This document shows, one piece after another, positions 1 to 64,000 of a stretch of DNA of 64,000 bases (positions are counted from its first letter, which is position 1; the number at the start of each line of letters is the position of its first letter). The stretch spans positions 1 through 64,000 of the forward strand of contig NZ_JAJAFU010000004.1 in assembly GCF_020480685.1 (NCBI RefSeq). The letters run 5' to 3'. The position numbers and the translations under genes are program-made. This DNA comes from Deferrivibrio essentukiensis (GTDB taxonomy: Bacteria; Chrysiogenota; Deferribacteres; Deferribacterales; Deferrivibrionaceae). Under the pieces are notes generated by a model. That model ran no database searches. It was not told the origin of the DNA and worked only from the letters and a program-made list of their open reading frames with translations.

Positions 1-170
1 AAAGTGCCAGGCAAATTATTATAGTCCACTACAAGTTACTCCCTTAAGCCTTATGTAAGGTTTATTTTTTTACCGTTTAACGTTTGGGGATTGCTTCGCT
101 GCGCCCACAATGGCTGTGGATGTGTGAGTGTAAGTAAGGATGAAAATACGAATCACGAATCAAAATACCA
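1..170. other. Gene-free window edge with decayed repeat sequence
   Basis: No gene is seen here. At 84-113 there is a GC-richer stretch (GGGGATTGCTTCGCTGCG, then CCCACAATGG) resembling the short, decayed intergenic repeats of the type ATTGCTTCGC...GCAATG that are scattered in many bacterial genomes. At 148-162 the word CGAATCA is repeated (ACGAATCACGAATC). A shorter match, ACGAATCAC, recurs in the 52.5 kb intergenic region. The stretch follows the end of the large minus-strand operon. Confidence 0.4.
49..71 (+). terminator. Weak plus-strand terminator-like hairpin
   Basis: CCTTATGTAAGG (49-60) is self-complementary apart from a very short loop and is followed by TTTATTTTTTT. The shape fits a weak intrinsic terminator for a gene left of the window on the plus strand. 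The stem is only 4-5 bp, so the call is tentative. Confidence 0.25.
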
Positions 171-650
171 TCAATAAAGCTTTTGTACAAACTTTTCTTC
201 TGTCTCTATCAATTTTTTCTTAAGCTCTACTCCTGATGAATATCCACCTATAGAGTTTACAGCTTTCACTCGGTGACAAGGGATTAAAATTGGCCATCTA
301 TTTCTTGCCATAGCACTGCCAACAGCACGATATGCACCTGAATGTCCCGAATTTATAGCTAATTCTTTATATGTAATCATTGTACCGATAGGTACCTCAA
401 GAAGTGTTTTATAAACATCAATATAGAATTTGCTTAACCCACTTGTCTCAAGTAAATCAAAATTTAACCCATATTTTTTTACGCCAAAATAATTATCAAG
501 AATTTTTATAATATATTCATGATTTTCATGACGGATATCTGTCTTCTTAACTTCGCATTTTTCAACAAAATTTATGCTTTCAAGAAGATGTTGTTCGTTA
601 AAATTTAATTTTAAGAACACAATATCATAAAAATTGTAAAATATATTCAT
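171..650 (-). CDS. ogt: Methylated-DNA--protein-cysteine methyltransferase
   Basis: Suicide repair protein that moves the methyl group from O6-methylguanine (and O4-methylthymine) in DNA to its own cysteine. The 159-residue protein has the signature IPCHRV near residue 125, with the acceptor Cys, and the C-terminal helix-turn-helix DNA-binding core (GTMITYKELA, then AYRAVGSAMARN). The N-terminal half is poorly conserved, as is usual in the family. It is the last gene of the long minus-strand run, and its start overlaps the stop of the upstream RNA methyltransferase gene by 4 nt, suggesting translational coupling. Confidence 0.93.
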   Translation of the reverse strand: MNIFYNFYDIVFLKLNFNEQHLLESINFVEKCEVKKTDIRHENHEYIIKILDNYFGVKKYGLNFDLLETSGLSKFYIDVYKTLLEVPIGTMITYKELAINSGHSGAYRAVGSAMARNRWPILIPCHRVKAVNSIGGYSSGVELKKKLIETEEKFVQKLY

Positions 651-1753
651 TTCAATACTAATTTTGCTACGGACTCTATATGATATGTATTTGGAAACAT
701 ATCAAACATATAAAATTTATCAATTTTATAAAATTCCGAAATATTTTTAATATCCCTTTTCATGGTTGTCGGATTGCAAGAAACATATACAATCTCTTTA
801 GGCAGTTTATTTTTTATAAGCCTTATAACCGATTTTGACAGCCCCTGCCTTGAAGGGTCAACAAAAAGCGAATCAAACTGAAAATTAGGAGAAAAGGGTC
901 TTGTTAAATCGTAAGCAATAAACTTACAATTATCAATATTGCTTTTCTTCGCTAGTTTAATAACCTCTCTGTCAAAATCTACTGCAAGTATCGATTTAGC
1001 CGTTTTTGAAAGGGTTATCGTGAAAAACCCATTCCCACAATAAAGCTCAAGAATATTTCCTTTTTCCGGTAATAAGCTTGTCGCTGTTTCCTGTAACTGA
1101 GTATTTAAATACCTGTTACTTTGGGAAAAAACCTTAGGGGAAACAAACAAGTCACCAAATTTTGTTGTATAGTTTGTATATCCTATATTGTCAATATCAC
1201 AAACAACTTTCCCTTCATTATTTTCAATAAAATTCAATTCCGTAAACCCAACACTACCTTTTGCGATATCTTTTACTTTTTCAATTATATTTTCAGATAT
1301 TACAGGGCAATCAGATATACTTATAAGCTCTCTTGTATTAAATTTGTAAAAACCAAACCTGCCATCTTTAAATTTAATGCTACATTTGATACGATATCTT
1401 AACGGGTTGGCATAGAAAACGTTATCTATATGAAAATTTTCTATTTCGTTAAAGTTGTACTTTAATATATTTTCTTTTATCCTAACCTGTTCTTCATATT
1501 TAATGTTGCCAAAAAGACAGCCTCCACATTCATTCAAGAAAGGGCAGTAAGGTTTATTGTCTCTCAATTCTGAAGGTTTGATAAGACTCTTAATTATTCC
1601 GTATGAAAAACTTTTTTTATCCTCGGTAATCTCGATGTCGACAATATCCCCTTTTACTGCAAAAGGGATAAAAACCTTTTTGCCAGAGTCAAGGGTGCCA
1701 ACCCCATACCCGCCGTAAGCATTGTCGTGAATTGTAATATTTTTATACTGCAT
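647..1753 (-). CDS. rlmD: 23S rRNA (uracil-5-)-methyltransferase, RlmD/TrmA family
   Basis: SAM-dependent enzyme forming 5-methyluridine in RNA. The 368-residue protein has an N-terminal TRAM-like segment (residues 1-55), an iron-sulfur cysteine cluster (CPFLNECGGC near residue 70, with a further Cys near 148), a SAM site (LELYCGNGFFT), a DPSRQG motif, the nucleophile motif SCNPTT and a C-terminal DMFPNTYHIE glutamate. The Fe-S cysteines favour RlmC/RlmD over TrmA, but the exact uridine target cannot be read from sequence. It overlaps thiH upstream by 11 nt and ogt downstream by 4 nt. Confidence 0.9.
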   Translation of the reverse strand: MQYKNITIHDNAYGGYGVGTLDSGKKVFIPFAVKGDIVDIEITEDKKSFSYGIIKSLIKPSELRDNKPYCPFLNECGGCLFGNIKYEEQVRIKENILKYNFNEIENFHIDNVFYANPLRYRIKCSIKFKDGRFGFYKFNTRELISISDCPVISENIIEKVKDIAKGSVGFTELNFIENNEGKVVCDIDNIGYTNYTTKFGDLFVSPKVFSQSNRYLNTQLQETATSLLPEKGNILELYCGNGFFTITLSKTAKSILAVDFDREVIKLAKKSNIDNCKFIAYDLTRPFSPNFQFDSLFVDPSRQGLSKSVIRLIKNKLPKEIVYVSCNPTTMKRDIKNISEFYKIDKFYMFDMFPNTYHIESVAKLVLK

Positions 1754-2861
1754 TTATAAATGATGAATCCCAGTCCTTTAGCACCGGGTCAAACCCTTTT
1801 TTTCTAACAGATTCTATAAATTCCTCTGCGCTTCTTGTATCTTCAACTTCAAACTGTTTCCCTTCTTCTTCACCGGCAGCATATCCTCCGGGATTTGTCT
1901 TTGATCCGGCACTCATCTGAGTAACTCCGAGATAGATTAGCTTATCTCTTAGTTCTGCTGGCTCTCTTGTAGATATAACAAGCCCCACATCATGCAAAAA
2001 AAGTCTAAGTGAGAGCATAGACTGAACAAGATTTTTGTCATTTATTAAATATGTAGGTTTGAAATGCCCCTCTGCATCCCGTATCCTTGGAAAGGATACG
2101 GTTATATGTGTCTTCCAAAATTTTCTCATAAGATATCTTGCATGGAGTCCGACAAAAAATTCTTCTACCCTAAAGTCGTCAAGCCCCATCAAAGCACCTA
2201 TTCCTATTGTCCTGAGCCCTGCAGCCGCTGCCCTCTCAGGTGCCTCAAGCCTATATCTATAATCAGTTTTCTTACCACCAAGATGTACTTCTTTATAGGT
2301 ATCCTTATTATAGGTTTCCTGATAAAGAGCGAGGCTGTCGGCCCCGGAATTATACAAAATACGATACTCATTTTCGTCTAACGGCTGAACTTCTATAATG
2401 ATTGAAGAAAAATCTTTTCTGGCAAGTTTTACAACTTCATTTAAGTAATCAACGGATACCTTCTTAGGGTGTTCCCCTGAGCATATTAATATATGTTTAA
2501 TCCCTGTTTTTTTTATAACATCAAGCTCTAACTTGACTTCATCAAGAGTAAGGGTCTTCCTCTTAAACTTGTTATGAACATTAAATCCGCAATATACGCA
2601 AGAATTTACACACTCATTTGAAACATACATAGGGATATATATTTTGATCGTCTTGCCAAATCGTTGCAAGGTAATCCTATGAGATTCTTTTGCCATTGGC
2701 TCAAGAAATTTTTCCGCAGCCGGTGATAAAAGTGCCGCAAAATCTTCCAAAGATAGCGCATTTTTATTTATAGCATTTAAAACATCAGGTTCCTTTCTAG
2801 AATATATAAAATCCTTAACCTCTGACCAGTTATATTTACTTATTTCATCGTAAAAACTCAT
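1743..2861 (-). CDS. thiH: 2-iminoacetate synthase ThiH
   Basis: Radical SAM enzyme that cleaves tyrosine to give 2-iminoacetate (dehydroglycine) for the thiazole ring of thiamine. The 372-residue protein carries the CxxxCxxC cluster motif as CVNSCVYCGF near residue 85, and LICSGEHPKK and QMSAGSKTNPGGY as in ThiH. Its partner ThiG lies 1 nt upstream in the same operon. Using ThiH rather than glycine oxidase ThiO is typical of anaerobic or microaerophilic bacteria. No thiS or thiF is seen in the window. Confidence 0.95.
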   Translation of the reverse strand: MSFYDEISKYNWSEVKDFIYSRKEPDVLNAINKNALSLEDFAALLSPAAEKFLEPMAKESHRITLQRFGKTIKIYIPMYVSNECVNSCVYCGFNVHNKFKRKTLTLDEVKLELDVIKKTGIKHILICSGEHPKKVSVDYLNEVVKLARKDFSSIIIEVQPLDENEYRILYNSGADSLALYQETYNKDTYKEVHLGGKKTDYRYRLEAPERAAAAGLRTIGIGALMGLDDFRVEEFFVGLHARYLMRKFWKTHITVSFPRIRDAEGHFKPTYLINDKNLVQSMLSLRLFLHDVGLVISTREPAELRDKLIYLGVTQMSAGSKTNPGGYAAGEEEGKQFEVEDTRSAEEFIESVRKKGFDPVLKDWDSSFINAV

Positions 2862-2862
2862 A

Positions 2863-3639
2863 TCAGTCCCTCAAAAATCCCGTTAGAGGGCTCGAAGCAT
2901 CCGCATATTGTTTTTCCGTAGGCATACCCGCATCTCGAGCAACACACGCTGCTTCAACGGCAAGCTTGAATGAAGTAGCCATTTTTACAGGGTCACCAGC
3001 TGTAGCAATTGCAGTATTAACAAGTACTGCATCGGCACCAAGCTCTATTGCATAAGCAGCATGGCTTGGAGCACCAATACCCGCATCTACTACCACCGGA
3101 ATATTTGACTGCTCAATTATAATTTTAAGATTCTCTACGGTTTTAAGCCCTTTGTTTGTCCCTATGGGAGCTCCCAAAGGCATTACGGTAACCGTCCCAA
3201 TCTCTTCAAGCCTTTTGCACAAAATAGGATCGGCATTAATATAAGGCAAAACCTTAAACCCTTCTTTTACAAGTATTTCTGCAGCTTTAAAGGTTTCTAT
3301 GGGGTCAGGAAGAAGATAATACGGATCGGGAGTAACCTCAAGCTTTACCCAGGGCTCACACCCTGCAGCCCTTGCAAGCCTTGCAAGTCTCACCGCTTCT
3401 GTAGCATCTCTTGCTCCTGAAGTATTTGGCAAGAGTAAATATTTTTCCATATCTATATGTCGTAATAAGTCATCTTCAGGATTTTCAATATCAACACGCC
3501 TTAAAGCAACAGTAACTATCTCCGCACCACTTGCCTCAATAGCCTGTTTCATAACTTCATTGGACTGAAATTTCCCTGTACCAATCATAAGTCTGCTTTT
3601 AAATTTTCTACCGTCTATAATTAATTCATTTTTAAACAT
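2863..3639 (-). CDS. thiG: Thiazole synthase ThiG
   Basis: Condenses 1-deoxy-D-xylulose 5-phosphate, ThiS thiocarboxylate sulfur and dehydroglycine into the thiazole phosphate of thiamine. The 258-residue TIM-barrel protein has the N-terminal LMIGTGKF, the VALRR strand, LLPNTSGA, and [19 protein letters not shown] as the phosphate-binding region. Length and motifs are full. It sits 11 nt after rseP and 1 nt before thiH. Dxr, two genes upstream, uses the same DXP precursor, so a branch point of isoprenoid and thiamine synthesis is co-transcribed. Confidence 0.96.
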
Positions 3640-3650
3640 GTTTTTTACCT

Positions 3651-4709
3651 CTAATTGTGTAAAATTCTAACAATATCGTTATAAAACGCAAATGCCATTA
3701 ATGCAAGCAGTAAAGCAAGCCCTACCATATTTGCGTATTCTCTTACCTTCATGCTGACAGGCCTTCTTATTACCGCCTCTACCATATAGAAAAAAAGATG
3801 TCCACCATCCAATACCGGCACCGGCAAAAGATTCAAAATCGCAAGATTTATGCTTATGACCGCCATAAAAGCTATAAGGCTGTTTATCCCTATTTGTGCA
3901 GTCTCTTTTGCCATTTGAAAGATCATTATTGGTCCGCCAATATTATCTGCCGGAACTACCTTTTGAAAAATCTTGACGATACCAACAATTGTAAGTTTGG
4001 TCACTTCATATGTTTTCTCAAACCCTTTGCTTATCGCATCCAAAAGATTATATCTTACAGTCACGAACTCATCCTTCGGCGTTACACCTATCAGCCCAAC
4101 ACGCACTTCTTCTCCAAAAATATTTTTTGATTTTGAAAGCTTTGGGACAATATGAAGTGTAAGCTGCTCACTTCCCCTTAAAATCTTAATTTCAAGGGTC
4201 TTCCCGGGATTTTTTTTGATTATGCCACTCATCTCATCCCAATATTTTATATCTATACCGTCAATGCTGACAATTTTATCCCCACTTTTTATACCCGCCT
4301 CAAAGGCCGGCATCCCCTCCTGTACCTTATCGATTACAGGTAAAAGCATCGGCATACCAAACATATTTATAATAGCAAAAAGAAATACTGCCAAAATAAG
4401 ATTAAACAGTGGCCCGGCAAACACTATTAATGACCTTTGATAAAGGGGCTTGTGTGAAAATGCTTTTTTCTTCATCTCTTCGGGGATATCTGCACTCGGA
4501 TCTTCCCCATACATTTTTACATATCCACCAAGAGGGACAGCTGAAATCAAGTATTCAGTCTCCCCGTATTTTTTTGAAACAATACTTGGACCAAAGCCGA
4601 TTGAAAACTTTTCCACATAAACTTTAAAATATTTGGCAAAGAGAAAATGCCCCAATTCATGAACAAAAACCAATATACCAAAAACTACAACAGCTGCAAT
4701 TATCCCCAT
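3651..4709 (-). CDS. rseP: Site-2 metalloprotease RseP
   Basis: Inner-membrane zinc protease of regulated intramembrane proteolysis; in model species it cuts anti-sigma factor RseA and remnant signal peptides. The 352-residue protein has the zinc motif HELGH at residue 18, one PDZ domain (about 115-195), the second-half motif [12 protein letters not shown] with the third metal ligand, and 4 membrane segments. E. coli RseP has two PDZ domains and this one has one, as in many non-enteric bacteria. It lies between dxr (4 nt) and thiG (11 nt). Confidence 0.94.
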
Positions 4710-4713
4710 TTAC

Positions 4714-5868
4714 CTAAACTCCATACTCGGTTTTACATATTTTTATAGATGTCTGTCTTGCCAATATATCCATTTCAAATATTTCTTCAATATCCGAAAC
4801 CTCTTTTTCGGCAAAGCTGTAAACCGTTTTTTCTACGATATCAGCAATATCTGTAAATTTGATTTTTCTTTTTAAGAAAAGTTCTACCGCTATCTCATTT
4901 GCCGCATTCATGGCAATCATCAAAACATTCGACCCACTTTTTAGAACGTCTACAGCTATTTTAAGGCATTTGTACTTATTAAAATCAGGCTCATAAAAGG
5001 TTAAGTTAGAAATTTTAGCCAAATCTATTGTGTTTACTCCTGAGTTAACCCTTTCCGGGAAACCCAATGCAAACGATATAGGCGTCCGCATATCCGGGTA
5101 GCCAAGTTGGGCTATAGTGCTACCATCAATATATGAAACCACTGAATGAATTATGCTTTGCGGATGAATAACTACATTGAGTATCTCTGCAGGCACATCA
5201 AACAGATATTTTGCTTCGATTAGCTCCAGCCCTTTGTTCATCATTGTTGCAGAATCAACAGTTATCTTTGCCCCCATACTCCAATTCGGGTGCTTTAACG
5301 TTTCCTCCACACTAACAAATGAAAGGGAATCATCAGGCCTTTTTATAAAAGGGCCACCACTTGCCGTAAGGGTTATAGATGCCACCTTATCCTTATCATT
5401 CCCCATTAAGCACTGGTAAATTGCCGAATGTTCACTGTCTACAGGGATAATCTTACTCCCTGTATTTTTAGCAAGGTAAGTCAGTATCTTACCCCCAGAA
5501 ACTATGGACTCTTTATTTGCAAGCGCAACATCGATCCCTGATTTAATAGCCTCATAGGTCGGTCTAATCCCTGAAAAACCAACAGCTGCGGAAAGTAAAA
5601 GGTCAATTTCTTGAGTAGAAATTAAAGAAAGCAAATCACTTATAGTATGCAAGATTTTTGTATTATCAATCTTCTTTATCCCTTTATTCCCATCAAGGAC
5701 TATAGCAAACTTAGGTTTTAATAAGGCTATCTGCTTTTGCAACTCCTGAATATTAGAATTACAAGACAAAAAAACAACTTCAAAAGCACCTTTGTTTCTT
5801 AAAATAACATCAACAGCTTGCCTCCCGATAGAGCCTGTGGAGCCAACTATTCCTACTTTTTTTATCAT
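4714..5868 (-). CDS. dxr: 1-deoxy-D-xylulose 5-phosphate reductoisomerase
   Basis: NADPH-dependent enzyme converting DXP to 2-C-methyl-D-erythritol 4-phosphate, the first committed step of the MEP isoprenoid pathway. The 384-residue protein has the nucleotide-binding start GIVGSTGSIGRQA, ANKESIVSGG, the metal site PVDSEHSAI, LTASGGPF and HPNWSMGAKITVDSATMMNKG. Length is standard. Its start overlaps the cdsA stop by 4 nt. The product feeds undecaprenyl-PP synthase UppS, encoded two genes upstream. Confidence 0.96.
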   Translation of the reverse strand: MIKKVGIVGSTGSIGRQAVDVILRNKGAFEVVFLSCNSNIQELQKQIALLKPKFAIVLDGNKGIKKIDNTKILHTISDLLSLISTQEIDLLLSAAVGFSGIRPTYEAIKSGIDVALANKESIVSGGKILTYLAKNTGSKIIPVDSEHSAIYQCLMGNDKDKVASITLTASGGPFIKRPDDSLSFVSVEETLKHPNWSMGAKITVDSATMMNKGLELIEAKYLFDVPAEILNVVIHPQSIIHSVVSYIDGSTIAQLGYPDMRTPISFALGFPERVNSGVNTIDLAKISNLTFYEPDFNKYKCLKIAVDVLKSGSNVLMIAMNAANEIAVELFLKRKIKFTDIADIVEKTVYSFAEKEVSDIEEIFEMDILARQTSIKICKTEYGV

Positions 5869-6662
5869 AAGATAAACATCTCAACATAAAAATATAAAAC
5901 AGGTGCACCAAACAAAAGTGAATCTATCCTGTCAAGCATCCCGCCATGACCAGGAAATAAATTACCACTATCCTTTACACTTGCCTTCCTCTTAAACATT
6001 GACTCTACAAGGTCGCCTACTACACCTGCGCCTGCCACTAAAAACGATGATATTAATGTATGAACAATACTTAATTTTAAAAATATTATGGAATAAGCAA
6101 GCCCTACCAACAATGCTCCAACAAGACCTGCTATAAGCCCTTCTATGCTTTTCTTGGGGCTTATGATTTCATAAAGCCTATGCTTTCCAAACTTAATCCC
6201 AAAAAAATACGCAAAAGTGTCGCTTGCCCAAATAATTACAAGCAGGTAAAATATATAGTGATAATTTATATTTTTCAGCAATTGAACGAAAGAAAAGTAA
6301 AAAGGGACGTAAAAAACGTTTAAAAATGTAAAACCAACCGTCCTGTAAGTATCGTCAAGCGGTTTGCTACCGAAAAGTTTTACAACCAGTGATAAAAAGG
6401 AAATTATAAATACGGAAAACAGAAAAACATCTACCCTTTCGATATAAAAGCTAAAAGGGATTAAAACCGAACCTAAAATTGTGGGAAGTTTGAGATTTTT
6501 GTAACCCGCTTTGTCAATAAGCTTTGAAAACTCATATGCCGCTACAAGTATCAAAGCAAGTAACCCTATAAAAAATACCAAATCTGAAGAATATATAATA
6601 AAAAATATAAGTGATGGTATTAACACTATTGCCGTAATAATTCGCTGCGATTGATTTGTCAT
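5865..6662 (-). CDS. cdsA: Phosphatidate cytidylyltransferase
   Basis: Integral membrane enzyme making CDP-diacylglycerol from CTP and phosphatidate, the precursor of all phospholipids. The 265-residue protein has about 7-8 hydrophobic segments and the C-terminal family signature with SVKDSGNLFPGHGGMLDRID-type residues, including the catalytic Asp pair. It sits between uppS (1 nt shared) and dxr (4 nt overlap), the classic frr-uppS-cdsA-dxr-rseP order. Confidence 0.94.
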   Translation of the reverse strand: MTNQSQRIITAIVLIPSLIFFIIYSSDLVFFIGLLALILVAAYEFSKLIDKAGYKNLKLPTILGSVLIPFSFYIERVDVFLFSVFIISFLSLVVKLFGSKPLDDTYRTVGFTFLNVFYVPFYFSFVQLLKNINYHYIFYLLVIIWASDTFAYFFGIKFGKHRLYEIISPKKSIEGLIAGLVGALLVGLAYSIIFLKLSIVHTLISSFLVAGAGVVGDLVESMFKRKASVKDSGNLFPGHGGMLDRIDSLLFGAPVLYFYVEMFIL

Positions 6663-7384
6663 CAGTTACCCTTTACCTGCTCATCAGTTTTTCCAAATCT
6701 TCTTTGTCTCGTCTGATACTCATCTATTGCCAGGTCAAGTTCATCCTCATAAAACCCCGGCCAAAGAGTCTGTGTAAAATAAAGCTCGCTGTAAGCTATT
6801 CTGTAAAGCATAAAATTACTAATCCTTTGCTCTCCGCTTGTGCGAATGAGTAGGTCGATATCGGGGATATCAGGATTATAGAGATAGTTATCAAATTTTG
6901 ACTCAAAATCTTCCAAAGTCAGCTTACCACTTGCCACATCCATAGCAGCATTTTTTGCTGCATCTATAATCTCACTCCTTCCACCGTAGCTTAAACATAA
7001 ATTTAAAACTAACTTGTTATTATTTTTAGATAACTCTATGGCATCAAGAAGTTTCTGTCTTGTTTCGTCAGGCAACATATCTACACGGCCCGAAACCCTA
7101 AGGCTTACCCCCTTTTCAATTAGCTCATTAATCTCTTTCTGGAGGTATTCGTTTAATAATTTCATTAATGCGGACACTTCATCTTTGGGCCTGTTCCAAT
7201 TCTCAGTGGAAAATGCAAAAAGGCTTAAATATTTTATACCCCTTTCAGCTGCATAAGAGACTATCCTTTTTACCGCTTTAACACCTTCCTTGTGACCAAA
7301 AACTCTTGGCAGGCCGCGCCTTTTAGCCCACCTGCCATTTCCATCCATAATGATGCCGATGTGCTTCGGCAACTTTTTTCTCAT
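6662..7384 (-). CDS. uppS: Undecaprenyl diphosphate synthase
   Basis: cis-Prenyltransferase that extends farnesyl-PP with isopentenyl-PP to the C55 carrier used in peptidoglycan and polysaccharide synthesis. The 240-residue protein has the P-loop-like motif IMDGNGRWAKRRG with the catalytic Asp, the FAFSTENW motif and the C-terminal DLLIRTSGEQRISNF and SELYFT motifs. Its start shares a base with the frr stop. Confidence 0.96.
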   Translation of the reverse strand: MRKKLPKHIGIIMDGNGRWAKRRGLPRVFGHKEGVKAVKRIVSYAAERGIKYLSLFAFSTENWNRPKDEVSALMKLLNEYLQKEINELIEKGVSLRVSGRVDMLPDETRQKLLDAIELSKNNNKLVLNLCLSYGGRSEIIDAAKNAAMDVASGKLTLEDFESKFDNYLYNPDIPDIDLLIRTSGEQRISNFMLYRIAYSELYFTQTLWPGFYEDELDLAIDEYQTRQRRFGKTDEQVKGN

Positions 7385-7941
7385 TATATTTCCATTACAT
7401 CCTTTTCTTTCAATGCGGTGACTTCATCAACCTTTTTGATAAAGTCATCTGTAAGCTCTTGAACTTTTGCAGTCCCTTTCTTTGCATCATCTTCAGAAAT
7501 CTCTTTATCTTTTTCCAACTGCTTTATATTTTCGTTTGCATCCCTTCTAATATTTCTTATGACAACTTTTGCATCTTCAGCCATCTTTTTAATAAGCTTA
7601 ACAATCTCTTTTCTCCTTTCCTCTGTAAGCTGAGGAATAGGTACTCTAATCATTACTCCATCATTTGAAGGGTTAAACCCAAGATTACTGGACATAATAG
7701 CCTTTTCAATAGCAGGGATAAGGGATGGCTCCCATGGTTGAATAGTTATAAGTCTTGGCTCTGGTGCACTAAGTGTCCCCACCTGATTAATTGGGGTCGG
7801 CGTACCATAATAGTCTACTTTTATCCCTTCAAACATTGCAACAGATGCCCTGCCAGTTCTAATCCCTTTCAGCTCATTTTTGTAATGTTCCAAAGATTTT
7901 GACATTTTTTCTTTTGCTTCTTCGATAACAGTATTAAGCAT
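7384..7941 (-). CDS. frr: Ribosome recycling factor
   Basis: Releases 70S ribosomes from mRNA after termination together with EF-G. The 185-residue, highly charged protein has the standard length and the motifs [21 protein letters not shown]-like [10 protein letters not shown], and [15 protein letters not shown]. Its start overlaps pyrH by 8 nt, and the usual pyrH-frr pairing is kept. Confidence 0.97.
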
Positions 7942-8656
7942 GTTCTTCCTCCACTAATGTACCAATTTGTTTACCTAAAACTATATTTAAAATATTATCC
8001 TTCCCATACAAGTCAAAAACAATTATTGGAATTTTATTGTCCATACACATACTGATTGCAGTAGAGTCCATAACTTTTAGCCCCTTATTTAAGACATCCA
8101 GATATGTAATCTCATCAAATTTCTTGGCATCTTTATCTTTTACTGGATCAGCATCATAGATGCCGTCTACCTTAGTAGCTTTTAAAACAACTTCGGCATT
8201 AATCTCGGATGCTCTGAGCGTTGCTGCCGTGTCGGTCGTAAAATAAGGATTGCCTGTCCCTGCACCAAAGATAACGACCCTATTCTTCTCAAAGTGCCTC
8301 ATTGCACGCCTTCTGATAAAGGGTTCTGCTATCTCCCTCATTTCTATTGCAGTCTGAACTCGGGTAGGCACTCCAATATTTTCAAGAGCATTTTGCAAGG
8401 CAAGAGAGTTTATTACCGTAGCCAACATCCCCATATAATCTGCACTTACTCTATCCATCCCTTTGGCAGACTCAGAAACACCTCTGAAGATATTGCCACC
8501 GCCAACCACTACACCGATATTCACACCCAATTCGTGTACCTTTTTTATCTCTTCGGCAATATACTTGACTGTTTCACCGTCAATACCAAACTGTTGCTTC
8601 CCCATTAAAGCTTCGCCACTTAGTTTGAGTAATATTCTCTTATACTTAGTATCCAC
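7934..8656 (-). CDS. pyrH: Uridylate kinase
   Basis: Hexameric bacterial UMP kinase making UDP, the first step from UMP to UTP/CTP. The 240-residue protein has KLSGEALMG, the [12 protein letters not shown] glycine-rich segment, [13 protein letters not shown] and [13 protein letters not shown]. The start codon is GTG at 8656, preceded by an AGGAGA ribosome site. The gene overlaps the small membrane-protein gene upstream by 11 nt. rpsB and tsf, the usual upstream partners, are absent. Confidence 0.96.
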
Positions 8657-8999
8657 TATTCTCTCCTTTCAGAGGTCTTTCTTTTTCAATTTTAAATTTA
8701 TATTCTACTTTTTTATTAATGACAGGAAAATTAACTACCTCTGTGTATTCTACCACGGTAGTAATTTTATCAGCATAATCCTCAATAAACTTAATATTTT
8801 CTTTTTTTAAAGGGATTTTTAAATCTTCCGCCTCTGTAAGTAATGAGCTGATAACTTTTGATTTTGGAAGCTTTTCTTCATTTAACATTATCCTCTCTGC
8901 AGCACTCTTATAAATTGTATATTTAGCCCAAGGTAAACCCAACAGTATGAGGCAATATATCACTATGAGCGTTATTATAAACTTTATATATGTCCCCAT
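8646..8999 (-). CDS. Small membrane-anchored protein of unknown function
   Basis: Not recognised. The 117-residue protein has one N-terminal membrane segment (residues 6-24, [16 protein letters not shown]) followed by a soluble, charged domain rich in Lys and Glu that should face the periplasm. Its C-terminal half is beta-like ([23 protein letters not shown]). It lies 43 nt after lepB and overlaps pyrH by 11 nt, so it is in the operon. A role in envelope assembly is possible from context only. Confidence 0.7.
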
Positions 9000-9042
9000 A
9001 TTATTCCTCCGATATTATTATATCATTAAAAAAGTCAATATT

Positions 9043-9627
9043 TCAATGAATAAACTTTAATACCCTGCTTAGTCTAAGCTCAAATTTAGGACTAAATTGC
9101 CATGACCAGTAAATTATAAGAGCTTTCCCTTTAATCATATCTTTTGAAACAAACCCCCAATACCTACTGTCAAAGCTTGAATCCCTATTGTCACCCATAA
9201 CAAAGTATTTCCCCTTAGGGACCGTAAATTCATCAAAGTTATCTCGGGGGTTATCCCCTTTAAATATAAAATCGGTCTCATATCTGACATACCTTTCGTT
9301 CAAAGGCTCTGAATTAATATAAATCTTCTTATTTTCCATTTTAATCTTATCGCCGGGTAGGCCAATCACTCTTTTAATAAAGTCTTTTTCAGGTTCAATA
9401 GGATATTCAAAGACAATAACATCTCCCCTTTTTGGTTCAGTAAAAAGATATGAAGCCTTATTTACAAGAATATGATCCCCTATAAGAAGGGTATTTAACA
9501 TAGACCCTGATGGTATTTTATAAGCCTGCAAAAAAAATGCTCTAATTATCATTGCTATAACAAATGCAACGATAATTGAGTCTATCGTATCTTTAAACTT
9601 ATTCTTTTTAATCTGTTGGTCATCCAT
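9043..9627 (-). CDS. lepB: Signal peptidase I
   Basis: Membrane serine protease removing signal peptides from Sec and Tat substrates. The 194-residue protein has one N-terminal membrane anchor (about 17-37), the catalytic Ser in IPSGSML, the catalytic Lys in FIKRVIGLPGD and the C-terminal GDNRDSSFDSRYWG motif. It begins 1 nt after lepA, the conserved lepA-lepB order. Confidence 0.96.
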   Translation of the reverse strand: MDDQQIKKNKFKDTIDSIIVAFVIAMIIRAFFLQAYKIPSGSMLNTLLIGDHILVNKASYLFTEPKRGDVIVFEYPIEPEKDFIKRVIGLPGDKIKMENKKIYINSEPLNERYVRYETDFIFKGDNPRDNFDEFTVPKGKYFVMGDNRDSSFDSRYWGFVSKDMIKGKALIIYWSWQFSPKFELRLSRVLKFIH

Positions 9628-9628
9628 T

Positions 9629-11431
9629 CTACTCTTCTCCGATTTTTAAAATTGCAAGGAAAGCTTCTTGAGGGACATCAACTTTGCCAATCTTCCTCAT
9701 TCGCTTTTTCCCTTCTTTCTGTTTTTCAAGCAGCTTTTTCTTTCGAGTAATATCTCCACCATAACACTTCGCAGTAACATTTTTTCTAAATGCCTTAACA
9801 GTACTCCTTGCAATAATCTTATTACCAAGAGCTGCCTGAATCGCTATATCAAACATCTGTCTTGGAATAACATCTTTCATCTTATCCACAAGCTCACGCC
9901 CTTTGTAATATGCTTGATCTCTATGGACAATGATACTTAAAGCATCCACCGGTTCACCGTTTATCAAAATATCAAGCTTCGTTAATGCAGATACCTTGTA
10001 TCCCGCATGTTCGTAGTCGAAAGATGCATACCCTTTTGATGCTGACTTTAGTTTATCATAAAAATCAATAACCACTTCAGAAAGCGGAATTTCATACTCT
10101 AATATCACCCTTGTCTGAGAAACATAATGCATATTTTTCTGTATCCCTCTTTTCTGTTGCAAAAGCTGAATAACATTGCCTACATATTCATTTGGCAAAA
10201 CGATAGTCGCATTTATTATAGGCTCTTCAATTATATCTATCTCACCAACCGGTGGCAATTTAGCCGGATTATCAACGTCAACAGTAGTACCGTCAGTTTT
10301 AGTCACTTTATAGATTACGGTAGGGGCAGTAGTAATAAGATTAAGGTCAAATTCCCTTTCAAGTCTCTCCTGAATAATCTCCATATGCAAAAGCCCAAGA
10401 AAGCCGCATCTAAAACCAAAGCCAAGAGCCATAGAATTTTCAGGCTCGTATGTAATGGATGAGTCATTAAGCATCAACTTTTCCAGTGCATCCCTTAAAT
10501 CTTCATAATCTTTAGGGTCGACCGGATAAAAACCACAAAATACTACTGGTTTTACATTTTTGAATCCCGGAAAAGGTTCTTTGGTAGGATTTTTAACATG
10601 GGTAACAGTATCCCCGATTTTTACATCTTTCAGCTCTTTAATTCCGGCAATAATATACCCTACCTCTCCTGCCGAAAGGGAATCTACTTTCGTATCTTTT
10701 GGAGTAAATATACCAATACTGTCAACATCGTGCTCCTTATCGGTAGCCATAAATTTTATCTTATCACCATTCTTGATAGCCCCTTCAATAACCCTTATCA
10801 AAACGATAACCCCCTGATAAGCGTCATACCAAGAATCAAAAATAACTGCCTTTAATGGTTTGTTTTCATCCCCTTTGGGATGAGGAATATATTTTACGAT
10901 GCCTTCCAAAATTTCTTTAGTCCCAATCCCTTCTTTAGCACTCGCAGGAATAGCATTAGACGCATCTATCCCTATTATCTCTTCAATCTCATTTTTCACT
11001 CGCTCAAAGTCAGCACTTGGAAGATCTATTTTATTTATTACAGGGATTAGCTCTAAATTTTGCTCAATTGCCATATAAACGTTTGCAATTGTCTGAGCTT
11101 CGACCCCTTGGGATGCGTCAACCACAAGCAAAGCCCCTTCACAGGCGGCGAGACTTCTTGAAACTTCATACGTAAAGTCAACATGCCCCGGAGTATCAAT
11201 TAAATTTAATTGATATGTATTACCATCATCAGCCTTGTAATATAGCCTAACTGTCTGAGCTTTAATTGTAATACCCCGCTCCCTTTCTATATCCATAGAA
11301 TCCAGAAGCTGAGATTTCATCTCCCTCTTGTCGATTGCACCGGTATATTCTATCAATCTATCCGCAATAGTTGATTTTCCGTGGTCAATATGAGCTATTA
11401 TCGAAAAGTTTCTTATTAGCTTTCTATCCAT
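9629..11431 (-). CDS. lepA: Elongation factor 4 (LepA)
   Basis: Ribosome-associated GTPase that back-translocates or helps ribosome biogenesis. The 600-residue protein has G1 [10 protein letters not shown]3 DTPGHVDF, G4 [12 protein letters not shown]-like domains and the LepA-specific C-terminal domain ending with [15 protein letters not shown]. Full length. It starts 3 nt after ugd and is followed directly by lepB. Confidence 0.97.
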
Positions 11432-11434
11432 AAA

Positions 11435-12763
11435 TTACAAAGGCCTTCCCACACAAGTATAGTTGAATCCAAGATTTTTTATCTTTGTTGGTTCATATAT
11501 ATTTCGCAAATCAGCAAGGTTATGCTCTCTCAGTAAAGTTTTAATTCTTTCCATATCAAGCTTTCTAAATTGATTCCACTCAGTTACTATCACAAGGCAA
11601 TCAGAACCTTTGCAAGCTTCATACTCATCCTGACAATAGCTAATACTATCGCCAAAAATACTTTTGGCGTTTTCCATAGCAATTGGGTCAAAAGCATTTA
11701 CCTGAGCTCCAAACTCTACAAGCTTATTCACGATTACAATGGAAGGAGAATCTCTCATATCATCCGTATTTGGTTTAAAAGATAATCCCAAAATAGCTAT
11801 GGTTTTCCCTTCAAACGGTTTTGCTTTATTCAAATCTACACCAAGAAGATTGGCAATTTTATTGACCATCCTTAGCTTTTGTTCTTCATTTACCTTTATA
11901 ACAGTATCAATTGTCTTAAACTCATACCCTTTTTCTTTGGCTATATAGGCTAATGCGCTCGTATCTTTAGGAAAACATGAGCCGCCGTAACCGGGCCCCG
12001 GATGCAAAAATTTAGGACTTATCCTGCCATCCATCCCCATAGCTTTGGCAACCTTATGAACATCAGCTCCGACTAAATCACAAAGGTTTGCAATTTCATT
12101 AATATACGTAATCTTCAAGGCAAGAAAAGCATTTGAAGCATATTTAATCATTTCTGCAGTTTCAATATTGGTCACCACAAAAGGTGCTTCATTTAAGTAA
12201 TGGGCACTATAGATATCTTTCATAATAGCGGCAGCTTCATCACTCTCCACACCGATAACTATCCTGTCAGGTCTCATAAAATCGTTTACCGCTGCCCCTT
12301 CCCTCAAAAACTCAGGGTTACTGACAACATCAAAACGGGTATTTTCCCCAACCACTGACTTTATGATATTTTTAACTCTTTGACCCGTGCCCACAGGGAC
12401 GGTACTTTTGTTGACAACCACCTTATAACCGTTCATATTTTTGGCAATATCTTTTGCCACCTGCTCTACATACTTAAGGTCTGCACTACCGTCCTCTTTC
12501 GGCGGAGTGCCCACTGCAATAAAAATTACCAAATTATTTTTTACCGCTTCAGCTATATCGGTAGTAAAATTTAATCTTCCTGCCTTGTAATTTTTCTCAA
12601 CTATTTCATCAAGACCGGGCTCATAAATAGGGATAACACCCTTTTTAAGATTTTCTATCTTTACGGAATCAACATCAACACAGGTAACAAACATGCCAAA
12701 TTCGGCCAAACATGCACCTGTCACAAGACCAACATATCCTGTTCCAACTACAGCTATTCTCAT
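11435..12763 (-). CDS. ugd: UDP-glucose 6-dehydrogenase
   Basis: Oxidises UDP-glucose to UDP-glucuronate with 2 NAD+, supplying capsule, LPS or exopolysaccharide precursors. The 442-residue protein has the Rossmann start VVGTGYVGLVTGACLAE, the FIAVGTPP and STVPVGTG motifs, and the catalytic Cys in GGSCFPKDTSAL. It is the first gene of the long operon, with a strong GGAGAAAAC ribosome site and a candidate promoter upstream. No sugar-polymer genes are nearby, so its product's use is not shown here. A GDP-mannose dehydrogenase is possible but less likely. Confidence 0.9.
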   Translation of the reverse strand: MRIAVVGTGYVGLVTGACLAEFGMFVTCVDVDSVKIENLKKGVIPIYEPGLDEIVEKNYKAGRLNFTTDIAEAVKNNLVIFIAVGTPPKEDGSADLKYVEQVAKDIAKNMNGYKVVVNKSTVPVGTGQRVKNIIKSVVGENTRFDVVSNPEFLREGAAVNDFMRPDRIVIGVESDEAAAIMKDIYSAHYLNEAPFVVTNIETAEMIKYASNAFLALKITYINEIANLCDLVGADVHKVAKAMGMDGRISPKFLHPGPGYGGSCFPKDTSALAYIAKEKGYEFKTIDTVIKVNEEQKLRMVNKIANLLGVDLNKAKPFEGKTIAILGLSFKPNTDDMRDSPSIVIVNKLVEFGAQVNAFDPIAMENAKSIFGDSISYCQDEYEACKGSDCLVIVTEWNQFRKLDMERIKTLLREHNLADLRNIYEPTKIKNLGFNYTCVGRPL

Positions 12764-12794
12764 TGTTTTCTCCTTTGGTAACTAAATCCTTTCA

Positions 12795-12823
12795 GTAATA
12801 TAATATTGACAATACTTTTTCAA
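12795..12823 (-). promoter_or_regulatory. Candidate sigma70 promoter of the ugd-lepA-...-ogt operon
   Basis: On the minus strand TTGAAA and TATTAC are separated by 17 nt, about 30 nt before the ugd start. The -10 matches 4 of 6 bases. It is the only reasonable promoter in the 152-nt gap and would serve 14 genes with internal gaps of 0 to 43 nt. Confidence 0.45.
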
Positions 12824-12915
12824 GTAAAATCGAGCTATGCAATCTTAAAACATTCCACTTATAAAATAATAAAATTTTCTTCTGACGATTGTCGCTTAAG
12901 CATTTAGATTAAATA

Positions 12916-12989
12916 TCGGGGCGAGAGGATTTGAACCTCCGACCCTCGGTACCCGAAACCGATGCGCTACCAAGCTGCGCTACGCCCCG
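12916..12989 (-). tRNA. tRNA-Pro (anticodon CGG)
   Basis: The minus strand folds as a full 74-nt cloverleaf: 7-bp acceptor stem CGGGGCG/CGCCCCG with discriminator A, D arm GCGC...GCGC, anticodon stem TCGGT/ACCGA enclosing loop TTCGGGT, and T arm with GGTTCAAATCC. The anticodon CGG reads proline codon CCG. CCA is not encoded (TAT follows), so it must be added by nucleotidyltransferase. Confidence 0.96.
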
Positions 12990-13081
12990 TTAACTGCCTT
13001 ACATTTGAGCTATTATCAGTATATTTCTTTTAAATCAATAAAATTTTCATACCAAGGTATCGATCATTAATATGCTGCCTG

Positions 13082-13873
13082 CTAAAAACTCTTATTATAA
13101 AAATGATCAATCAATCTTTGCTTGTTATTTTCGCTAAATTTTATTGAATGTTGTATGGCCCCCGTGATATATTCCTTTGCATATCTTACGGAAGTTACTA
13201 TATCGTTACCTTTAGCAATAAATGAAGCTATAGCTGAAGATAATGTACAGCCTGTCCCGTGAACATCTTTGATGATTAATCTTTCAGAAGAAAAATCTAT
13301 AGTAACTCCGCCCGTAAAAAGTATGTCCTTTGAATGCTCACCTTCAAAATGCCCACCCTTTATCAGAATATTAGGCACACCGAAATTGATTATATGCTCT
13401 TTAGTTTTATCAGAAATATCAGATTGTTCTAAATTAATACCAAAAATAACTTCAGCCTCGTTCTTGTTTGGGGTAACCAAGTCAGCTATCTTTATCAGCT
13501 CTTTCAAAGCAGTTATTGCATTATCTTCCAAAAGTTTTTTGCCACTGCTTGACACCATAACAGGATCAATCACAATATTTTTCAACTTGTACGCCTTCAA
13601 TAACTCTATTACAGCATAAATGATATCAGAACTAGAAAGCATTCCTATCTTTACTGCATCAACCTTCAAGTCGTCTACAATAGCTCTAAACTGGTCTATA
13701 ATTATATTAACCGGCAAATCATATACACCCAAGACTTTTGCAGTATTTTGAGCTGTTACTGAAGTGATTACACTGCAACCGTAACACCCAACTGCGGAAA
13801 TTGTCTTAATATCAGCCTGAATACCTGCCCCTGCAATGGGGTCAGAGCCGCCTATTGTCATTACTACATTCAT
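13082..13873 (-). CDS. thiD: Hydroxymethylpyrimidine phosphate kinase ThiD
   Basis: Phosphorylates HMP and HMP-P to HMP-PP, the pyrimidine half of thiamine. The 263-residue ribokinase-fold protein has GGSDPIAGAGIQAD at the N-terminus, VIDPVMVSSSG, LVTPNKNEAE, LIKGGH and the C-terminal anion hole DVHGTGCTLSSAIA. Its start shares one base with the dnaE stop, so it is co-transcribed with dnaE and mobB rather than with thiG/thiH. Confidence 0.95.
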   Translation of the reverse strand: MNVVMTIGGSDPIAGAGIQADIKTISAVGCYGCSVITSVTAQNTAKVLGVYDLPVNIIIDQFRAIVDDLKVDAVKIGMLSSSDIIYAVIELLKAYKLKNIVIDPVMVSSSGKKLLEDNAITALKELIKIADLVTPNKNEAEVIFGINLEQSDISDKTKEHIINFGVPNILIKGGHFEGEHSKDILFTGGVTIDFSSERLIIKDVHGTGCTLSSAIASFIAKGNDIVTSVRYAKEYITGAIQHSIKFSENNKQRLIDHFYNKSF

Positions 13874-16800
13874 TATTCTGCCTTTTTTATACTGAATTCT
13901 ATCCTATCTTCGCCAATCAAATCCTCTATCTGTTTAAAAAGCGAAACCTTAGGCTTTACATAATATTCCTCGGCAACACTCATTGCAACCTCATACTTCC
14001 CTTCCCTTTTTATAACAAACTTTAGAGGGATTGAACCTTTATTGCTTGTTACTACAACCTTTATTTGAGATATTTTTTCCTTTGTCATTCCTAACGGATT
14101 GATTTTTATTGTAATATGCTCCGTCAGTTTTTCAATAGCTTCTGTAATTTCGTATATATCTTCTGCTACAACCGACTTTCTGTCATTGCTTGTATTGTAT
14201 CTGCCTTTTATTACTAAAATTTTATCCTCATCAATATATCGCATGTTTGACAAATATAGCTTGGGAAAGACAACTACATCAGCAACACCCTCGATATCTT
14301 CAATAGTGACAAATGCCATCTTTTCCTGAGACTTCGTATTGTAAATCTTTATATCCTTTACAATCCCACCAACCATCACCGGAGTATCATTTTCCATCTC
14401 TTCCAACTGGGAAGTGCTTGTTGTTAAGATATTAAGCATATATTGATACTTAATTAAAGGATGGCTTGACAGATAAAACCCTAACACCTCTTTTTCACCT
14501 TTCAACAGCTCATTTTCAGGAATCTCATCAATATCAGGATATTCAGTGGTGTCATCATCACTTCCCCCTTCATCTTGTATCTCATTTAATAAATCAAAAA
14601 CGGTCATTATCCCTTGAGAAGCCATCTTTTGATGCTTTTGCCCTTCACTTAAAACTGTATCAAGTACATTTAATAGTTGACTCCTTTTTTTCCCAAAGCA
14701 ATCAAGTGCGCCTGCTTTTATTAATGACTCTATAACTTTTCTGTTTACCTGCCTCAAATCGATTCTTTTGCACAGGTCAGTTATATTTTTATATTTACCA
14801 TTCTTTTCTCTCTCTTCTACAATAATATCTATAGCTCCGCTGCCCACATTTTTTATAGCTCCAAGTCCAAACCTTATCGAGTCATTATCTATTGTGAAAT
14901 CTTTAAAACTTTCATTTATATCAGGGGCTAAAACTTTAATCCCCATCCTTTTACACTCTTCTATAAAAACTACAACCTTATCCCCTTTTTCCACCTCATT
15001 GGACAACAAGGCTGCCATATATTCCATAGGATAATGTGCTTTCAAAAAGGCAGTTTGATAAGTTACCATAGCATACGCGGCAGAGTGACTTTTGTTAAAT
15101 CCATATTCGGCAAATTTTGCCATTAGATCAAATATCTCTTCAGACTTTTTCAGGTCAAAACCTTTCTTCTTTGCTCCCGGGATATTAAGCTTTTCATCAC
15201 CGTAAAGAAATATCTCTTTATGTTTTTGCATCTCTTCCGGCTTTTTCTTACCCATAGCCCTTCTCAATAAGTCCGCGTTACCGAGAGAATATCCTGCAAT
15301 TATCTGAGCTATTTGCATTACCTGCTCTTGGTATACGATAATCCCATATGTATCTTTTAATATTTCTTCTAATTCAGGAATAAAATACGTTACCTCCTGC
15401 TCCCCGTGCTTCCTTTTAACAAAGTCATCAAGCATCCCACTACCCATTGGCCCCGGTCTATAAAGAGCAACTACGGCAACAATGTCTTCAAATGTCGTGG
15501 GTTTTAATTTTTTGAGAAGGTTTTTCATCCCGGGACTTTCAAGCTGGAATACACCCGTAGTATAACCGTTTGATAAAAGCTCATATGTCAGGTTGTCATC
15601 AAGAGGGATACTGCTTATATCAAAATTTGTTTCCTTTTCCCTTATTTTGTTTACCGCATAGTCTATTACTGTAAGGTTTTTAAGGCCTAAAAAGTCAAAC
15701 TTAACAAGCCCAATCTCCTCTAAAGTGTTTTTTTCAAATTGGGTTACAACTTCATTATTTTGACCTTTACAAAGTGGTACATATTGAATAATAGGCTTAT
15801 CCGATATTACGACACCCGCTGCATGCATACCGGTCTGTCTTAAGAGCCCTTCAAGCTTCCTTGCGTGAGTCAAAAGCTCTTTACCCGATTCCACATTCTC
15901 TATCTCCTGCTCCAGGCTCGGGTCAGCCTTTAACGCTTTTTTCAATGTCATCCCGGGTGCTTCAGGAATAAGCTTTGCTATTTTATCAACCGTCTTCAAA
16001 GGGATTTCCAAAACTCTTCCAACATCCCTTATCACACCACGGGCAAGTAGCTGTCCAAACGTAACTATCTGTGCTACTTTATCTTTACCATATTTATCTA
16101 TTACATAGTTTATTACCTGCTCCCTTTTGTTTTTACAAAAGTCGATGTCAAAATCGGGCATACTTTTTCGCTCGGGATTTAAAAATCTTTCAAAGAGCAA
16201 ATTAAAACGTATCGGGTCTATATCAGTAATCCCCATAGCAAAAGCAGCCAATGAACCTGCACCTGACCCTCTACCAGGACCTACCGGAATATTGTTACTT
16301 TTTGCATAGTTTATAAAATCCCATACAATTAAGTAGTAACTGGCATAACCCTTAAGCTTAATAATTTCAATTTCATAGTTTAGTCGCTCCATATACAATT
16401 TTTGCTTTTCCACCGGAAAATTGGATATTTTTCTATGTAACCCTTGCCTTGCAATATGTTCAAAATATGTTTCGGGCGTATAACCTTCTGGGACTTCAAA
16501 TACAGGAAGATGGACTGCCCCAAACTCCATTGTGACATTACACATTTCGGCGACTTTCACAGTATTCGTCAATGCCTCAGGATAGTTGTCAAAAGATTTC
16601 CACATCTCTTCGGGAGATTTTACATAAAGCTTATCGGAATGAAATTCCAATTTATTTTTACTGTTAATGGTGGCCTGCATCTGTATACACATCAAAACCT
16701 GATGGGAAGTATGGTCACCTTCATTAAGATAATGGCAGTCGTTGGTCGCTATTAGAGGTATATTTTCATTTTTAGATATATTTATAAGCTGGTTATTAAC

Positions 16801-17358
16801 TATTTTTTGCTCATCAATTCCATTGTCTTGTAACTCAAGATAATAATTCCCTTTACCAAGAATTGCTTCATACTCTTTTGCTGCTGCCACAGCTTTTTGA
16901 TAATCACCTCTCATAATATGTCTTGGGGGCTCTCCCGCCAAGCAGGCAGATAGGCCAATAAGCCCTTCAGAATATTCACTTAGTAGCTGTTTATCAATTC
17001 TCGGTTTGTAGTAAAAACCTTCAAGCTGTGCCATCGATACTAAATATTGAAGATTTTCAAGCCCTTTGTTGTTTTTTGCAAGCAAAATCAGGTGATAATT
17101 TTTATCTTCTCCCGCACCATATTCACGATTTCTCCTGTCATCCGGAGCCACATAAACCTCGCACCCTATTATCGGCTTGATTTCATTTTTATGGCACTGC
17201 TTATAAAAATCCACTATTCCATGCATCGTCCCGTGGTCAGTTATTGCACAAGACTTAACCTTTTGCTCTTTAAGTTTATCTATCAAATCAGGAATTAAAA
17301 TCGCACCATCCAAAAGTGAATATTGGCTGTGCAGGTGAAGATGAACAAACTCTTTCAT
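13873..17358 (-). CDS. dnaE: DNA polymerase III alpha subunit
   Basis: Replicative DNA polymerase catalytic subunit. The 1161-residue protein starts with a PHP domain (HLHLHSQYSLLDGA, ITDHGTMHG), followed by the C-family palm with catalytic acidic motif MPDFDIDF near residue 400, the fingers and duplex-binding region (GRGSGAGSLAAF, TGMHAAGVVIS), helix-hairpin-helix near 830-900 and an OB-fold region near 985-1060. The length is normal for DnaE1. It lies between mobB and thiD, each sharing one base. Confidence 0.97.
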   Translation of the reverse strand: MKEFVHLHLHSQYSLLDGAILIPDLIDKLKEQKVKSCAITDHGTMHGIVDFYKQCHKNEIKPIIGCEVYVAPDDRRNREYGAGEDKNYHLILLAKNNKGLENLQYLVSMAQLEGFYYKPRIDKQLLSEYSEGLIGLSACLAGEPPRHIMRGDYQKAVAAAKEYEAILGKGNYYLELQDNGIDEQKIVNNQLINISKNENIPLIATNDCHYLNEGDHTSHQVLMCIQMQATINSKNKLEFHSDKLYVKSPEEMWKSFDNYPEALTNTVKVAEMCNVTMEFGAVHLPVFEVPEGYTPETYFEHIARQGLHRKISNFPVEKQKLYMERLNYEIEIIKLKGYASYYLIVWDFINYAKSNNIPVGPGRGSGAGSLAAFAMGITDIDPIRFNLLFERFLNPERKSMPDFDIDFCKNKREQVINYVIDKYGKDKVAQIVTFGQLLARGVIRDVGRVLEIPLKTVDKIAKLIPEAPGMTLKKALKADPSLEQEIENVESGKELLTHARKLEGLLRQTGMHAAGVVISDKPIIQYVPLCKGQNNEVVTQFEKNTLEEIGLVKFDFLGLKNLTVIDYAVNKIREKETNFDISSIPLDDNLTYELLSNGYTTGVFQLESPGMKNLLKKLKPTTFEDIVAVVALYRPGPMGSGMLDDFVKRKHGEQEVTYFIPELEEILKDTYGIIVYQEQVMQIAQIIAGYSLGNADLLRRAMGKKKPEEMQKHKEIFLYGDEKLNIPGAKKKGFDLKKSEEIFDLMAKFAEYGFNKSHSAAYAMVTYQTAFLKAHYPMEYMAALLSNEVEKGDKVVVFIEECKRMGIKVLAPDINESFKDFTIDNDSIRFGLGAIKNVGSGAIDIIVEEREKNGKYKNITDLCKRIDLRQVNRKVIESLIKAGALDCFGKKRSQLLNVLDTVLSEGQKHQKMASQGIMTVFDLLNEIQDEGGSDDDTTEYPDIDEIPENELLKGEKEVLGFYLSSHPLIKYQYMLNILTTSTSQLEEMENDTPVMVGGIVKDIKIYNTKSQEKMAFVTIEDIEGVADVVVFPKLYLSNMRYIDEDKILVIKGRYNTSNDRKSVVAEDIYEITEAIEKLTEHITIKINPLGMTKEKISQIKVVVTSNKGSIPLKFVIKREGKYEVAMSVAEEYYVKPKVSLFKQIEDLIGEDRIEFSIKKAE

Positions 17359-17993
17359 TACCCTTCTATCTCTATATTAACCTTTATTTTTTTGAACTTT
17401 TTTAAAAATCTGAACGACATTAAAAATCTCTCAAGACTCTTTACTAGTAAGCTGCTATCTATACCTGAAATTTCTATTTCAGGCAAACTAAAATCAGCAT
17501 TTTTAACCAGATATTCTGCCACATCGCTTACTTCATCAAGCCCAAATATCCTTACATCTTTTCTTGGAATATTCTCAGTATCTGTAATGACACCTATTAA
17601 CTCAGATTTGTTTTCGGACAAAAACGGTTTGCCTACACACTCCCTAAAAACTTCTATTTTAGGGATACTGCTCTGCTTATACCCTTCGGTAATTACCATA
17701 TCTACATCTTTGAAATAATTTAGAACAATCTCCTCCAATGTTTCTTCCGCTAATGTAAATGATTTCACTATCGCCATTTTTTCTGCAGAAGATATTGCAA
17801 CAATATCGGCTCCTGCTTGTTTAAATCTATATGAGTCTTTGCCTGGTTTGTCTATTTCAAATTTATGAGCATCGTGCTTTATCACCCCAAGCTTTACCCC
17901 TCTGTTTTTCAATTCAGCTATGAGCTTTTCAATAAACGTAGTTTTCCCGCTTCCTGAGCTTCCAATAAATGAAAATAACGGTGTGTATGCCAT
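17358..17993 (-). CDS. mobB: Molybdopterin-guanine dinucleotide biosynthesis protein MobB
   Basis: GTP-binding adapter that helps MobA attach GMP to molybdopterin. The 211-residue protein has the P-loop GSSGSGKTTFIEKL at residue 11, KHDAHKFEID, and the VITEGYKQSSIPKIEV motif typical of MobB. The region beyond about residue 165 is extra and not recognised. It heads the mobB-dnaE-thiD run. MoaA is encoded 25 kb away. No mobA is in the window. Confidence 0.9.
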   Translation of the reverse strand: MAYTPLFSFIGSSGSGKTTFIEKLIAELKNRGVKLGVIKHDAHKFEIDKPGKDSYRFKQAGADIVAISSAEKMAIVKSFTLAEETLEEIVLNYFKDVDMVITEGYKQSSIPKIEVFRECVGKPFLSENKSELIGVITDTENIPRKDVRIFGLDEVSDVAEYLVKNADFSLPEIEISGIDSSLLVKSLERFLMSFRFLKKFKKIKVNIEIEG

Positions 17994-18137
17994 AATAAAC
18001 TCCCTATATTTCTAAGCCTTACAATTGAATTATGTATTTTTAGATAAATTAGAATTTTATTCAAGGACTTTCAAGCCCGCCCTCTTAATTTTCAACAATA
18101 TATTTTGATACAAATACCCCTTTTCAATATTTTCAAA

Positions 18138-18980
18138 ATGACTATCATATCAAATATGTTAGTATTTACCTTGGCTGTTTTGATAAGTTTGGTAACGTCT
18201 GCTGATGCTTTTGCATGGGGTTTTGAGACTCATATAAGTATAGGTATTAAAATACTTGAAAACTCGTCTTTTCATATAATTAACAACTCCCCTGCTCACT
18301 TTCTGCTGGGTAATATATTTCCCGATCTCTTCAACCTTTTTAAAAATTTTTCTACTTTAAAAAAATCTCTTAACACACATTCTTGGAATACGGTATCTGC
18401 ATTATTTTCCAATGCGGCAACTGACGCCGAAAAAGCTTTTGCGTACGGCTACGCTGCGCATCTGTCTGCAGATATTGTGGCTCATAATTATTTTGTGCCT
18501 GAATACTACATATCAAGAAGCGATAAAAAGCTCTTTGCCCACTTTCTGACTGAAAATGCCGAAGAAGCCTTAACTGACAAAAAATTCAAACCATCCCTTT
18601 TTTATCTCTTGGACAATGCTTCAGAGCTTGGAAGCCTCTTTCTTAGAACAAAGAATGTTGAAAAAAAGTATTTCAGCAAACAAATAAAATATATTAAATT
18701 TGGACTTAACTATCAATACACTCTAAACATCGGCAAAATTTCTAAAAGTATTCGACAATCAAATGACCCGGATTTTATATCAAAGTGTGAGGCTTATCAG
18801 CAAAAAGCCCTTGAGTTTGCCACGACCTCAGTGGAAAACGGCTTTGGAGAATTTGTAAAATATGACCCGAGTGGGCATAAAAGTATGCAGATAGCTAAAA
18901 ATACACGACAACGACTTGTAGAAGATATGGGTAAAAAAAATCTTAACAGTCTTAATTTTAATAAAAAAAAGGGGCTTTAA
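18138..18980 (+). CDS. Secreted zinc-dependent phospholipase C-like protein
   Basis: Resembles the Zn_dep_PLPC (phospholipase C/S1-P1 nuclease-like) fold. From the ATG at 18138 the protein has 280 residues; a TTG at 18105 gives 11 more, and neither has a clear ribosome site. A signal peptide (TLAVLISLVTSADAFA) would leave Trp as the mature first residue (WGFETH). In Bacillus PLC the N-terminal Trp and following His are zinc ligands. Further candidate ligands are Asp in NIFPDL, His in LNTHSW and the spaced set HLSADIVAH. The substrate is unknown; the zinc and Trp roles are inferred from the family. The stop codon lies inside the ppiD terminator. Confidence 0.72.
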   Translation: MTIISNMLVFTLAVLISLVTSADAFAWGFETHISIGIKILENSSFHIINNSPAHFLLGNIFPDLFNLFKNFSTLKKSLNTHSWNTVSALFSNAATDAEKAFAYGYAAHLSADIVAHNYFVPEYYISRSDKKLFAHFLTENAEEALTDKKFKPSLFYLLDNASELGSLFLRTKNVEKKYFSKQIKYIKFGLNYQYTLNIGKISKSIRQSNDPDFISKCEAYQQKALEFATTSVENGFGEFVKYDPSGHKSMQIAKNTRQRLVEDMGKKNLNSLNFNKKKGL

Positions 18981-18990
18981 TACGCCCCTT
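18963..18990 (-). terminator. Intrinsic terminator of ppiD, overlapping the opposing gene's 3' end
   Basis: Read on the minus strand, AAGGGGC and GCCCCTT form a 7-bp stem with an 8-nt loop followed by a run of eight T. It lies 29 nt after the ppiD stop and contains the last codons and stop of the plus-strand phospholipase-like gene. In the plus direction the T-tract is poor, so it mainly serves ppiD. Confidence 0.8.
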
Positions 18991-19018
18991 ACTGTTTTAT
19001 CCTATTATGTCTTTATTA

Positions 19019-20908
19019 TTAATTGGCAAGATTCGGATCGATATAGATTTCAGCTTTATTCTTCAAACTCTCAATGTACGATTTAAAGGCTTCATCCTGC
19101 TTTAATGTTAGCAAAAATGCCTTTAAGTTTTCCTTCTCATCAGCAAGCCCCGACATATCGGGTTTTTCAACACTAATTACCTCTATGAGATATGGCCTGC
19201 CGTCTAAAACATATACCTTTTTGATTACACCTTTCTTGGTCTTGTAAATTTCATTAACCAAATCACTATCTGCCCCCAATGAAGGGATTGGCTCAAGTCT
19301 TTTGAAAGAAGGTGTAGTTGTGTACGTTGTTTTTAATTTCTTTGCGACGTCTTCCACAGACTTTGCTGTATCTAACTCATTCTCAAGGGCTTTTTTGGAT
19401 ACTTCAAGTGCTTTATTATCAATATAATCGCTCTTAACAGTATCTTTTATTTCATCAAACGCAGGGATATAAGACTCTTTTCTATCTACAAGTTCAAAAA
19501 TATATTTTTTGCCGTTTAAATCTACCACAGAACTTATTTCTGCAATATCAAGCTTAAAAATATTGCTTTTAACTTTATTGTCTTTTCCAAAAGGTGCTAC
19601 ATTTTCATCAGTGCTAAAGTAATTTGTCTCATACACCGGCATTTTGTTCGGATATTTCTTCAAGTAGGCAGTAATATTTGATTCATTCAGTATGTCTCTA
19701 TATGTATCAAACACATATGCTTTAAACCCAGCTTTCTCTTTTTCTGATTTTATCTTTTCAATGATTTGAGGTTTTGCCTCTTCAAAACTTAAATCTTTTT
19801 CTTCAAGTTTTTTCTCAACCTTGATAATATGATATCCAAATGGAGATTTTACTGCCTTGCTGACCTCTCCGGGCTTCAAACTAAATGCAGCATCCTCAAA
19901 CTCTTTTACCATTACGCCTTTTTTAAAAAAGCCAAGATATCCGCCATTTGCTGCAGTGGTGTCCTCCGAATATTTCTTGGCGACTTCTGCAAAAGATTTA
20001 CCCTTTTTAATCTCTTTCAAGGCGTCATTAATCTTCTTCAAGGCGGCATCATTTTCTTTTTTATCGTTGAAATCTTTTACTCTAACAAGTATATGCCTTG
20101 CTTCTACCTGCTCATCTTGGTGGAAGTTTGCCTTATTTTGTAGAAAATAATTTTCAGCCTCTTGATCGGTAACTTTAGCTTCAGTGTTGTAATCTTTTTC
20201 ATCAAATATCACATATTTTACCTTAATCTTTTCCGGCACCCTATAATTCTCTTTGTTCTCTTCATAAAATGCCTTAACATCTTCTTCGGCTGCCGTCACT
20301 TGGTTTCTAAATTTTTCAGGCTCAAGGCTCAGGTATCTGATTACCGCACTGCTGTTTCTGTATATATATTCTTTTTCTATCTCTTGGTCGGTTACATTTA
20401 CGGAATTTCTAATAAGGGATTCCATTTTATTAACAAGCATCCCTTCCCTTATTGATGCTTCATATATTTCAGGATTAATCCCATTAAGGCTCAATACTTG
20501 AATATACCTTTGCTGATCAAATCTACCATTGACCTGAAACGACTTTGTAGTTGCAATTGCGTGTAACACCTCAGTATCTGATACAAATACTCCACGTTTA
20601 TTAGCTTCTTCTATAAGCAAGTATTTATTAACCAAATCGTCTACAACAGCCTTACTTAAATTTTTAAACTCAGGGATTTCATTTACCTGGTCACCAAAAA
20701 GCTGTCTAAGTGTATTTGACATATTCTCATAGGCATTTTGATATTCTCGATAGGAAATTTTATAATCATTGACCTTTATGGCATAGTTGGCAGAGCTTGT
20801 TTTTCCTCCCATCCCCCATACAAGAAATATGGTGCCAATGAAAGCTACAATTACCAACCAAAGGAAAAAGCTCAATACTTTTTTTTGATTTCTCATCATT
20901 GTCAACAT
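19019..20908 (-). CDS. ppiD: Periplasmic folding chaperone/peptidyl-prolyl isomerase PpiD
   Basis: Membrane-anchored periplasmic chaperone helping secreted proteins leave the SecYEG translocon. The 629-residue protein has a short cytoplasmic start, one membrane segment (residues 13-33, FFLWLVIVAFIGTIFLVWGMG), a SurA-like N-terminal chaperone region (about 40-250), one parvulin domain (about 265-365, VEARHILVRV, GGYLGFFKKG, SPFGYHIIKV) and a C-terminal region. The organisation matches PpiD/SurA_N_3 proteins. It is monocistronic, ending in a strong terminator. Confidence 0.9.
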   Translation of the reverse strand: MLTMMRNQKKVLSFFLWLVIVAFIGTIFLVWGMGGKTSSANYAIKVNDYKISYREYQNAYENMSNTLRQLFGDQVNEIPEFKNLSKAVVDDLVNKYLLIEEANKRGVFVSDTEVLHAIATTKSFQVNGRFDQQRYIQVLSLNGINPEIYEASIREGMLVNKMESLIRNSVNVTDQEIEKEYIYRNSSAVIRYLSLEPEKFRNQVTAAEEDVKAFYEENKENYRVPEKIKVKYVIFDEKDYNTEAKVTDQEAENYFLQNKANFHQDEQVEARHILVRVKDFNDKKENDAALKKINDALKEIKKGKSFAEVAKKYSEDTTAANGGYLGFFKKGVMVKEFEDAAFSLKPGEVSKAVKSPFGYHIIKVEKKLEEKDLSFEEAKPQIIEKIKSEKEKAGFKAYVFDTYRDILNESNITAYLKKYPNKMPVYETNYFSTDENVAPFGKDNKVKSNIFKLDIAEISSVVDLNGKKYIFELVDRKESYIPAFDEIKDTVKSDYIDNKALEVSKKALENELDTAKSVEDVAKKLKTTYTTTPSFKRLEPIPSLGADSDLVNEIYKTKKGVIKKVYVLDGRPYLIEVISVEKPDMSGLADEKENLKAFLLTLKQDEAFKSYIESLKNKAEIYIDPNLAN

Positions 20909-20951
20909 AGTTTTACCTCAGAATGTAATAAATTTATTATAAAAGACATAA

Positions 20952-21058
20952 GAGGCCCGACAGGTAAACTCCGGCACATAGGAAATCATGCTACCGTTGC
21001 TTCCTTCCGGACCTGGCGGGGTTCACACAACTCCTATTGCAGAGCACCCATCAGGCCA
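20952..21058 (-). ncRNA. ffs: Signal recognition particle RNA (small bacterial 4.5S type)
   Basis: The minus strand carries the near-invariant SRP RNA domain IV core: CCAGGTCCGGAAGGAAGCA with the GGAA tetraloop and asymmetric bulge, followed by CGGTA. The 5' end GGCCTGA pairs with TCGGGCC at the 3' end, closing a hairpin of about 107 nt, the size of the Alu-less form. The exact ends are estimated from pairing. It partners with Ffh, not encoded here. Confidence 0.95.
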
Positions 21059-21087
21059 CTTAAATCTTTTATAAAGCCAGGAATGTA

Positions 21088-21116
21088 TGTATAAATAGAA
21101 CTATACACAAAATCAA
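21088..21116 (-). promoter_or_regulatory. Candidate sigma70 promoter for SRP RNA
   Basis: On the minus strand TTGATT and TATACA are separated by 17 nt. Transcription would start about 20 nt before the paired 5' end of SRP RNA, so a short 5' leader would have to be removed. The -35 and -10 are imperfect. Confidence 0.45.
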
Positions 21117-21191
21117 GTATTTTTTATGATTTTTAAAAATGTATCCATTTTTTATAACTTACACTCACATCCAAATGTTGTAATTAAAAAA

Positions 21192-21467
21192 TTAACGTCT
21201 GACAGAAAAATCTCTATAATCCTCTTCTAAATCTATTTCAGTTATTTCTACACCATCCACCCTGCTTCCATAAGGCCCCTTTTTTGCTGCGTCAATAATC
21301 TTTTCAATATCCCTTTCATCCCCTCTGCAAACTATCTCCACAGAACCATCAAGCAAGTTTCTTACATACCCTTTTAATGAGGTAAGTGAAAGAGCGTTTC
21401 TATAAATAAACGCCCTAAAACCTACCCCTTGAACTATACCTTTAACTAAGACTCTTTTATATTTCAT
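21192..21467 (-). CDS. acyP: Acylphosphatase
   Basis: Small enzyme hydrolysing carboxyl-phosphate bonds such as acetyl phosphate or 1,3-bisphosphoglycerate. The 91-residue protein has the substrate-binding loop VQGVGFRAFIYRNA with the catalytic Arg, and the catalytic Asn in GYVRNLLDGSVEI. Its start overlaps the kor gamma-subunit stop by 4 nt, making it the last gene of the oxidoreductase operon. The metabolic reason for this pairing is not evident. Confidence 0.93.
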   Translation of the reverse strand: MKYKRVLVKGIVQGVGFRAFIYRNALSLTSLKGYVRNLLDGSVEIVCRGDERDIEKIIDAAKKGPYGSRVDGVEITEIDLEEDYRDFSVRR

Positions 21468-22009
21468 ATTTTTTCTACTGCTTCAAATCCCTCTCTCAAT
21501 GCTTGCCTGTTAACGTCAAGCATGTTGTGATATTTTTTTGGAATCGCATGTACCAAAGCCTCATTTGCAGTTTCAAGGGTAAAAAGTCCTGATACTTTTA
21601 ATAATGCTCCTATCATCACCATATTTGCAATCTTTGTATTACCGATTTTTTGCGCTATCTCAGATGCATTTATCCCATAGAACGTGACATCACTTCTATC
21701 GCACTCGTTTTTATCTACAAGGGAAGTATCTACTACTACAATTGCTCCTTTTTCAAACCTTGGCTTAAATTTAACCATAGAAGGATAATTCATTATAAAC
21801 CCATATTTTGGATTAGGGATTACCGGAGAGCCGATTTCTTCATCGGAAATAACCACCGCACAGTTTGCAGTCCCACCCCTTTGCTCGGCACCGTAAGATG
21901 GGAACCATGTAACGTTTAAATCCTGACTCACTGCCATATGAGCTAATATCATCCCCGCACTTAAGATACCCTGACCACCAAATCCTGCCATTACACAGTC
22001 AAAATACAT
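21464..22009 (-). CDS. korC: 2-oxoacid:ferredoxin oxidoreductase gamma subunit
   Basis: Gamma subunit of a CoA-dependent 2-oxoacid:ferredoxin oxidoreductase. The 181-residue protein has the GFGGQGILSAGMILA nucleotide/CoA-like loop, PSYGAEQRGGTANC and the DTSLV strand. It directly follows the beta subunit, sharing one base. Subunit order delta-alpha-beta-gamma is as in 2-oxoglutarate (Kor) and branched-chain (Vor) enzymes. The Kor assignment is favoured but not proved by sequence. Confidence 0.9.
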   Translation of the reverse strand: MYFDCVMAGFGGQGILSAGMILAHMAVSQDLNVTWFPSYGAEQRGGTANCAVVISDEEIGSPVIPNPKYGFIMNYPSMVKFKPRFEKGAIVVVDTSLVDKNECDRSDVTFYGINASEIAQKIGNTKIANMVMIGALLKVSGLFTLETANEALVHAIPKKYHNMLDVNRQALREGFEAVEKI

Positions 22010-22767
22010 TATTCTTCCTCCTGAATATCTTTAAAAGTCCCAAGCGGATAGTATGACTCCATTTGCTCATCCACAAATTTCAAAGCATCCACAGGAGTCA
22101 TCCCCCAGTTTGTAGGGCATGTAGATAATACTTCCACAAAGGAAAATCCAACATTATCAACCTGATTTTTAAAAGCCTTTAAAATCGCTTTTGATGCCTT
22201 CATTACATTTTTAGGATCGGTCACCTTTACCCTTGCTGAGTATGCGACAGCAGGGAGGCTGCCTATAAGTTCAGCCATTCTAAATGGGAAACCGTGAGAA
22301 TGTGTATCCCTCCCCATAGGGGTGGTGGTCGTCTTTTGACCCGGCAATGTTGTAGGTGCCATCTGCCCGCCGGTCATCCCGTAATTGGCATTATTTACAA
22401 ATATTACCGTTATATTTTCCCCGCGACCTGCAGCATGTATTATTTCGCTCATACCGATTGAGGCCAAATCTCCATCCCCTTGATATGTAAAAACAACCAT
22501 ATCGGGTCTGACCCTTTTGGCTCCCGTTGCAAGTGCCGGTGCCCTGCCATGAGGAGCTTCCACTACATCAATATTAAAGTAATCGTATAATAGAACAGAA
22601 CACCCCACCGGAGCTACTCCATATGCTTTTTCCCTCACGCCAAGATTATCTATTGCTTCGGCCACGAGTCTATGGATAAGACCATGATTACAGCCAGGGC
22701 AATAAATAGATTTATTGCTGGTTAAACTTTCAGTTTTTTCAAACATTACTTTCATAACGTTCCTCAC
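22009..22767 (-). CDS. korB: 2-oxoacid:ferredoxin oxidoreductase beta subunit (thiamine-PP-binding)
   Basis: Carries the thiamine diphosphate site. The 252-residue protein has CPGCNHG near the N-terminus, [13 protein letters not shown], the TPP/metal motif [14 protein letters not shown]...[16 protein letters not shown], and C-terminal CPTNWGM. It overlaps the alpha gene by 4 nt. It works with KorA, KorC and the KorD ferredoxin. In organisms with the reductive TCA cycle the enzyme fixes CO2 onto succinyl-CoA; otherwise it runs oxidatively. Confidence 0.92.
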
Positions 22768-23816
22768 TTTTTAAATATTTCAATTGCTTTTTCATAGATA
22801 TCTTTCGGAGAAAATACTTCCCCGCCAGGTTTGCCCAAAAACTCTATCTTTTCATCATTTTGAACAGCAAGCCTTACGTCAAAAAGCATCTGCCCCGTAT
22901 TCATCTCAGCTACCAAAATCTTCTTGGCCTTTTTTGATGCCTCTTTTAATGCTTCATAAGGGAAAGGTGAAACTGTAATCGGCCTAAAAAGACCGGCCTT
23001 GATATTCTGCTTGGCAAGCTCTTTTACAACTGACTTTGAAACCCTTGCCGCAGTGCCAAATGCAACTATGAGAAAATCATAGTCTTCGCTAAATATTTCG
23101 TATTTTGTTTCATTTTTGGCTATCTCGAGAAACTTTTCATGAAGATGCCAGTTATGTTTTTTAAGCTCCCCTTCGGCAAGTCTTAGGGATTTAACTGACC
23201 TTCCGTCTCTCCCTTTTGCGCCGTTAAGCTCCCACCCTTCATCCTTTTGAGGCTTCTCTTTAAATTCAGGCAATGTAACAGTCTCAGCCATCTGGCCAAT
23301 CGCACCGTCACCTAAAATAAGCACAGGGTTTCTATATTTTTCCGCCACTTCAAACGCTTCATATGTAAGGTCAACCGCTTCTTGCACAGTATGAGGTGCA
23401 TATACTATCAAATGGTAATCTCCGTTACCGCCCCCTCTTGTAGATTGATTGTAGTCGCACTGACTCGGGCCTATATTTCCAAGCCCCGGACCGCCTCTTA
23501 CTATATTAACAATAACAGCAGGTACTTCGGCACCGCACATATAAGATATCCCTTCCTGCATAAGAGCAATACCGGGACTTGAAGAAGTGGTCATTATCCT
23601 TTCCCCTGTAGCAGCAGCCCCGTAAACCATATTAATGGCAGCTACCTCACTCTCGGCCTGGACAAATGCACGCCCAAGCTCAGGCATTCTGTATGACATA
23701 TATGCAGTTACCTCATTTTGAGGAGTAATAGGATATCCAAAATAACCTTTTACCCCCGCTCTCACAGCAGCCTCAGCTATTGCCTCATTCCCTTTCATCA
23801 ATACTTTTTCAGCCAT
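22764..23816 (-). CDS. korA: 2-oxoacid:ferredoxin oxidoreductase alpha subunit
   Basis: Pyrimidine-binding and transketolase C-like subunit. The 350-residue protein begins with [26 protein letters not shown]-type motifs, has [14 protein letters not shown] and [14 protein letters not shown], and a C-terminal [11 protein letters not shown] strand. The missing gamma domain at the N-terminus distinguishes it from KorA-gamma fusions; gamma is the separate korC. It follows korD by 15 nt. Confidence 0.92.
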
Positions 23817-23831
23817 TTTATTACTCCTTAT

Positions 23832-24059
23832 CTACTTCTTTTCTTCTTTATACAGGGTAAAAACCAAATCCGGACACATCAATGCACAGCTTTTGCACAC
23901 AATACACTTACTTTCATCAATACACTGAACATAATCATAACCGGCAGAGTTAAATTTCCCTGAAAATTCTAAAATATGTTTAGGACAAACATGAACACAC
24001 AGACCGCATCCTTTACACTTTTCGATATTTATTTCTACTTTAGGCATCGAAACCTCCAC
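23832..24059 (-). CDS. korD: 2-oxoacid:ferredoxin oxidoreductase delta subunit, 2[4Fe-4S] ferredoxin
   Basis: 75-residue ferredoxin-like subunit with two [4Fe-4S] motifs, CKGCGLCVHVCP and CIVCKSCALMCP. It passes electrons from the TPP site to free ferredoxin. It is the first gene of the korDABC-acyP operon, with a GGAGG ribosome site and a good promoter upstream. Confidence 0.92.
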   Translation of the reverse strand: MEVSMPKVEINIEKCKGCGLCVHVCPKHILEFSGKFNSAGYDYVQCIDESKCIVCKSCALMCPDLVFTLYKEEKK

Positions 24060-24075
24060 TGTTTATAGTGTTTTT

Positions 24076-24104
24076 AATATAACCGACTTACCATAAAAGT
24101 GCAA
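24076..24104 (-). promoter_or_regulatory. Sigma70-type promoter of korDABC-acyP
   Basis: On the minus strand TTGCAC and TATATT are separated by exactly 17 nt, ending 17 nt before the korD start codon. Both boxes match 5 of 6 consensus bases. Confidence 0.65.
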
Positions 24105-24331
24105 TAACAAAAAAGCGTTTTAACATTCATTTTTAATGTTTAGACATACTAAACCAATTTGCGCCACAACAATCTTTGATAATTTAGCGTTTATTCAATT
24201 TTTAACACATTTTTGACCTATAAAACGACAACTCTATGTTATTTAAAAAATTAAAGGGATAGCATACAAGCATGTTGAAAAATTCGAATGATTGTGTGAT
24301 AATTAGTGTAACATTTCATAAGGAGCAATCT

Positions 24332-25276
24332 ATGCACATGTCAGATGCTTTGGTTTCTGTACCTACGGCATTAAGTTTTTGGGGTATTACTGCGGTTACA
24401 TCTGCTTATGCATCTTCTAAAATAAAGCAAGAGTATCATGAAGATAAATCGATACCATTCATGGGGGTTATGGGAGCCTTTGTATTTGCTTTGCAAATGG
24501 TAAATTTTGCAATCCCCGCCACCGGCTCAAGCGGACATTTTGCAGGCGGTTTTTTGCTGGCGATGTTACTTGGCCCAAATGCGGCATTTTTGGTAATGGC
24601 TTCAGTCCTGTTTGTCCAAGCTCTATTTTTTGCCGACGGAGGCTTGCTTGCTTTGGGGTGCAACATATTTAACATGGGATTTATCCCGGCTTATGTCATA
24701 TACCCTTTATTTAAAGCGTTAACTGAAAAAAATAAATTCTTCATATGGCTTGGCGGAGCGTTAAGCCTTTTATTAGGCTCTGTTATGGTTTCAATGCAGA
24801 CAGTATTGTCAGGGATATCTGAGTTACCATTTTCAAAAATGTTAATGCTTATGGTAGGAATACACATTTTAATAGGTATATTTGAAGGGCTTATCACCAT
24901 TGGGGCTTATCAATTAATAAATTCTTATAAACTTCAAACTGTTAACAACAATAACACTGTAAAACCTTACTTTGGCTTAGGCATTGTAACTGTCATAATT
25001 GCAAGCATCTTCTCACTTTTTGCTTCTTCAAAACCGGACGGTTTGGAATGGTCCATTTACAGAATATTAGGAAGAGAGTCAGAACCTGAATCGGTAAAAG
25101 GTATCTTTCACGAGATGGCATCAGTTGTTCAGAATAAAATATCCATACTGCCGGATTATAATTTTGGTGGCGGAGAATCATTTTTAGGGACTTCAATTGC
25201 AGGAATTACAGGGGCGGTATTAACATTAATTGTCGCCGCATCAATCGGATATGCGGTCAATAAAATGAGCAAATAA
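24332..25276 (+). CDS. Nickel/cobalt ECF transporter substrate component, M-N fusion
   Basis: Membrane S-component of a CbiMNQO/NikMNQO importer. I start at the ATG at 24332 (MHMSDALVS): it has an AAGGAG ribosome site 7 nt upstream and in this family the N-terminal Met-His-Met supplies the metal ligands; an upstream ATG at 24272 would add 20 residues and spoil this. The CbiM/NikM part (about residues 1-215) is followed by a periplasmic PDGLE motif (KPDGLEWS) and a last membrane segment, the equivalent of NikN. It is followed by Q (4 nt) and O (0 nt). Ni versus Co cannot be decided; larA nearby makes nickel attractive. Confidence 0.88.
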   Translation: MHMSDALVSVPTALSFWGITAVTSAYASSKIKQEYHEDKSIPFMGVMGAFVFALQMVNFAIPATGSSGHFAGGFLLAMLLGPNAAFLVMASVLFVQALFFADGGLLALGCNIFNMGFIPAYVIYPLFKALTEKNKFFIWLGGALSLLLGSVMVSMQTVLSGISELPFSKMLMLMVGIHILIGIFEGLITIGAYQLINSYKLQTVNNNNTVKPYFGLGIVTVIIASIFSLFASSKPDGLEWSIYRILGRESEPESVKGIFHEMASVVQNKISILPDYNFGGGESFLGTSIAGITGAVLTLIVAASIGYAVNKMSK

Positions 25277-25280
25277 AACA

Positions 25281-26042
25281 TTGACAACCATAGAAAGCAA
25301 ACTACATAACCTTATTAAGTTTGACAACCTCTCCGGTGCCAATTATTTTTTAAACAAAATCAATCCGCTTGCGAAACTGATTGTATTTGCAATTTTCATA
25401 ATTTCCTTGATAAGTATAAATAAATACGACTTTATAAAAACAATACTTTTTACTTCTTTTGTAATAGCCCTCATAAATACTTCGCCATTAAAATTTTCAA
25501 CCGTAATCAAATTTTGCCTGGTATTGAGCCCGATAATCTTTTTTTTCATAATATTTAACCCTATTTTTGATACAAATAAAACTTTATTTTTAGGACACAA
25601 AATTAATGCTGGCTATATTTCGGCAACAACTACCTTCATAAAATTTTTTAACACAACTTCCGTTTCACTTTTAATTGTCAGTAGCACCAAGTTTTTTGAA
25701 CTTGCAAATGCCCTTTACAAGCTAAAAATACCAAGATTTATCACTCTTCAACTTATTCTTATGTACAGATTTATTTTTCTTTTTATAAGTGACGTAATAA
25801 ATACGATAGAGTCTATAAAAAGCAGGTCATTCACTATACAGGCAGTCAGGTGGAGTGACCTAAAAAGGATATTTGCCACATTTTTTGTAAGAGCGGTTTA
25901 TCGAAGTGAGGATGTTTATACATCTATGCTCTCCAAAGGATTTGAACCGGAAAAAATTAACAGTGAAAATCCATTTACGCCAAAGGATTTTCTTTTTATC
26001 ACAATTTCATTAGGATATATTATATTGCTGAGGTTAATTTAG
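25281..26042 (+). CDS. ECF transporter T component (CbiQ/NikQ)
   Basis: Transmembrane coupling protein linking the ATPase to the substrate component. The 253-residue protein has about 5-6 membrane segments and the conserved coupling helices near SIKSRSFT and YTSMLSKGFEPE (the A-R-G-like motifs that contact the ATPase). The start is TTG at 25281, only 4 nt after the stop of the M-N gene; no other start is near. Confidence 0.88.
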   Translation: MTTIESKLHNLIKFDNLSGANYFLNKINPLAKLIVFAIFIISLISINKYDFIKTILFTSFVIALINTSPLKFSTVIKFCLVLSPIIFFFIIFNPIFDTNKTLFLGHKINAGYISATTTFIKFFNTTSVSLLIVSSTKFFELANALYKLKIPRFITLQLILMYRFIFLFISDVINTIESIKSRSFTIQAVRWSDLKRIFATFFVRAVYRSEDVYTSMLSKGFEPEKINSENPFTPKDFLFITISLGYIILLRLI

Positions 26043-26762
26043 ATGAGCCACCATTTTATCAAAATACAGGATTTAAATTTTGAGTATTCTGACGGAACAA
26101 AGGCGCTTGAGCATATCAATCTTTATGTTACTCACGGAGAGTCGATTGCAATCTTGGGCTCAAACGGTGCAGGAAAATCAACACTTCTCAAGCATTTAAA
26201 CGGAACCCTATTGCCGACAAACGGAGAGGTTAATATCGGAGGGATAACTGCCACAAAAAAAACATTACAGAAAATACGCTCCGCGGTAGGGATAGTTTTC
26301 CAAAATACTGACAATCAGCTTTTTATGCCAACTGTATTTGAAAATGTTGCATTCGGCCCGAGAAATTTTGGACTGGAGGGGGAGCATCTCAAAGAGACAG
26401 TGGAAAAGGCGCTGACGGACGTGGGTGCCATTCATCTTTCAAACAAACACCCTTTCAGGCTTTCCGGAGGGGAAAAAAGAAAGGTATGTATAGCTTCTGT
26501 TTTGGCGTGCAATCCCGAAATATTGGTGCTTGATGAACCTACAGCCGAAGTTGACCCTAAAGGTTTAAAAGATATCGTGACCCTTTTGAATAGCTTTAGC
26601 CACACAAAAGTTATCTCTACACATAATTTAAAGTTTGCTACTGCAGTTTGTAAAAGAGGGGTTGTTTTAAAACGAGGAAAAGTTATATTTGACGGTGAGA
26701 TGAGTGAATTGATGAAAAATGTCGAGCTTTTAAAAGAAGCAGAAATCTTGGAAGAGTACTGA
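26043..26762 (+). CDS. ECF transporter ATPase (CbiO/NikO)
   Basis: Energises the Ni/Co importer. The 239-residue protein has Walker A GSNGAGKSTLLKHL, Q-loop VFQNTDNQLF, ABC signature LSGGEKRKV, Walker B ILVLDEP and H-loop STHN. Short, single-domain CbiO length. It begins one base after the T-component stop. Confidence 0.93.
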   Translation: MSHHFIKIQDLNFEYSDGTKALEHINLYVTHGESIAILGSNGAGKSTLLKHLNGTLLPTNGEVNIGGITATKKTLQKIRSAVGIVFQNTDNQLFMPTVFENVAFGPRNFGLEGEHLKETVEKALTDVGAIHLSNKHPFRLSGGEKRKVCIASVLACNPEILVLDEPTAEVDPKGLKDIVTLLNSFSHTKVISTHNLKFATAVCKRGVVLKRGKVIFDGEMSELMKNVELLKEAEILEEY

Positions 26763-26763
26763 A

Positions 26764-27672
26764 ATGAGTTTTGTTTTTGGCCCTGTACCATCAAGAAGAT
26801 TGGGGGTATCACTTGGCATTGACATTGTCCCCAGAAAATACTGCACACTTGACTGCATCTATTGCGAGGTCTGCAAAACAGATAATCTTACCATAGAGCA
26901 GGAAGATTATTACGATATCAATGAAATTATAAACGAGGTTAAAGAAAAATATTTGCCGTTAAAGGATAGTCTTGATGTAGTAACAATCACAGGCTCCGGA
27001 GAGCCGACACTCAACAAATCAATTGATGTAATTGTCAAAAAACTCAAAACATTTGTCACACATCCTATTGCCCTTTTAACCAACTCAACCCTTTTTTATG
27101 ATGAGGAAGTTAGGCAAAAGGTAAAAATTTTTGACATTATTGTCCCAAGCCTTGATGCCGCCAACGAGAAAATTTTTAAAAAGATAAACAAACCGTCAAA
27201 AGAAATCAATTTCAGCAGGATGATTGAAGGCTTAATTACCTTCTCAAATGAGTATCGAGGGAAGCTTATTCTGGAAATACTGCTGCTTGAAGGGGTCAAT
27301 GAGCATCAAGAACATTTAGATCAATTAGTCGAAATTATAAAAAATATGAAATATGATATTGTGCAGCTAAATACAGCTTTTAGGCCTACTGCATATAAAA
27401 ATGTCAAAAGATTAGATGATATCCAGCTTTTGGATATAGCGCTTTTTTTCAACGAAAAAGGGGTAAAGGTAGAGCCCGTCAAAAATTTTATTTCCAAAAA
27501 TATTCCGAAAAATATCATGAATGATATATTTAATAAAATGTTAAATATGAGGCCATTAAGCGAAAATGACATAGTAGAACTCTTCGGCGAAGCTTTTCTA
27601 AAAAATTTGAGTCAAAATACTTCTCTTGAAATTTTTAAATATAACGGCGAAACTTTTTTTAAAAAAATTTGA
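26764..27672 (+). CDS. Radical SAM protein of the COG0731 type
   Basis: The 302-residue protein starts FGPVPSRRLGVSLGIDIVP and has the radical SAM motif CTLDCIYCEVC (CxxxCxxC) near residue 29, then TITGSGEPTLN as the SAM-binding glycine motif. Homologues are annotated only as Fe-S oxidoreductases related to wyosine enzyme TYW1, with no confirmed reaction. It begins 1 nt after the metal importer ATPase gene and is probably co-transcribed, but a link to metal uptake is not established. Confidence 0.8.
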   Translation: MSFVFGPVPSRRLGVSLGIDIVPRKYCTLDCIYCEVCKTDNLTIEQEDYYDINEIINEVKEKYLPLKDSLDVVTITGSGEPTLNKSIDVIVKKLKTFVTHPIALLTNSTLFYDEEVRQKVKIFDIIVPSLDAANEKIFKKINKPSKEINFSRMIEGLITFSNEYRGKLILEILLLEGVNEHQEHLDQLVEIIKNMKYDIVQLNTAFRPTAYKNVKRLDDIQLLDIALFFNEKGVKVEPVKNFISKNIPKNIMNDIFNKMLNMRPLSENDIVELFGEAFLKNLSQNTSLEIFKYNGETFFKKI

Positions 27673-27696
27673 ATTCTGTGTTATAATTCAATTAAG

Positions 27697-27725
27697 TTGA
27701 CTGGATCTTTAATTTGGTGTAAATT
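27697..27725 (+). promoter_or_regulatory. Sigma70-type promoter of the ferritin gene
   Basis: TTGACT and TAAATT with a 17-nt spacer, followed by a 5' leader of about 20 nt with a strong AGGAGGAG ribosome site. An AT-rich partial inverted repeat lies just upstream (27680-27694) but is too imperfect to name a Fur or PerR box. Confidence 0.6.
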
Positions 27726-27752
27726 AGAATTAATATAAAATAGGAGGAGCAA

Positions 27753-28268
27753 ATGATTACAAAAAAAGTTGCAGATGCACTTAGAAATCAGCTAAAAAAC
27801 GAATTGGAATCTTCATACCTTTACCTTTCAATGTCAGCTTGGGCCGCAGGGAAGGGCTTGAAAGGGTTTTCAAATTGGTTTTATGTACAGGCAAAGGAAG
27901 AGATGTACCACTTCTTCAAATTTTACCATTATCTGCTTGATCAAGGGGAAAAGGTGGAGTTACCGGCAGTAGCAAAGCCAAAAAGCGAATTTTCTTCACC
28001 ACTTGAAGCAATGAGGGAAACTTTGCAGCATGAACAGTTTATTACTAAATCCATAAACGAACTAGTCGATGTAGCATTAAGCGAAAAAGATCATGCCACA
28101 AATGCATTTTTACAGTGGTTTATATCTGAGCAGGTTGAAGAAGAAGCTTCGGTAGGTGAAATATTAGACCAGCTTGAGCTAATCGGTGAAAACGGCAACG
28201 GAATCTTTATGATTGATAAAGAGCTTGGTCAAAGGACTTTTGTAACACCAACAGATTTAGCATTATAG
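27753..28268 (+). CDS. ftnA: Non-heme ferritin
   Basis: Iron-storage protein forming a 24-subunit shell that oxidises and stores Fe. The 171-residue protein has the ferroxidase ligands in ELESSYLYLSM, KEEMYHFFKFYHYL (ExxH) and EQFITKSINEL/EQVEEE. The ligand pattern is that of bacterial FtnA, without heme-binding Met of bacterioferritin. It has its own promoter and a downstream hairpin; copper-related genes follow. Confidence 0.94.
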   Translation: MITKKVADALRNQLKNELESSYLYLSMSAWAAGKGLKGFSNWFYVQAKEEMYHFFKFYHYLLDQGEKVELPAVAKPKSEFSSPLEAMRETLQHEQFITKSINELVDVALSEKDHATNAFLQWFISEQVEEEASVGEILDQLELIGENGNGIFMIDKELGQRTFVTPTDLAL

Positions 28269-28296
28269 AGCATTTTAAAAAGGCTCTTTTTATTTT
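28267..28296 (+). terminator. Terminator or attenuator after ferritin
   Basis: AGAGC and GCTCT pair around an 11-nt A/T loop and are followed by TTTTTATTTT. The stem is only 5 bp. The next gene starts 18 nt later with no room for a full promoter in between, so partial read-through into the NosL-ABC genes is likely. Confidence 0.55.
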
Positions 28297-28313
28297 AATG
28301 TTGGAGCAAAAGC

Positions 28314-29417
28314 ATGAAAATAATTGGTTTAATCATTTGTCTTGTTTTATCCTTTTTTACTGTTTCATTTGCGGAATTTTCAAAATCTCCTACCAATAAC
28401 CCTACCCTTTTACAGCAAGGGGAAGAAAAGCACTGGTGTCCAATATGCGGAATGAGTTTGAAGGGTTTTTATAAAACTAACCATGCAGTAAAGTTAAAAG
28501 ATGGTAATTATAAGCAGTATTGCTCTATCAGGTGTCTTGCCTTCGACTATGAAACTATTAAAGACAACATCGAAAGTATAAAGGTAGTAGACATAAAATC
28601 TGACAAATTTATAGATGCCTATAAAGCTTATTATGTTGTGGGGAGCAAAATTCCGGGCACAATGTCAACTGTCAGCAAACTTGGGTTTGAAAAAAAAGAG
28701 GATGCGGAAGAATTTGTTAAAACATATGGCGGTGAAATAAAGAGCTTCAACGATACATTTAAGCTTTCTCGTGAATCATTAAACAATGACATAGTCTTTT
28801 TTATAAAGAAAAAAGAGACGATGATGTATCCCGTTGGAGAAAAAGTATATAATTCTGTATGTAAACCGATAGATTTTACAAAATACAAAAGGATAAACAA
28901 ACTTAAGGCAGCTATTAAATTTGAAAAGCTATGCGGAGATATAGATGAAAAAAAAGCTCAGGCTGTTGCGCTATATCTTTGGGAAGTAAAAAGATTTGAA
29001 AATAACAAGGAAGCTCAAATAGTAATAAAAAACGATGAAAAGTGCCCTGTATGCGGGATGTTTGTCTACAAATACCCTAATTGGGCTGCTGAAATTGAAG
29101 TTGAAAATGGACATTTTGTGTTTGATGGCGTAAAAGATATGATGAAGTTTTATTTTACTCCACAAAAATATAAAGAAGGTCTCAAGCAAAGTGATTTTAT
29201 AAAAATTGCCGTAACAGACTATTACACATTGAAAAGTATAAATGGGAAAAATGCTTTTTATGTACTTGGCAGCCGTATCTACGGACCAATGGGTAAAGAG
29301 CTAATCCCTTTTGCTACCCACAATGATGCAAAAGCTTTCATGGAAGATTATGGAGGAAGTAAAATTTTACGTTTTGATGAAATAACTGCTGATATTGTAA
29401 AAAGTTTAGATGAATAA
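28314..29417 (+). CDS. Secreted double-NosL protein with a heme-less cytochrome c-like middle
   Basis: The 367-residue protein has a signal peptide (to about residue 20) and two NosL-like metal-binding modules. The first begins with WCPICGM (Cys42, Cys45), the second with CPVCGM near residue 244. Each is followed by a YYV(V/L)GS and IPGTMS or IYGPMG loop as in NosL, the copper chaperone of nitrous oxide reductase. Residues about 170-230 look like a small cytochrome c (MYPVGEKVYNSVCKPID, then AVALYLWEVKR) but lack CxxCH. There is no nosZ in the window. Position before an FtsX-type ABC transporter and the cbb3 operon suggests copper handling for the oxidase; this is inference. Confidence 0.75.
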   Translation: MKIIGLIICLVLSFFTVSFAEFSKSPTNNPTLLQQGEEKHWCPICGMSLKGFYKTNHAVKLKDGNYKQYCSIRCLAFDYETIKDNIESIKVVDIKSDKFIDAYKAYYVVGSKIPGTMSTVSKLGFEKKEDAEEFVKTYGGEIKSFNDTFKLSRESLNNDIVFFIKKKETMMYPVGEKVYNSVCKPIDFTKYKRINKLKAAIKFEKLCGDIDEKKAQAVALYLWEVKRFENNKEAQIVIKNDEKCPVCGMFVYKYPNWAAEIEVENGHFVFDGVKDMMKFYFTPQKYKEGLKQSDFIKIAVTDYYTLKSINGKNAFYVLGSRIYGPMGKELIPFATHNDAKAFMEDYGGSKILRFDEITADIVKSLDE

Positions 29418-29715
29418 AAAAGTAACTGTATTCTTATACTTTGCTGTTTGCTTCAATATTGGTGTTATAGTTGTTTTTTGTGCACTTTTATTAAAAAATA
29501 ACTCTGATGCGATAGATAGGCTTAAGACAGGAGTAAGGCTTACAACTTTGCCTGACAGTGCGTTGGTTACAGAAGCAAGATTTATAAGGCACAGAAGCCT
29601 GTCTGACATCTATTCGATTTTTGACTTTTCCCCTGAAGTCAGAGAGGTCTTCCCAATGTCTTTTTTATATATGCCATCCACATCATATAACAGCGAAAAG
29701 GCACTTCAAAAATGA
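29410..29715 (+). CDS. Small membrane-anchored protein of the NosL-ABC cluster
   Basis: Not recognised. The 101-residue protein has one N-terminal membrane segment (residues 6-28) and a periplasmic tail without cysteines. It overlaps the NosL gene by 8 nt and the permease gene by 4 nt, so it is translationally coupled to both. It probably acts with the ABC transporter. Confidence 0.7.
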   Translation: MNKKVTVFLYFAVCFNIGVIVVFCALLLKNNSDAIDRLKTGVRLTTLPDSALVTEARFIRHRSLSDIYSIFDFSPEVREVFPMSFLYMPSTSYNSEKALQK

Positions 29716-30893
29716 ACAAAGAATTTAAAATTTTTCTCTTTAGCTTAAGTCTTCTACTCAAGAGAAAAACTTCATATTTCATATTTTTAATCCTTACTAC
29801 TTTAATTTTCATTATTGCCTCGGCAAGCTTTGTAACTGAATCCATAAAAAAAGAGCTTATTCTTACCCATGATGAGTTGCCTGACATAGTGATTCAAAAA
29901 ATTGTAGGGGGCAGGCAGCAGTACATTAGCTCGGATTATATTGAAAAAATTGTAGATATCCCGGGCATTCAATCTATTTACCCACGAATTTGGGGGTATT
30001 ATTATTTTGACTATGCATCGGTAAACTTTGCACTGGTAGGGATTGACCCCCTTGAGCCTATTTACAAAAAATCATTGGAGAATGCTCTCAATGGACTTGA
30101 CATAAAATATTTGTTGCAAAAAGATGATTGGCTTATAATGGGCTATGGTATTGGGAAACTTTTTGAAGAAATCTCATATTCCAAGGAAGCATACTTTAGG
30201 TTGCCGGATGGTGAATACTTAAAACTTGAGCCTATAAAAACGCTGGATAAAGACAGTGCTATTTTTACCAATGATATCGTTATGGTTTCTAAAAGCACTG
30301 CACAAAAGATTTTAGGAATGCAAGAGGATATGTACACAGATGTAGCAATAACCGTTTATAATAAAAATGAAGCTGTCACTGTTGCATCTAAAATACGGGA
30401 TAGACTAAAGGATGTAAGGACTGTTTCAAAAAAAGATGTATTAAATTCTTACCAAAATGTATTCAGCTATAAATCAGGATTTTTCATCACATTATTTGGA
30501 ATGCTAATTTTCACTATGATTTTAATAGTAGTGGATAAGCTAAGCGGATTATCCCAGCTTGAAAAAACTGAAATTGGGGTCTTGAAAGCCACCGGTTGGA
30601 CGACAAGCGATGTATTAAAACTTAAATTTTACGAAGCAGGATTTGTTTCCTTTCAAGCATATGTAGTCGGCATCTTCCTGGCCTTAGTGTATGTTTTTAT
30701 TTTAAAAGCCCCTTTGATGCTGGATATTTTCAGCGGGTATGCAAGCTTGAAAATAAACTATTCACTTATTTTTGCTACAAATTTTAAAGTTCTTTTTTTT
30801 GTATTTATCAGCGTCGTCCCATTTTATGTAGCATCAGTAATAATACCGAGTTACAAAATTGCCACTACGGATACCTATGAGGTATTCAGATGA
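29712..30893 (+). CDS. FtsX/MacB-type ABC transporter permease
   Basis: The 393-residue protein has an N-terminal membrane segment (about 17-38), a large periplasmic domain (about 40-255) and three C-terminal segments (FFITLFGMLIFTMILIVV, near 315-335, near 355-375) with EIGVLKATGWTTSDVLKLKFYEA, the FtsX core. Such permeases usually do mechanical work on periplasmic partners or lipoproteins rather than carry solute across the membrane. It overlaps its ATPase gene by 4 nt. The substrate is unknown; neighbours suggest a copper-loaded or thiol protein. Confidence 0.85.
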   Translation: MNKEFKIFLFSLSLLLKRKTSYFIFLILTTLIFIIASASFVTESIKKELILTHDELPDIVIQKIVGGRQQYISSDYIEKIVDIPGIQSIYPRIWGYYYFDYASVNFALVGIDPLEPIYKKSLENALNGLDIKYLLQKDDWLIMGYGIGKLFEEISYSKEAYFRLPDGEYLKLEPIKTLDKDSAIFTNDIVMVSKSTAQKILGMQEDMYTDVAITVYNKNEAVTVASKIRDRLKDVRTVSKKDVLNSYQNVFSYKSGFFITLFGMLIFTMILIVVDKLSGLSQLEKTEIGVLKATGWTTSDVLKLKFYEAGFVSFQAYVVGIFLALVYVFILKAPLMLDIFSGYASLKINYSLIFATNFKVLFFVFISVVPFYVASVIIPSYKIATTDTYEVFR

Positions 30894-31543
30894 TTAAGAT
30901 AAAAGGGTTATGCAAAGTATTTGATGGCAAACCTATTTTGAGTAACATAAATATCGATATTTCAAAAGGGGATATATTAATAATAAAGGGGCCAAGCGGC
31001 AGTGGCAAAAGCACGTTGTTATCACTTATATCAGGCCTTGCAAGGCCTACTTCCGGAGCCGTTTATTACAATGATATGAATATTTCAAAGCTTCCCGAAA
31101 TTGAGCTTGGAAGATACAGAAATGAAAAGATAGGGTTTATTTTTCAAAAGTTTAATCTGCTTGAGAATCTGACTGTTTATGAAAATATTTTACCACCTCT
31201 TGTAGTGAGAAAAGAGAAAATTGATAGAAAAAAAATAGAAGATGTGCTTAAGAAATTAGAGCTACTGGAATTTATAAATACGAAAGTATCAAAGCTATCA
31301 GGCGGTGAGCAACAAAGGGTCGCACTTGCAAGAGCCCTTGTAAATAAACCTGACATATTACTGGCGGATGAGCCTACGGCAAATTTGGACTATAATCTTA
31401 AGATGAATGCGATTAAGATCTTTCTTCAGGAAAACAAGGAGGGGAAAACTATAATTATTGCAACCCATGATGATATTTTCTTAAGTATCCCAAATGCAAA
31501 AGTCGCAAAACTTGATAACGGCATACTGTCGGTACTAAAATGA
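30890..31543 (+). CDS. ABC transporter ATP-binding protein, LolD/MacB type
   Basis: ATPase partner of the preceding permease. The 217-residue protein has Walker A GPSGSGKSTLLSL, Q-loop FIFQKFNLL, signature LSGGEQQRVALARAL, Walker B ILLADEP and H-loop ATHD. It overlaps both neighbours by 4 nt. Confidence 0.92.
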   Translation: MIKIKGLCKVFDGKPILSNINIDISKGDILIIKGPSGSGKSTLLSLISGLARPTSGAVYYNDMNISKLPEIELGRYRNEKIGFIFQKFNLLENLTVYENILPPLVVRKEKIDRKKIEDVLKKLELLEFINTKVSKLSGGEQQRVALARALVNKPDILLADEPTANLDYNLKMNAIKIFLQENKEGKTIIIATHDDIFLSIPNAKVAKLDNGILSVLK

Positions 31544-32514
31544 ATATTGTGGCTCCAGAGCAGATAATCATATACTTTATCGATTTAATATTTATATTTT
31601 TTTCCGTAATTTTCTTAAAAACTTCCATCACAATGATAAGAAGGTTTGACTTTAACAGTTCGACTACTTTTCAATACACACTGGAAAAGAAAAACACACT
31701 TATATCCGCAATCGTGTCATTTTTGATATTACTAAAATTACCATTAATTTTTTTCTTTCTGTATCTACTTGATTCACTGTCATCTTCAATCCCCGGAGCA
31801 ATGTGTGCTGTGGGGGTATTAAACTCGACACCTTACGGGGCTTACCTTATAATCTTAAAAGTCACAATATTATTCGTCCTCGGCTATTGGTTTTATATAA
31901 ATAAATTTGATTTGCAAACATATGGGTTTAAATATACCAAATTAAAATATAGGCTCCTAATATTTATAACTTTACTGATTATTTTGGAGTTTTTGCTGGA
32001 AATAAATCTTTTCAACAATATTTCTCCGGAAAAGATTGTTAGCTGCTGCGGCTCAGTCTTTGGCGGAGAGCTAAGACAATTTTCTACTTTCTTAATAAAC
32101 ATAGAAAATTCTTTATCCGTGCTTGCAATTATAGTTGTCTTTGTTGTTATGACACTTGCATTTATGTTTAAAAAATATCGCTTATATGGTTTCACTGTTT
32201 TTTTCTTTCTTTTAACGGCAATTTACTCATTAATAGATTTTTTCAGCACATATATATATGAATTGCCTACACATAGATGTCCATTTTGTATCCTACAAAG
32301 AGATTACAACCATATTGGTTATGTTCTATATTTTTTGCTGTTTTTTGGCACATTTTACGGCTCAAACCTCTTAGTCCTATCAAATATCACAAGTGAGAAA
32401 ACAAAAAGAGTTTGGATAAATATATCTTATGCAATGTGTCTAATTTACATACTCATCGTATCTTTCTATGTGTTGAAATACTATATAGGCAACGGCGTAT
32501 GGTTAACAGATTAA
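31540..32514 (+). CDS. Polytopic membrane protein with paired cysteines
   Basis: Not a family I can name. The 324-residue protein has about 8-9 membrane segments. Cysteines are few and placed in motifs: GAMCAVG (Cys89), VSCCGS (Cys169-170) and HRCPFCILQRDY (Cys247, Cys250). These would lie near the outer face or loops and could bind copper or exchange disulfides, somewhat like DsbB/VKOR-type proteins, although no quinone-site signature is clear. It overlaps the ATPase gene by 4 nt and the next gene by 16 nt. Confidence 0.75.
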   Translation: MNIVAPEQIIIYFIDLIFIFFSVIFLKTSITMIRRFDFNSSTTFQYTLEKKNTLISAIVSFLILLKLPLIFFFLYLLDSLSSSIPGAMCAVGVLNSTPYGAYLIILKVTILFVLGYWFYINKFDLQTYGFKYTKLKYRLLIFITLLIILEFLLEINLFNNISPEKIVSCCGSVFGGELRQFSTFLINIENSLSVLAIIVVFVVMTLAFMFKKYRLYGFTVFFFLLTAIYSLIDFFSTYIYELPTHRCPFCILQRDYNHIGYVLYFLLFFGTFYGSNLLVLSNITSEKTKRVWINISYAMCLIYILIVSFYVLKYYIGNGVWLTD

Positions 32515-32933
32515 TCTTTTTTTTTATTTTTGCCATTGCACTTAATATCGACACACATGCAGGGGAAAGGTTTCCCGTGCCATATCGACCTAATATCGAC
32601 TTAACAAAAAAATACGTCACATTTGAATGTGGAAATATCAATTATTACGTTGATATTACAAGACCTATTACCCCTTTCAAAAAACTTACTTTAAGTGTTA
32701 ACGCAAAAAAAGATAATATACCTGTAGAATACTTAAATATACAAGCTAAGATAAATATGAAGATGGATATGGGAAATTTTCAATATAATTTATTTTTTAA
32801 AAAAGATGCTTACACACTTGATTTTATGCTGCCAAAATGTATTTGGGGGGATAAAAGGTGGTTTATAAAATTTACCATTCAGGACAAAGAATATATCTGC
32901 AATAAAATTTTACTCTTTGATATGGAAAAATAA
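32499..32933 (+). CDS. Secreted YtkA/FixH-like protein
   Basis: I start at the ATG at 32499 (MVNRLIFFF), which gives a proper signal peptide (to about residue 18) in a 144-residue protein; a more upstream ATG at 32412 only extends into the preceding gene. The mature part is beta-sandwich-like with NMKMDMGNFQYNL followed by LPKCIWGDKRWFIKF, resembling YtkA-like domains that carry Met-rich metal sites. Three Cys (FECGN, PKCIW, YICNK). A periplasmic copper-binding or accessory role is plausible. Last gene of the NosL-ABC cluster. Confidence 0.65.
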   Translation: MVNRLIFFFIFAIALNIDTHAGERFPVPYRPNIDLTKKYVTFECGNINYYVDITRPITPFKKLTLSVNAKKDNIPVEYLNIQAKINMKMDMGNFQYNLFFKKDAYTLDFMLPKCIWGDKRWFIKFTIQDKEYICNKILLFDMEK

Positions 32934-32991
32934 GGTCATCTTTTTAACACTGTCGTAAGATTTGAAAAATTAGCTATCGATATAAAAAATA

Positions 32992-33020
32992 TTGACAAGA
33001 AAAAAAACACATATTATTGT
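32992..33020 (+). promoter_or_regulatory. Sigma70 promoter of the rrf2-cco operon
   Basis: TTGACA (perfect -35) and TATTGT separated by 17 nt, ending 18 nt before the Rrf2 start codon. The -10 box overlaps the left arm of a perfect palindrome, so binding there would block RNA polymerase. It is likely to drive all cco genes, since the gaps that follow are short. Confidence 0.75.
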
Positions 33021-33040
33021 TTACCAGAGAGGTAAACAAT
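33016..33040 (+). promoter_or_regulatory. Perfect 25-bp operator palindrome at the Rrf2 start
   Basis: ATTGTTTACC, a 5-nt centre and GGTAAACAAT are exact inverted repeats of 10 bp. The site covers the -10 box, the likely ribosome site (GAGAGG) and the first two bases of the ATG. It is the obvious autoregulatory operator for the Rrf2 protein encoded next. Confidence 0.75.
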
Positions 33041-33458
33041 GTCACTCATAAAACGTGAAGCTGACTATGCCATAAGGATTGCAGCTTTTTTAGCCGGTCA
33101 AAAAGGACTGGTCAAAATTGACTATATTTGTGAAAAACTTTTTTTGAATAAACCTATTGTTATAAAAATAATACATAAACTCTCAAAGTGTGGTATAATA
33201 GTTTCTGAGACGGGTAGACATGGTGGGGTAGCCTTATCCCCTGATGCGGTTGATTTAAGTTTATTGGATATTTTAAAGTGTATGGAATTTGTCAATTCGA
33301 TTAATATTTGTGTAGACCAACCTGAAAAGTGCTTACTTAACCCTATATGCAATATTACTGTTTTTTTTAAGCAACTTCAGGACGATGTGGAGAAAAAATT
33401 ACACTCTGCCAAGCTAAAAGATTTTGTTTTTACTGAAGATAGATTAAATATCTTGTAG
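33039..33458 (+). CDS. Rrf2-family transcriptional regulator, probable Fe-S sensor
   Basis: The 139-residue protein has the winged-helix start MSLIKREADYAIRIAAFLA, GRHGGV as the wing, and three cysteines Cys91, Cys98 and Cys104 in the position where IscR, NsrR and relatives bind an Fe-S cluster. Spacing is C-x6-C-x5-C. It is 11 nt upstream of ccoN, so it probably represses or tunes cbb3 oxidase genes in response to oxygen, nitric oxide or iron. Which signal cannot be told. Confidence 0.88.
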   Translation: MSLIKREADYAIRIAAFLAGQKGLVKIDYICEKLFLNKPIVIKIIHKLSKCGIIVSETGRHGGVALSPDAVDLSLLDILKCMEFVNSINICVDQPEKCLLNPICNITVFFKQLQDDVEKKLHSAKLKDFVFTEDRLNIL

Positions 33459-33469
33459 GAGGTATAGTT

Positions 33470-34888
33470 ATGAATGACTACCGTTATGACTATGAAACGG
33501 TAAAAGGTTTTATTTTATCTGCAATTTTTTGGGGTGTAGTTGGCCTTGTGGTTGGACTATGGATTTCGGCTCAGATGTGGGATGCAAGTCTTAATATTCC
33601 ACCGTATTTTAGTTTTGGTAGGCTTAGGACATTCCACACAAATGTATTAACATACGGGCTTGGGATTGGAGCTGAATTTGGTGTATTTTATTACTTAGTA
33701 ATAAGGCTTGCAAAGCGTCCGCTGCTCTTTCCAAAGCTTGCTAGATTCCATTTATGGCTTTTTAATGTCGGTGTTGCCATAGCCGGGATTACGCTTCTTT
33801 TAGGCTGGAATCAGTCACTGGAATATGCAGAATTTGAGTGGCCTATAGACATCGCAATTGTTATTTTATGGGTGATATTTGCTGTCAATATTTTAGGCAC
33901 TATTATCAAAAGAAAAGAAGAGCAGATGTATATCTCATTATGGTATATAATTGCTACTATTATTACAGTTGCAATTTTATATATCGTTAATAACCTATCT
34001 ATTCCTGCTGGATTTGACAAATCATACCACATATTTGCCGGGGTCAATAGTGCAAATGTTCAGTGGTGGTATGGTCACAACGCTGTAGGTTTTCTTTTCA
34101 CGACACCTATTCTTGCTATGTTTTATTATTTTTTACCAAAGTCAACAGGGCTTCCTATTTACAGTCACAGATTATCTATCATATCATTTTGGTCTTTAAT
34201 CTTTGCCTATCTTTGGACTGGTGCTCATCACCTTGTTTACACACCTCTTCCTGATTGGATTCAAACTCTTGGCATAGCTTTCACACTCTTTTTAATAGCA
34301 CCATCCTGGGGTAGCGTTGTAAACGGATATTTTACTGTTGAGTCTGATTGGTCAGTGATGAAAAATAATTATTTAACCAAATTTTTCATTGCTGGGATAA
34401 CATTTTACGGACTTCAGACCATACAGGGTCCATCTCAAGGTATAAGAGTAATAAGCTCTCTTATTCACTATACTGACTGGGTACCAGGGCATGTCCATAT
34501 GGGTACAATGGGTTGGGTAACAATGACAATTTGTGCCGCAGTGTATTATATAATCCCACACATATATAAAACTGAAATTTACAGTGTAAAAATTGCAAAT
34601 GCACACTTCTGGCTTGTGTTAATAGGTCAACTTGCATTTTCAATCACAATGTGGGTTACAGGTGTTCAACAGGGTGCAATGTGGAAAATGACAAACCCTG
34701 ACGGAACACTAAAATATACTTTTATGGAAGGACTACTCAGAAATTACCCTTACTGGCAGCTTAGAACCCTTGCGGGAATAGTATTTGTAATCGGAATGTT
34801 GCTCTTTATTTATAATGTAATGATGACAATCAAAAAAGGGAAAGCAGAGCTTGAAGCAAAATTACAAGCTGCTTCTGCCACAGCTTAA
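33470..34888 (+). CDS. ccoN: Cytochrome cbb3 oxidase catalytic subunit I
   Basis: High-affinity oxygen reductase core with heme b, heme b3 and CuB. The 472-residue protein has 12 membrane segments; ligands are seen as LRTFHTN (low-spin heme), WWYGHNAVGF (CuB), TGAHHL (CuB pair) and DWVPGHVHMG (heme b3 and b). The Tyr of FAYLWTGAHH is in place for the His-Tyr cross-link of this family. Strong AGGAGG ribosome site. It allows growth at low oxygen. Confidence 0.95.
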   Translation: MNDYRYDYETVKGFILSAIFWGVVGLVVGLWISAQMWDASLNIPPYFSFGRLRTFHTNVLTYGLGIGAEFGVFYYLVIRLAKRPLLFPKLARFHLWLFNVGVAIAGITLLLGWNQSLEYAEFEWPIDIAIVILWVIFAVNILGTIIKRKEEQMYISLWYIIATIITVAILYIVNNLSIPAGFDKSYHIFAGVNSANVQWWYGHNAVGFLFTTPILAMFYYFLPKSTGLPIYSHRLSIISFWSLIFAYLWTGAHHLVYTPLPDWIQTLGIAFTLFLIAPSWGSVVNGYFTVESDWSVMKNNYLTKFFIAGITFYGLQTIQGPSQGIRVISSLIHYTDWVPGHVHMGTMGWVTMTICAAVYYIIPHIYKTEIYSVKIANAHFWLVLIGQLAFSITMWVTGVQQGAMWKMTNPDGTLKYTFMEGLLRNYPYWQLRTLAGIVFVIGMLLFIYNVMMTIKKGKAELEAKLQAASATA

Positions 34889-34899
34889 AGGGGGGGAAT

Positions 34900-35784
34900 A
34901 TGTCAGAAAATAAAAAACTCTATTCAAATGCTCTTATATTTTCTCTTGCAGCGGCAATAACCGTTTTGATCGGTACTATTGCTACAGTGTTTATCCCTAT
35001 GTTTACAAAAGGGATGCACCCTAAACTTGAAAATTTAAAACCGTATACTGCCATCCAACTTGCTGGAAGGGACATCTATCAGCGTGAAGGGTGTGTAAAC
35101 TGCCATACTCAGACTGTGAGACCTTTAAAATCTGATGTTTTGATGTATGGAGATTATTCAAAAGCGGGTGAATTTGCTTATGATCAACCATTCTTGTGGG
35201 GCTCCAAAAGAACAGGTCCAGATTTGGCAAGAATCGGTGGCAAATATCCGGATGATTGGCATTATCAGCATATGACAAACCCACAAGCGTTTTATGAAAA
35301 ATCAAATATGCCAAAATATGCCTTTTTAAACGACAGAAAGGTTGCTGTTGAAAAAACAATTGCTCATATGAAAGCATTAGGTTTTCCCTATACTGAAGAT
35401 GATGTCAATACACTTAAAAACAGTACTGAAATGGACGCAATAGTTGCTTACTTACAAGTACTTGGAACAGCTGTAGAAAGAAAAGCTGTCCTCACTATCG
35501 ATGAGACAATGGTAGAAGAGACAAGCCCATTAGCCGGCAATAAAGACGCTATTTTAAAGGGGGAAAAACTCTACAAAGCTGAATGTGCCGGATGCCATGG
35601 ACAAAATGCTGAAGGAAATATTGGTGGCTCGCTTGTAGATTACGCATCTGCTGAAAGTCCTGACAGAGACACTTACTTGATAATTGCAAACGGCTTTGAA
35701 GGTGCAATGCCGGGATTTGCTGCAATATATGACAAAGAAGAGATTTGGTCATTGGTAGAGTACATTAAAAGTTTAAAAAAATAG
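34900..35784 (+). CDS. ccoO: CcoO fused to a CcoP-type cytochrome c domain
   Basis: The 294-residue protein has a membrane anchor (about 9-32), a CcoO domain with CVNCH at Cys65-His69, FLWGSKRTGPDLARIGGKY and SNMPKYAFL with the Met ligand, then a linker (about 165-215) and a second heme domain with CAGCH at Cys229 and AMPGFA as Met ligand. Standard CcoO has one heme and about 200 residues; CcoP has two hemes. Here one CcoP-like domain is fused to CcoO. Electron entry from a soluble cytochrome c is likely through the C-terminal domain. Confidence 0.88.
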   Translation: MSENKKLYSNALIFSLAAAITVLIGTIATVFIPMFTKGMHPKLENLKPYTAIQLAGRDIYQREGCVNCHTQTVRPLKSDVLMYGDYSKAGEFAYDQPFLWGSKRTGPDLARIGGKYPDDWHYQHMTNPQAFYEKSNMPKYAFLNDRKVAVEKTIAHMKALGFPYTEDDVNTLKNSTEMDAIVAYLQVLGTAVERKAVLTIDETMVEETSPLAGNKDAILKGEKLYKAECAGCHGQNAEGNIGGSLVDYASAESPDRDTYLIIANGFEGAMPGFAAIYDKEEIWSLVEYIKSLKK

Positions 35785-35793
35785 GGGGCTTAA

Positions 35794-35982
35794 ATGTACA
35801 AAGAAGAATTTGATGATCTTGAAAAATTTGAAAGGGAAGATACAAAGCATAAATTACCTTTAGGGTGGCTTATACTTTATATAGGGCTTATAGTGTTTGG
35901 TATCTTTTACACATATATGTACACGCCTGCATTTACCGGGTGGACACAAAACAAGGCTATTGAGGAAACTTTAAATAAGTAA
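35794..35982 (+). CDS. Stand-alone CcoP N-terminal membrane anchor
   Basis: 62-residue protein with acidic start FDDLEKFERED, basic PLGWLILY, one membrane helix (about 25-45) and TGWTQNKAIEE. This is the pattern of the N-terminal segment of CcoP (DGIEE...PLPRWW...helix...W). It has no heme motif. The gene has an AGGGGG ribosome site and lies 9 nt after ccoO. It likely keeps the structural contact CcoP makes with CcoN while the heme domain sits on CcoO. Confidence 0.7.
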   Translation: MYKEEFDDLEKFEREDTKHKLPLGWLILYIGLIVFGIFYTYMYTPAFTGWTQNKAIEETLNK

Positions 35983-35988
35983 ATCTCT

Positions 35989-36019
35989 AATATGAGGGGA
36001 AATTTAATCCCCTCATATT
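35989..36019 (+). other. Perfect 12-bp intercistronic hairpin between structural and accessory cco genes
   Basis: AATATGAGGGGA and TCCCCTCATATT are exact inverted repeats around a 7-nt loop. There is no T-tract after the stem, so it is not a standard terminator. It begins 6 nt after the CcoP-anchor stop and ends 17 nt before the next start. It may stabilise the upstream mRNA or act as a processing site to set subunit ratios. Confidence 0.7.
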
Positions 36020-36036
36020 GCTTAAAGGAGTAAAAC

Positions 36037-36183
36037 ATGCCGGGTGACCTGTTAGCATATCTAATCTTTGGAATAGGACTTGTAGTCCTATTTATTTGTA
36101 TAGTAATTTACTACTATTCAAAAAAAAGACACGACAAAATAGAAGAAGCAAAATATAAGATGCTTGAAGATGATGACGAATAA
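36037..36183 (+). CDS. Small cbb3 subunit, CcoQ-like with a CcoS-type tail
   Basis: 48-residue protein starting at an ATG with AAAGGAG 6 nt upstream. One membrane helix (about residues 5-26), basic YYSKKRHDK as in CcoQ, and a tail AKYKMLEDDDE that matches the CcoS tail of the gene at 37899. Position after the CcoN/O/P genes favours CcoQ, which stabilises the complex; the tail suggests common origin with CcoS. It overlaps ccoG by 14 nt. Confidence 0.72.
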   Translation: MPGDLLAYLIFGIGLVVLFICIVIYYYSKKRHDKIEEAKYKMLEDDDE

Positions 36184-37390
36184 TTTTCAATTTTACAGAC
36201 GGATAGTTAGAGCGATATTGGTAATTTTGGGGGTAACATTACCTTTTATTAAAATAAACGGTAATCACCTTCTGATTTTCAATATCTACACATTTGAGTT
36301 TCATTTATTTGGGCTTTCACTGCAGATAAATCAGTTTTTACCCCTTCTGGCACTATTTCTATTTTTTACCTTTCTATTTTTATACATTACCGTAACTTTT
36401 GGAAGAATATGGTGCGGTTGGCTTTGCCCTCAGTCCGTTTCTATGGAGCTGACCTCGTTTATACAAAGTTTTAACAAAGGTAACTTACCGGTAAAAACTT
36501 TCAAAATTATACTCTTATACGCTTTATCTGTAATGATAGCAGCAAATATCTTACTCTACTTTATCCCGTATGAAATATTTTTTGACCGTTTATTCGGCAA
36601 TGAGTTTAGTAAAGGGATTTTTACTGCACTTATAACGCTGGGCACACTTCTTTTTTTAAACTTCTGGCTTGTAAGATATAAATTTTGCGCAACGGTTTGT
36701 CCGTATTCAATGCTCCAATCAATATTGTTTGATAAACATACTTTGGCAGTCTGGATGATCCCTGAAAGAAGGGATGAGTGTATTAACTGCCTCAGCTGTG
36801 TCAAGGTATGCTCCACAAAAATAGATATCAGGCAGGGGCAAAATTCTGCATGTATAAACTGTGCAAAATGTATAGATGCTTGTGCCAACGTAATGGGGAA
36901 ATTAGGGAAAAAATCTCTCTTTGCCTACAGATTTGGCGAAGAAAACAAAAAAAGATTTACAAGATTCTCATCAACCGTTTCACTTTTTCTCACGGTAATC
37001 TCTTTTATAATATTCATTTTAATCGCAGTTTCCACAAAGAAAGTGCAGGTAGAAGTTATACCCTATCAAAAGTTTTTACCTAGATATATTCATGATTTTG
37101 CTGCTAACGGATATGTCCTTGTGATTGAAAACGGGGACAACAAAGATAAAACTATTGCTATTGAAATAGAAGATTTAAGCGGATACGAAATAACGCCGAA
37201 TAGCATCTTTAAAGTCAAGCCAAAGTCGAAAGAGGACTTTACCTTTTTCGTCAAATTAAAGAGGGATTTACTTGAAAACACCCCTATTCTTAATCTAAAA
37301 TTAAAAATAGTTAACAAAGAAGATAAAACATCGGAGATAAAAAATATAAGTTTTAGGAGACCCATCACATCAAGGAGAAGCAAAAAATGA
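36170..37390 (+). CDS. ccoG: Cytochrome oxidase accessory protein CcoG
   Basis: Membrane cupric reductase/ferredoxin helping copper insertion into cbb3 oxidase. The 406-residue protein has 4-5 membrane segments, WCGWLCPQ, a first Cys in FCATVCPY, two [4Fe-4S] motifs (CINCLSCVKVC and CINCAKCIDAC) and a C-terminal periplasmic beta domain. ATG at 36170 or 36173 or TTG at 36164 are all possible; I take 36170. The start lies inside the acidic tail codons of the preceding gene. Confidence 0.9.
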   Translation: MMTNNFQFYRRIVRAILVILGVTLPFIKINGNHLLIFNIYTFEFHLFGLSLQINQFLPLLALFLFFTFLFLYITVTFGRIWCGWLCPQSVSMELTSFIQSFNKGNLPVKTFKIILLYALSVMIAANILLYFIPYEIFFDRLFGNEFSKGIFTALITLGTLLFLNFWLVRYKFCATVCPYSMLQSILFDKHTLAVWMIPERRDECINCLSCVKVCSTKIDIRQGQNSACINCAKCIDACANVMGKLGKKSLFAYRFGEENKKRFTRFSSTVSLFLTVISFIIFILIAVSTKKVQVEVIPYQKFLPRYIHDFAANGYVLVIENGDNKDKTIAIEIEDLSGYEITPNSIFKVKPKSKEDFTFFVKLKRDLLENTPILNLKLKIVNKEDKTSEIKNISFRRPITSRRSKK

Positions 37391-37809
37391 AAATGATGAT
37401 AGCTTTACTAATTGCCGGATTTCTACTGCTTGGGTCTTCATTTTATTTTGGAAACAGATATTTTGATGGAAAAGTTGTGGATAAACCGTATGTTGAGGCA
37501 TCTCTATACGACCAAAAGAAAAAAATTGTAAATGATTGCTCATTAAGTTTGGAAATTTTAAATATAGAAAAGGTTGAAGATAAATACAAAATCTGTTTTA
37601 CAATAAACGGTGAAATAAAAAGACCTTTTCCCATTGAAAGGGTTGAAATATTCAGACCCGCTGGCGGCGAAATAATCAGACCTGAAGTTAATATTAAAAA
37701 CAGAGCCTGCACTGTAAATGTCCCTCTGAATAAAGGATATTATATCTTAAAGGTACTTTTGAAAATGCAGCAAGTCGTCGAGCTGGAAAAGACACTTTAT
37801 ATAAAGTAG
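37387..37809 (+). CDS. ccoH: FixH/CcoH family protein
   Basis: The 140-residue protein has one N-terminal membrane helix (about 4-21) and a periplasmic beta domain with VDKPYVEASLYDQ typical of FixH. It helps maturation or stability of the cbb3 complex. Overlaps the ccoG stop by 4 nt. Confidence 0.82.
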   Translation: MKMMIALLIAGFLLLGSSFYFGNRYFDGKVVDKPYVEASLYDQKKKIVNDCSLSLEILNIEKVEDKYKICFTINGEIKRPFPIERVEIFRPAGGEIIRPEVNIKNRACTVNVPLNKGYYILKVLLKMQQVVELEKTLYIK

Positions 37810-37818
37810 GAGGTTTTT

Positions 37819-37902
37819 ATGAAAAAAGGTACAATAATTATGATTTTATCGCTTATAGCGATGCTCCTTATCCCACTTTTACTTGCAATGTATATAAAAT
37901 GA
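37819..37902 (+). CDS. 27-residue single-helix membrane miniprotein in the cco operon
   Basis: ATG at 37819 with a strong TAGGAGG ribosome site 6-7 nt upstream, stop at 37900, and overlap of 4 nt with ccoS (ATGA). The peptide is KKG followed by one hydrophobic helix (IIMILSLIAMLLIPLLLAMYI) and a final Lys. It is coupled on both sides. Small subunits such as CcoM/CcoH-type helices are known in some cbb3 oxidases; this one is not recognised. Confidence 0.6.
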   Translation: MKKGTIIMILSLIAMLLIPLLLAMYIK

Positions 37903-38042
37903 GTTCGTTATTCTTTTTAGTGCCAATAAGCCTTATTTTAGGAATTATTGCTCTGCTACTATTTTTCTGGGCAGTTAAAGGTAAGCAATTTGATGATGTT
38001 GAGGGACCAAAATACAGAATGCTAGATGACGACGACGAATAA
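37899..38042 (+). CDS. ccoS: Cytochrome oxidase maturation protein CcoS
   Basis: 47-residue protein with one membrane helix (about 4-25), GKQFDDVEGPKYRMLDDDDE as the family's conserved tail. CcoS is needed for heme b and CuB insertion into CcoN. The last 17 nt overlap the start of ccoI. Confidence 0.88.
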   Translation: MSSLFFLVPISLILGIIALLLFFWAVKGKQFDDVEGPKYRMLDDDDE

Positions 38043-40467
38043 TACCACTCAATGCAGCCACTGCTTATTAAAGTTTAATAAAAATACTGCAATTGTTGAA
38101 AAAGAAGGGGACAAAGAGCTTCATTTCTGTTGCCCCGGATGCCAAAGTGTTTACCATATTATCAAAGACGGAGGGTTTGATAGCTTTTATAAAAAAAGGC
38201 GTGATTACAAGCCAGGCCCGCCTGAGCTTGCTTTTATAAGTGATGAGCTATTTGTAGATGATATAATTGAGCACGAAAATTACTCCGAAATAGAATTTAT
38301 TGCTACAAATATCAGATGCGCTGCATGTATCTGGCTTATAGAGAACTACCTTTCCAAACTAAATGGGATTAAATATGTGAGGGCTAATTACGCCACCCAT
38401 AAAGTAAAAATTCAGTGGGATAACTCAACAATACCCCTTAATGAAATATTAAACGGTATTGCAAATCTTGGTTACACACCTGTGCCTTTATCCGCAATGT
38501 CATCATCCGATTATTTTCAAAAGTTGAAAAAATCTTACTTCTATAAATTCAGTATAGGTGCATTTTTTACGATGCAAATTATGATTTATTCTGTCGCTCT
38601 TTATGCAGGATATTTTCAAGGTATAGATGAAAATTTAAAAGAGATGTTTAAGTTGATTGCTATGATTCTTGCCACCCCTGTAGTTTTTTACTCAGGTCTC
38701 CCCTTTGCAATTAATTCCATAAAATCTCTGAAAACAAAAACTCTAAATATGGATACGCTCGTATTTTTGGGATCTTATTCCGCTTACTTTTACAGTGTTT
38801 TTGGAGTCTTTACCGGGGGAGAAATATACTTTGATACATCCTCAATGATAATAACACTAATCTTGCTCGGCAGATATATCGAAACTGAAGCAAAGATAAA
38901 GGCATCCAAAGAGATTACTTTACTGTTTAATCTTCAGCCCAAACAAGCTAAGCTGTTAAAGTCTTTCACCAAAAATGATTATATACAAGGGAAATTAAAG
39001 CCTCTGATTGTAAAAGTGGCATCAATAAGAAAAGGGGATATTTTGGAAGTATTGCCAGGGGAGAATATCCCCGTTGACGGCAAAGTTATCTATGGTAAAA
39101 GTGAAGTAAATGAATCAATGTTTACCGGAGAAAGTGTTCCTGTTTTAAAGAAACAGGGTTGTACTGTAATTAGCGGTACAAACAATTTAAACGGGACACT
39201 TGTAATTGAAGCGACAAAAAGTAGTAAAGAATCTTCATTAAATAAAATAGCTGAAGCTATAAAATCTGCTCAGGAAAGTAAGTTTTACTTTCAAAAACTT
39301 GCCGATAAAATAACCATTTACTTTGTTCCTACGATAATAGCAATTGCCTTTGCTACGTTTTTATACTGGTTTAACCACAGTAACAGTTTTGTCACATCTT
39401 TTATGAATGCAGTGTCCGTATTGGTTATTGCCTGCCCTTGCGCAATGGGGCTTGCCACACCACTTGCAATTTTAGTTGCTACATCAACGGCATTTAAAAA
39501 AGGTATTCTTATCAAAGAAGGCTTTATATTGGAAAATGCATCAAAGGTAAAAGCTGTCTTTTTCGATAAAACAGGCACTATTACAGAAGGGGTGCCAAAG
39601 ATTGTAGGTATAAAGTCTTATGATAATAATTTTAATACACTAAAAATTGCCGCATCCTTAGAAAGATTTTCAAAGCATATCCTCGCCATAAGTATAGTCT
39701 CACAATATACTGAAGGGTTTGAAGAGGTGACTGATATAAAGGAGATACCGGGGCAAGGGATGGTAGGAAATACAAATAACAACATTCAAATTGCTGCAGG
39801 AAATATGCTTTTATTTAACAGATTAGGGATAGACATTGATACAATCGTCAAAAACGACTTGGAGTCTCTTGCTTCACAAGGGTACACAAATATAATGGTT
39901 GCTTACAATAAAAAAATTATCGGCGTCATTTCATTGTTTGACAATGTTAGAGAGTCTTTTGGGGAAATTTACAATTTTCTAACCAAAAAACATATTGAGA
40001 TTAATGTATTAACAGGGGATACCAAAGAAACAGCTGAAAAAGTTCTGAAAGATTATACTGATATTAACATATTTAGCTCTTTAAGCCCCATAGAAAAGGT
40101 TGAGGTAATAAAAAATAACTTGCATAAATTCCCCATAATGGTTGGGGATGGGATAAACGATGCACCTTCACTCAAACAAGCATTTATAGGGATAGGTATG
40201 GGCAAAGGGACAGAGATTGCCCTTGAAAGCTCCGATGCTGTCTTTGTTAACAGCAATCTTCTGCTACTCAAAGATTTTCTTAATCTTTCAAAAAAAACAA
40301 GAGGTATTATTATTGAAAATCTATTTTGGGCTTTTTCATATAATTTTGTAACTATCCCTCTGGCAATATCCGGAAAAATTCATCCGGTTTTCTCAGCAGT
40401 CTTAATGAGCATTAGTTCACTTATTGTTGTTTTTAACTCACTTCGAATCAAAACCTTATCCCGCTGA
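38026..40467 (+). CDS. ccoI: Copper-transporting P1B ATPase for cbb3 oxidase
   Basis: Exports Cu(I) to the periplasm for oxidase assembly. The 813-residue protein has an N-terminal zinc-ribbon-like CSHCLLKF...CCPGCQ, an HMA-like domain with RCAACIW near residue 99, 8 membrane helices, the transport motif CPC (ACPCAMGLATP, about 469), TGES, phosphorylation site DKTGT (Asp about 513) and GDGINDAPSL. ATG at 38026 lies in ccoS. The 3' end overlaps the opposing TauE-like gene by 20 nt. Confidence 0.94.
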   Translation: MTTTNNTTQCSHCLLKFNKNTAIVEKEGDKELHFCCPGCQSVYHIIKDGGFDSFYKKRRDYKPGPPELAFISDELFVDDIIEHENYSEIEFIATNIRCAACIWLIENYLSKLNGIKYVRANYATHKVKIQWDNSTIPLNEILNGIANLGYTPVPLSAMSSSDYFQKLKKSYFYKFSIGAFFTMQIMIYSVALYAGYFQGIDENLKEMFKLIAMILATPVVFYSGLPFAINSIKSLKTKTLNMDTLVFLGSYSAYFYSVFGVFTGGEIYFDTSSMIITLILLGRYIETEAKIKASKEITLLFNLQPKQAKLLKSFTKNDYIQGKLKPLIVKVASIRKGDILEVLPGENIPVDGKVIYGKSEVNESMFTGESVPVLKKQGCTVISGTNNLNGTLVIEATKSSKESSLNKIAEAIKSAQESKFYFQKLADKITIYFVPTIIAIAFATFLYWFNHSNSFVTSFMNAVSVLVIACPCAMGLATPLAILVATSTAFKKGILIKEGFILENASKVKAVFFDKTGTITEGVPKIVGIKSYDNNFNTLKIAASLERFSKHILAISIVSQYTEGFEEVTDIKEIPGQGMVGNTNNNIQIAAGNMLLFNRLGIDIDTIVKNDLESLASQGYTNIMVAYNKKIIGVISLFDNVRESFGEIYNFLTKKHIEINVLTGDTKETAEKVLKDYTDINIFSSLSPIEKVEVIKNNLHKFPIMVGDGINDAPSLKQAFIGIGMGKGTEIALESSDAVFVNSNLLLLKDFLNLSKKTRGIIIENLFWAFSYNFVTIPLAISGKIHPVFSAVLMSISSLIVVFNSLRIKTLSR

Positions 40468-41101
40468 TAATAAAAAATATTCCAAGTATTATCATTATTA
40501 AAAAACTTATAATTCTAAATAGCATTCTATGTTTTAAAACTATACTTCCAAATACCGAAACCAAAAGTAGTGAGGCAGATGTCCCTACCCCGAAAAGTAC
40601 CATAGAAATCATAGATTTTAATGGATTATTCAATGATGTAACCCCTATTAATGCTCCATATAACAAACCGCAAGGGAGAAAACCTAAAACTAGTCCGGCA
40701 AGGAAAGGTGAATTAAACCTAAACAATGAAATAATTTTGCTTATTTTTTTTGTGATAATATTATTTTCCAACTTAGAAATGATTTTTAGCCCCAAAATAT
40801 CAAAAGTAGCATACGCTATGAGAAATACCCCTGCAAAAATGGCGAGTATTTTTTGAAAATATACAATATTCCCAAAAAGCTCCCCCGCACTGCTTGCACT
40901 TCCAAAAACTAAACCTAAACTACCATAAGTTATAATTCTTCCAAGATTGTACTTTATTTGGGGAAGAAAAAATCTTACATACCCGGGAGAATTTGGCGCA
41001 AACTTACTCGCTACATATATTACAAAAGGGTTACACATAAATATACAATGCCCAAACCCTCCAAAAAAACCTAAAGAGAAAAAACCCAATAACTCAACCA
41101 T
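40448..41101 (-). CDS. TauE/SafE- or DsbD-like membrane protein
   Basis: The 217-residue protein has 6 membrane segments and an N-terminal FGHCIFMCNPF motif (GHCxxMC-like), with LPCGLLYGALI later, typical of the sulfite exporter TauE/SafE-named family related to DsbD/CcdA. Members near cco genes are thought to help cbb3 maturation. It converges on ccoI with a 20-nt overlap, so antisense transcription is possible. Confidence 0.8.
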   Translation of the reverse strand: MVELLGFFSLGFFGGFGHCIFMCNPFVIYVASKFAPNSPGYVRFFLPQIKYNLGRIITYGSLGLVFGSASSAGELFGNIVYFQKILAIFAGVFLIAYATFDILGLKIISKLENNIITKKISKIISLFRFNSPFLAGLVLGFLPCGLLYGALIGVTSLNNPLKSMISMVLFGVGTSASLLLVSVFGSIVLKHRMLFRIISFLIMIILGIFFIISGIRF

Positions 41102-41200
41102 GCCTAATCAGTACCATTAATTTTTTAAAATTACAATCTGCTTACTACTCAAGTTTTAATAAGCAACAATGGAAGTTTTACAAACTAAAACTTTAATTCC

Positions 41201-41229
41201 TTGATTTTTATAACTTAAATAATTATTAT
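41201..41229 (+). promoter_or_regulatory. Candidate sigma70 promoter of tat-moaA-larA
   Basis: TTGATT and TATTAT with a 17-nt spacer, ending 28 nt before the chosen tatA/B start. The -10 matches 5 of 6. Confidence 0.6.
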
Positions 41230-41257
41230 CCAAGAAAACAAACTTTTGAGGTATGAT

Positions 41258-41542
41258 ATGTTTGGCTTAGGGATGTCTGAAATAATTTTGATACTTGCAC
41301 TTGCTTTGATTGTAATTGGTCCCAATAAGCTGCCGGAAGTTGCAAAGGCACTCGGGAAAGGGTATGCGGAATTCAAAAAAGTTTTAAACGATTTTAAAGA
41401 TGCCGTTAATATTGAAGATGACACACCACCCAAAAACACCTATTCATCCAAAACGCGTGATGATTTAAAAGAGATACATACCGAAAAATTTGATAAAAAA
41501 GATGAATCTATTACAAAGGAAGATAAAAGGGAAGACGCATGA
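41258..41542 (+). CDS. tatB: Twin-arginine translocase subunit TatA/TatB
   Basis: Pore or receptor component of the Tat pathway. I start at ATG 41258 (MFGLGMSEI), which has GAGG 6-7 nt upstream. The 94-residue protein has the N-terminal helix, VIGPNKLPEVAKALGKG hinge/amphipathic helix and a charged tail. Glu at position 8 and the GPxxLPE pattern resemble TatB, but with a single A-type gene here a bifunctional TatA/B role is possible. Confidence 0.86.
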   Translation: MFGLGMSEIILILALALIVIGPNKLPEVAKALGKGYAEFKKVLNDFKDAVNIEDDTPPKNTYSSKTRDDLKEIHTEKFDKKDESITKEDKREDA

Positions 41543-42291
41543 AAAAAGAGATGGATGAAAAACTCCCTTTAACCAAACATCTTGAAGAGCTTAGACAAAG
41601 GCTCATAAAAATTTTTATAGTCTTAATCGTTGTCTTTGGAGTTTGTTATTACAACAGTAAATTTTTTATGGACTTTGTAACTGCACCATTAGTGCCATTG
41701 CTACCGGCGAAATCTTCTTTGGCTATGTTAAAACTTACCGAAGGATTTTTTACCGAATTAAAACTTTCCCTTATGGCAGCGGTTTTTTTCTCTATGCCTT
41801 TTATCTTGTATCAGTTATGGAAGTTTGTAGCACCGGGTCTTTATGCTCATGAGAAAAAATACGTAGTATCATTTGTACTTGTATCTTCAATACTATTTTT
41901 TTCAGGTGCAGCATTTGCCTATTACATTGTATTCCCATTTGGTTTCAGATTCTTTTTAAATTATGCCCAGGGGGACGTAATCGCCAGCCTGTCGCTGCAA
42001 TGGTATCTATCATTTGTAACAAGGTTAATATTAGGATTCGGCATTATCTTTGAGCTACCTGTTTTCACTCTATTTCTTTCAAAAATGGGGATTGTTACCG
42101 CTGATATGATGAAAAAGCATAGAAAATATGCCATTGTTGGTATTTTTATAGTGGCTGCTATTTTTACTCCACCAGATGTATTTACACAGTGTATGATGGC
42201 TGTCCCACTTTTGATATTATATGAAATAAGTATTTATGTAGCAAAAATATTCGGCAAAAAAAAATTAAAAGACGAAGATATTTATGAGTGA
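41539..42291 (+). CDS. tatC: Sec-independent translocase TatC
   Basis: Signal-peptide receptor of the Tat system. The 250-residue protein has 6 membrane segments, the N-terminal HLEELRQRLIK, and FELPVFTLFLSKMG. Overlaps TatA/B by 4 nt and moaA by 8 nt. Folded cofactor enzymes such as molybdopterin reductases would be the substrates, consistent with moaA next door. Confidence 0.95.
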   Translation: MKKEMDEKLPLTKHLEELRQRLIKIFIVLIVVFGVCYYNSKFFMDFVTAPLVPLLPAKSSLAMLKLTEGFFTELKLSLMAAVFFSMPFILYQLWKFVAPGLYAHEKKYVVSFVLVSSILFFSGAAFAYYIVFPFGFRFFLNYAQGDVIASLSLQWYLSFVTRLILGFGIIFELPVFTLFLSKMGIVTADMMKKHRKYAIVGIFIVAAIFTPPDVFTQCMMAVPLLILYEISIYVAKIFGKKKLKDEDIYE

Positions 42292-43273
42292 TAAATTAAA
42301 AGATAAGTATAGCAGAACATATAAATATTTGAGGGTATCGGTAACTGACAGATGTAATTTTAGATGCAAGTATTGTATCCCCACTCACGATTTTGAGTTT
42401 ATTCCTCATTCAAAAATACTCAAGTATGAAGATATTATATTTGCCGTGGATTCATTCTCAAAACTTGGGATTGAAAAGATTAGGCTTACCGGCGGTGAGC
42501 CTTTGGTAAGAAAAAATATATCTTTTCTAATCAGTGAAATAGGTAAAATCAAGGGGATTAAGGAAACAACTCTCACTACAAACGGCTCACTACTTGGCAA
42601 GTTTGCCACAGATATTTTTGATGCAGGTATCAGAAGAATAAATATAAGCCTCGATTCCCTTAAACAGGACAGGTATGAATATATTACAGGTGGGTTTAAG
42701 TTAGATGACATTATCGAAGGTATAAATCAGGCGATAAATGTAGGGTTAAGTCCTATCAAAATCAATGTTGTTGCGATTAAAACTTTCAACGATGATGAGA
42801 TTTTAGATTTTTGTGACTTTGCAGCTAAAAACAAACTGAATGTGCGCTTTATAGAATTTATGCCAATTGGGAATAAAATTGAGTGGCGAAAAGAGCATAT
42901 TATTACAGGGGAAGAAATACTTAAAATTATCTCAAAAAAATACTCATATGAGCCTGTTAAAAAAGCTAAATTTGAAGGACCTGCAGTAAACTATATGTTG
43001 TCTAACGGTGCAAAAATAGGAATAATAACCCCTATTTCAAATCACTTTTGCTCAGAATGTGACAAACTGAGACTTACCGCCGACGGTAAATTAAGACCAT
43101 GTCTACTTTCCGATAAGGAGATAAATCTTTTTGATGAAATCAAAAATAGGGATTTTGATAAATTTAAAGAAAAAATTCGCGAATCTCTCAAACTGAAAGA
43201 GCTGGATCACAATATAACAAATGAGGGTTGTGATACCCAATTCAAAAGAACAATGTCAAAAATCGGAGGATAA
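42284..43273 (+). CDS. moaA: GTP 3',8-cyclase MoaA
   Basis: Radical SAM enzyme of the first molybdenum cofactor step. The 329-residue protein has CNFRCKYCIP near the N-terminus, LTGGEPL, the C-terminal second cluster (CSECDKLRLTADGKLRPC) and the C-terminal Gly-Gly tail needed for activity. Overlaps tatC. Confidence 0.95.
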   Translation: MSDKLKDKYSRTYKYLRVSVTDRCNFRCKYCIPTHDFEFIPHSKILKYEDIIFAVDSFSKLGIEKIRLTGGEPLVRKNISFLISEIGKIKGIKETTLTTNGSLLGKFATDIFDAGIRRINISLDSLKQDRYEYITGGFKLDDIIEGINQAINVGLSPIKINVVAIKTFNDDEILDFCDFAAKNKLNVRFIEFMPIGNKIEWRKEHIITGEEILKIISKKYSYEPVKKAKFEGPAVNYMLSNGAKIGIITPISNHFCSECDKLRLTADGKLRPCLLSDKEINLFDEIKNRDFDKFKEKIRESLKLKELDHNITNEGCDTQFKRTMSKIGG

Positions 43274-44532
43274 TGTTGAAAATAAAATATTCTAAAGACA
43301 TCCTTGATATACAATTAAGCAAAAATGTTGAAGAATTGTATAATAATTCTTCACTCCCCACACTTTCAAAAGATGAGATTATTGATATTTTAAATATAAA
43401 CCCCATTTATAGTGAAGGCTTAGATAGCGTTATCGCTCAGGCAAAACGCATACTGATCATCCTTCCGGATGTTACAAGAAAGTCAGGAGCTGAAATATTT
43501 TTAGATGAAATCATAAAAAAAATTGAAGAAAACAAAAAGGATTTTAGCATTATCTTTGCCATTGGCACTCACAGGCAATTAACAGAGGATGAGCAAAAAT
43601 CTATTCTTACTGAAGAGCTGTATAATAAGTACAGACACAAAATTCTCAAACATGACTGCGAAGATATGGAACTTTTTGAATATTATGGAAAGACAAAAAA
43701 CAATACGCCTATCCTTATAAACAGGGCTTATTTGGAGCATGATACGATAATACCTATTGCTTCAGTAAGCTACCATTATTTTGCTGGTTTTGGTGGTGGG
43801 AGGAAGATGATAGTGCCGGGTATCGCTGCTAAAAAGACGATTATGGCAAACCATAGCCTCGTTTTAGACCCTGCAAATAAAACTAAGCATAAGTATGCTA
43901 TCACCGGTAATCTTAAGCAAAACCCTATCCATGATGACCTAGTTTACTGTCTTATGGTTGCCAGACGAGGCAAAACTTTTTTTCTTATCAATACTATACT
44001 TAATGAAGCATCTGAAGTCGTCTATGTTTCCGGAGGCGACCTCTTTATGTCACACATAACTGCTACTGAAAAACTTAAAGAGCTCACATCCATTAAAATA
44101 TCAAAGAAATATGATGCAGCGATCATCTCTTGTGGTGGATTCCCCAAAGATATTAACCTTGTACAAGCCCAAAAATCTCTTGATAGAGGTTGTAAAATTG
44201 TAAAGGATGGCGGGAAAATTATATTTTTTGCTAAATGCCAAGATGGCTACGGCAATAAATACTTTGAAGAGTTTTTTGATATTAAGTCATCAGAAGAGAT
44301 GTTTGATATATTGCTAAGAGATTATCAAATCAACAGGCAGACAGCTTTTAATTTAAAATCTATTTTGGAGAAATATGAAGTATATATTTACTCGGACTTT
44401 AGTAAAGATGACCTTGATAGGATGGGATTTAAAAAGTTGAACGCTCCTAATGAAATAGATAACATTTTAACTGATAGTAATGAAATAGCTTTTATCCCGG
44501 ATGCCTATAACTCATATTTTGATTTATCTTAA
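43273..44532 (+). CDS. larA: LarA-like nickel-pincer racemase
   Basis: Resembles nickel-dependent lactate racemase, which uses a pyridinium-dithiocarboxylate nickel pincer bound to Lys. The 419-residue protein has DVTRKSG (substrate Arg), GTHRQLTEDE, and SYHYFAGFGGGRKM with His168 and Lys178 ten residues apart, as His174/Lys184 of the Lactobacillus enzyme. The substrate may be lactate or another 2-hydroxy acid. LarB, C and E for the cofactor are not in the window. Nickel importer genes lie 17 kb away. Confidence 0.85.
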   Translation: MLKIKYSKDILDIQLSKNVEELYNNSSLPTLSKDEIIDILNINPIYSEGLDSVIAQAKRILIILPDVTRKSGAEIFLDEIIKKIEENKKDFSIIFAIGTHRQLTEDEQKSILTEELYNKYRHKILKHDCEDMELFEYYGKTKNNTPILINRAYLEHDTIIPIASVSYHYFAGFGGGRKMIVPGIAAKKTIMANHSLVLDPANKTKHKYAITGNLKQNPIHDDLVYCLMVARRGKTFFLINTILNEASEVVYVSGGDLFMSHITATEKLKELTSIKISKKYDAAIISCGGFPKDINLVQAQKSLDRGCKIVKDGGKIIFFAKCQDGYGNKYFEEFFDIKSSEEMFDILLRDYQINRQTAFNLKSILEKYEVYIYSDFSKDDLDRMGFKKLNAPNEIDNILTDSNEIAFIPDAYNSYFDLS

Positions 44533-44550
44533 TAGTGGCAAATAAGAAGA

Positions 44551-45042
44551 TTAGAATATATAAAATCCAGACAGAATAACAGTTGAAATACCGATTGAGA
44601 CTTTTAGAAAAGTCCCCATAAATCTCCCTTTAAAAGATGCGACCCCTCTTTCAAAGGCAAGATTTTTATCCCTTGTGACAAGATATTCATAAAGAAATGT
44701 TCCAATAAATGCACCTAAAAATGTCCCAATAATTGCTCCTACCCCAAAAAATAGCGGTGCCATTACTATTCCAAGTACTATTGAAAATATTACTGATACA
44801 AAAAAGCTCCCCTTTACAGCGCCAACCTTTTTCCCTGTATAATAGCCAAGTAAGAATTCTATCACTTCACCTGCTGCAATAAGGCAAATTAAAAATAGTA
44901 GCTGCCAAAAGTTAATCTTAGACGAAAAAAAATATATCAATGGAAATATAAGAGATACAATGTTGCCCGGAAGACCAACAAGATTTAAAACAACTAATAA
45001 AAGCTGTAAAATAAGTAACAAAAAAAATAACACACTAAGCAT
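44551..45042 (-). CDS. DUF456 family membrane protein
   Basis: The 163-residue protein has 4-5 membrane segments, with LNLVGLPGNIVSL, GEVIEFLLGYYTGKKVGA and PLFFGVGAIIGTFLGAFIGTFLYE glycine-rich repeats typical of DUF456. Function unknown. Overlaps the metallo-hydrolase gene by 8 nt. Confidence 0.85.
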   Translation of the reverse strand: MLSVLFFLLLILQLLLVVLNLVGLPGNIVSLIFPLIYFFSSKINFWQLLFLICLIAAGEVIEFLLGYYTGKKVGAVKGSFFVSVIFSIVLGIVMAPLFFGVGAIIGTFLGAFIGTFLYEYLVTRDKNLAFERGVASFKGRFMGTFLKVSIGISTVILSGFYIF

Positions 45043-45799
45043 CTAACTCTAATCCCTTGACAGGAGTCATTTGTTTAAAATAACCTGCCTCAATTGCAAA
45101 GTTGTTTTTACAAAAATCTACATATTTTTCAATAAGGTCGTAGCTATTATTTTCCTCACTGATATGTCCAAAAAACAGTTTTTTTAGACCTTTCGAAAAT
45201 ATCTGACTTACCACATTAAGCGCTTCTTTATTGGAAAGATGCCCCTTTGAAGACATCACCCTCTTTTTCAGATGATAAGGGTATGAACCATTTATAAGAA
45301 GCTCATCTTCATAATTTGATTCCAAGATAACACAATCACAACCTGTTATACCGCCTAACACATCTTTTGATACAAAACCCAAATCTGTGGCAAACCCCAC
45401 TGAAATCTTATTAAAATTAAACCTGTATCCAAATGGCTGTCTGCCGTCGTGTGCAATCTTGAAGGGGTATACCTCATACTCTTTCATTGAATAAATTTTA
45501 CTTGGGTCTAATATATAAAAATGTTCACAACTAATCCCTTTAGAATGAAGCTCAACCGCGGTCCCTTCACTTGTATAAACATTAGGTTTAAACTTATTCA
45601 AGAAAGGTTTTATCCCGGCTATATGGTCTGTATGCTCATGAGTGAGATATAAATCTATCCCCTTATCTTCATTAAATTGGATAAACTCTTTTACGCGATA
45701 AAGTGGCAACCCCACATCAACGACGATATATTTATCTGCAGATTCCATTATGTAGCAATTACCACAGCTTCCGGACGACAATACATTCAGCTTAAGCAT
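45035..45799 (-). CDS. MBL-fold metallohydrolase, YycJ/WalJ type
   Basis: The 254-residue protein has N-terminal LSSGSCGNCYIMES, THEHTDHIAG metal motif, AHDGRQPFGYRF, FGHISEENNS. The WalJ family are exonuclease-like metallo-beta-lactamase hydrolases; in Firmicutes linked to cell wall regulation. Function here is unproven. Confidence 0.85.
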   Translation of the reverse strand: MLKLNVLSSGSCGNCYIMESADKYIVVDVGLPLYRVKEFIQFNEDKGIDLYLTHEHTDHIAGIKPFLNKFKPNVYTSEGTAVELHSKGISCEHFYILDPSKIYSMKEYEVYPFKIAHDGRQPFGYRFNFNKISVGFATDLGFVSKDVLGGITGCDCVILESNYEDELLINGSYPYHLKKRVMSSKGHLSNKEALNVVSQIFSKGLKKLFFGHISEENNSYDLIEKYVDFCKNNFAIEAGYFKQMTPVKGLELDA

Positions 45800-45876
45800 T
45801 GTTTTGGTATATCACTTAAGAAGTTAAAATTCAACTAAACTTTGCAATCCATTTTTTTAAAAAATAAAAACCATAT

Positions 45877-45913
45877 TGTGTAAAAAAGTAACAAATAGTT
45901 TCATTATTACACA
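45877..45913 (+). promoter_or_regulatory. Candidate enhancer site (inverted repeat) for a sigma54 activator
   Basis: TGTGTAA and TTACACA, 7-bp perfect arms 23 nt apart. They lie 65-100 nt upstream of the sigma54 promoter at 45978, the usual place for an NtrC-type activator. The arms are widely spaced, so a single dimer site is not certain. Confidence 0.4.
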
Positions 45914-45977
45914 GTTAAGGGTTAAGACTCATAAAAATTATTCAAGCATAACATATATTTACCGCTTAGCAAAACTT

Positions 45978-45993
45978 TGGCACGCTTACTGCT
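45978..45993 (+). promoter_or_regulatory. Sigma54 promoter
   Basis: TGGCACG-N4-CTGCT; GG and GC are separated by exactly 10 nt as required for the -24/-12 elements. Transcription would start about 46004, 23 nt before the ATG at 46027. It needs an AAA+ activator. Confidence 0.82.
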
Positions 45994-46026
45994 TTTAGAT
46001 TATCATCACAATATATGGAGGTAGCT

Positions 46027-46398
46027 ATGAAAAAGTTAGCTTTAGTTTTAGGAACACTCGCAATAACAACAGCCCTTGCATTTGCCCAAGGTGGCTGGGG
46101 TGGACAAGGTATGGGACCCGGTTACGGAATGAGAGGGAAAGGATTTGGACCTGGTGGTTGCTACGGCGGGTATAACCAAAATGTTCAGGTAAAACAGCTT
46201 ACTGAGGAAGAAGCCGTTAAAGCTGTACAAGATGTTATATCTCAAAACTACAAAGGGTACGAAATTGTAAAAACTGAAAAATTTAATATGCCAAGAGGCA
46301 CAATGTATCAGGTTGAAGTTAAAGATGCAGGCGGCAATCTGTTTACATTTCATGTAAACCCTTTTGGAAATGTAAGAGGACCTTTTTTAGCACAGTAA
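46027..46398 (+). CDS. Small secreted Gly-rich protein with a PepSY-like domain
   Basis: I start at the ATG at 46027 with GGAGG 5 nt upstream; an ATG 12 nt earlier overlaps that site. The 123-residue protein has a signal peptide (cut after LAFA), a Gly/Met-rich stretch (GGQGMGPGYGMRGKG, one Cys) and a C-terminal domain TEEEAVKAVQDVISQ...VEVKDAGGNLFTFHVNPFGN like PepSY-type modules. The Gly/Met stretch recalls periplasmic metal-stress proteins such as ZraP, but homology is not shown. Driven by sigma54 and ended by a strong terminator. Confidence 0.78.
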   Translation: MKKLALVLGTLAITTALAFAQGGWGGQGMGPGYGMRGKGFGPGGCYGGYNQNVQVKQLTEEEAVKAVQDVISQNYKGYEIVKTEKFNMPRGTMYQVEVKDAGGNLFTFHVNPFGNVRGPFLAQ

Positions 46399-46409
46399 CT
46401 TCTAACAAC

Positions 46410-46436
46410 AAGCGGGGACAATCCCCGCTTTTTTAT
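46410..46436 (+). terminator. Intrinsic terminator
   Basis: AAGCGGGGA and TCCCCGCTT pair perfectly (9 bp, loop CAA) and run into TTTTTTATTTT. It ends the sigma54-driven gene. Confidence 0.92.
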
Positions 46437-46491
46437 TTTCATAAGTTATTTTTGAATTCCATTTTTAAAAAATTTTACTACAATAACCTTT

Positions 46492-47601
46492 ATGAAACTA
46501 CCTGATAATATTTACACTCAAGTTAATACTCTTATTTGTAAAACTGTCACTGAAAATCTTATAGCCAAGAATGTGCTTGATGATTATATAAGAGAAAAAC
46601 GTTTTAACTCAACCATTAGAAATGCTCTAACAGATTACTTTTTCAAGGCTCTTAGGTTTTACGGATTATTTTCATCTGGTCATGATATAGAAAATGATGA
46701 AACCATTACGGAACTTATTGCCAAGACAAAATATAATGAAAACTTCCCATCAAAAATAATTGGTGTAAACAATTTTGTATCAAAAAAAATATTTGAAAAT
46801 CTTGACAAAGATACATTTCTATCTTTTTTGCAAAGGGCACCTTTGACTATCAGGGTCAACTCATTGAAGACTACAAGAGAATATTTAAAAGTAAAGTATC
46901 CTTTTTTTGAAAATACCGGGATATCCCCTTTCGGCTTATATACTACCAAACACACCAATCTAAGGCAGCTTGACGAATTTAAAAAAGGCTTTTTTGAAAT
47001 ACAGGATGAAGCAAGTCAATTGATATATTTTCTTGTTAATCCTAAGCATTCAGAAAAGATTCTGGATATGTGCGCCGGCACTGGCGGCAAAACACTATCC
47101 CTTTTGTCAACAGGTCTAAGTCCCGATATCTATGCATACGATATTAGCTTTAACAGATTAAAAGTATTGGAAAAAAGGGTCAGGCTTAATAAATTTAACA
47201 TAAAGCTTCTTAAAAAGCTTTCCGGCCGATATAATAAAGTCCTTATAGATGCACCTTGTTCTGGGTCAGGTTCAATCAGGCGAGATGTAGATGTGCTCTT
47301 AAGACTTAATGAAGAAAAGCTGAATAATTTCATAGCCAACCAACGTGAACTCTTTGATAAGGCTTACCATTTGACCGAAAAGGGTGGATTTGTTATTTAT
47401 GTCACCTGCAGTTTTTTCAAAGAGGAGAATGAAAAGCAAGTAGAATACTTCTTAAACAATTATAATATAAAATTGGTAGAGGTAAGCACCCTCTTTGACA
47501 ACCATATGAAAAAGTCACTACAAGCCAAAACTTACTACAAGACTAACCCATTATTATCAAATATGGATGGCTTTTTCGGAGCAGTGTTTAAAATTTTGTA
47601 A
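46492..47601 (+). CDS. RsmB/NOL1-type RNA (cytosine-5-)-methyltransferase
   Basis: The 369-residue protein has a degenerate N-terminal domain and the methyltransferase core FEIQDEASQLI, LDMCAGTGGKT (SAM), DAPCSGSGSIRRD (catalytic) and VTCSFFKEEN (second Cys). It methylates rRNA or tRNA cytosine. No ribosome site is seen upstream; TACAAT ends 7 nt before the ATG. The 3' end overlaps the opposing gene by 14 nt. Confidence 0.86.
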   Translation: MKLPDNIYTQVNTLICKTVTENLIAKNVLDDYIREKRFNSTIRNALTDYFFKALRFYGLFSSGHDIENDETITELIAKTKYNENFPSKIIGVNNFVSKKIFENLDKDTFLSFLQRAPLTIRVNSLKTTREYLKVKYPFFENTGISPFGLYTTKHTNLRQLDEFKKGFFEIQDEASQLIYFLVNPKHSEKILDMCAGTGGKTLSLLSTGLSPDIYAYDISFNRLKVLEKRVRLNKFNIKLLKKLSGRYNKVLIDAPCSGSGSIRRDVDVLLRLNEEKLNNFIANQRELFDKAYHLTEKGGFVIYVTCSFFKEENEKQVEYFLNNYNIKLVEVSTLFDNHMKKSLQAKTYYKTNPLLSNMDGFFGAVFKIL

Positions 47602-48280
47602 AACAAGCGATATTTACAAAGCTCTCATTCTTTATAAATTTTTCCATCTGGAAGCTTCCAAAAAATTGAACAAATGCGAATCCGCTGGAATTAACCGCCC
47701 AAATAATATCTTGATACATGAACGGTGTAAGTTTTTGATTAAATTTATGGACAGTCTCCCCGTTTTTATTTTTTATTTCACCTATAAAGTCCAAAGATGA
47801 TGGATTTTCATATGCATATCCCCTTGTAAAAGAGTAATTCTCGGTTTTAATCTCAGGGAGCTCCTTTAATGAATGGGCAAATATCCGGTCATAATTGATA
47901 ATCTGCATCAAAAACCGCCCCTTTGGCCTCAAAAGTGCATGCACTTTTTTTAGAAACTCCAAAAAATCCCTCCTGGAAGGTAAATGACACACAGTATTGC
48001 CAATGCTAAAAATAAAATCGAATGAGTTTTCCTTAAAAGGGAGATTATTCATATCACCAATTAGTAAGGGATAATTATACTTAGAAAACTCCGCCGTATA
48101 TTCTACCCCCATAGCATCATAACCCTGCTCTATAAATGCCTTAACATAACTACCTGTCGCTGATCCTACATCCAAAATTTTATCGTTGTCATTAGCCATT
48201 AGTTTTAATAGATTAAATGTATCCTGACTAAATGGAAAAATCTCATCATAAATAGCTGCCATCTCTTTGTATGTACTCAT
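47588..48280 (-). CDS. Class I SAM-dependent methyltransferase
   Basis: The 230-residue protein has IYDEIFPFSQDTF, SAM motif ILDVGSATGSY, and FIFSIGNTVCHLPSR. Substrate unknown. Convergent with the RNA methyltransferase gene with 14-nt overlap. Confidence 0.85.
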   Translation of the reverse strand: MSTYKEMAAIYDEIFPFSQDTFNLLKLMANDNDKILDVGSATGSYVKAFIEQGYDAMGVEYTAEFSKYNYPLLIGDMNNLPFKENSFDFIFSIGNTVCHLPSRRDFLEFLKKVHALLRPKGRFLMQIINYDRIFAHSLKELPEIKTENYSFTRGYAYENPSSLDFIGEIKNKNGETVHKFNQKLTPFMYQDIIWAVNSSGFAFVQFFGSFQMEKFIKNESFVNIACFTKF

Positions 48281-48313
48281 TAATTAACCCGCCTTTTCTA
48301 CTTTTTACATAAA

Positions 48314-49393
48314 CTATTTAATATTTTTCATAACTGCATAATATATTTCAGTCGCCTTAACCACCTCATTAAAGTCCACAAATTCATCACATGTATGAGC
48401 TACTGACAAATCTCCAGGCCCCAATATTATAGGCTTTATTCCTGACTGCCATAAAATTGGTGCATCTGAATCACTTTTAAAAAAACTCAATACAAATTCG
48501 TGATTTTGTTCAGCGTATATATTTTTCAATACCTTAGGCAAATAAGCCTTATCAGACAATTCATAACCGTGATGGATTGTTTTTAGTGAAAATTTTATCT
48601 CATTCTCGTTAAATACGCTGTAAATCAATTCTTCTATTTCAAATGTTAATGCTCCAATTGAATATTTTGAAGGCAGATGCAGGTCTAAAAAAGACTCACA
48701 CCTTCCGGGGCTTGCAAACCCTGCCTGAGAACTATTAAAATCTCTAATGTTGTAAAAGATATCCTCTTTTTTATCAACGTGATCGATAACAAGATTGATA
48801 CAATCCATCATTAACTTAACGGCATTTTTTTCAGGTTTTGATAAAGAGGCATGTAATTTCTGTCCATAAGCTACCAGAGAAATTTCTACATATCCGTAGT
48901 GTCCAAAACACGGCTTAAGGTTTGTAGGCTCCCCTATTAATGCCCAATCAAATGAATACTCCCTGGCTAATTCAAAGGCTCCATCCCCGGACTCCTCTTC
49001 ACCTACAACAAGTGCAAGAGCACATGGAAAATCTTTTTTTTCATTCTCTTTATAGCTCAAAAAAGCTTCTATCATTGCAGCACAGCCACTTTTCATGTCT
49101 GCAGCTCCAAGTCCCAAAATTTTATCATCTACAATATTAGCTTCGTAGTTTTCATAATCAAATGCAGGGACTGTATCGATATGGCCTACAAAGACAATAT
49201 CCGCTTCCCCATTTTCAGGCAAAATTAAGATATTCCCTCTACCTTCCTCAACCTCTTGATATTCAAAACCAATCTTATTTTTTTTCAAAAAATCCTTTAA
49301 AAAAAGTATTACATCTTCCTCTTTGCCGGAAGGGCTGTAAATATTAATCATTTCCACTAAAAGCTCTTTTAATCTTTTTTCATTTATTTTCAT
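48314..49393 (-). CDS. M20 family metallopeptidase (ArgE/DapE-like)
   Basis: The 359-residue protein has the zinc ligands in FVGHIDTVPAF, LGAADMKSGCAAMIEAF, GEEESGDGA, GEPT and HTCDEFV. It is similar to deacetylases of amino acid synthesis (ArgE, DapE, LysK) but substrate cannot be read. Its start overlaps the GNAT gene by 14 nt, suggesting an acetyl-turnover pair. Confidence 0.84.
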   Translation of the reverse strand: MKINEKRLKELLVEMINIYSPSGKEEDVILFLKDFLKKNKIGFEYQEVEEGRGNILILPENGEADIVFVGHIDTVPAFDYENYEANIVDDKILGLGAADMKSGCAAMIEAFLSYKENEKKDFPCALALVVGEEESGDGAFELAREYSFDWALIGEPTNLKPCFGHYGYVEISLVAYGQKLHASLSKPEKNAVKLMMDCINLVIDHVDKKEDIFYNIRDFNSSQAGFASPGRCESFLDLHLPSKYSIGALTFEIEELIYSVFNENEIKFSLKTIHHGYELSDKAYLPKVLKNIYAEQNHEFVLSFFKSDSDAPILWQSGIKPIILGPGDLSVAHTCDEFVDFNEVVKATEIYYAVMKNIK

Positions 49394-49853
49394 CTTTCCC
49401 CTCTTTGTCTAAATATAGTGTAAGATAAATTTGCTCTTTCGGCTCACAAAAGCCCTTGCGTCTGAAAAAATTAAGAGCCCTTTGATTACTCTTTTCCACG
49501 TCTACAAATAAGTTTTTAATACCTTTATCTTTCATATATGTCTTAAATTCGTCAAAAAGCTGCGAAGCAACCCCTTTGGCCTCATAGTCACTGTCAACGC
49601 AAAGCCAGACAAGATAGCCATATCTTATACGGGCTTTGTTAACCACATAAGACAATATAAAGCCAACAATCTTACCTTCACATTCGGCCACAAAACAACT
49701 TTCTCTGTTGTTTACAAAAAACTCAGTAACCTCACTCTCATCCCAAATTCTATAAAGATTCGGGTATTTTTGTAAAGTAAACACCTTTTCCCCAAGGCTA
49801 TATATCTCAGCCAAATCTTGTAACTTAATCCCTCTGAAAATTATTCCAGCCAT
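49380..49853 (-). CDS. GNAT family N-acetyltransferase
   Basis: The 157-residue protein has the acetyl-CoA region VDSDYEAKGVASQLFDEF (with Q/RxxGxA-like KGVAS) and ALNFFRRKGFCE at the end. The substrate may be an amino group of a protein or metabolite. It is translated just ahead of the M20 peptidase. Confidence 0.84.
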   Translation of the reverse strand: MAGIIFRGIKLQDLAEIYSLGEKVFTLQKYPNLYRIWDESEVTEFFVNNRESCFVAECEGKIVGFILSYVVNKARIRYGYLVWLCVDSDYEAKGVASQLFDEFKTYMKDKGIKNLFVDVEKSNQRALNFFRRKGFCEPKEQIYLTLYLDKEGKDENK

Positions 49854-49971
49854 ACTTATACCCTTATTAGATTTTTTATTACAGATTCTAATTTAGTATA
49901 AAGACAATTTTTTTTCTACAACAAAAATTTATTCCATACCAAACTCTTTAGGTAATCCTGTAAAGTAATCT

Positions 49972-50000
49972 TTGAAATTATCAAAAATATACAATATAAT
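49972..50000 (+). promoter_or_regulatory. Near-consensus sigma70 promoter directly ahead of a start codon
   Basis: TTGAAA-N17-TATAAT. The -10 ends 6 nt before the ATG at 50007, so transcription would begin at or next to the start codon. There is no Shine-Dalgarno. Confidence 0.7.
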
Positions 50001-50006
50001 AACTAT

Positions 50007-50207
50007 ATGAAAAAGTTTACTCTAGATAATACAATTGAGGATATTGTATTAGAAAAAAAGGATGCCGTAAAATACTTTATGGAAAAAGGGATTAGGTGTA
50101 TCAGGTGCGGTGAACCTATATGGGACAAACTCAAAGATGTACTAACAGAAAAAGGATTCACCGAGAGTGAACAAAAAAAGATTTTAGACGAAATCAATAA
50201 CCTCTGA
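50007..50207 (+). CDS. DUF1858 domain protein
   Basis: 66-residue soluble protein. TLDNTIEDIV...AVKYFMEKGIRCIRCGEPIWDKL with the two cysteines of DUF1858 (CIRC). These small proteins are often regulators or redox carriers of unknown action; some are fused to hybrid-cluster proteins. Probably made from a leaderless mRNA. 7 nt before the next gene. Confidence 0.8.
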   Translation: MKKFTLDNTIEDIVLEKKDAVKYFMEKGIRCIRCGEPIWDKLKDVLTEKGFTESEQKKILDEINNL

Positions 50208-50214
50208 GGATTAG

Positions 50215-51138
50215 TTGGAAACATTTATATCTTTAATTCTGGATTCTGGCAAATCCGCCGTAAACCTTGCTCTTTATATCCTTTTGCCAATCATGGTTAT
50301 AATGATGGCAATTATGCATACCCTTGAAGAAAAAGGTTTTTTAAGAAAGATTGCTCATATCTTTTCCCCATTTTTATCAATCTTCGGTATACCCGGTATA
50401 GGAGCTTTTGCAATCCTTCAAATTCTTCTTATTAGTTTTGCGGCTCCAATTGCGACATTCAAGATAATGCAGGATAATAACAGCTATACAGATAGAGAAA
50501 TAGCTGCCACATTTGCGGCAACAATTGTAATGTCTCAGGCAAATGCCACAATGCCCCTTATTGCAGTTGGGCTAAATTTACCCGTCACAATAATCTCATC
50601 CCTAATAGGAGGGATTGCTGCTTCTCTCATTGTAGGGCTATTTGTTAAAAAGACCGCCCACAAGATTCATACTGATAATTTTTTCCCCTCTGCTAAAAGA
50701 ATTTTGCCGCTTTTATTTGAAGGGGGCGAAAAAGGGGTATTAGTTGTTTACAAATCTCTTCCGGCACTGACAATTGCTATATTTTTTGTAAATATCTTAA
50801 AAAAACTTCACGTACTTACTCTGATAGAGCAGATTGCAGCCCCTTTATTTAATATTGCGGGGATTTCATCAATTTCTGTTATACCAATTATTACAAAATT
50901 TTTGGCAGGTGGCACCGCAATGATGGCTGTAGTAATCGATATGATTGAAAAAGGATTAATGACACAGAAAGACTTGAATATGCTTGCAGGATTTATGATA
51001 AACCCAATTGACCCCGTAGGGATAATGGTATTTCTATCCGTAGGACTCAAATTTCAAAAAGTCCTCAAGCCAGTATTAATTGCCTCAATAATCGGAATGA
51101 TTATACGAGGTATAATACACTTTGTATATTTTTATTAG
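50215..51138 (+). CDS. Gate/nucleoside-recognition domain membrane protein
   Basis: The 307-residue protein has about 8 membrane segments with NATMPLIAVGLNLP and GGTAMMAVVIDMIEKG...NPIDPVGIMVF, like spore maturation protein A/B and nucleoside-recognition (Gate) transporters. The start is TTG at 50215 with TGAGGA upstream. Substrate unknown. Co-transcribed with the DUF1858 gene. Confidence 0.75.
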   Translation: METFISLILDSGKSAVNLALYILLPIMVIMMAIMHTLEEKGFLRKIAHIFSPFLSIFGIPGIGAFAILQILLISFAAPIATFKIMQDNNSYTDREIAATFAATIVMSQANATMPLIAVGLNLPVTIISSLIGGIAASLIVGLFVKKTAHKIHTDNFFPSAKRILPLLFEGGEKGVLVVYKSLPALTIAIFFVNILKKLHVLTLIEQIAAPLFNIAGISSISVIPIITKFLAGGTAMMAVVIDMIEKGLMTQKDLNMLAGFMINPIDPVGIMVFLSVGLKFQKVLKPVLIASIIGMIIRGIIHFVYFY

Positions 51139-51148
51139 TACAAATATG

Positions 51149-52459
51149 TTAAACATTAAACTGCTTTTCTATCATTATATTTAAAATAGTCCTGTCAGTA
51201 TCTATCATACCTTCAGTGCTTATCTTCCCCATATTTTTCATAGTATCTTCTGCCGTGCCGCCAATAATACCATCAGATGATTGAGCTATAATCCCTTGCA
51301 ATGACAAAAGCGCAGACCTTACTGCAGAGCCACCGGCAGTAGCAAGTTTTAGTGAGCACCCGGCTTTTGCACCATCACATATCACACCCGCTAAATCTTG
51401 AACAACATTTTTTATGGCACCGCCAATATGTTTTTGACTACCACCCAAAAGATATGCAATCCCGGCTGATGCCCCGGCGCCAGCCGCAATAGAGCAACCA
51501 CATACAGCAGAAAGTCTCCCTGTAAACGATTTTATATAGGCAGTTACTATATGACTTAAAGCAATCGCTTTATAAACTTCCTTTTCATTTACCTGCACAT
51601 ATTTTTTTACAATCCAAATAGGCAGTATGGCAGTCAAACCATGATTTCCACTACCTGCTGAACTCATTGCAGGAAGACTCACCCCCGACATTCTTGCATC
51701 AGCAGCAGAAGAAGTATATATTCTTGCATCAGTTTCCATATCTTTTGAAATGAGTTTTTGTCTTACCATCCTTTCAATCGCAAGACCAACACCAAGCCCC
51801 GGCCCATGCTTAAGACCGTATTCAGCCAAAGCCATATTAGTATCTACACCCTCTTTAATAAATGTATAGTCCTCCTCATCCAAATCATCCAACAAATCAA
51901 TCAGATCATCGAGGTCCAGAGAGGAAAGCCATTTTTCCATTTCAGCTATAGATTTTTTGTTCTCTTTTACTTCACTAAGCAAAGAGTCGTTGACAATCTT
52001 TTCCCCATTTTTGTACAAAGCGGTTATATTATTATGATAATTTTCAATTATAGCCCGGCTGCTCTCCACATCAGTTATAATTTTTGTGTCGATGTATATA
52101 CCTTTTTTATCATTCAAGAGATTTACTTTTATAATCCCCTTTTTAACCAATTCCTCTGCTGCCTTTAATACCTTGTCATCTGCAAGAGACAAAATCTCAA
52201 GCTTTAATTCAGGATTTTTGATAATTATACCAAGTGCTACCGCAAGATTAAGTCCGCTTTTTCCATTTGTCCCAGGTATCGCTACTGCAAGGGCATTTTT
52301 ATATAAATTTGGATCTAAACCAACCTCTATAGACTTTATATTTTCTGTATCCGACAGCAGACTTGCTGCGGCTGCAGAGCAAAGAGCTATGGCAACCGGC
52401 TCTGTACATCCTAAAGCCGGAGCAACTTCCATCCTCAATATCTCCTTAACACTATACAT
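51149..52459 (-). CDS. L-cysteine desulfidase/L-serine ammonia-lyase-like protein (UPF0597)
   Basis: Similar to the CyuA/YhaM family, [4Fe-4S] enzymes degrading L-cysteine to pyruvate, ammonia and sulfide. I start at 52459 (MYSVKEIL), with GGAGG upstream; ATG at 52474 overlaps this site. The 436-residue protein has APALGCTEP, SSAGSGNHGLTA, CGCSIAAGAGASAG and CDGAKAGCSLK, with the three Cys for the cluster. An N-terminal ECTE-like motif is intact. Monocistronic. Confidence 0.85.
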   Translation of the reverse strand: MYSVKEILRMEVAPALGCTEPVAIALCSAAAASLLSDTENIKSIEVGLDPNLYKNALAVAIPGTNGKSGLNLAVALGIIIKNPELKLEILSLADDKVLKAAEELVKKGIIKVNLLNDKKGIYIDTKIITDVESSRAIIENYHNNITALYKNGEKIVNDSLLSEVKENKKSIAEMEKWLSSLDLDDLIDLLDDLDEEDYTFIKEGVDTNMALAEYGLKHGPGLGVGLAIERMVRQKLISKDMETDARIYTSSAADARMSGVSLPAMSSAGSGNHGLTAILPIWIVKKYVQVNEKEVYKAIALSHIVTAYIKSFTGRLSAVCGCSIAAGAGASAGIAYLLGGSQKHIGGAIKNVVQDLAGVICDGAKAGCSLKLATAGGSAVRSALLSLQGIIAQSSDGIIGGTAEDTMKNMGKISTEGMIDTDRTILNIMIEKQFNV

Positions 52460-52494
52460 AAGTAACCTCCACATTAAAGTGGTATTATATGCAT

Positions 52495-52827
52495 AATAAA
52501 TATATTTTCAAAGAGATATTTTTCTGTTTTTGCCCAGTTTTTTTGTACATCTAAACCACAATTTGACTTTGGTGCTTTTTTAAAAGCACAGAGGTTAGTG
52601 CTAAAGTGTCAGGTATTAAGTGTTTGAATGTTCAGCGTTAGTACTAAGCGCTAAGTTCTAATACTCAGTATCTAACACCTTTATAACCTTTAATAACTCA
52701 TATTAATTTTACACATTTTATTTCTTGTACACGAATCACTGTTCACAATTAACCTTTCAGCTTTTTTATAACAAATAAAACCGCTGCTAATCACTAAAAT
52801 ATTTACCAAAGCAGCGACCCTGTTTTA
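52495..52827. other. Gene-free 333-nt region with degenerate short repeats
   Basis: No gene is seen. GTGCTTTT-TT-AAAAGCAC at 52572-52589 is a perfect hairpin without a T-tract. At 52594-52680 related words repeat: GTTAGTGCTAAAGTG (52594) and GTTAGTACTAAGCGC (52637), with GGTATTAAGTGTT and AGTATCTAACACC variants. ACGAATCAC at 52734 also occurs at the left window edge. It resembles decayed tandem repeats. The flagellin operon terminator is at its right end. Confidence 0.5.
52772..52816 (-). terminator. Candidate terminator of the flagellin-62aa operon
   Basis: On the minus strand CGCTGCT and AGCAGCG pair (7 bp) around a 21-nt loop, followed by GTTTTATTTG. It lies just after the small-protein stop. 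The loop is long, so strength is uncertain. Confidence 0.5.
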
Positions 52828-53016
52828 TTAAGCATAGGTATCTACACTGTTTCCCCTTTGTCTGGACTCCTGTCTCACCCTTTCAAGCCTTTTCTCTTCC
52901 ATTCTTTTTTGCTCTTCTATTATTGCCTGTTTGCGTTCATCCGACTTTCTTGCTTCTTCTATCCTTAACTGCCTCGTATAATCATTATAACTGCTGTCTA
53001 ATCTGCTAATTGCCAT
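52828..53016 (-). CDS. Small charged coiled-coil protein downstream of flagellin
   Basis: Not recognised. 62 residues, about half charged (Arg, Glu, Lys), predicted helix from about 12 to 52 and a C-terminal NSVDTYA. Strong GGAGGTAATT ribosome site. It is 9 nt after the flagellin gene and transcribed with it. A flagellin-binding or export role is plausible from position only. Confidence 0.7.
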   Translation of the reverse strand: MAISRLDSSYNDYTRQLRIEEARKSDERKQAIIEEQKRMEEKRLERVRQESRQRGNSVDTYA

Positions 53017-53025
53017 AATTACCTC

Positions 53026-54975
53026 CTAATTATTACTTTTTACAAGCCCTAAAAGCTCCAGTACTCTCTGCGTTGTAAGATTTGATTGAGCAAGCATAGA
53101 TGTGCTAAGCTGCACCTTTAACTGCTCAGAAGCAAGCTTTGAAGTCTCTTCGGCTAAATCAGTGCTCAAATGATTTGATAGCAGTTCACTCTTTGCAATA
53201 CTGCTGTTTTGCAAAGAGGATAAATGATAATCTAATGTATTAATATTTGCACCTACCCGTGAAGCCTCACTTGTCACCTGTTCAATAGCCTTATCTATCA
53301 GGCTGATACCAAAAGACCTCCCTGTAGATGACGTTACATCTAACTTATAATCGCCGTTTATATTTTTCAGACCTAATACCTCAGGAGTAAGATTTTTGAT
53401 ATACAAGTCAAACAACGTCCCACCATCAATATTTAAAGGGACAGTTTGACTTTTTTTTGTAATCGAAACTGTCGCAGAAGGTATATCTGCCCCTTCTGCT
53501 ACTTCTATCTTTATATTATCCAAAACACTATCGAAGTAATTGTCTGTGGAAGTGTATGTTTTCCCGTTGTAATCAAGACTTGCATCACTGCCCGTCCCTG
53601 AAGTTTCAGAAAGGTTAAGGGTGGAAACAAAGTTGCCCTCATTGTCATAAACTCTCAGTTTGCCACTAGAGCCTAAATTAGCAGATGTTAAGGTTAGCAC
53701 ACCAGAGTCAGCACTTGCAGTAACTAAGCCCTCTCCAACCTTATTAATACTGTCTGCAACATCTTTTAGCGTATTATCCCCTTGCCAGGAAATTGATATC
53801 GAATCACTAACCCCTTCTATCGTAAATGTCCCACCTGATGTTGACAGCGACCCGAATGTACCAAAATCAACCTTCCATACATCCCCTTTCCCGGGATTTG
53901 TGACATTGAATGTAAAACTGCTACCGGAAAGTTTTGAGTCTGCAAAAGATGTAAATTCGCTTCCAATATTTGTCCAATCCCCCATTTGGTTGTTATCTTT
54001 GTCAAAAACGTTGTATTTTAATGTCCCGCTATCAAAATCTGTTTTGATATAAAAGTATGAATTAAGCATTGCATCGCTACTAAAATAAGTGTTGGTAACA
54101 GATTCACTGCTCCCTCTATTGCCTTCTGCAGCTGTTATTGTCCCTGAACCATTAGTCGTGTCAAAGTAAAATTTAAATCCTTGTGCATAAGTCCCCCCGG
54201 AAGACACGGTGATATTTAACCCATCCAAAGTAAACGGTGTATCAGTGTCACTTGTAACGGCAAGAGTGCCGGAAGCATTGTCATAAACATTAAAAGTATT
54301 AGAATCTGTAAATATAACTTCATAACTATTTGTTGCTGTGGCTGTACCTGTAGCAGAAACTGCCCCTAAGGTGCCTAATGAGTCTGTATAATCAGTAGGT
54401 GCCGCAGCAGTAGGATTTGCAGCGGTAGAAGACTTTATTTCATGGTAAGTAGCACCTTTTATGTTTTCCAAAGTAAATGTACCATTGGAAATAGGGGACG
54501 TAACATAACCTGCAATATCACTATTTGATGTAGTAACGGTCCCTAACATATCACCATTAAAAAGCTTTTTTGTATTAAATTCCGTTGAATTTGTAATATT
54601 TGAAATCTCATCTATCAAATCTTCTATTTCAGACTGGATATTTTGTACGTCCTGACTTGTTAGAATTGAGTTACCAGCATATACAATTCTTTCTCTGATG
54701 GTGTTTAATATATCGGAAATCCCCCCTGAGCCGGTGATAGCGTAATCAGCGGTTTGATAAAGACTCATCATATCCTGCAAATTGAAAGCAAGCTGTTTTT
54801 CCGAATTTATTCTGGCTGCAAACCTGCTGACAAGACTTATTTCGGAAGGAGAATCTTTGGCACTGTTGATACGTTGACCAGTTGAAATCTTTTCTATTGA
54901 GCTGTTGACCGCCTTGGAAAATCTGTTGAGATTATTAATAAGATAATTATTAGACGCATTGTATACCGATACCAT
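53026..54975 (-). CDS. Flagellin with a large central insert
   Basis: Filament subunit. The 649-residue protein has the N-terminal D0/D1 helices (ISTGQRINSAKDSPSEISL, NLQDMMSLYQTADYA) to about 145, a Thr/Ser/Gly-rich central region of about 390 residues, and a C-terminal D1/D0 coil (KLASEQLKVQLSTSMLAQSN). The first residues (MVSVYNASNNYL) and end (LGLVKSNN) differ from typical flagellin, so it may be a minor or divergent filament protein. No other flagellar genes are nearby. Driven by a sigma28 promoter. Confidence 0.84.
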   Translation of the reverse strand: MVSVYNASNNYLINNLNRFSKAVNSSIEKISTGQRINSAKDSPSEISLVSRFAARINSEKQLAFNLQDMMSLYQTADYAITGSGGISDILNTIRERIVYAGNSILTSQDVQNIQSEIEDLIDEISNITNSTEFNTKKLFNGDMLGTVTTSNSDIAGYVTSPISNGTFTLENIKGATYHEIKSSTAANPTAAAPTDYTDSLGTLGAVSATGTATATNSYEVIFTDSNTFNVYDNASGTLAVTSDTDTPFTLDGLNITVSSGGTYAQGFKFYFDTTNGSGTITAAEGNRGSSESVTNTYFSSDAMLNSYFYIKTDFDSGTLKYNVFDKDNNQMGDWTNIGSEFTSFADSKLSGSSFTFNVTNPGKGDVWKVDFGTFGSLSTSGGTFTIEGVSDSISISWQGDNTLKDVADSINKVGEGLVTASADSGVLTLTSANLGSSGKLRVYDNEGNFVSTLNLSETSGTGSDASLDYNGKTYTSTDNYFDSVLDNIKIEVAEGADIPSATVSITKKSQTVPLNIDGGTLFDLYIKNLTPEVLGLKNINGDYKLDVTSSTGRSFGISLIDKAIEQVTSEASRVGANINTLDYHLSSLQNSSIAKSELLSNHLSTDLAEETSKLASEQLKVQLSTSMLAQSNLTTQRVLELLGLVKSNN

Positions 54976-55028
54976 GACGTACCCCTAAGGTACATCCCTG
55001 TAGTATTTTATGCGTCCCTGCCTTAGTA

Positions 55029-55055
55029 TTATCGGCAATATAATTAAATACTTTA
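55029..55055 (-). promoter_or_regulatory. Sigma28 (FliA) flagellin promoter
   Basis: On the minus strand TAAAGTAT-N11-GCCGATAA, a close match to TAAAGTTT-N11-GCCGATAA with an exact spacer. The -35 element begins with the TAA stop of the upstream tautomerase gene. The leader is about 45-50 nt, with an AGGGG ribosome site and a possible CTAAGG/CCTTAG hairpin. Confidence 0.9.
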
Positions 55056-55253
55056 GCTCTTTTTTCTAATTTCTGTTACCTGCTCTCCCCCGATTCCCCA
55101 ATTATCAGTTTCCACTTCGTCAATTACAACCACAGTTGTCGCAGGATTTTTACCAAGAAGATCTCTTAAAAGCTCTGTAACACCTTTGATAAGCTCCGCT
55201 TTCTTCTCTTTGCTAACTCCGTCTTTGGTAATTTTTATATTAACATAAGGCAT
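55053..55253 (-). CDS. 4-oxalocrotonate tautomerase-like protein
   Basis: The 66-residue protein has Pro as residue 2 (MPYVNIKITKDG), the catalytic base of the tautomerase family, and the length of 4-OT. The physiological substrate is unknown. It is 10 nt after the 80-residue gene, in the same operon. Confidence 0.88.
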   Translation of the reverse strand: MPYVNIKITKDGVSKEKKAELIKGVTELLRDLLGKNPATTVVVIDEVETDNWGIGGEQVTEIRKKS

Positions 55254-55263
55254 AATGTCTCCC

Positions 55264-55506
55264 TTAAAAAATTACTTTTGATATTATCTCTTTTAAACTA
55301 TCTTCACCATCAAGTTTAACCTTCTTTTTGCCATCAACAACTGCCTCAGGTGGATTAATTATCCCATATTCCTCGGGTGCCTTTTCGCTGGAAAGATCTA
55401 TTAATCTGACATCCACTTTGCTGCCAAACTTATATTTAATATCTTCAGCCACATCGGGTGTTTTTGTATCAACCCCGCTATTATAAAATATTTCGACTTT
55501 TACCAT
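55264..55506 (-). CDS. Small thioredoxin-fold-like protein of unknown function
   Basis: The 80-residue protein runs VKVEIFYNSG, VDVRLIDLSS, INPPEAVVDGKKKVKL, a beta-alpha-beta pattern with a Pro before the last strands as in glutaredoxin-like folds, but without any Cys. Function unknown. First gene of a two-gene operon with the tautomerase; GGAGGG ribosome site within an inverted repeat. Confidence 0.65.
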   Translation of the reverse strand: MVKVEIFYNSGVDTKTPDVAEDIKYKFGSKVDVRLIDLSSEKAPEEYGIINPPEAVVDGKKKVKLDGEDSLKEIISKVIF

Positions 55507-55512
55507 AAAGCC

Positions 55513-55552
55513 CTCCCGTTAATTTGTATCTTATTATACCAGATAACGGGAG
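55513..55552 (-). promoter_or_regulatory. Inverted repeat flanking the -10 of a small operon
   Basis: CTCCCGTTA and TAACGGGAG are exact 9-bp inverted repeats, 22 nt apart, on either side of the TATAAT. The arm nearest the gene contains the ribosome site. Since transcription starts between the arms, an RNA hairpin is not formed; a DNA operator is more likely. Confidence 0.5.
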
Positions 55553-55562
55553 ATAGATTCAA
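55533..55562 (-). promoter_or_regulatory. Sigma70 promoter of the 80-aa/tautomerase operon
   Basis: On the minus strand TTGAAT-N18-TATAAT; the -10 is a perfect match. About 26 nt from the start codon. Confidence 0.7.
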
Positions 55563-55599
55563 GAAAACATAAACTGATTAACATAACCTATGAGAAAAA

Positions 55600-55625
55600 G
55601 AAAATAATAATGGGAGATTACTCCC
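55600..55625 (-). terminator. Candidate terminator of gltX-der
   Basis: On the minus strand GGGAG-TAAT-CTCCC followed by ATTATTATTTT. The hairpin includes the der stop codon. The T-tract is interrupted. Confidence 0.5.
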
Positions 55626-56937
55626 CTCTATCCCCTTTTTGCCTGAAGTGAATTTGCAGCGGCACCCCGTCAAAGCCAAACTTTTGCCTAATTAAATTAA
55701 GTATAAATCTCTCATAAGAAAAGTGTACTGCTTCGGGATAATTTACAAACACAACAAATTCGGGTGGTCTTATCCCCACTTGCGTCATATAGAAAAATTT
55801 AAGGCGCTTATTTTTTACCACAGGGGGTTGATGAAGCTGCTGTGCAAGTTGAAGGACTTCATTTAGCTTAGATGTTTGAACTCTTTTTGAGTATTCTTCA
55901 TAAACAATTTCAACACTTTTAAATATCCTGTAAACGTTTTTCCCTGTCTGGGCAGAAACAAAGACTATTTGAGGGTTATATAAAAATTTAAGTTTGTCTT
56001 GGACATCCCTTCGTAATTGTCTTGAATATTCTCCTGGATTTTCCACTAAGTCCCATTTGTTGAAAACAAGGACAACAGGCCTGTTAGCTCTGTTAGCCTC
56101 GGCAATAACCTTTATATCCCGGTCTAAAATACCTTGAGTTGCGTCTATAACCGCAATACATATATCAGACTCTACAATGGTATCCATCCCTCTGAAGTAT
56201 CCGTATTTTTCAATCTTATCTTTAAACATAACCGATTTTTTCCTGATACCTGCAGTATCTATCAGTGTATATTTAACATCATTAAACTCAAAATTTACAT
56301 TTACAGAATCCCTCGTTGTCCCCGGCACTTCTGTCACAATAACCCTTTCCTCTTTAAGCCAAGCATTTAAAAGACTTGATTTTCCTACATTTGGTTTTCC
56401 AACTATTGCAAGCCTTATCCTATCATTGTCAACTATCCCCTCTTCAACATCAGGTATCAGAGAAGTTATCTCATCAAGCAATTCATCAATATTGCGTCCA
56501 TGAGTAGCACTTATACAAAATATTTTATCAAATCCGAGCTTGTAAAAATCGGTAACAGCCATTTCAAGATCAGGATTATCCACTTTATTAAGCACAAGAA
56601 TAGTTTTTTTCCCTTTCTTTCTAAGCATATCCGCTACGATTTCATCAAGAGGGTGAAGCCCTTCTTTGGCATCTGCCATTAGCAAACACAAGTCAACCTC
56701 ATCCACTGCCGAATAAAATTGCTGCTGCATCTCTTTTTTTATAATATCATCTTTCAGGTCAAACCCTGCAGTGTCATAAAGCTTAAACTTTTTCAGACCC
56801 CACTCACATATATGCTCTAACCTGTCCCTTGTAACCCCTGGCATATCATCAGTTATTGCAATCCTCTTACCGGCAAATCGGTTAAAAAGAGTTGATTTTC
56901 CTACATTTGGTCTTCCTAAAATCCCTACTGTGAACAT
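55618..56937 (-). CDS. der: Ribosome assembly GTPase Der
   Basis: Double GTPase for 50S assembly. The 439-residue protein has two G domains: GRPNVGKSTLFN with DMPGVTRD, and GKPNVGKSSLLN with EVPGTTRDSVN, NKWD, and a C-terminal KH-like domain (FVVFVNYPEAVHFSYERFI). Follows gltX by 8 nt. Confidence 0.97.
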   Translation of the reverse strand: MFTVGILGRPNVGKSTLFNRFAGKRIAITDDMPGVTRDRLEHICEWGLKKFKLYDTAGFDLKDDIIKKEMQQQFYSAVDEVDLCLLMADAKEGLHPLDEIVADMLRKKGKKTILVLNKVDNPDLEMAVTDFYKLGFDKIFCISATHGRNIDELLDEITSLIPDVEEGIVDNDRIRLAIVGKPNVGKSSLLNAWLKEERVIVTEVPGTTRDSVNVNFEFNDVKYTLIDTAGIRKKSVMFKDKIEKYGYFRGMDTIVESDICIAVIDATQGILDRDIKVIAEANRANRPVVLVFNKWDLVENPGEYSRQLRRDVQDKLKFLYNPQIVFVSAQTGKNVYRIFKSVEIVYEEYSKRVQTSKLNEVLQLAQQLHQPPVVKNKRLKFFYMTQVGIRPPEFVVFVNYPEAVHFSYERFILNLIRQKFGFDGVPLQIHFRQKGDRGE

Positions 56938-56945
56938 TTTACCTC

Positions 56946-58385
56946 TTATCTTTTAATTAATCCTAATATATATCTTATACGTTTTACCTGCTCAGACACC
57001 GGCAGAAGTGTCGCAATCTTATCCATATCAGGACCTGTCCTCTGTCCGGTAAGCCCGATACGCAATACCATAAATAGCGCTTTCCCTTTGGCACCAGTAT
57101 CTTTTTGGATCTTTTTTGTAACCTCTTTGTACTTGTCAGCAGTCAAGTTACTTATCCCTTCTATTTCATTCAGATAAGATTGAAGTACAAGAGGTGATGT
57201 TTCTAAATTTAAAAGTTCCATTGATTCATCATCAGGGGAGGATTGTTCGAAGAATATTTTTATCTGCTCATCTACCTCTCTTAAAGTGGTTATTTTATCT
57301 TTAACGGAATAAACCACGTCCTTTAGCCACTCTTCATCAACACTATTAGTGTCTGCTACAGTTACAAAAGGTTTTGCAAGTTCAAACAATTCATCCCTGC
57401 TCTTTTCCCTTATATAAACCCCATTCATCCACTTAAGCTTATCAAAATCGAATACCGCTGCACTCTTTGATATCCTATTAAGGCTAAATGCATCTATAAG
57501 TTCTTCTTTGGTTAATATTTCTTTTTCTTCAGGGTGCGACCAACCCAAAAGTGCCAAATAGTTAAAAAATGCATCCGGCAAATAACCGTTCTCCCTAAAC
57601 TGATTAACACTAGTATCTCCATGGCGTTTGCTCAACTTTGAGTGGTCAGGACCTAATATCATCGGGATATGTGCAAATTCAGGAATACTAAACCCAAGTG
57701 CTTTGTAAATTAATATCTGCTTTGGGGTATTATTCAAATGGTCATCCCCCCTTATAACATGGGTAATGTTCATAAGGGCGTCGTCAACAACAACTACAAA
57801 ATTATAAACAGGCACGCCATCAGGCCTGACTATTATAAAGTCACCAAACATACTTGTAGGGAAATCAATTTCCCCTTTTAATATATCTTTTACTTTTACT
57901 TCACTCTCATCAACCTTAAACCTGACAGCCGCCTTCTCTCCACCTGCAATCCTTTGTCTTGCTTCCTCCAAAGAGATATTGCGACACTTACCACTATATA
58001 TCGGATTTTTCCCTTCCTTTAAATTTTTCTCCCTTTCCTGCTCAAGCTCTTCTTTGGAGCAAAAACAGTAATAAGCAAAACCCTTTTCAAGAAGGTCATC
58101 TATATATTTTTTATAAATATCAACTCGCTCAGTCTGTTTGTAAGGAGCATAGTCACCCCCTTTGTTAGGGCCTTCATCCCAATTAAGACCAAGCCAGTTT
58201 AAATCCTCATATATAATATTTTCATTTTCAATACTTGAACGCTCAAGGTCTGTATCCTCAATTCTCAAAACAAACACACCTTTTCTGTTTTTTGAAAAAA
58301 GGTAATTAAAAAGAGCTGTCCTTACATTTCCCACATGGATATGCCCGGTAGGACTAGGGGCAAATCTAACTCTTACTATTGACAT
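56946..58385 (-). CDS. gltX: Glutamyl-tRNA synthetase
   Basis: Class I synthetase charging tRNA-Glu. The 479-residue protein has FAPSPTGHIHVGN (HIGH), the Cys motif YCFCSKEEL, the KLSKRHG (KMSKS) loop and the anticodon-binding end with GLTGQRTGPDM. In many bacteria without GlnRS a GltX also charges tRNA-Gln; that cannot be told here. Upstream of der. Confidence 0.95.
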   Translation of the reverse strand: MSIVRVRFAPSPTGHIHVGNVRTALFNYLFSKNRKGVFVLRIEDTDLERSSIENENIIYEDLNWLGLNWDEGPNKGGDYAPYKQTERVDIYKKYIDDLLEKGFAYYCFCSKEELEQEREKNLKEGKNPIYSGKCRNISLEEARQRIAGGEKAAVRFKVDESEVKVKDILKGEIDFPTSMFGDFIIVRPDGVPVYNFVVVVDDALMNITHVIRGDDHLNNTPKQILIYKALGFSIPEFAHIPMILGPDHSKLSKRHGDTSVNQFRENGYLPDAFFNYLALLGWSHPEEKEILTKEELIDAFSLNRISKSAAVFDFDKLKWMNGVYIREKSRDELFELAKPFVTVADTNSVDEEWLKDVVYSVKDKITTLREVDEQIKIFFEQSSPDDESMELLNLETSPLVLQSYLNEIEGISNLTADKYKEVTKKIQKDTGAKGKALFMVLRIGLTGQRTGPDMDKIATLLPVSEQVKRIRYILGLIKR

Positions 58386-58438
58386 TTATCCTCCAAAGCA
58401 ATTATAATAGCATACATTCAATATTATATGGAGTTGAC

Positions 58439-59749
58439 TTGAAAAAGTATATCCTTATAGCAGACCCGTCAAAGCTGTCAAGGTTTCTTTTAGAAAGTCT
58501 ATTGCAGGATAAATATGGGATACTCTCCGTGTCATCTTATTCTGAAGCTATAGATGTCCTAAAAGAGACGCTGCCTTCCCTTGCCATAGTTTCATACGAA
58601 CTTAAAGACGGGCAAGGGGTTGAGCTTTGCAAATATATGAAAAACGACGATAAGTTAAAAAATGTTCCGGTTATCGTTCTAAGCTCAAATGAGGACGAAA
58701 AGACAAGGATTACCGTATATGAAGACGGAGCAATCGATTTTGTCCCTAAGAGCAAAATCAATGAAGAGTTTGCAAAATATATAGATGAGCTGATGGATTT
58801 GCTTTCTTTAATTGATGTTAGATCAGCCACGGCATTTGTGGTGGATGACAGTATAGTCCAATTAAAGTTTATTGAAAATATCCTAAAATCGGTAGGTGTT
58901 GATGTCACCCTTTTCACCGACCCAAAGGAGCTTATTGCTTCACTTGAAAATACCATTCCGGATGTTATTATATCAGACCTTTATATGGATGATATAGACG
59001 GCATAAAACTGACCAAATTTTTAAGAAAAAATAAAAAGCTTAAGCATGTCCCGATTATCATCCAAACCTCCTCAAGGGATGGCGGGATTTTAAGAACTTT
59101 GATGATTCATGGTGCTAATGATTATATCTTAAAGCCATACTCTGCTGAAGAGCTTTTACTAAAATTTACCACTGCATATAAATCAAAAAAATTATATGAT
59201 GAGCTTGAAGAGACAAATCGCAAGCTCTTTACAAAAGCCACTATAGATGCATTGACCGGAATATATAACAGACGTTTCTTTATGGAGCAGTTTCAATTTA
59301 TGCTTCTAAACGCAAAAAGATATGAGCAGGATTTAGGCTTTATTATTCTTGATATCGATAATTTCAAAAATATCAATGACACCTACGGGCACAGTTGCGG
59401 AGATGAAGTCCTTATCAACCTTGCAAAATGCCTTAAACTTACCTTGCGTCAAACAGATATCGTAGGCAGATTTGGCGGAGAAGAATTTGTCTGCCTGCTG
59501 CCAAATATTACAAAAAACGGCTTCTTTATGGTTTTGAAAAAGCTACTTAATAATATCAGAAACCTTGAAGTCACATTTGAGGATAAAACATTACAATTTA
59601 CGGTAAGTGTTGGTGCCGTAAATTGCTTAAACTGTAATAATATCGATGACATAATCAAAAGTGCCGACTCTCTGTTGTATAAAGCAAAGACAACTGGCAA
59701 AGATAAAGCATTTCTTGAATTTGATGGAGACATTATAGAGTTAACTTAA
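58439..59749 (+). CDS. REC-REC-GGDEF diguanylate cyclase (PleD-like)
   Basis: Makes cyclic di-GMP. I start at TTG 58439 (LKKYILIADPS) with GGAG 5 nt upstream; ATG at 58379 overlaps gltX and adds a non-conserved tail. The 436-residue protein has a first receiver (1-125) with the acceptor Asp replaced (AIVSYE), a second receiver (about 130-250) with ISDLYMDD, and a GGDEF domain with RFGGEEF near residue 346 and an RQTD inhibitory site five residues before. Divergent from gltX. Confidence 0.88.
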   Translation: MKKYILIADPSKLSRFLLESLLQDKYGILSVSSYSEAIDVLKETLPSLAIVSYELKDGQGVELCKYMKNDDKLKNVPVIVLSSNEDEKTRITVYEDGAIDFVPKSKINEEFAKYIDELMDLLSLIDVRSATAFVVDDSIVQLKFIENILKSVGVDVTLFTDPKELIASLENTIPDVIISDLYMDDIDGIKLTKFLRKNKKLKHVPIIIQTSSRDGGILRTLMIHGANDYILKPYSAEELLLKFTTAYKSKKLYDELEETNRKLFTKATIDALTGIYNRRFFMEQFQFMLLNAKRYEQDLGFIILDIDNFKNINDTYGHSCGDEVLINLAKCLKLTLRQTDIVGRFGGEEFVCLLPNITKNGFFMVLKKLLNNIRNLEVTFEDKTLQFTVSVGAVNCLNCNNIDDIIKSADSLLYKAKTTGKDKAFLEFDGDIIELT

Positions 59750-59805
59750 TAGTATTATTATACGTTCGTATTGAATAAAAATCGTTACTGTTGTAAGCTT
59801 TTATC

Positions 59806-61455
59806 ATGAAAAATATATATCCATCATTTAAAACAAGGATAATCCTCTTTTATATAATTTTCGGGCTCATCCCTATGCTTCTGATTTCATATCACTCTTT
59901 TAATGCAGCTGCCAAATCTATTTTAGAAATTTCTCATAATCAAACTTCTCAACTTGTTAACAATATTGCTGCACAAACCGAGGATTTTTACAAAAATACT
60001 GTTTCCGATATTTATCAAATGTCAGAAAATCCGCTAGTTCAGCTTTCATTTTTGCAGTTTTCTTACGGTCAAAGAATGGATACAATTAGGGACAGGCTCA
60101 TTTTATACCGGGCTAACTCAAACATATACAAAAGTATCTTTTTGTTTAACAAAAACAATACTCTCATACTTGCTATACCTGAAAATAGTAAAAATGAGCT
60201 GACAATAGGAAGTGGCAATATAGCGGAATCTCTAAATACCGACTTTTCAACATTTATAGACTCAGATAACATTTACCTTATGAAAAGGGTCTATGATTTT
60301 GAAGACTTATCCTCTCCTGTAGGGCTTCTTGTCTTTCAAATAGAAAAAAGAAAATTTTTTAGATTTATTGATAGACTTAAGCTTACCGATGAAGATGTAA
60401 AGCTTATACACTCAAATGGTGAATTAATTTATAAAAATAATGAAATTTCCTCTAGTCTCACCTATAAGCATTTTCAATCGAATGTCCCTTCATTAAATTG
60501 GACATACAGCGTTTATGTGCCTGAATCATTTTTGTTTAGCAAAATAAATACATTAAAAGAAAAAACTCTTCTCTTTGTTTTCACGGTAACATTGTTTGCA
60601 CTTATTGCCGCTCTTTATTTTGCAGAGAAACTTATTACACCAATAAGAAAGGTCATTAAAGGGACTGCAGAATTTGCTAAAGGGAATTTTAAATATAGAA
60701 TAGACATCAAAAGGGGGAGAGAAATCAAAATGCTTGCAGACTCATTTAACAAAATGGCTGAAGATATAGAAAAAAGGCAAGAAGAGTTAATACAGGTCAA
60801 TAAGCTGGCATCTTTAGGACTTATGTCAGCAGGTATTGCTCACGAAATAAAAAATCCTCTTGCTGGGATAAAAACTACAGCTCAGCTCTTGTTAAAGAGA
60901 AATACAAATGACCCAAATAACGTGCTAATTCAATCTATTGTTGAGGAAACGGACAGATTGAATCGCACGCTAAAAAATATGCTTAATTTTGCGAAACCAA
61001 CCTCTGCAAATATAGAAAAGATTAGCCTAAAGCAGAGTGTAGAGTATGCCATTAACCTTCTTAAAAAGGAGGTTGAAGGTAAGAATATAAAATTTAATGT
61101 TGAAGTGGAAGATGTTTACGTTGTTGTAGACAAAGATCAGATGACTCAAATATTTTTTAATTTAATTCTAAATGCTATTCAATCTATAGACAAAAAGATT
61201 GGTATGATAAATATATTTACGGAAACAAATACTTCTCTAATAAAAATTATTATTCAAGACAATGGAAAAGGGATAGATTCAGCTAATCTAAACAGAATAT
61301 TTGATCCTTTCTTTTCACTTAACCCTGACGGCAGCGGGCTTGGACTTTCAGTAGTATATAACTTGCTGAAACAAAACAATATAGAGATAAAAATAGATTC
61401 AGAGCTTGGTGTAGGTACTAAAATCACTTTAACTTTTAATGGGGAAGCAAACTGA
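59806..61455 (+). CDS. Membrane sensor histidine kinase
   Basis: The 549-residue protein has a membrane segment (10-30), a periplasmic Cache-like domain (about 32-250), a second segment (about 252-275), HAMP, HisKA with HEIKNPLAG (His346) and HATPase with DNGKGI and GSGLGLSV. It overlaps the response regulator by 1 nt, which identifies the partner. The signal is unknown. A -10-like TAAGCT ends 6 nt before the ATG. Confidence 0.93.
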   Translation: MKNIYPSFKTRIILFYIIFGLIPMLLISYHSFNAAAKSILEISHNQTSQLVNNIAAQTEDFYKNTVSDIYQMSENPLVQLSFLQFSYGQRMDTIRDRLILYRANSNIYKSIFLFNKNNTLILAIPENSKNELTIGSGNIAESLNTDFSTFIDSDNIYLMKRVYDFEDLSSPVGLLVFQIEKRKFFRFIDRLKLTDEDVKLIHSNGELIYKNNEISSSLTYKHFQSNVPSLNWTYSVYVPESFLFSKINTLKEKTLLFVFTVTLFALIAALYFAEKLITPIRKVIKGTAEFAKGNFKYRIDIKRGREIKMLADSFNKMAEDIEKRQEELIQVNKLASLGLMSAGIAHEIKNPLAGIKTTAQLLLKRNTNDPNNVLIQSIVEETDRLNRTLKNMLNFAKPTSANIEKISLKQSVEYAINLLKKEVEGKNIKFNVEVEDVYVVVDKDQMTQIFFNLILNAIQSIDKKIGMINIFTETNTSLIKIIIQDNGKGIDSANLNRIFDPFFSLNPDGSGLGLSVVYNLLKQNNIEIKIDSELGVGTKITLTFNGEAN

Positions 61456-62798
61456 TGAATAAAGTTTACGTGCTTGATGATGAAAAAGTATTGGCAAACT
61501 CGCTGAAAATTGCTCTTGAGGATTTTGGATTTAGCTCGTTTGCGTTTTATACAGCAGATGATTTTTTCAAAAAGGTTAACACAGAGGAGCCTGATATCGC
61601 CATCATTGACTTGAGGCTGCCAGATATGAATGGCCTTGACGTATTAAAAACCATTAAAAATATAAGCAAGGATATTGAAGTAATTATGATTACTGCCCAC
61701 GGTGACATACATTCTGCAATAGCTGCTATCAAAGCAGGTGCTTACGACTTTATAAACAAGCCTTTTGAGCTTGATGAAATGCTTCATATTGTGGAGAAAT
61801 GTATAGCAGAAAAAAAGAGTAAACAGGAGATTGAACATTTAAGAAATAAGACTTATAAAAGCTCCGATATCGGTAAATTAATCGGCATTTCACCCAAATT
61901 AAATGAGCTTTTAAAAACAGTAGAAATAGTAGCAAAACATGATTCTACTGTACTTATTACCGGAGAAAGTGGTGTGGGGAAGGAGCTGATTGCTAAGGCT
62001 CTTCATAATGAAAGTTTAAGAAAAAATGAAAAATTTATTGATATAAATTGCTCCAGTATGCCTGAACACCTTCTTGAAACAGAGCTTTTCGGCTATGAAA
62101 AGGGTGCTTTTACAGATGCTAAAAATAGAAAACCGGGTCTTATAGAGCTTGCTGACAAAGGTACACTTTTTCTTGATGAAATAGGTGATATGCCTCTTCA
62201 ATTACAACCCAAGTTGCTAAGATTTTTAGAAAACAAAACATTTCGCAGAATTGGCGGAAAAGAAGAGATAAAGGTAGATGTAAGAATAGTAGCTGCTACC
62301 AATAGAGACTTAAAACAACTGGTTGAAGAGGGAAAATTCAGAAGCGATTTTTATTATCGACTAAATATAATCCCTATTGAAGTCCCCCCTTTGCGTGAAA
62401 GGATTTCTGACATCCCTTTGCTTGCTGACTACTTTTTAAAAAATTACTCAAAAAAATTTGGTAAAAATTTGGCTTTTGATGATGGAGTAGTGGAGATTTT
62501 CAAACATTATTCTTGGCCAGGTAATGTAAGGGAGCTAAAAAACATAATTGAAAGACTTGCACTGCTTGCTACTGAGAATTTTATAAGCTTAGATATGCTC
62601 CCTTCAGAAATGAAAGAGATTAAGGGGGAAACTTTAAACAATTTGGAATATAAGCTACTGCTTTATGAAAAGCAACTTATCGAGGGAGCTCTTGTGGAAG
62701 CAGATGGTGTCAAGCAAAAAGCCGCTGAAATATTAGGGATAAGCAGACATTCTCTTAAAAGAAGGTTAGCGAAAATCAATGAAATACTCGGCAATTAG
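61455..62798 (+). CDS. NtrC-family sigma54-dependent response regulator
   Basis: The 447-residue protein has a receiver with Asp52 (IIDLRLPD), an AAA+ domain with GESGVGKE near 170, GAFTDA (sigma54 contact loop, GAFTGA-like) near 217, LDEIGD, and an Fis-type HTH at the end (KQKAAEILGISRHSLKRRL). It activates sigma54 promoters; the one at 45978 is the only good sigma54 site I see in the window. Overlaps the next gene by 20 nt. Confidence 0.94.
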   Translation: MNKVYVLDDEKVLANSLKIALEDFGFSSFAFYTADDFFKKVNTEEPDIAIIDLRLPDMNGLDVLKTIKNISKDIEVIMITAHGDIHSAIAAIKAGAYDFINKPFELDEMLHIVEKCIAEKKSKQEIEHLRNKTYKSSDIGKLIGISPKLNELLKTVEIVAKHDSTVLITGESGVGKELIAKALHNESLRKNEKFIDINCSSMPEHLLETELFGYEKGAFTDAKNRKPGLIELADKGTLFLDEIGDMPLQLQPKLLRFLENKTFRRIGGKEEIKVDVRIVAATNRDLKQLVEEGKFRSDFYYRLNIIPIEVPPLRERISDIPLLADYFLKNYSKKFGKNLAFDDGVVEIFKHYSWPGNVRELKNIIERLALLATENFISLDMLPSEMKEIKGETLNNLEYKLLLYEKQLIEGALVEADGVKQKAAEILGISRHSLKRRLAKINEILGN

Positions 62799-63687
62799 TC
62801 TTTTATTTTACATACTTTTTGCCACTTCAGCATTTTGTCAAAATATAGTGATAATATCCTACAATATGGATGGTCTAATAGAAAAAGGTGTGAGGGATGA
62901 AATATTAGGCAGGTATCCAGATGCACGCTTTTACACATTTGCCTGTACTAAAAATATTGAAATATTAAGAAGCTATTATCCTTTTATACAAAAAATCAAC
63001 CCGGATATGATTTTTGTCAACGGGAAAGAAGCCGTTAAGGATATTTATAATTCACATCTTTTTCATAAAGAAATAGTTTTTCATATAAAAGGTGACCCTG
63101 TAAGAGAGAATATTGTTGCAAGCAATGTTTTACCTGTAGCTCATTTAACTGGAGTTACTACTGAAATCTCCATCTTGGAGCATATTAAGGTATTATTGCA
63201 GATGAAAAAATTTAAAACTCTTGGTGTTTTAAAACAAAGTGTAGACAACGAATATCTCAGTAGTGTCACCGAAATAAAAAGGTTAAGCAAGTTTTTCAAC
63301 TTTAATGTAAAAGAAGTTTCAGTAAAAGATATAACAAAAGGGAAGAATATTTTAAACGATGTTGACATAATTTATATACCTTACAGTCAAATACCCGGGA
63401 TAGAAATAATCGATTATATTAACAAAAAAAAGATTCCTACGCTGTCGGAGAATGATTATTTTGTTCTCAAACACGGAGCATTGATGGCACTTGTAGTAGA
63501 TGAATATAGGGCCGGGAGATTTGCAGGGCAAAAAGCTGTAAAAGTGTTAAGCGGTGCAAAAGCTTCAAATATACCAATAACTAAGATTGAACATTTTATG
63601 GTTGTTGTAAACCTTGATACTGCAAAAAAGATTAATTATCAAATACCTACTAAATTTTTAATAATTGCAGATAAGATTGTCAGATAA
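62779..63687 (+). CDS. ABC_sub_bind-type periplasmic protein
   Basis: The 302-residue protein has a signal peptide (SLLFYILFATSAFC) with a possible lipobox-like Cys, and the two-lobe periplasmic binding fold of PF04392-like proteins (IVIISYNMDGLI, LTGVTTEISILEHI, DIIYIPYSQIPG, GRFAGQKAVKVLSGA). It overlaps the response regulator by 20 nt. It may be the sensor partner of the kinase, as no ABC genes are next to it. Confidence 0.78.
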   Translation: MKYSAISLLFYILFATSAFCQNIVIISYNMDGLIEKGVRDEILGRYPDARFYTFACTKNIEILRSYYPFIQKINPDMIFVNGKEAVKDIYNSHLFHKEIVFHIKGDPVRENIVASNVLPVAHLTGVTTEISILEHIKVLLQMKKFKTLGVLKQSVDNEYLSSVTEIKRLSKFFNFNVKEVSVKDITKGKNILNDVDIIYIPYSQIPGIEIIDYINKKKIPTLSENDYFVLKHGALMALVVDEYRAGRFAGQKAVKVLSGAKASNIPITKIEHFMVVVNLDTAKKINYQIPTKFLIIADKIVR

Positions 63688-63695
63688 TTTTTATC

Positions 63696-64000
63696 CTATT
63701 TCACGCAAGGCAAATACAATGCAAATTCCGCGCCTTCGTTAGGCTGAGATTTAACCTTTATAGTTCCGCCATGATGTTTTAAAATGGAATATGCTGACGT
63801 CAGTCCAAGACCTCGTTTTTGAGCAAGATTTGTTGTAAAAAACGGCTCAAATATTTTGTCTATTATACCTGGGTTGATACCTTTTCCATAATCCTTGATA
63901 ACAATCTTAACATATCTCTTTTTTGGCAAGATATTTTTTACTTCAGTATAATCGGCATAATCAACCTTTACATCTATTTTGGCTTTACTATCCGATGATG
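63696..64000 (-). CDS. Histidine kinase, 3' part (cut by window edge)
   Basis: The reading frame is open to the window end, so only the last 100 residues are visible. It has the HATPase G1 motif DYGKGI, F-box IFEPFFTT, G2 GLGLTSAYSILKHHGG and the end EFALYLP. It converges on the ABC_sub_bind gene (8 nt apart). Nothing can be said about its sensor. Confidence 0.9.
   Translation of the reverse strand, partial: SSDSKAKIDVKVDYADYTEVKNILPKKRYVKIVIKDYGKGINPGIIDKIFEPFFTTNLAQKRGLGLTSAYSILKHHGGTIKVKSQPNEGAEFALYLPCVK

Follow-up and report, generated by a model that had tools for sequence, protein, structure and literature searches.

The cbb3-type oxidase operon of the window (the whole stretch of 64,000 nucleotides analysed here, contig C4 of the source genome) encodes a CcoO with two heme c domains, followed by a CcoP of which only the N-terminal membrane anchor is left. 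This layout, written as 2+0 (heme count on CcoO + heme count on CcoP), is a real, conserved and clade-wide variant of a known enzyme and is not unique to the source genome. On the evidence of the genes, it is likely that the operon specifies a working cbb3 oxidase with a two-heme CcoO and a helix-only CcoP, in which the extra CcoO domain was gained first, the CcoP heme was lost afterward and the helix was kept as a structural element. The source genome comprises 2.36 Mb in 64 contigs and is rated 100% complete. The genes are arranged in the order ccoN, ccoO, a 62-aa ORF, a FixQ-like 48-aa ORF, ccoG, a FixH-position protein, ccoS and a copper P-type ATPase, and the features of the region are as follows:

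33039..33458, + strand: Rrf2-family regulator, directly 5' of ccoN (PF02082, 76.6 bits)
33470..34888, + strand: ccoN, catalytic subunit of the cbb3-type oxidase (PF00115, 345 bits)
34900..35784, + strand: ccoO with two heme c domains (FixO at residues 6-174 and Cytochrome_CBB3 at 217-289)
35542..35781, + strand: second, fused cytochrome c domain at the CcoO C-terminus, residues ~215-294, with CxxCH at 229-233 and Met270 (profile, alignment, AlphaFold2, dN/dS)
35794..35982, + strand: ccoP cut down to the N-terminal membrane anchor, 62 aa, without a heme motif (PF14715, hhalign, purifying selection)
36037..36183, + strand: ccoQ/fixQ-like 48-aa membrane protein, just 3' of the anchor gene (PF05545, 33.7 bits against a cut-off of 29)
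36164..37390, + strand: ccoG/rdxA-like accessory protein (TIGR02745, 225 bits, below the cut-off of 317)
37387..37809, + strand: FixH-position 140-aa membrane-anchored protein, ccoH-like by its position between ccoG and ccoS
37899..38042, + strand: ccoS maturation protein (PF03597, 75 bits; TIGR00847, 64 bits)
38026..40467, + strand: ccoI-like copper P-type ATPase of 813 aa, overlapping ccoS (ORF motifs DKTGT and CPCAMGLATP)
40448..41101, - strand: DsbD_2/SafE-like membrane protein, convergent with ccoI (PF13386, 121 bits)

The best equivalog match of CcoN was TIGR00780, at 513 bits and thus below the cut-off of 583, and a profile search of the whole genome returned ccoN as the sole COX1-family gene. 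The 140-aa FixH-position protein matched no family above cut-off in Pfam or NCBIfam; the slot that it occupies from ccoG to ccoS is kept in relatives. From its position, the Rrf2-family protein is a possible regulator of the operon. Upstream of these genes, the window also holds a predicted 324-aa membrane protein (31540-32514) with CCGS and HRCPFC motifs, which adjoins an ABC transporter pair and has no Pfam or NCBIfam match.

Profile analysis of the 294-aa CcoO revealed a FixO domain (PF02433, 233 bits) followed by a class-I cytochrome c domain (PF13442, Cytochrome_CBB3, 60 bits), and the protein also scored above the cut-off of TIGR00781, the mono-heme FixO/CcoO subunit (208 bits). The heme ligands C65/C68/H69/M137 and C229/C232/H233/M270 were invariant among 57 aligned two-heme CcoOs, and the fused domain showed a dN/dS of ~0.05. 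The second CxxCH domain that the sequence-only reading had placed at the CcoO C-terminus is therefore borne out by the family match and by the invariant ligands. The AlphaFold2 model of CcoO alone (pLDDT 80.9, pTM 0.72) had pLDDT mostly >90 in the fused domain; it is of poor quality around the first heme and gives no firm placement of the second domain. In a Foldseek search with this model, CcoO chains ranked first, and the second domain drew only generic class-I cytochromes c; neither family scores nor group HMMs distinguished a cytochrome c family of origin for it. The CcoO-cytochrome fusion is already named in NCBIfam: against NF011054 (PRK14486), 'bifunctional subunit II/cytochrome c', the protein scored 441.2 bits for a cut-off of 447, with residues 5-293 aligned to model positions 3-291. 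Model and protein share the fusion and a length of 294, but the entry names the fusion alone, and the hemeless CcoP partner gene is absent from its description.

The 62-aa product scored just above the cut-off of PF14715, FixP_N (25.1 bits against 24.9). In hhalign profile comparisons, a set of 35 such anchors matched the start of canonical diheme CcoP with 96.6% probability (E 6.5e-10) over 59 columns, which take in the stretch behind the helix, and the start of the Nitrospirota mono-heme CcoP with 99.8% (E 2e-29) over 64 columns. In turn, an HMM of the anchors scored Nitrospirota mono-heme CcoP highest (54-71 bits), followed by Geobacterales (16-29) and canonical proteins (13-16). The product contains no CxxCH and no cysteine, and CxxCH was found in none of the aligned hemeless anchors; it thus lacks the CxxCH heme domain, at least one of which follows the helix in a full CcoP. 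Neither the anchor (16 bits) nor CcoO (43.5 bits) reached the cut-off of 180 for diheme CcoP (TIGR00782). These results uphold the earlier proposal that the gene after ccoO encodes only the N-terminal helix of CcoP without heme, and the likeness to CcoP anchors, whose failure would have counted against that proposal, is clear in both alignments. The motifs likewise agree with its count of two heme c sites for the operon where three are usual, both on CcoO and none on the anchor.

Since the gene is syntenic across two phyla and has a low dN/dS, the 62-aa ORF is not a chance reading frame. In two species pairs, dN/dS was ~0.035 (dN 0.017, dS 0.488) and ~0.055 (0.065 and 1.179), and P22, Y39, P45, W50 and Q52 were invariant across Deferribacterota and Nitrospirota, the helix being followed by a short conserved segment, GW[ST]Q.... 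By these sequence measures, the short protein is a CcoP-type anchor under purifying selection. The ORF is short and a functional heme domain is absent, as would be expected of a decaying remnant without function, but the low ratios, the conservation in both phyla and the invariant residues leave hardly any probability for such decay. The genes ccoO and the anchor ORF lie in one frame in the window, nine bases apart, so that readthrough of the TAG stop codon would yield a CcoO-anchor fusion. Over 65 distinct anchors, however, the frame offset takes its three possible values in 32, 18 and 15 cases, which indicates separate genes and contradicts readthrough; the anchor ORF also has its own start with a G-rich stretch upstream, and, judging from the known topology of CcoP, four residues could not link a periplasmic CcoO C-terminus to a cytoplasmic anchor N-terminus. 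A readthrough fusion is accordingly regarded as extremely improbable.

A profile search of the whole genome found a single FixP_N place, the anchor itself. The family searches for FixP_N and COX1 thus gave one place each; they showed no full-length CcoP at any other locus of the genome and turned up no separate diheme CcoP either. There are four other Cytochrome_CBB3-type places in the genome, on contigs C2, C19 and C25, and an unlinked cytochrome c might join the anchor or the oxidase and restore three c hemes; a separate periplasmic cytochrome could serve. None of these proteins carries a FixP_N helix, and the clusters of close relatives have no additional cytochrome gene, which makes a third heme from such a source quite improbable, and the two-heme enzyme remains the preferred reading.

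The distribution of the layout was followed in Deferribacterota, where FixO was found in 40 of the 51 genomes searched and the operon was readable in 38. The 2+0 layout accounted for 35 of these operons, two being 1+0 and one 2+1, and a hemeless anchor was thus present in 37 of the 38 genomes. Among 49 Nitrospirota operons, taken as best matches plus picks and therefore a non-random sample, 25 were 2+0, 10 were 2+1 and 10 were 1+1; the others comprised single cases of 1+2, 1+0 and 4+0 and an unresolved operon. The 34 Geobacterales operons read were almost all 2+1 (31), with two 2+0 and one 1+1. The combinations that occur are therefore 1+2, 1+1, 2+1, 2+0, 1+0 and 4+0. In genome G062, the 1+0 operon lies complete on a single contig. 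The 4+0 operon (L154 307-1716, genome G419, Nitrospirota) encodes a CcoO extended by three additional cytochrome c domains in tandem, each of which matches Cytochrome_CBB3, and four CxxCH in all, followed by a hemeless anchor. A further Nitrospirota genome, G054, was observed to hold two 2+0 cbb3 operons (L008 and L157) ~8 kb apart, the second of which is a close sister of the 1+0 operon of G062.

In the CcoN tree (79 rows), all 34 rows with a hemeless anchor fell together in one clade (SH-aLRT 98), which branches from among the mono-heme-CcoP oxidases; the canonical 1+2 oxidases of Pseudomonadota and the 1+1 oxidases of Bacteroidota fall outside it. This nesting speaks for one loss event of the CcoP heme domain, followed by at least two losses of the extra CcoO domain (L017 and L062) and a tandem expansion in L154; the tree comes from a quick search with SH-aLRT support alone, and the choice between loss and gain hinges on the position of its root.

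The earlier proposal had described a split CcoP, the heme domain having moved onto CcoO and the membrane anchor remaining as a separate protein. For such a transfer, the heme domain of a mono-heme CcoP would have moved to the CcoO C-terminus, replacing or founding the second domain, and the helix would have been left as its own gene. A common Pfam family covers both domains, there is weak mixing of CcoP and CcoO domains from some Nitrospirota in the heme-domain tree, and the tree test did not reject placing the 2+0 fused domains beside those of mono-heme CcoP (p 0.16; Nitrospirota only, 0.12). The best tree, however, separates the fused domains of the hemeless-anchor oxidases from CcoP domains as a clade of their own (100/98), and the nearest outgroups hold a two-heme CcoO alongside a heme-bearing CcoP. 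Origin of the fused domains from heme domain 1 or 2 of canonical CcoP was examined as a further candidate, and either grouping was rejected (p-AU 0.017 and 0.022). One origin of all fused CcoO domains was not rejected (p 0.22). Because the domain tree was built on 84 columns, the case against transfer is only moderate, and it rests mainly on the 2+1 relatives, in which both domains coexist. On balance a true split is unlikely, and gain of the CcoO domain followed by loss of the CcoP heme is preferred to it.

The enzyme would consist of CcoN, the two-heme CcoO, the CcoP membrane helix and CcoQ. Its ancestor would have gained the second cytochrome c domain on CcoO while CcoP kept one heme (2+1), after which the CcoP heme domain would have been lost once, leaving the helix and the short GW[ST]Q... 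segment. In studied cbb3 enzymes, electrons pass from CcoP heme cp2 to cp1, to the CcoO heme co, to heme b and to b3-CuB (PMC7876108). Here the simplest path would run from a donor to CcoO domain 2, to domain 1 (the FixO heme), to heme b and then to b3-CuB, since the only c hemes are both on CcoO. The helix would be kept because it packs against CcoN and CcoQ, serving assembly or stability and not electron transfer. The anchor survives even beside a one-heme CcoO, an indication that its function does not depend on heme, and it is probably these contacts with CcoN and CcoQ for which it is maintained. We infer the assembly of the complex, its content of two hemes, the electron path and the role of the helix from the genes.

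As to the donor, family searches found neither cytochrome b (PF00033) nor a Rieske protein in the source genome, which therefore has no recognisable bc1 complex; one genome of the same genus does have a cytochrome b match. More generally, it can tentatively be proposed, at somewhat less than even chances, that the CcoP helix is a subunit for structure or assembly, that the hemes attached to it are optional and portable, and that in 2+0 and 1+0 enzymes CcoO itself is the direct electron acceptor, possibly for a donor other than bc1. The source genome (G000) was also observed to encode, on contig C19 (11159-12433; locus L021 448-1725), a CydA-like protein of the bd superfamily with a C-terminal heme c domain. 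It has a 365-aa partner ORF, its relatives occur in 12 of the 51 Deferribacterota genomes, and it could feed the cbb3 oxidase.

Comparison with canonical ccoNOQP systems (P. stutzeri, 3MK7/5DJQ; R. capsulatus, 6XKW) showed a common CcoN core, CcoP-type helix, CcoQ and ccoG/S, and, in CcoO, a common mono-heme FixO domain that carries one N-terminal helix (48% identity, Foldseek E 6e-10). In contrast to these enzymes, CcoP here lacks a heme domain and CcoO has one extra, giving two heme c sites against three, and the gene order is N-O-P-Q where canonical operons have N-O-Q-P. The 2+1 oxidases of Geobacterales and Nitrospirota have the same CcoO architecture and a CcoP N-terminus homologous to the anchor, but their CcoP retains one heme domain and three heme c sites are kept. 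Other rearrangements of cbb3 subunits and heme domains are known. In Nitrospina gracilis, CcoN, CcoO and CcoP are fused into one 954-aa chain (PMC3578206), which retains all three heme domains, unlike the present case. Neisseria has a tri-heme CcoP (PMC2924362), so that there, too, the CcoP heme number varies by modular domain gain or loss, with a gain in Neisseria and complete loss of CcoP heme here.

A 2026 Deferribacter paper described the cbb3 oxidase as partially encoded: ccoN and a mono-haem CcoO were reported, but neither ccoP nor ccoQ (PMC13186404). A ccoP gene was nevertheless present in all Deferribacterota operons read, including records named Deferribacteraceae and Calditerrivibrio, and in nearly all of them it is short and hemeless and barely detected by standard family cut-offs. 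The layout would thus correct the 'partially encoded' annotation, on the evidence of the Deferribacterota operons read. The presence of ccoP in all operons read also makes it likely that these largely anaerobic lineages are truly capable of high-affinity oxygen respiration, and that it is not vestigial. The variant is more ordinary than at first reading, being widespread and having its fusion half already named; it is also more interesting, as one step in a series that separates CcoP anchoring from electron relay. The two roles of CcoP, anchoring or assembly and electron relay, are joined in every model cbb3 oxidase and separated here, and natural enzymes down to one heme c (1+0) let each be probed alone. 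No description of a hemeless CcoP was found in the open literature searched; some of the layouts may already be covered by Ducluzeau et al. 2008, which is said to be the main evolutionary paper on cbb3.

Two further observations were made in the operons surveyed. In genome G004, a ~16-base tandem repeat (GGCTCCACGGGGCA-like) separates a mono-heme ccoO from the anchor gene (L062 2790-3060). Genome G029 encodes a CcoN-like protein (L064 234-1568) that aligns with the window CcoN over 408 aa at 28% identity and lacks the GHN, HH and GHVH metal-ligand motifs at the aligned positions. Its neighbour is a 160-aa FixO-like protein with one CxxCH, and by its sequence the pair looks like a catalytically dead oxidase.
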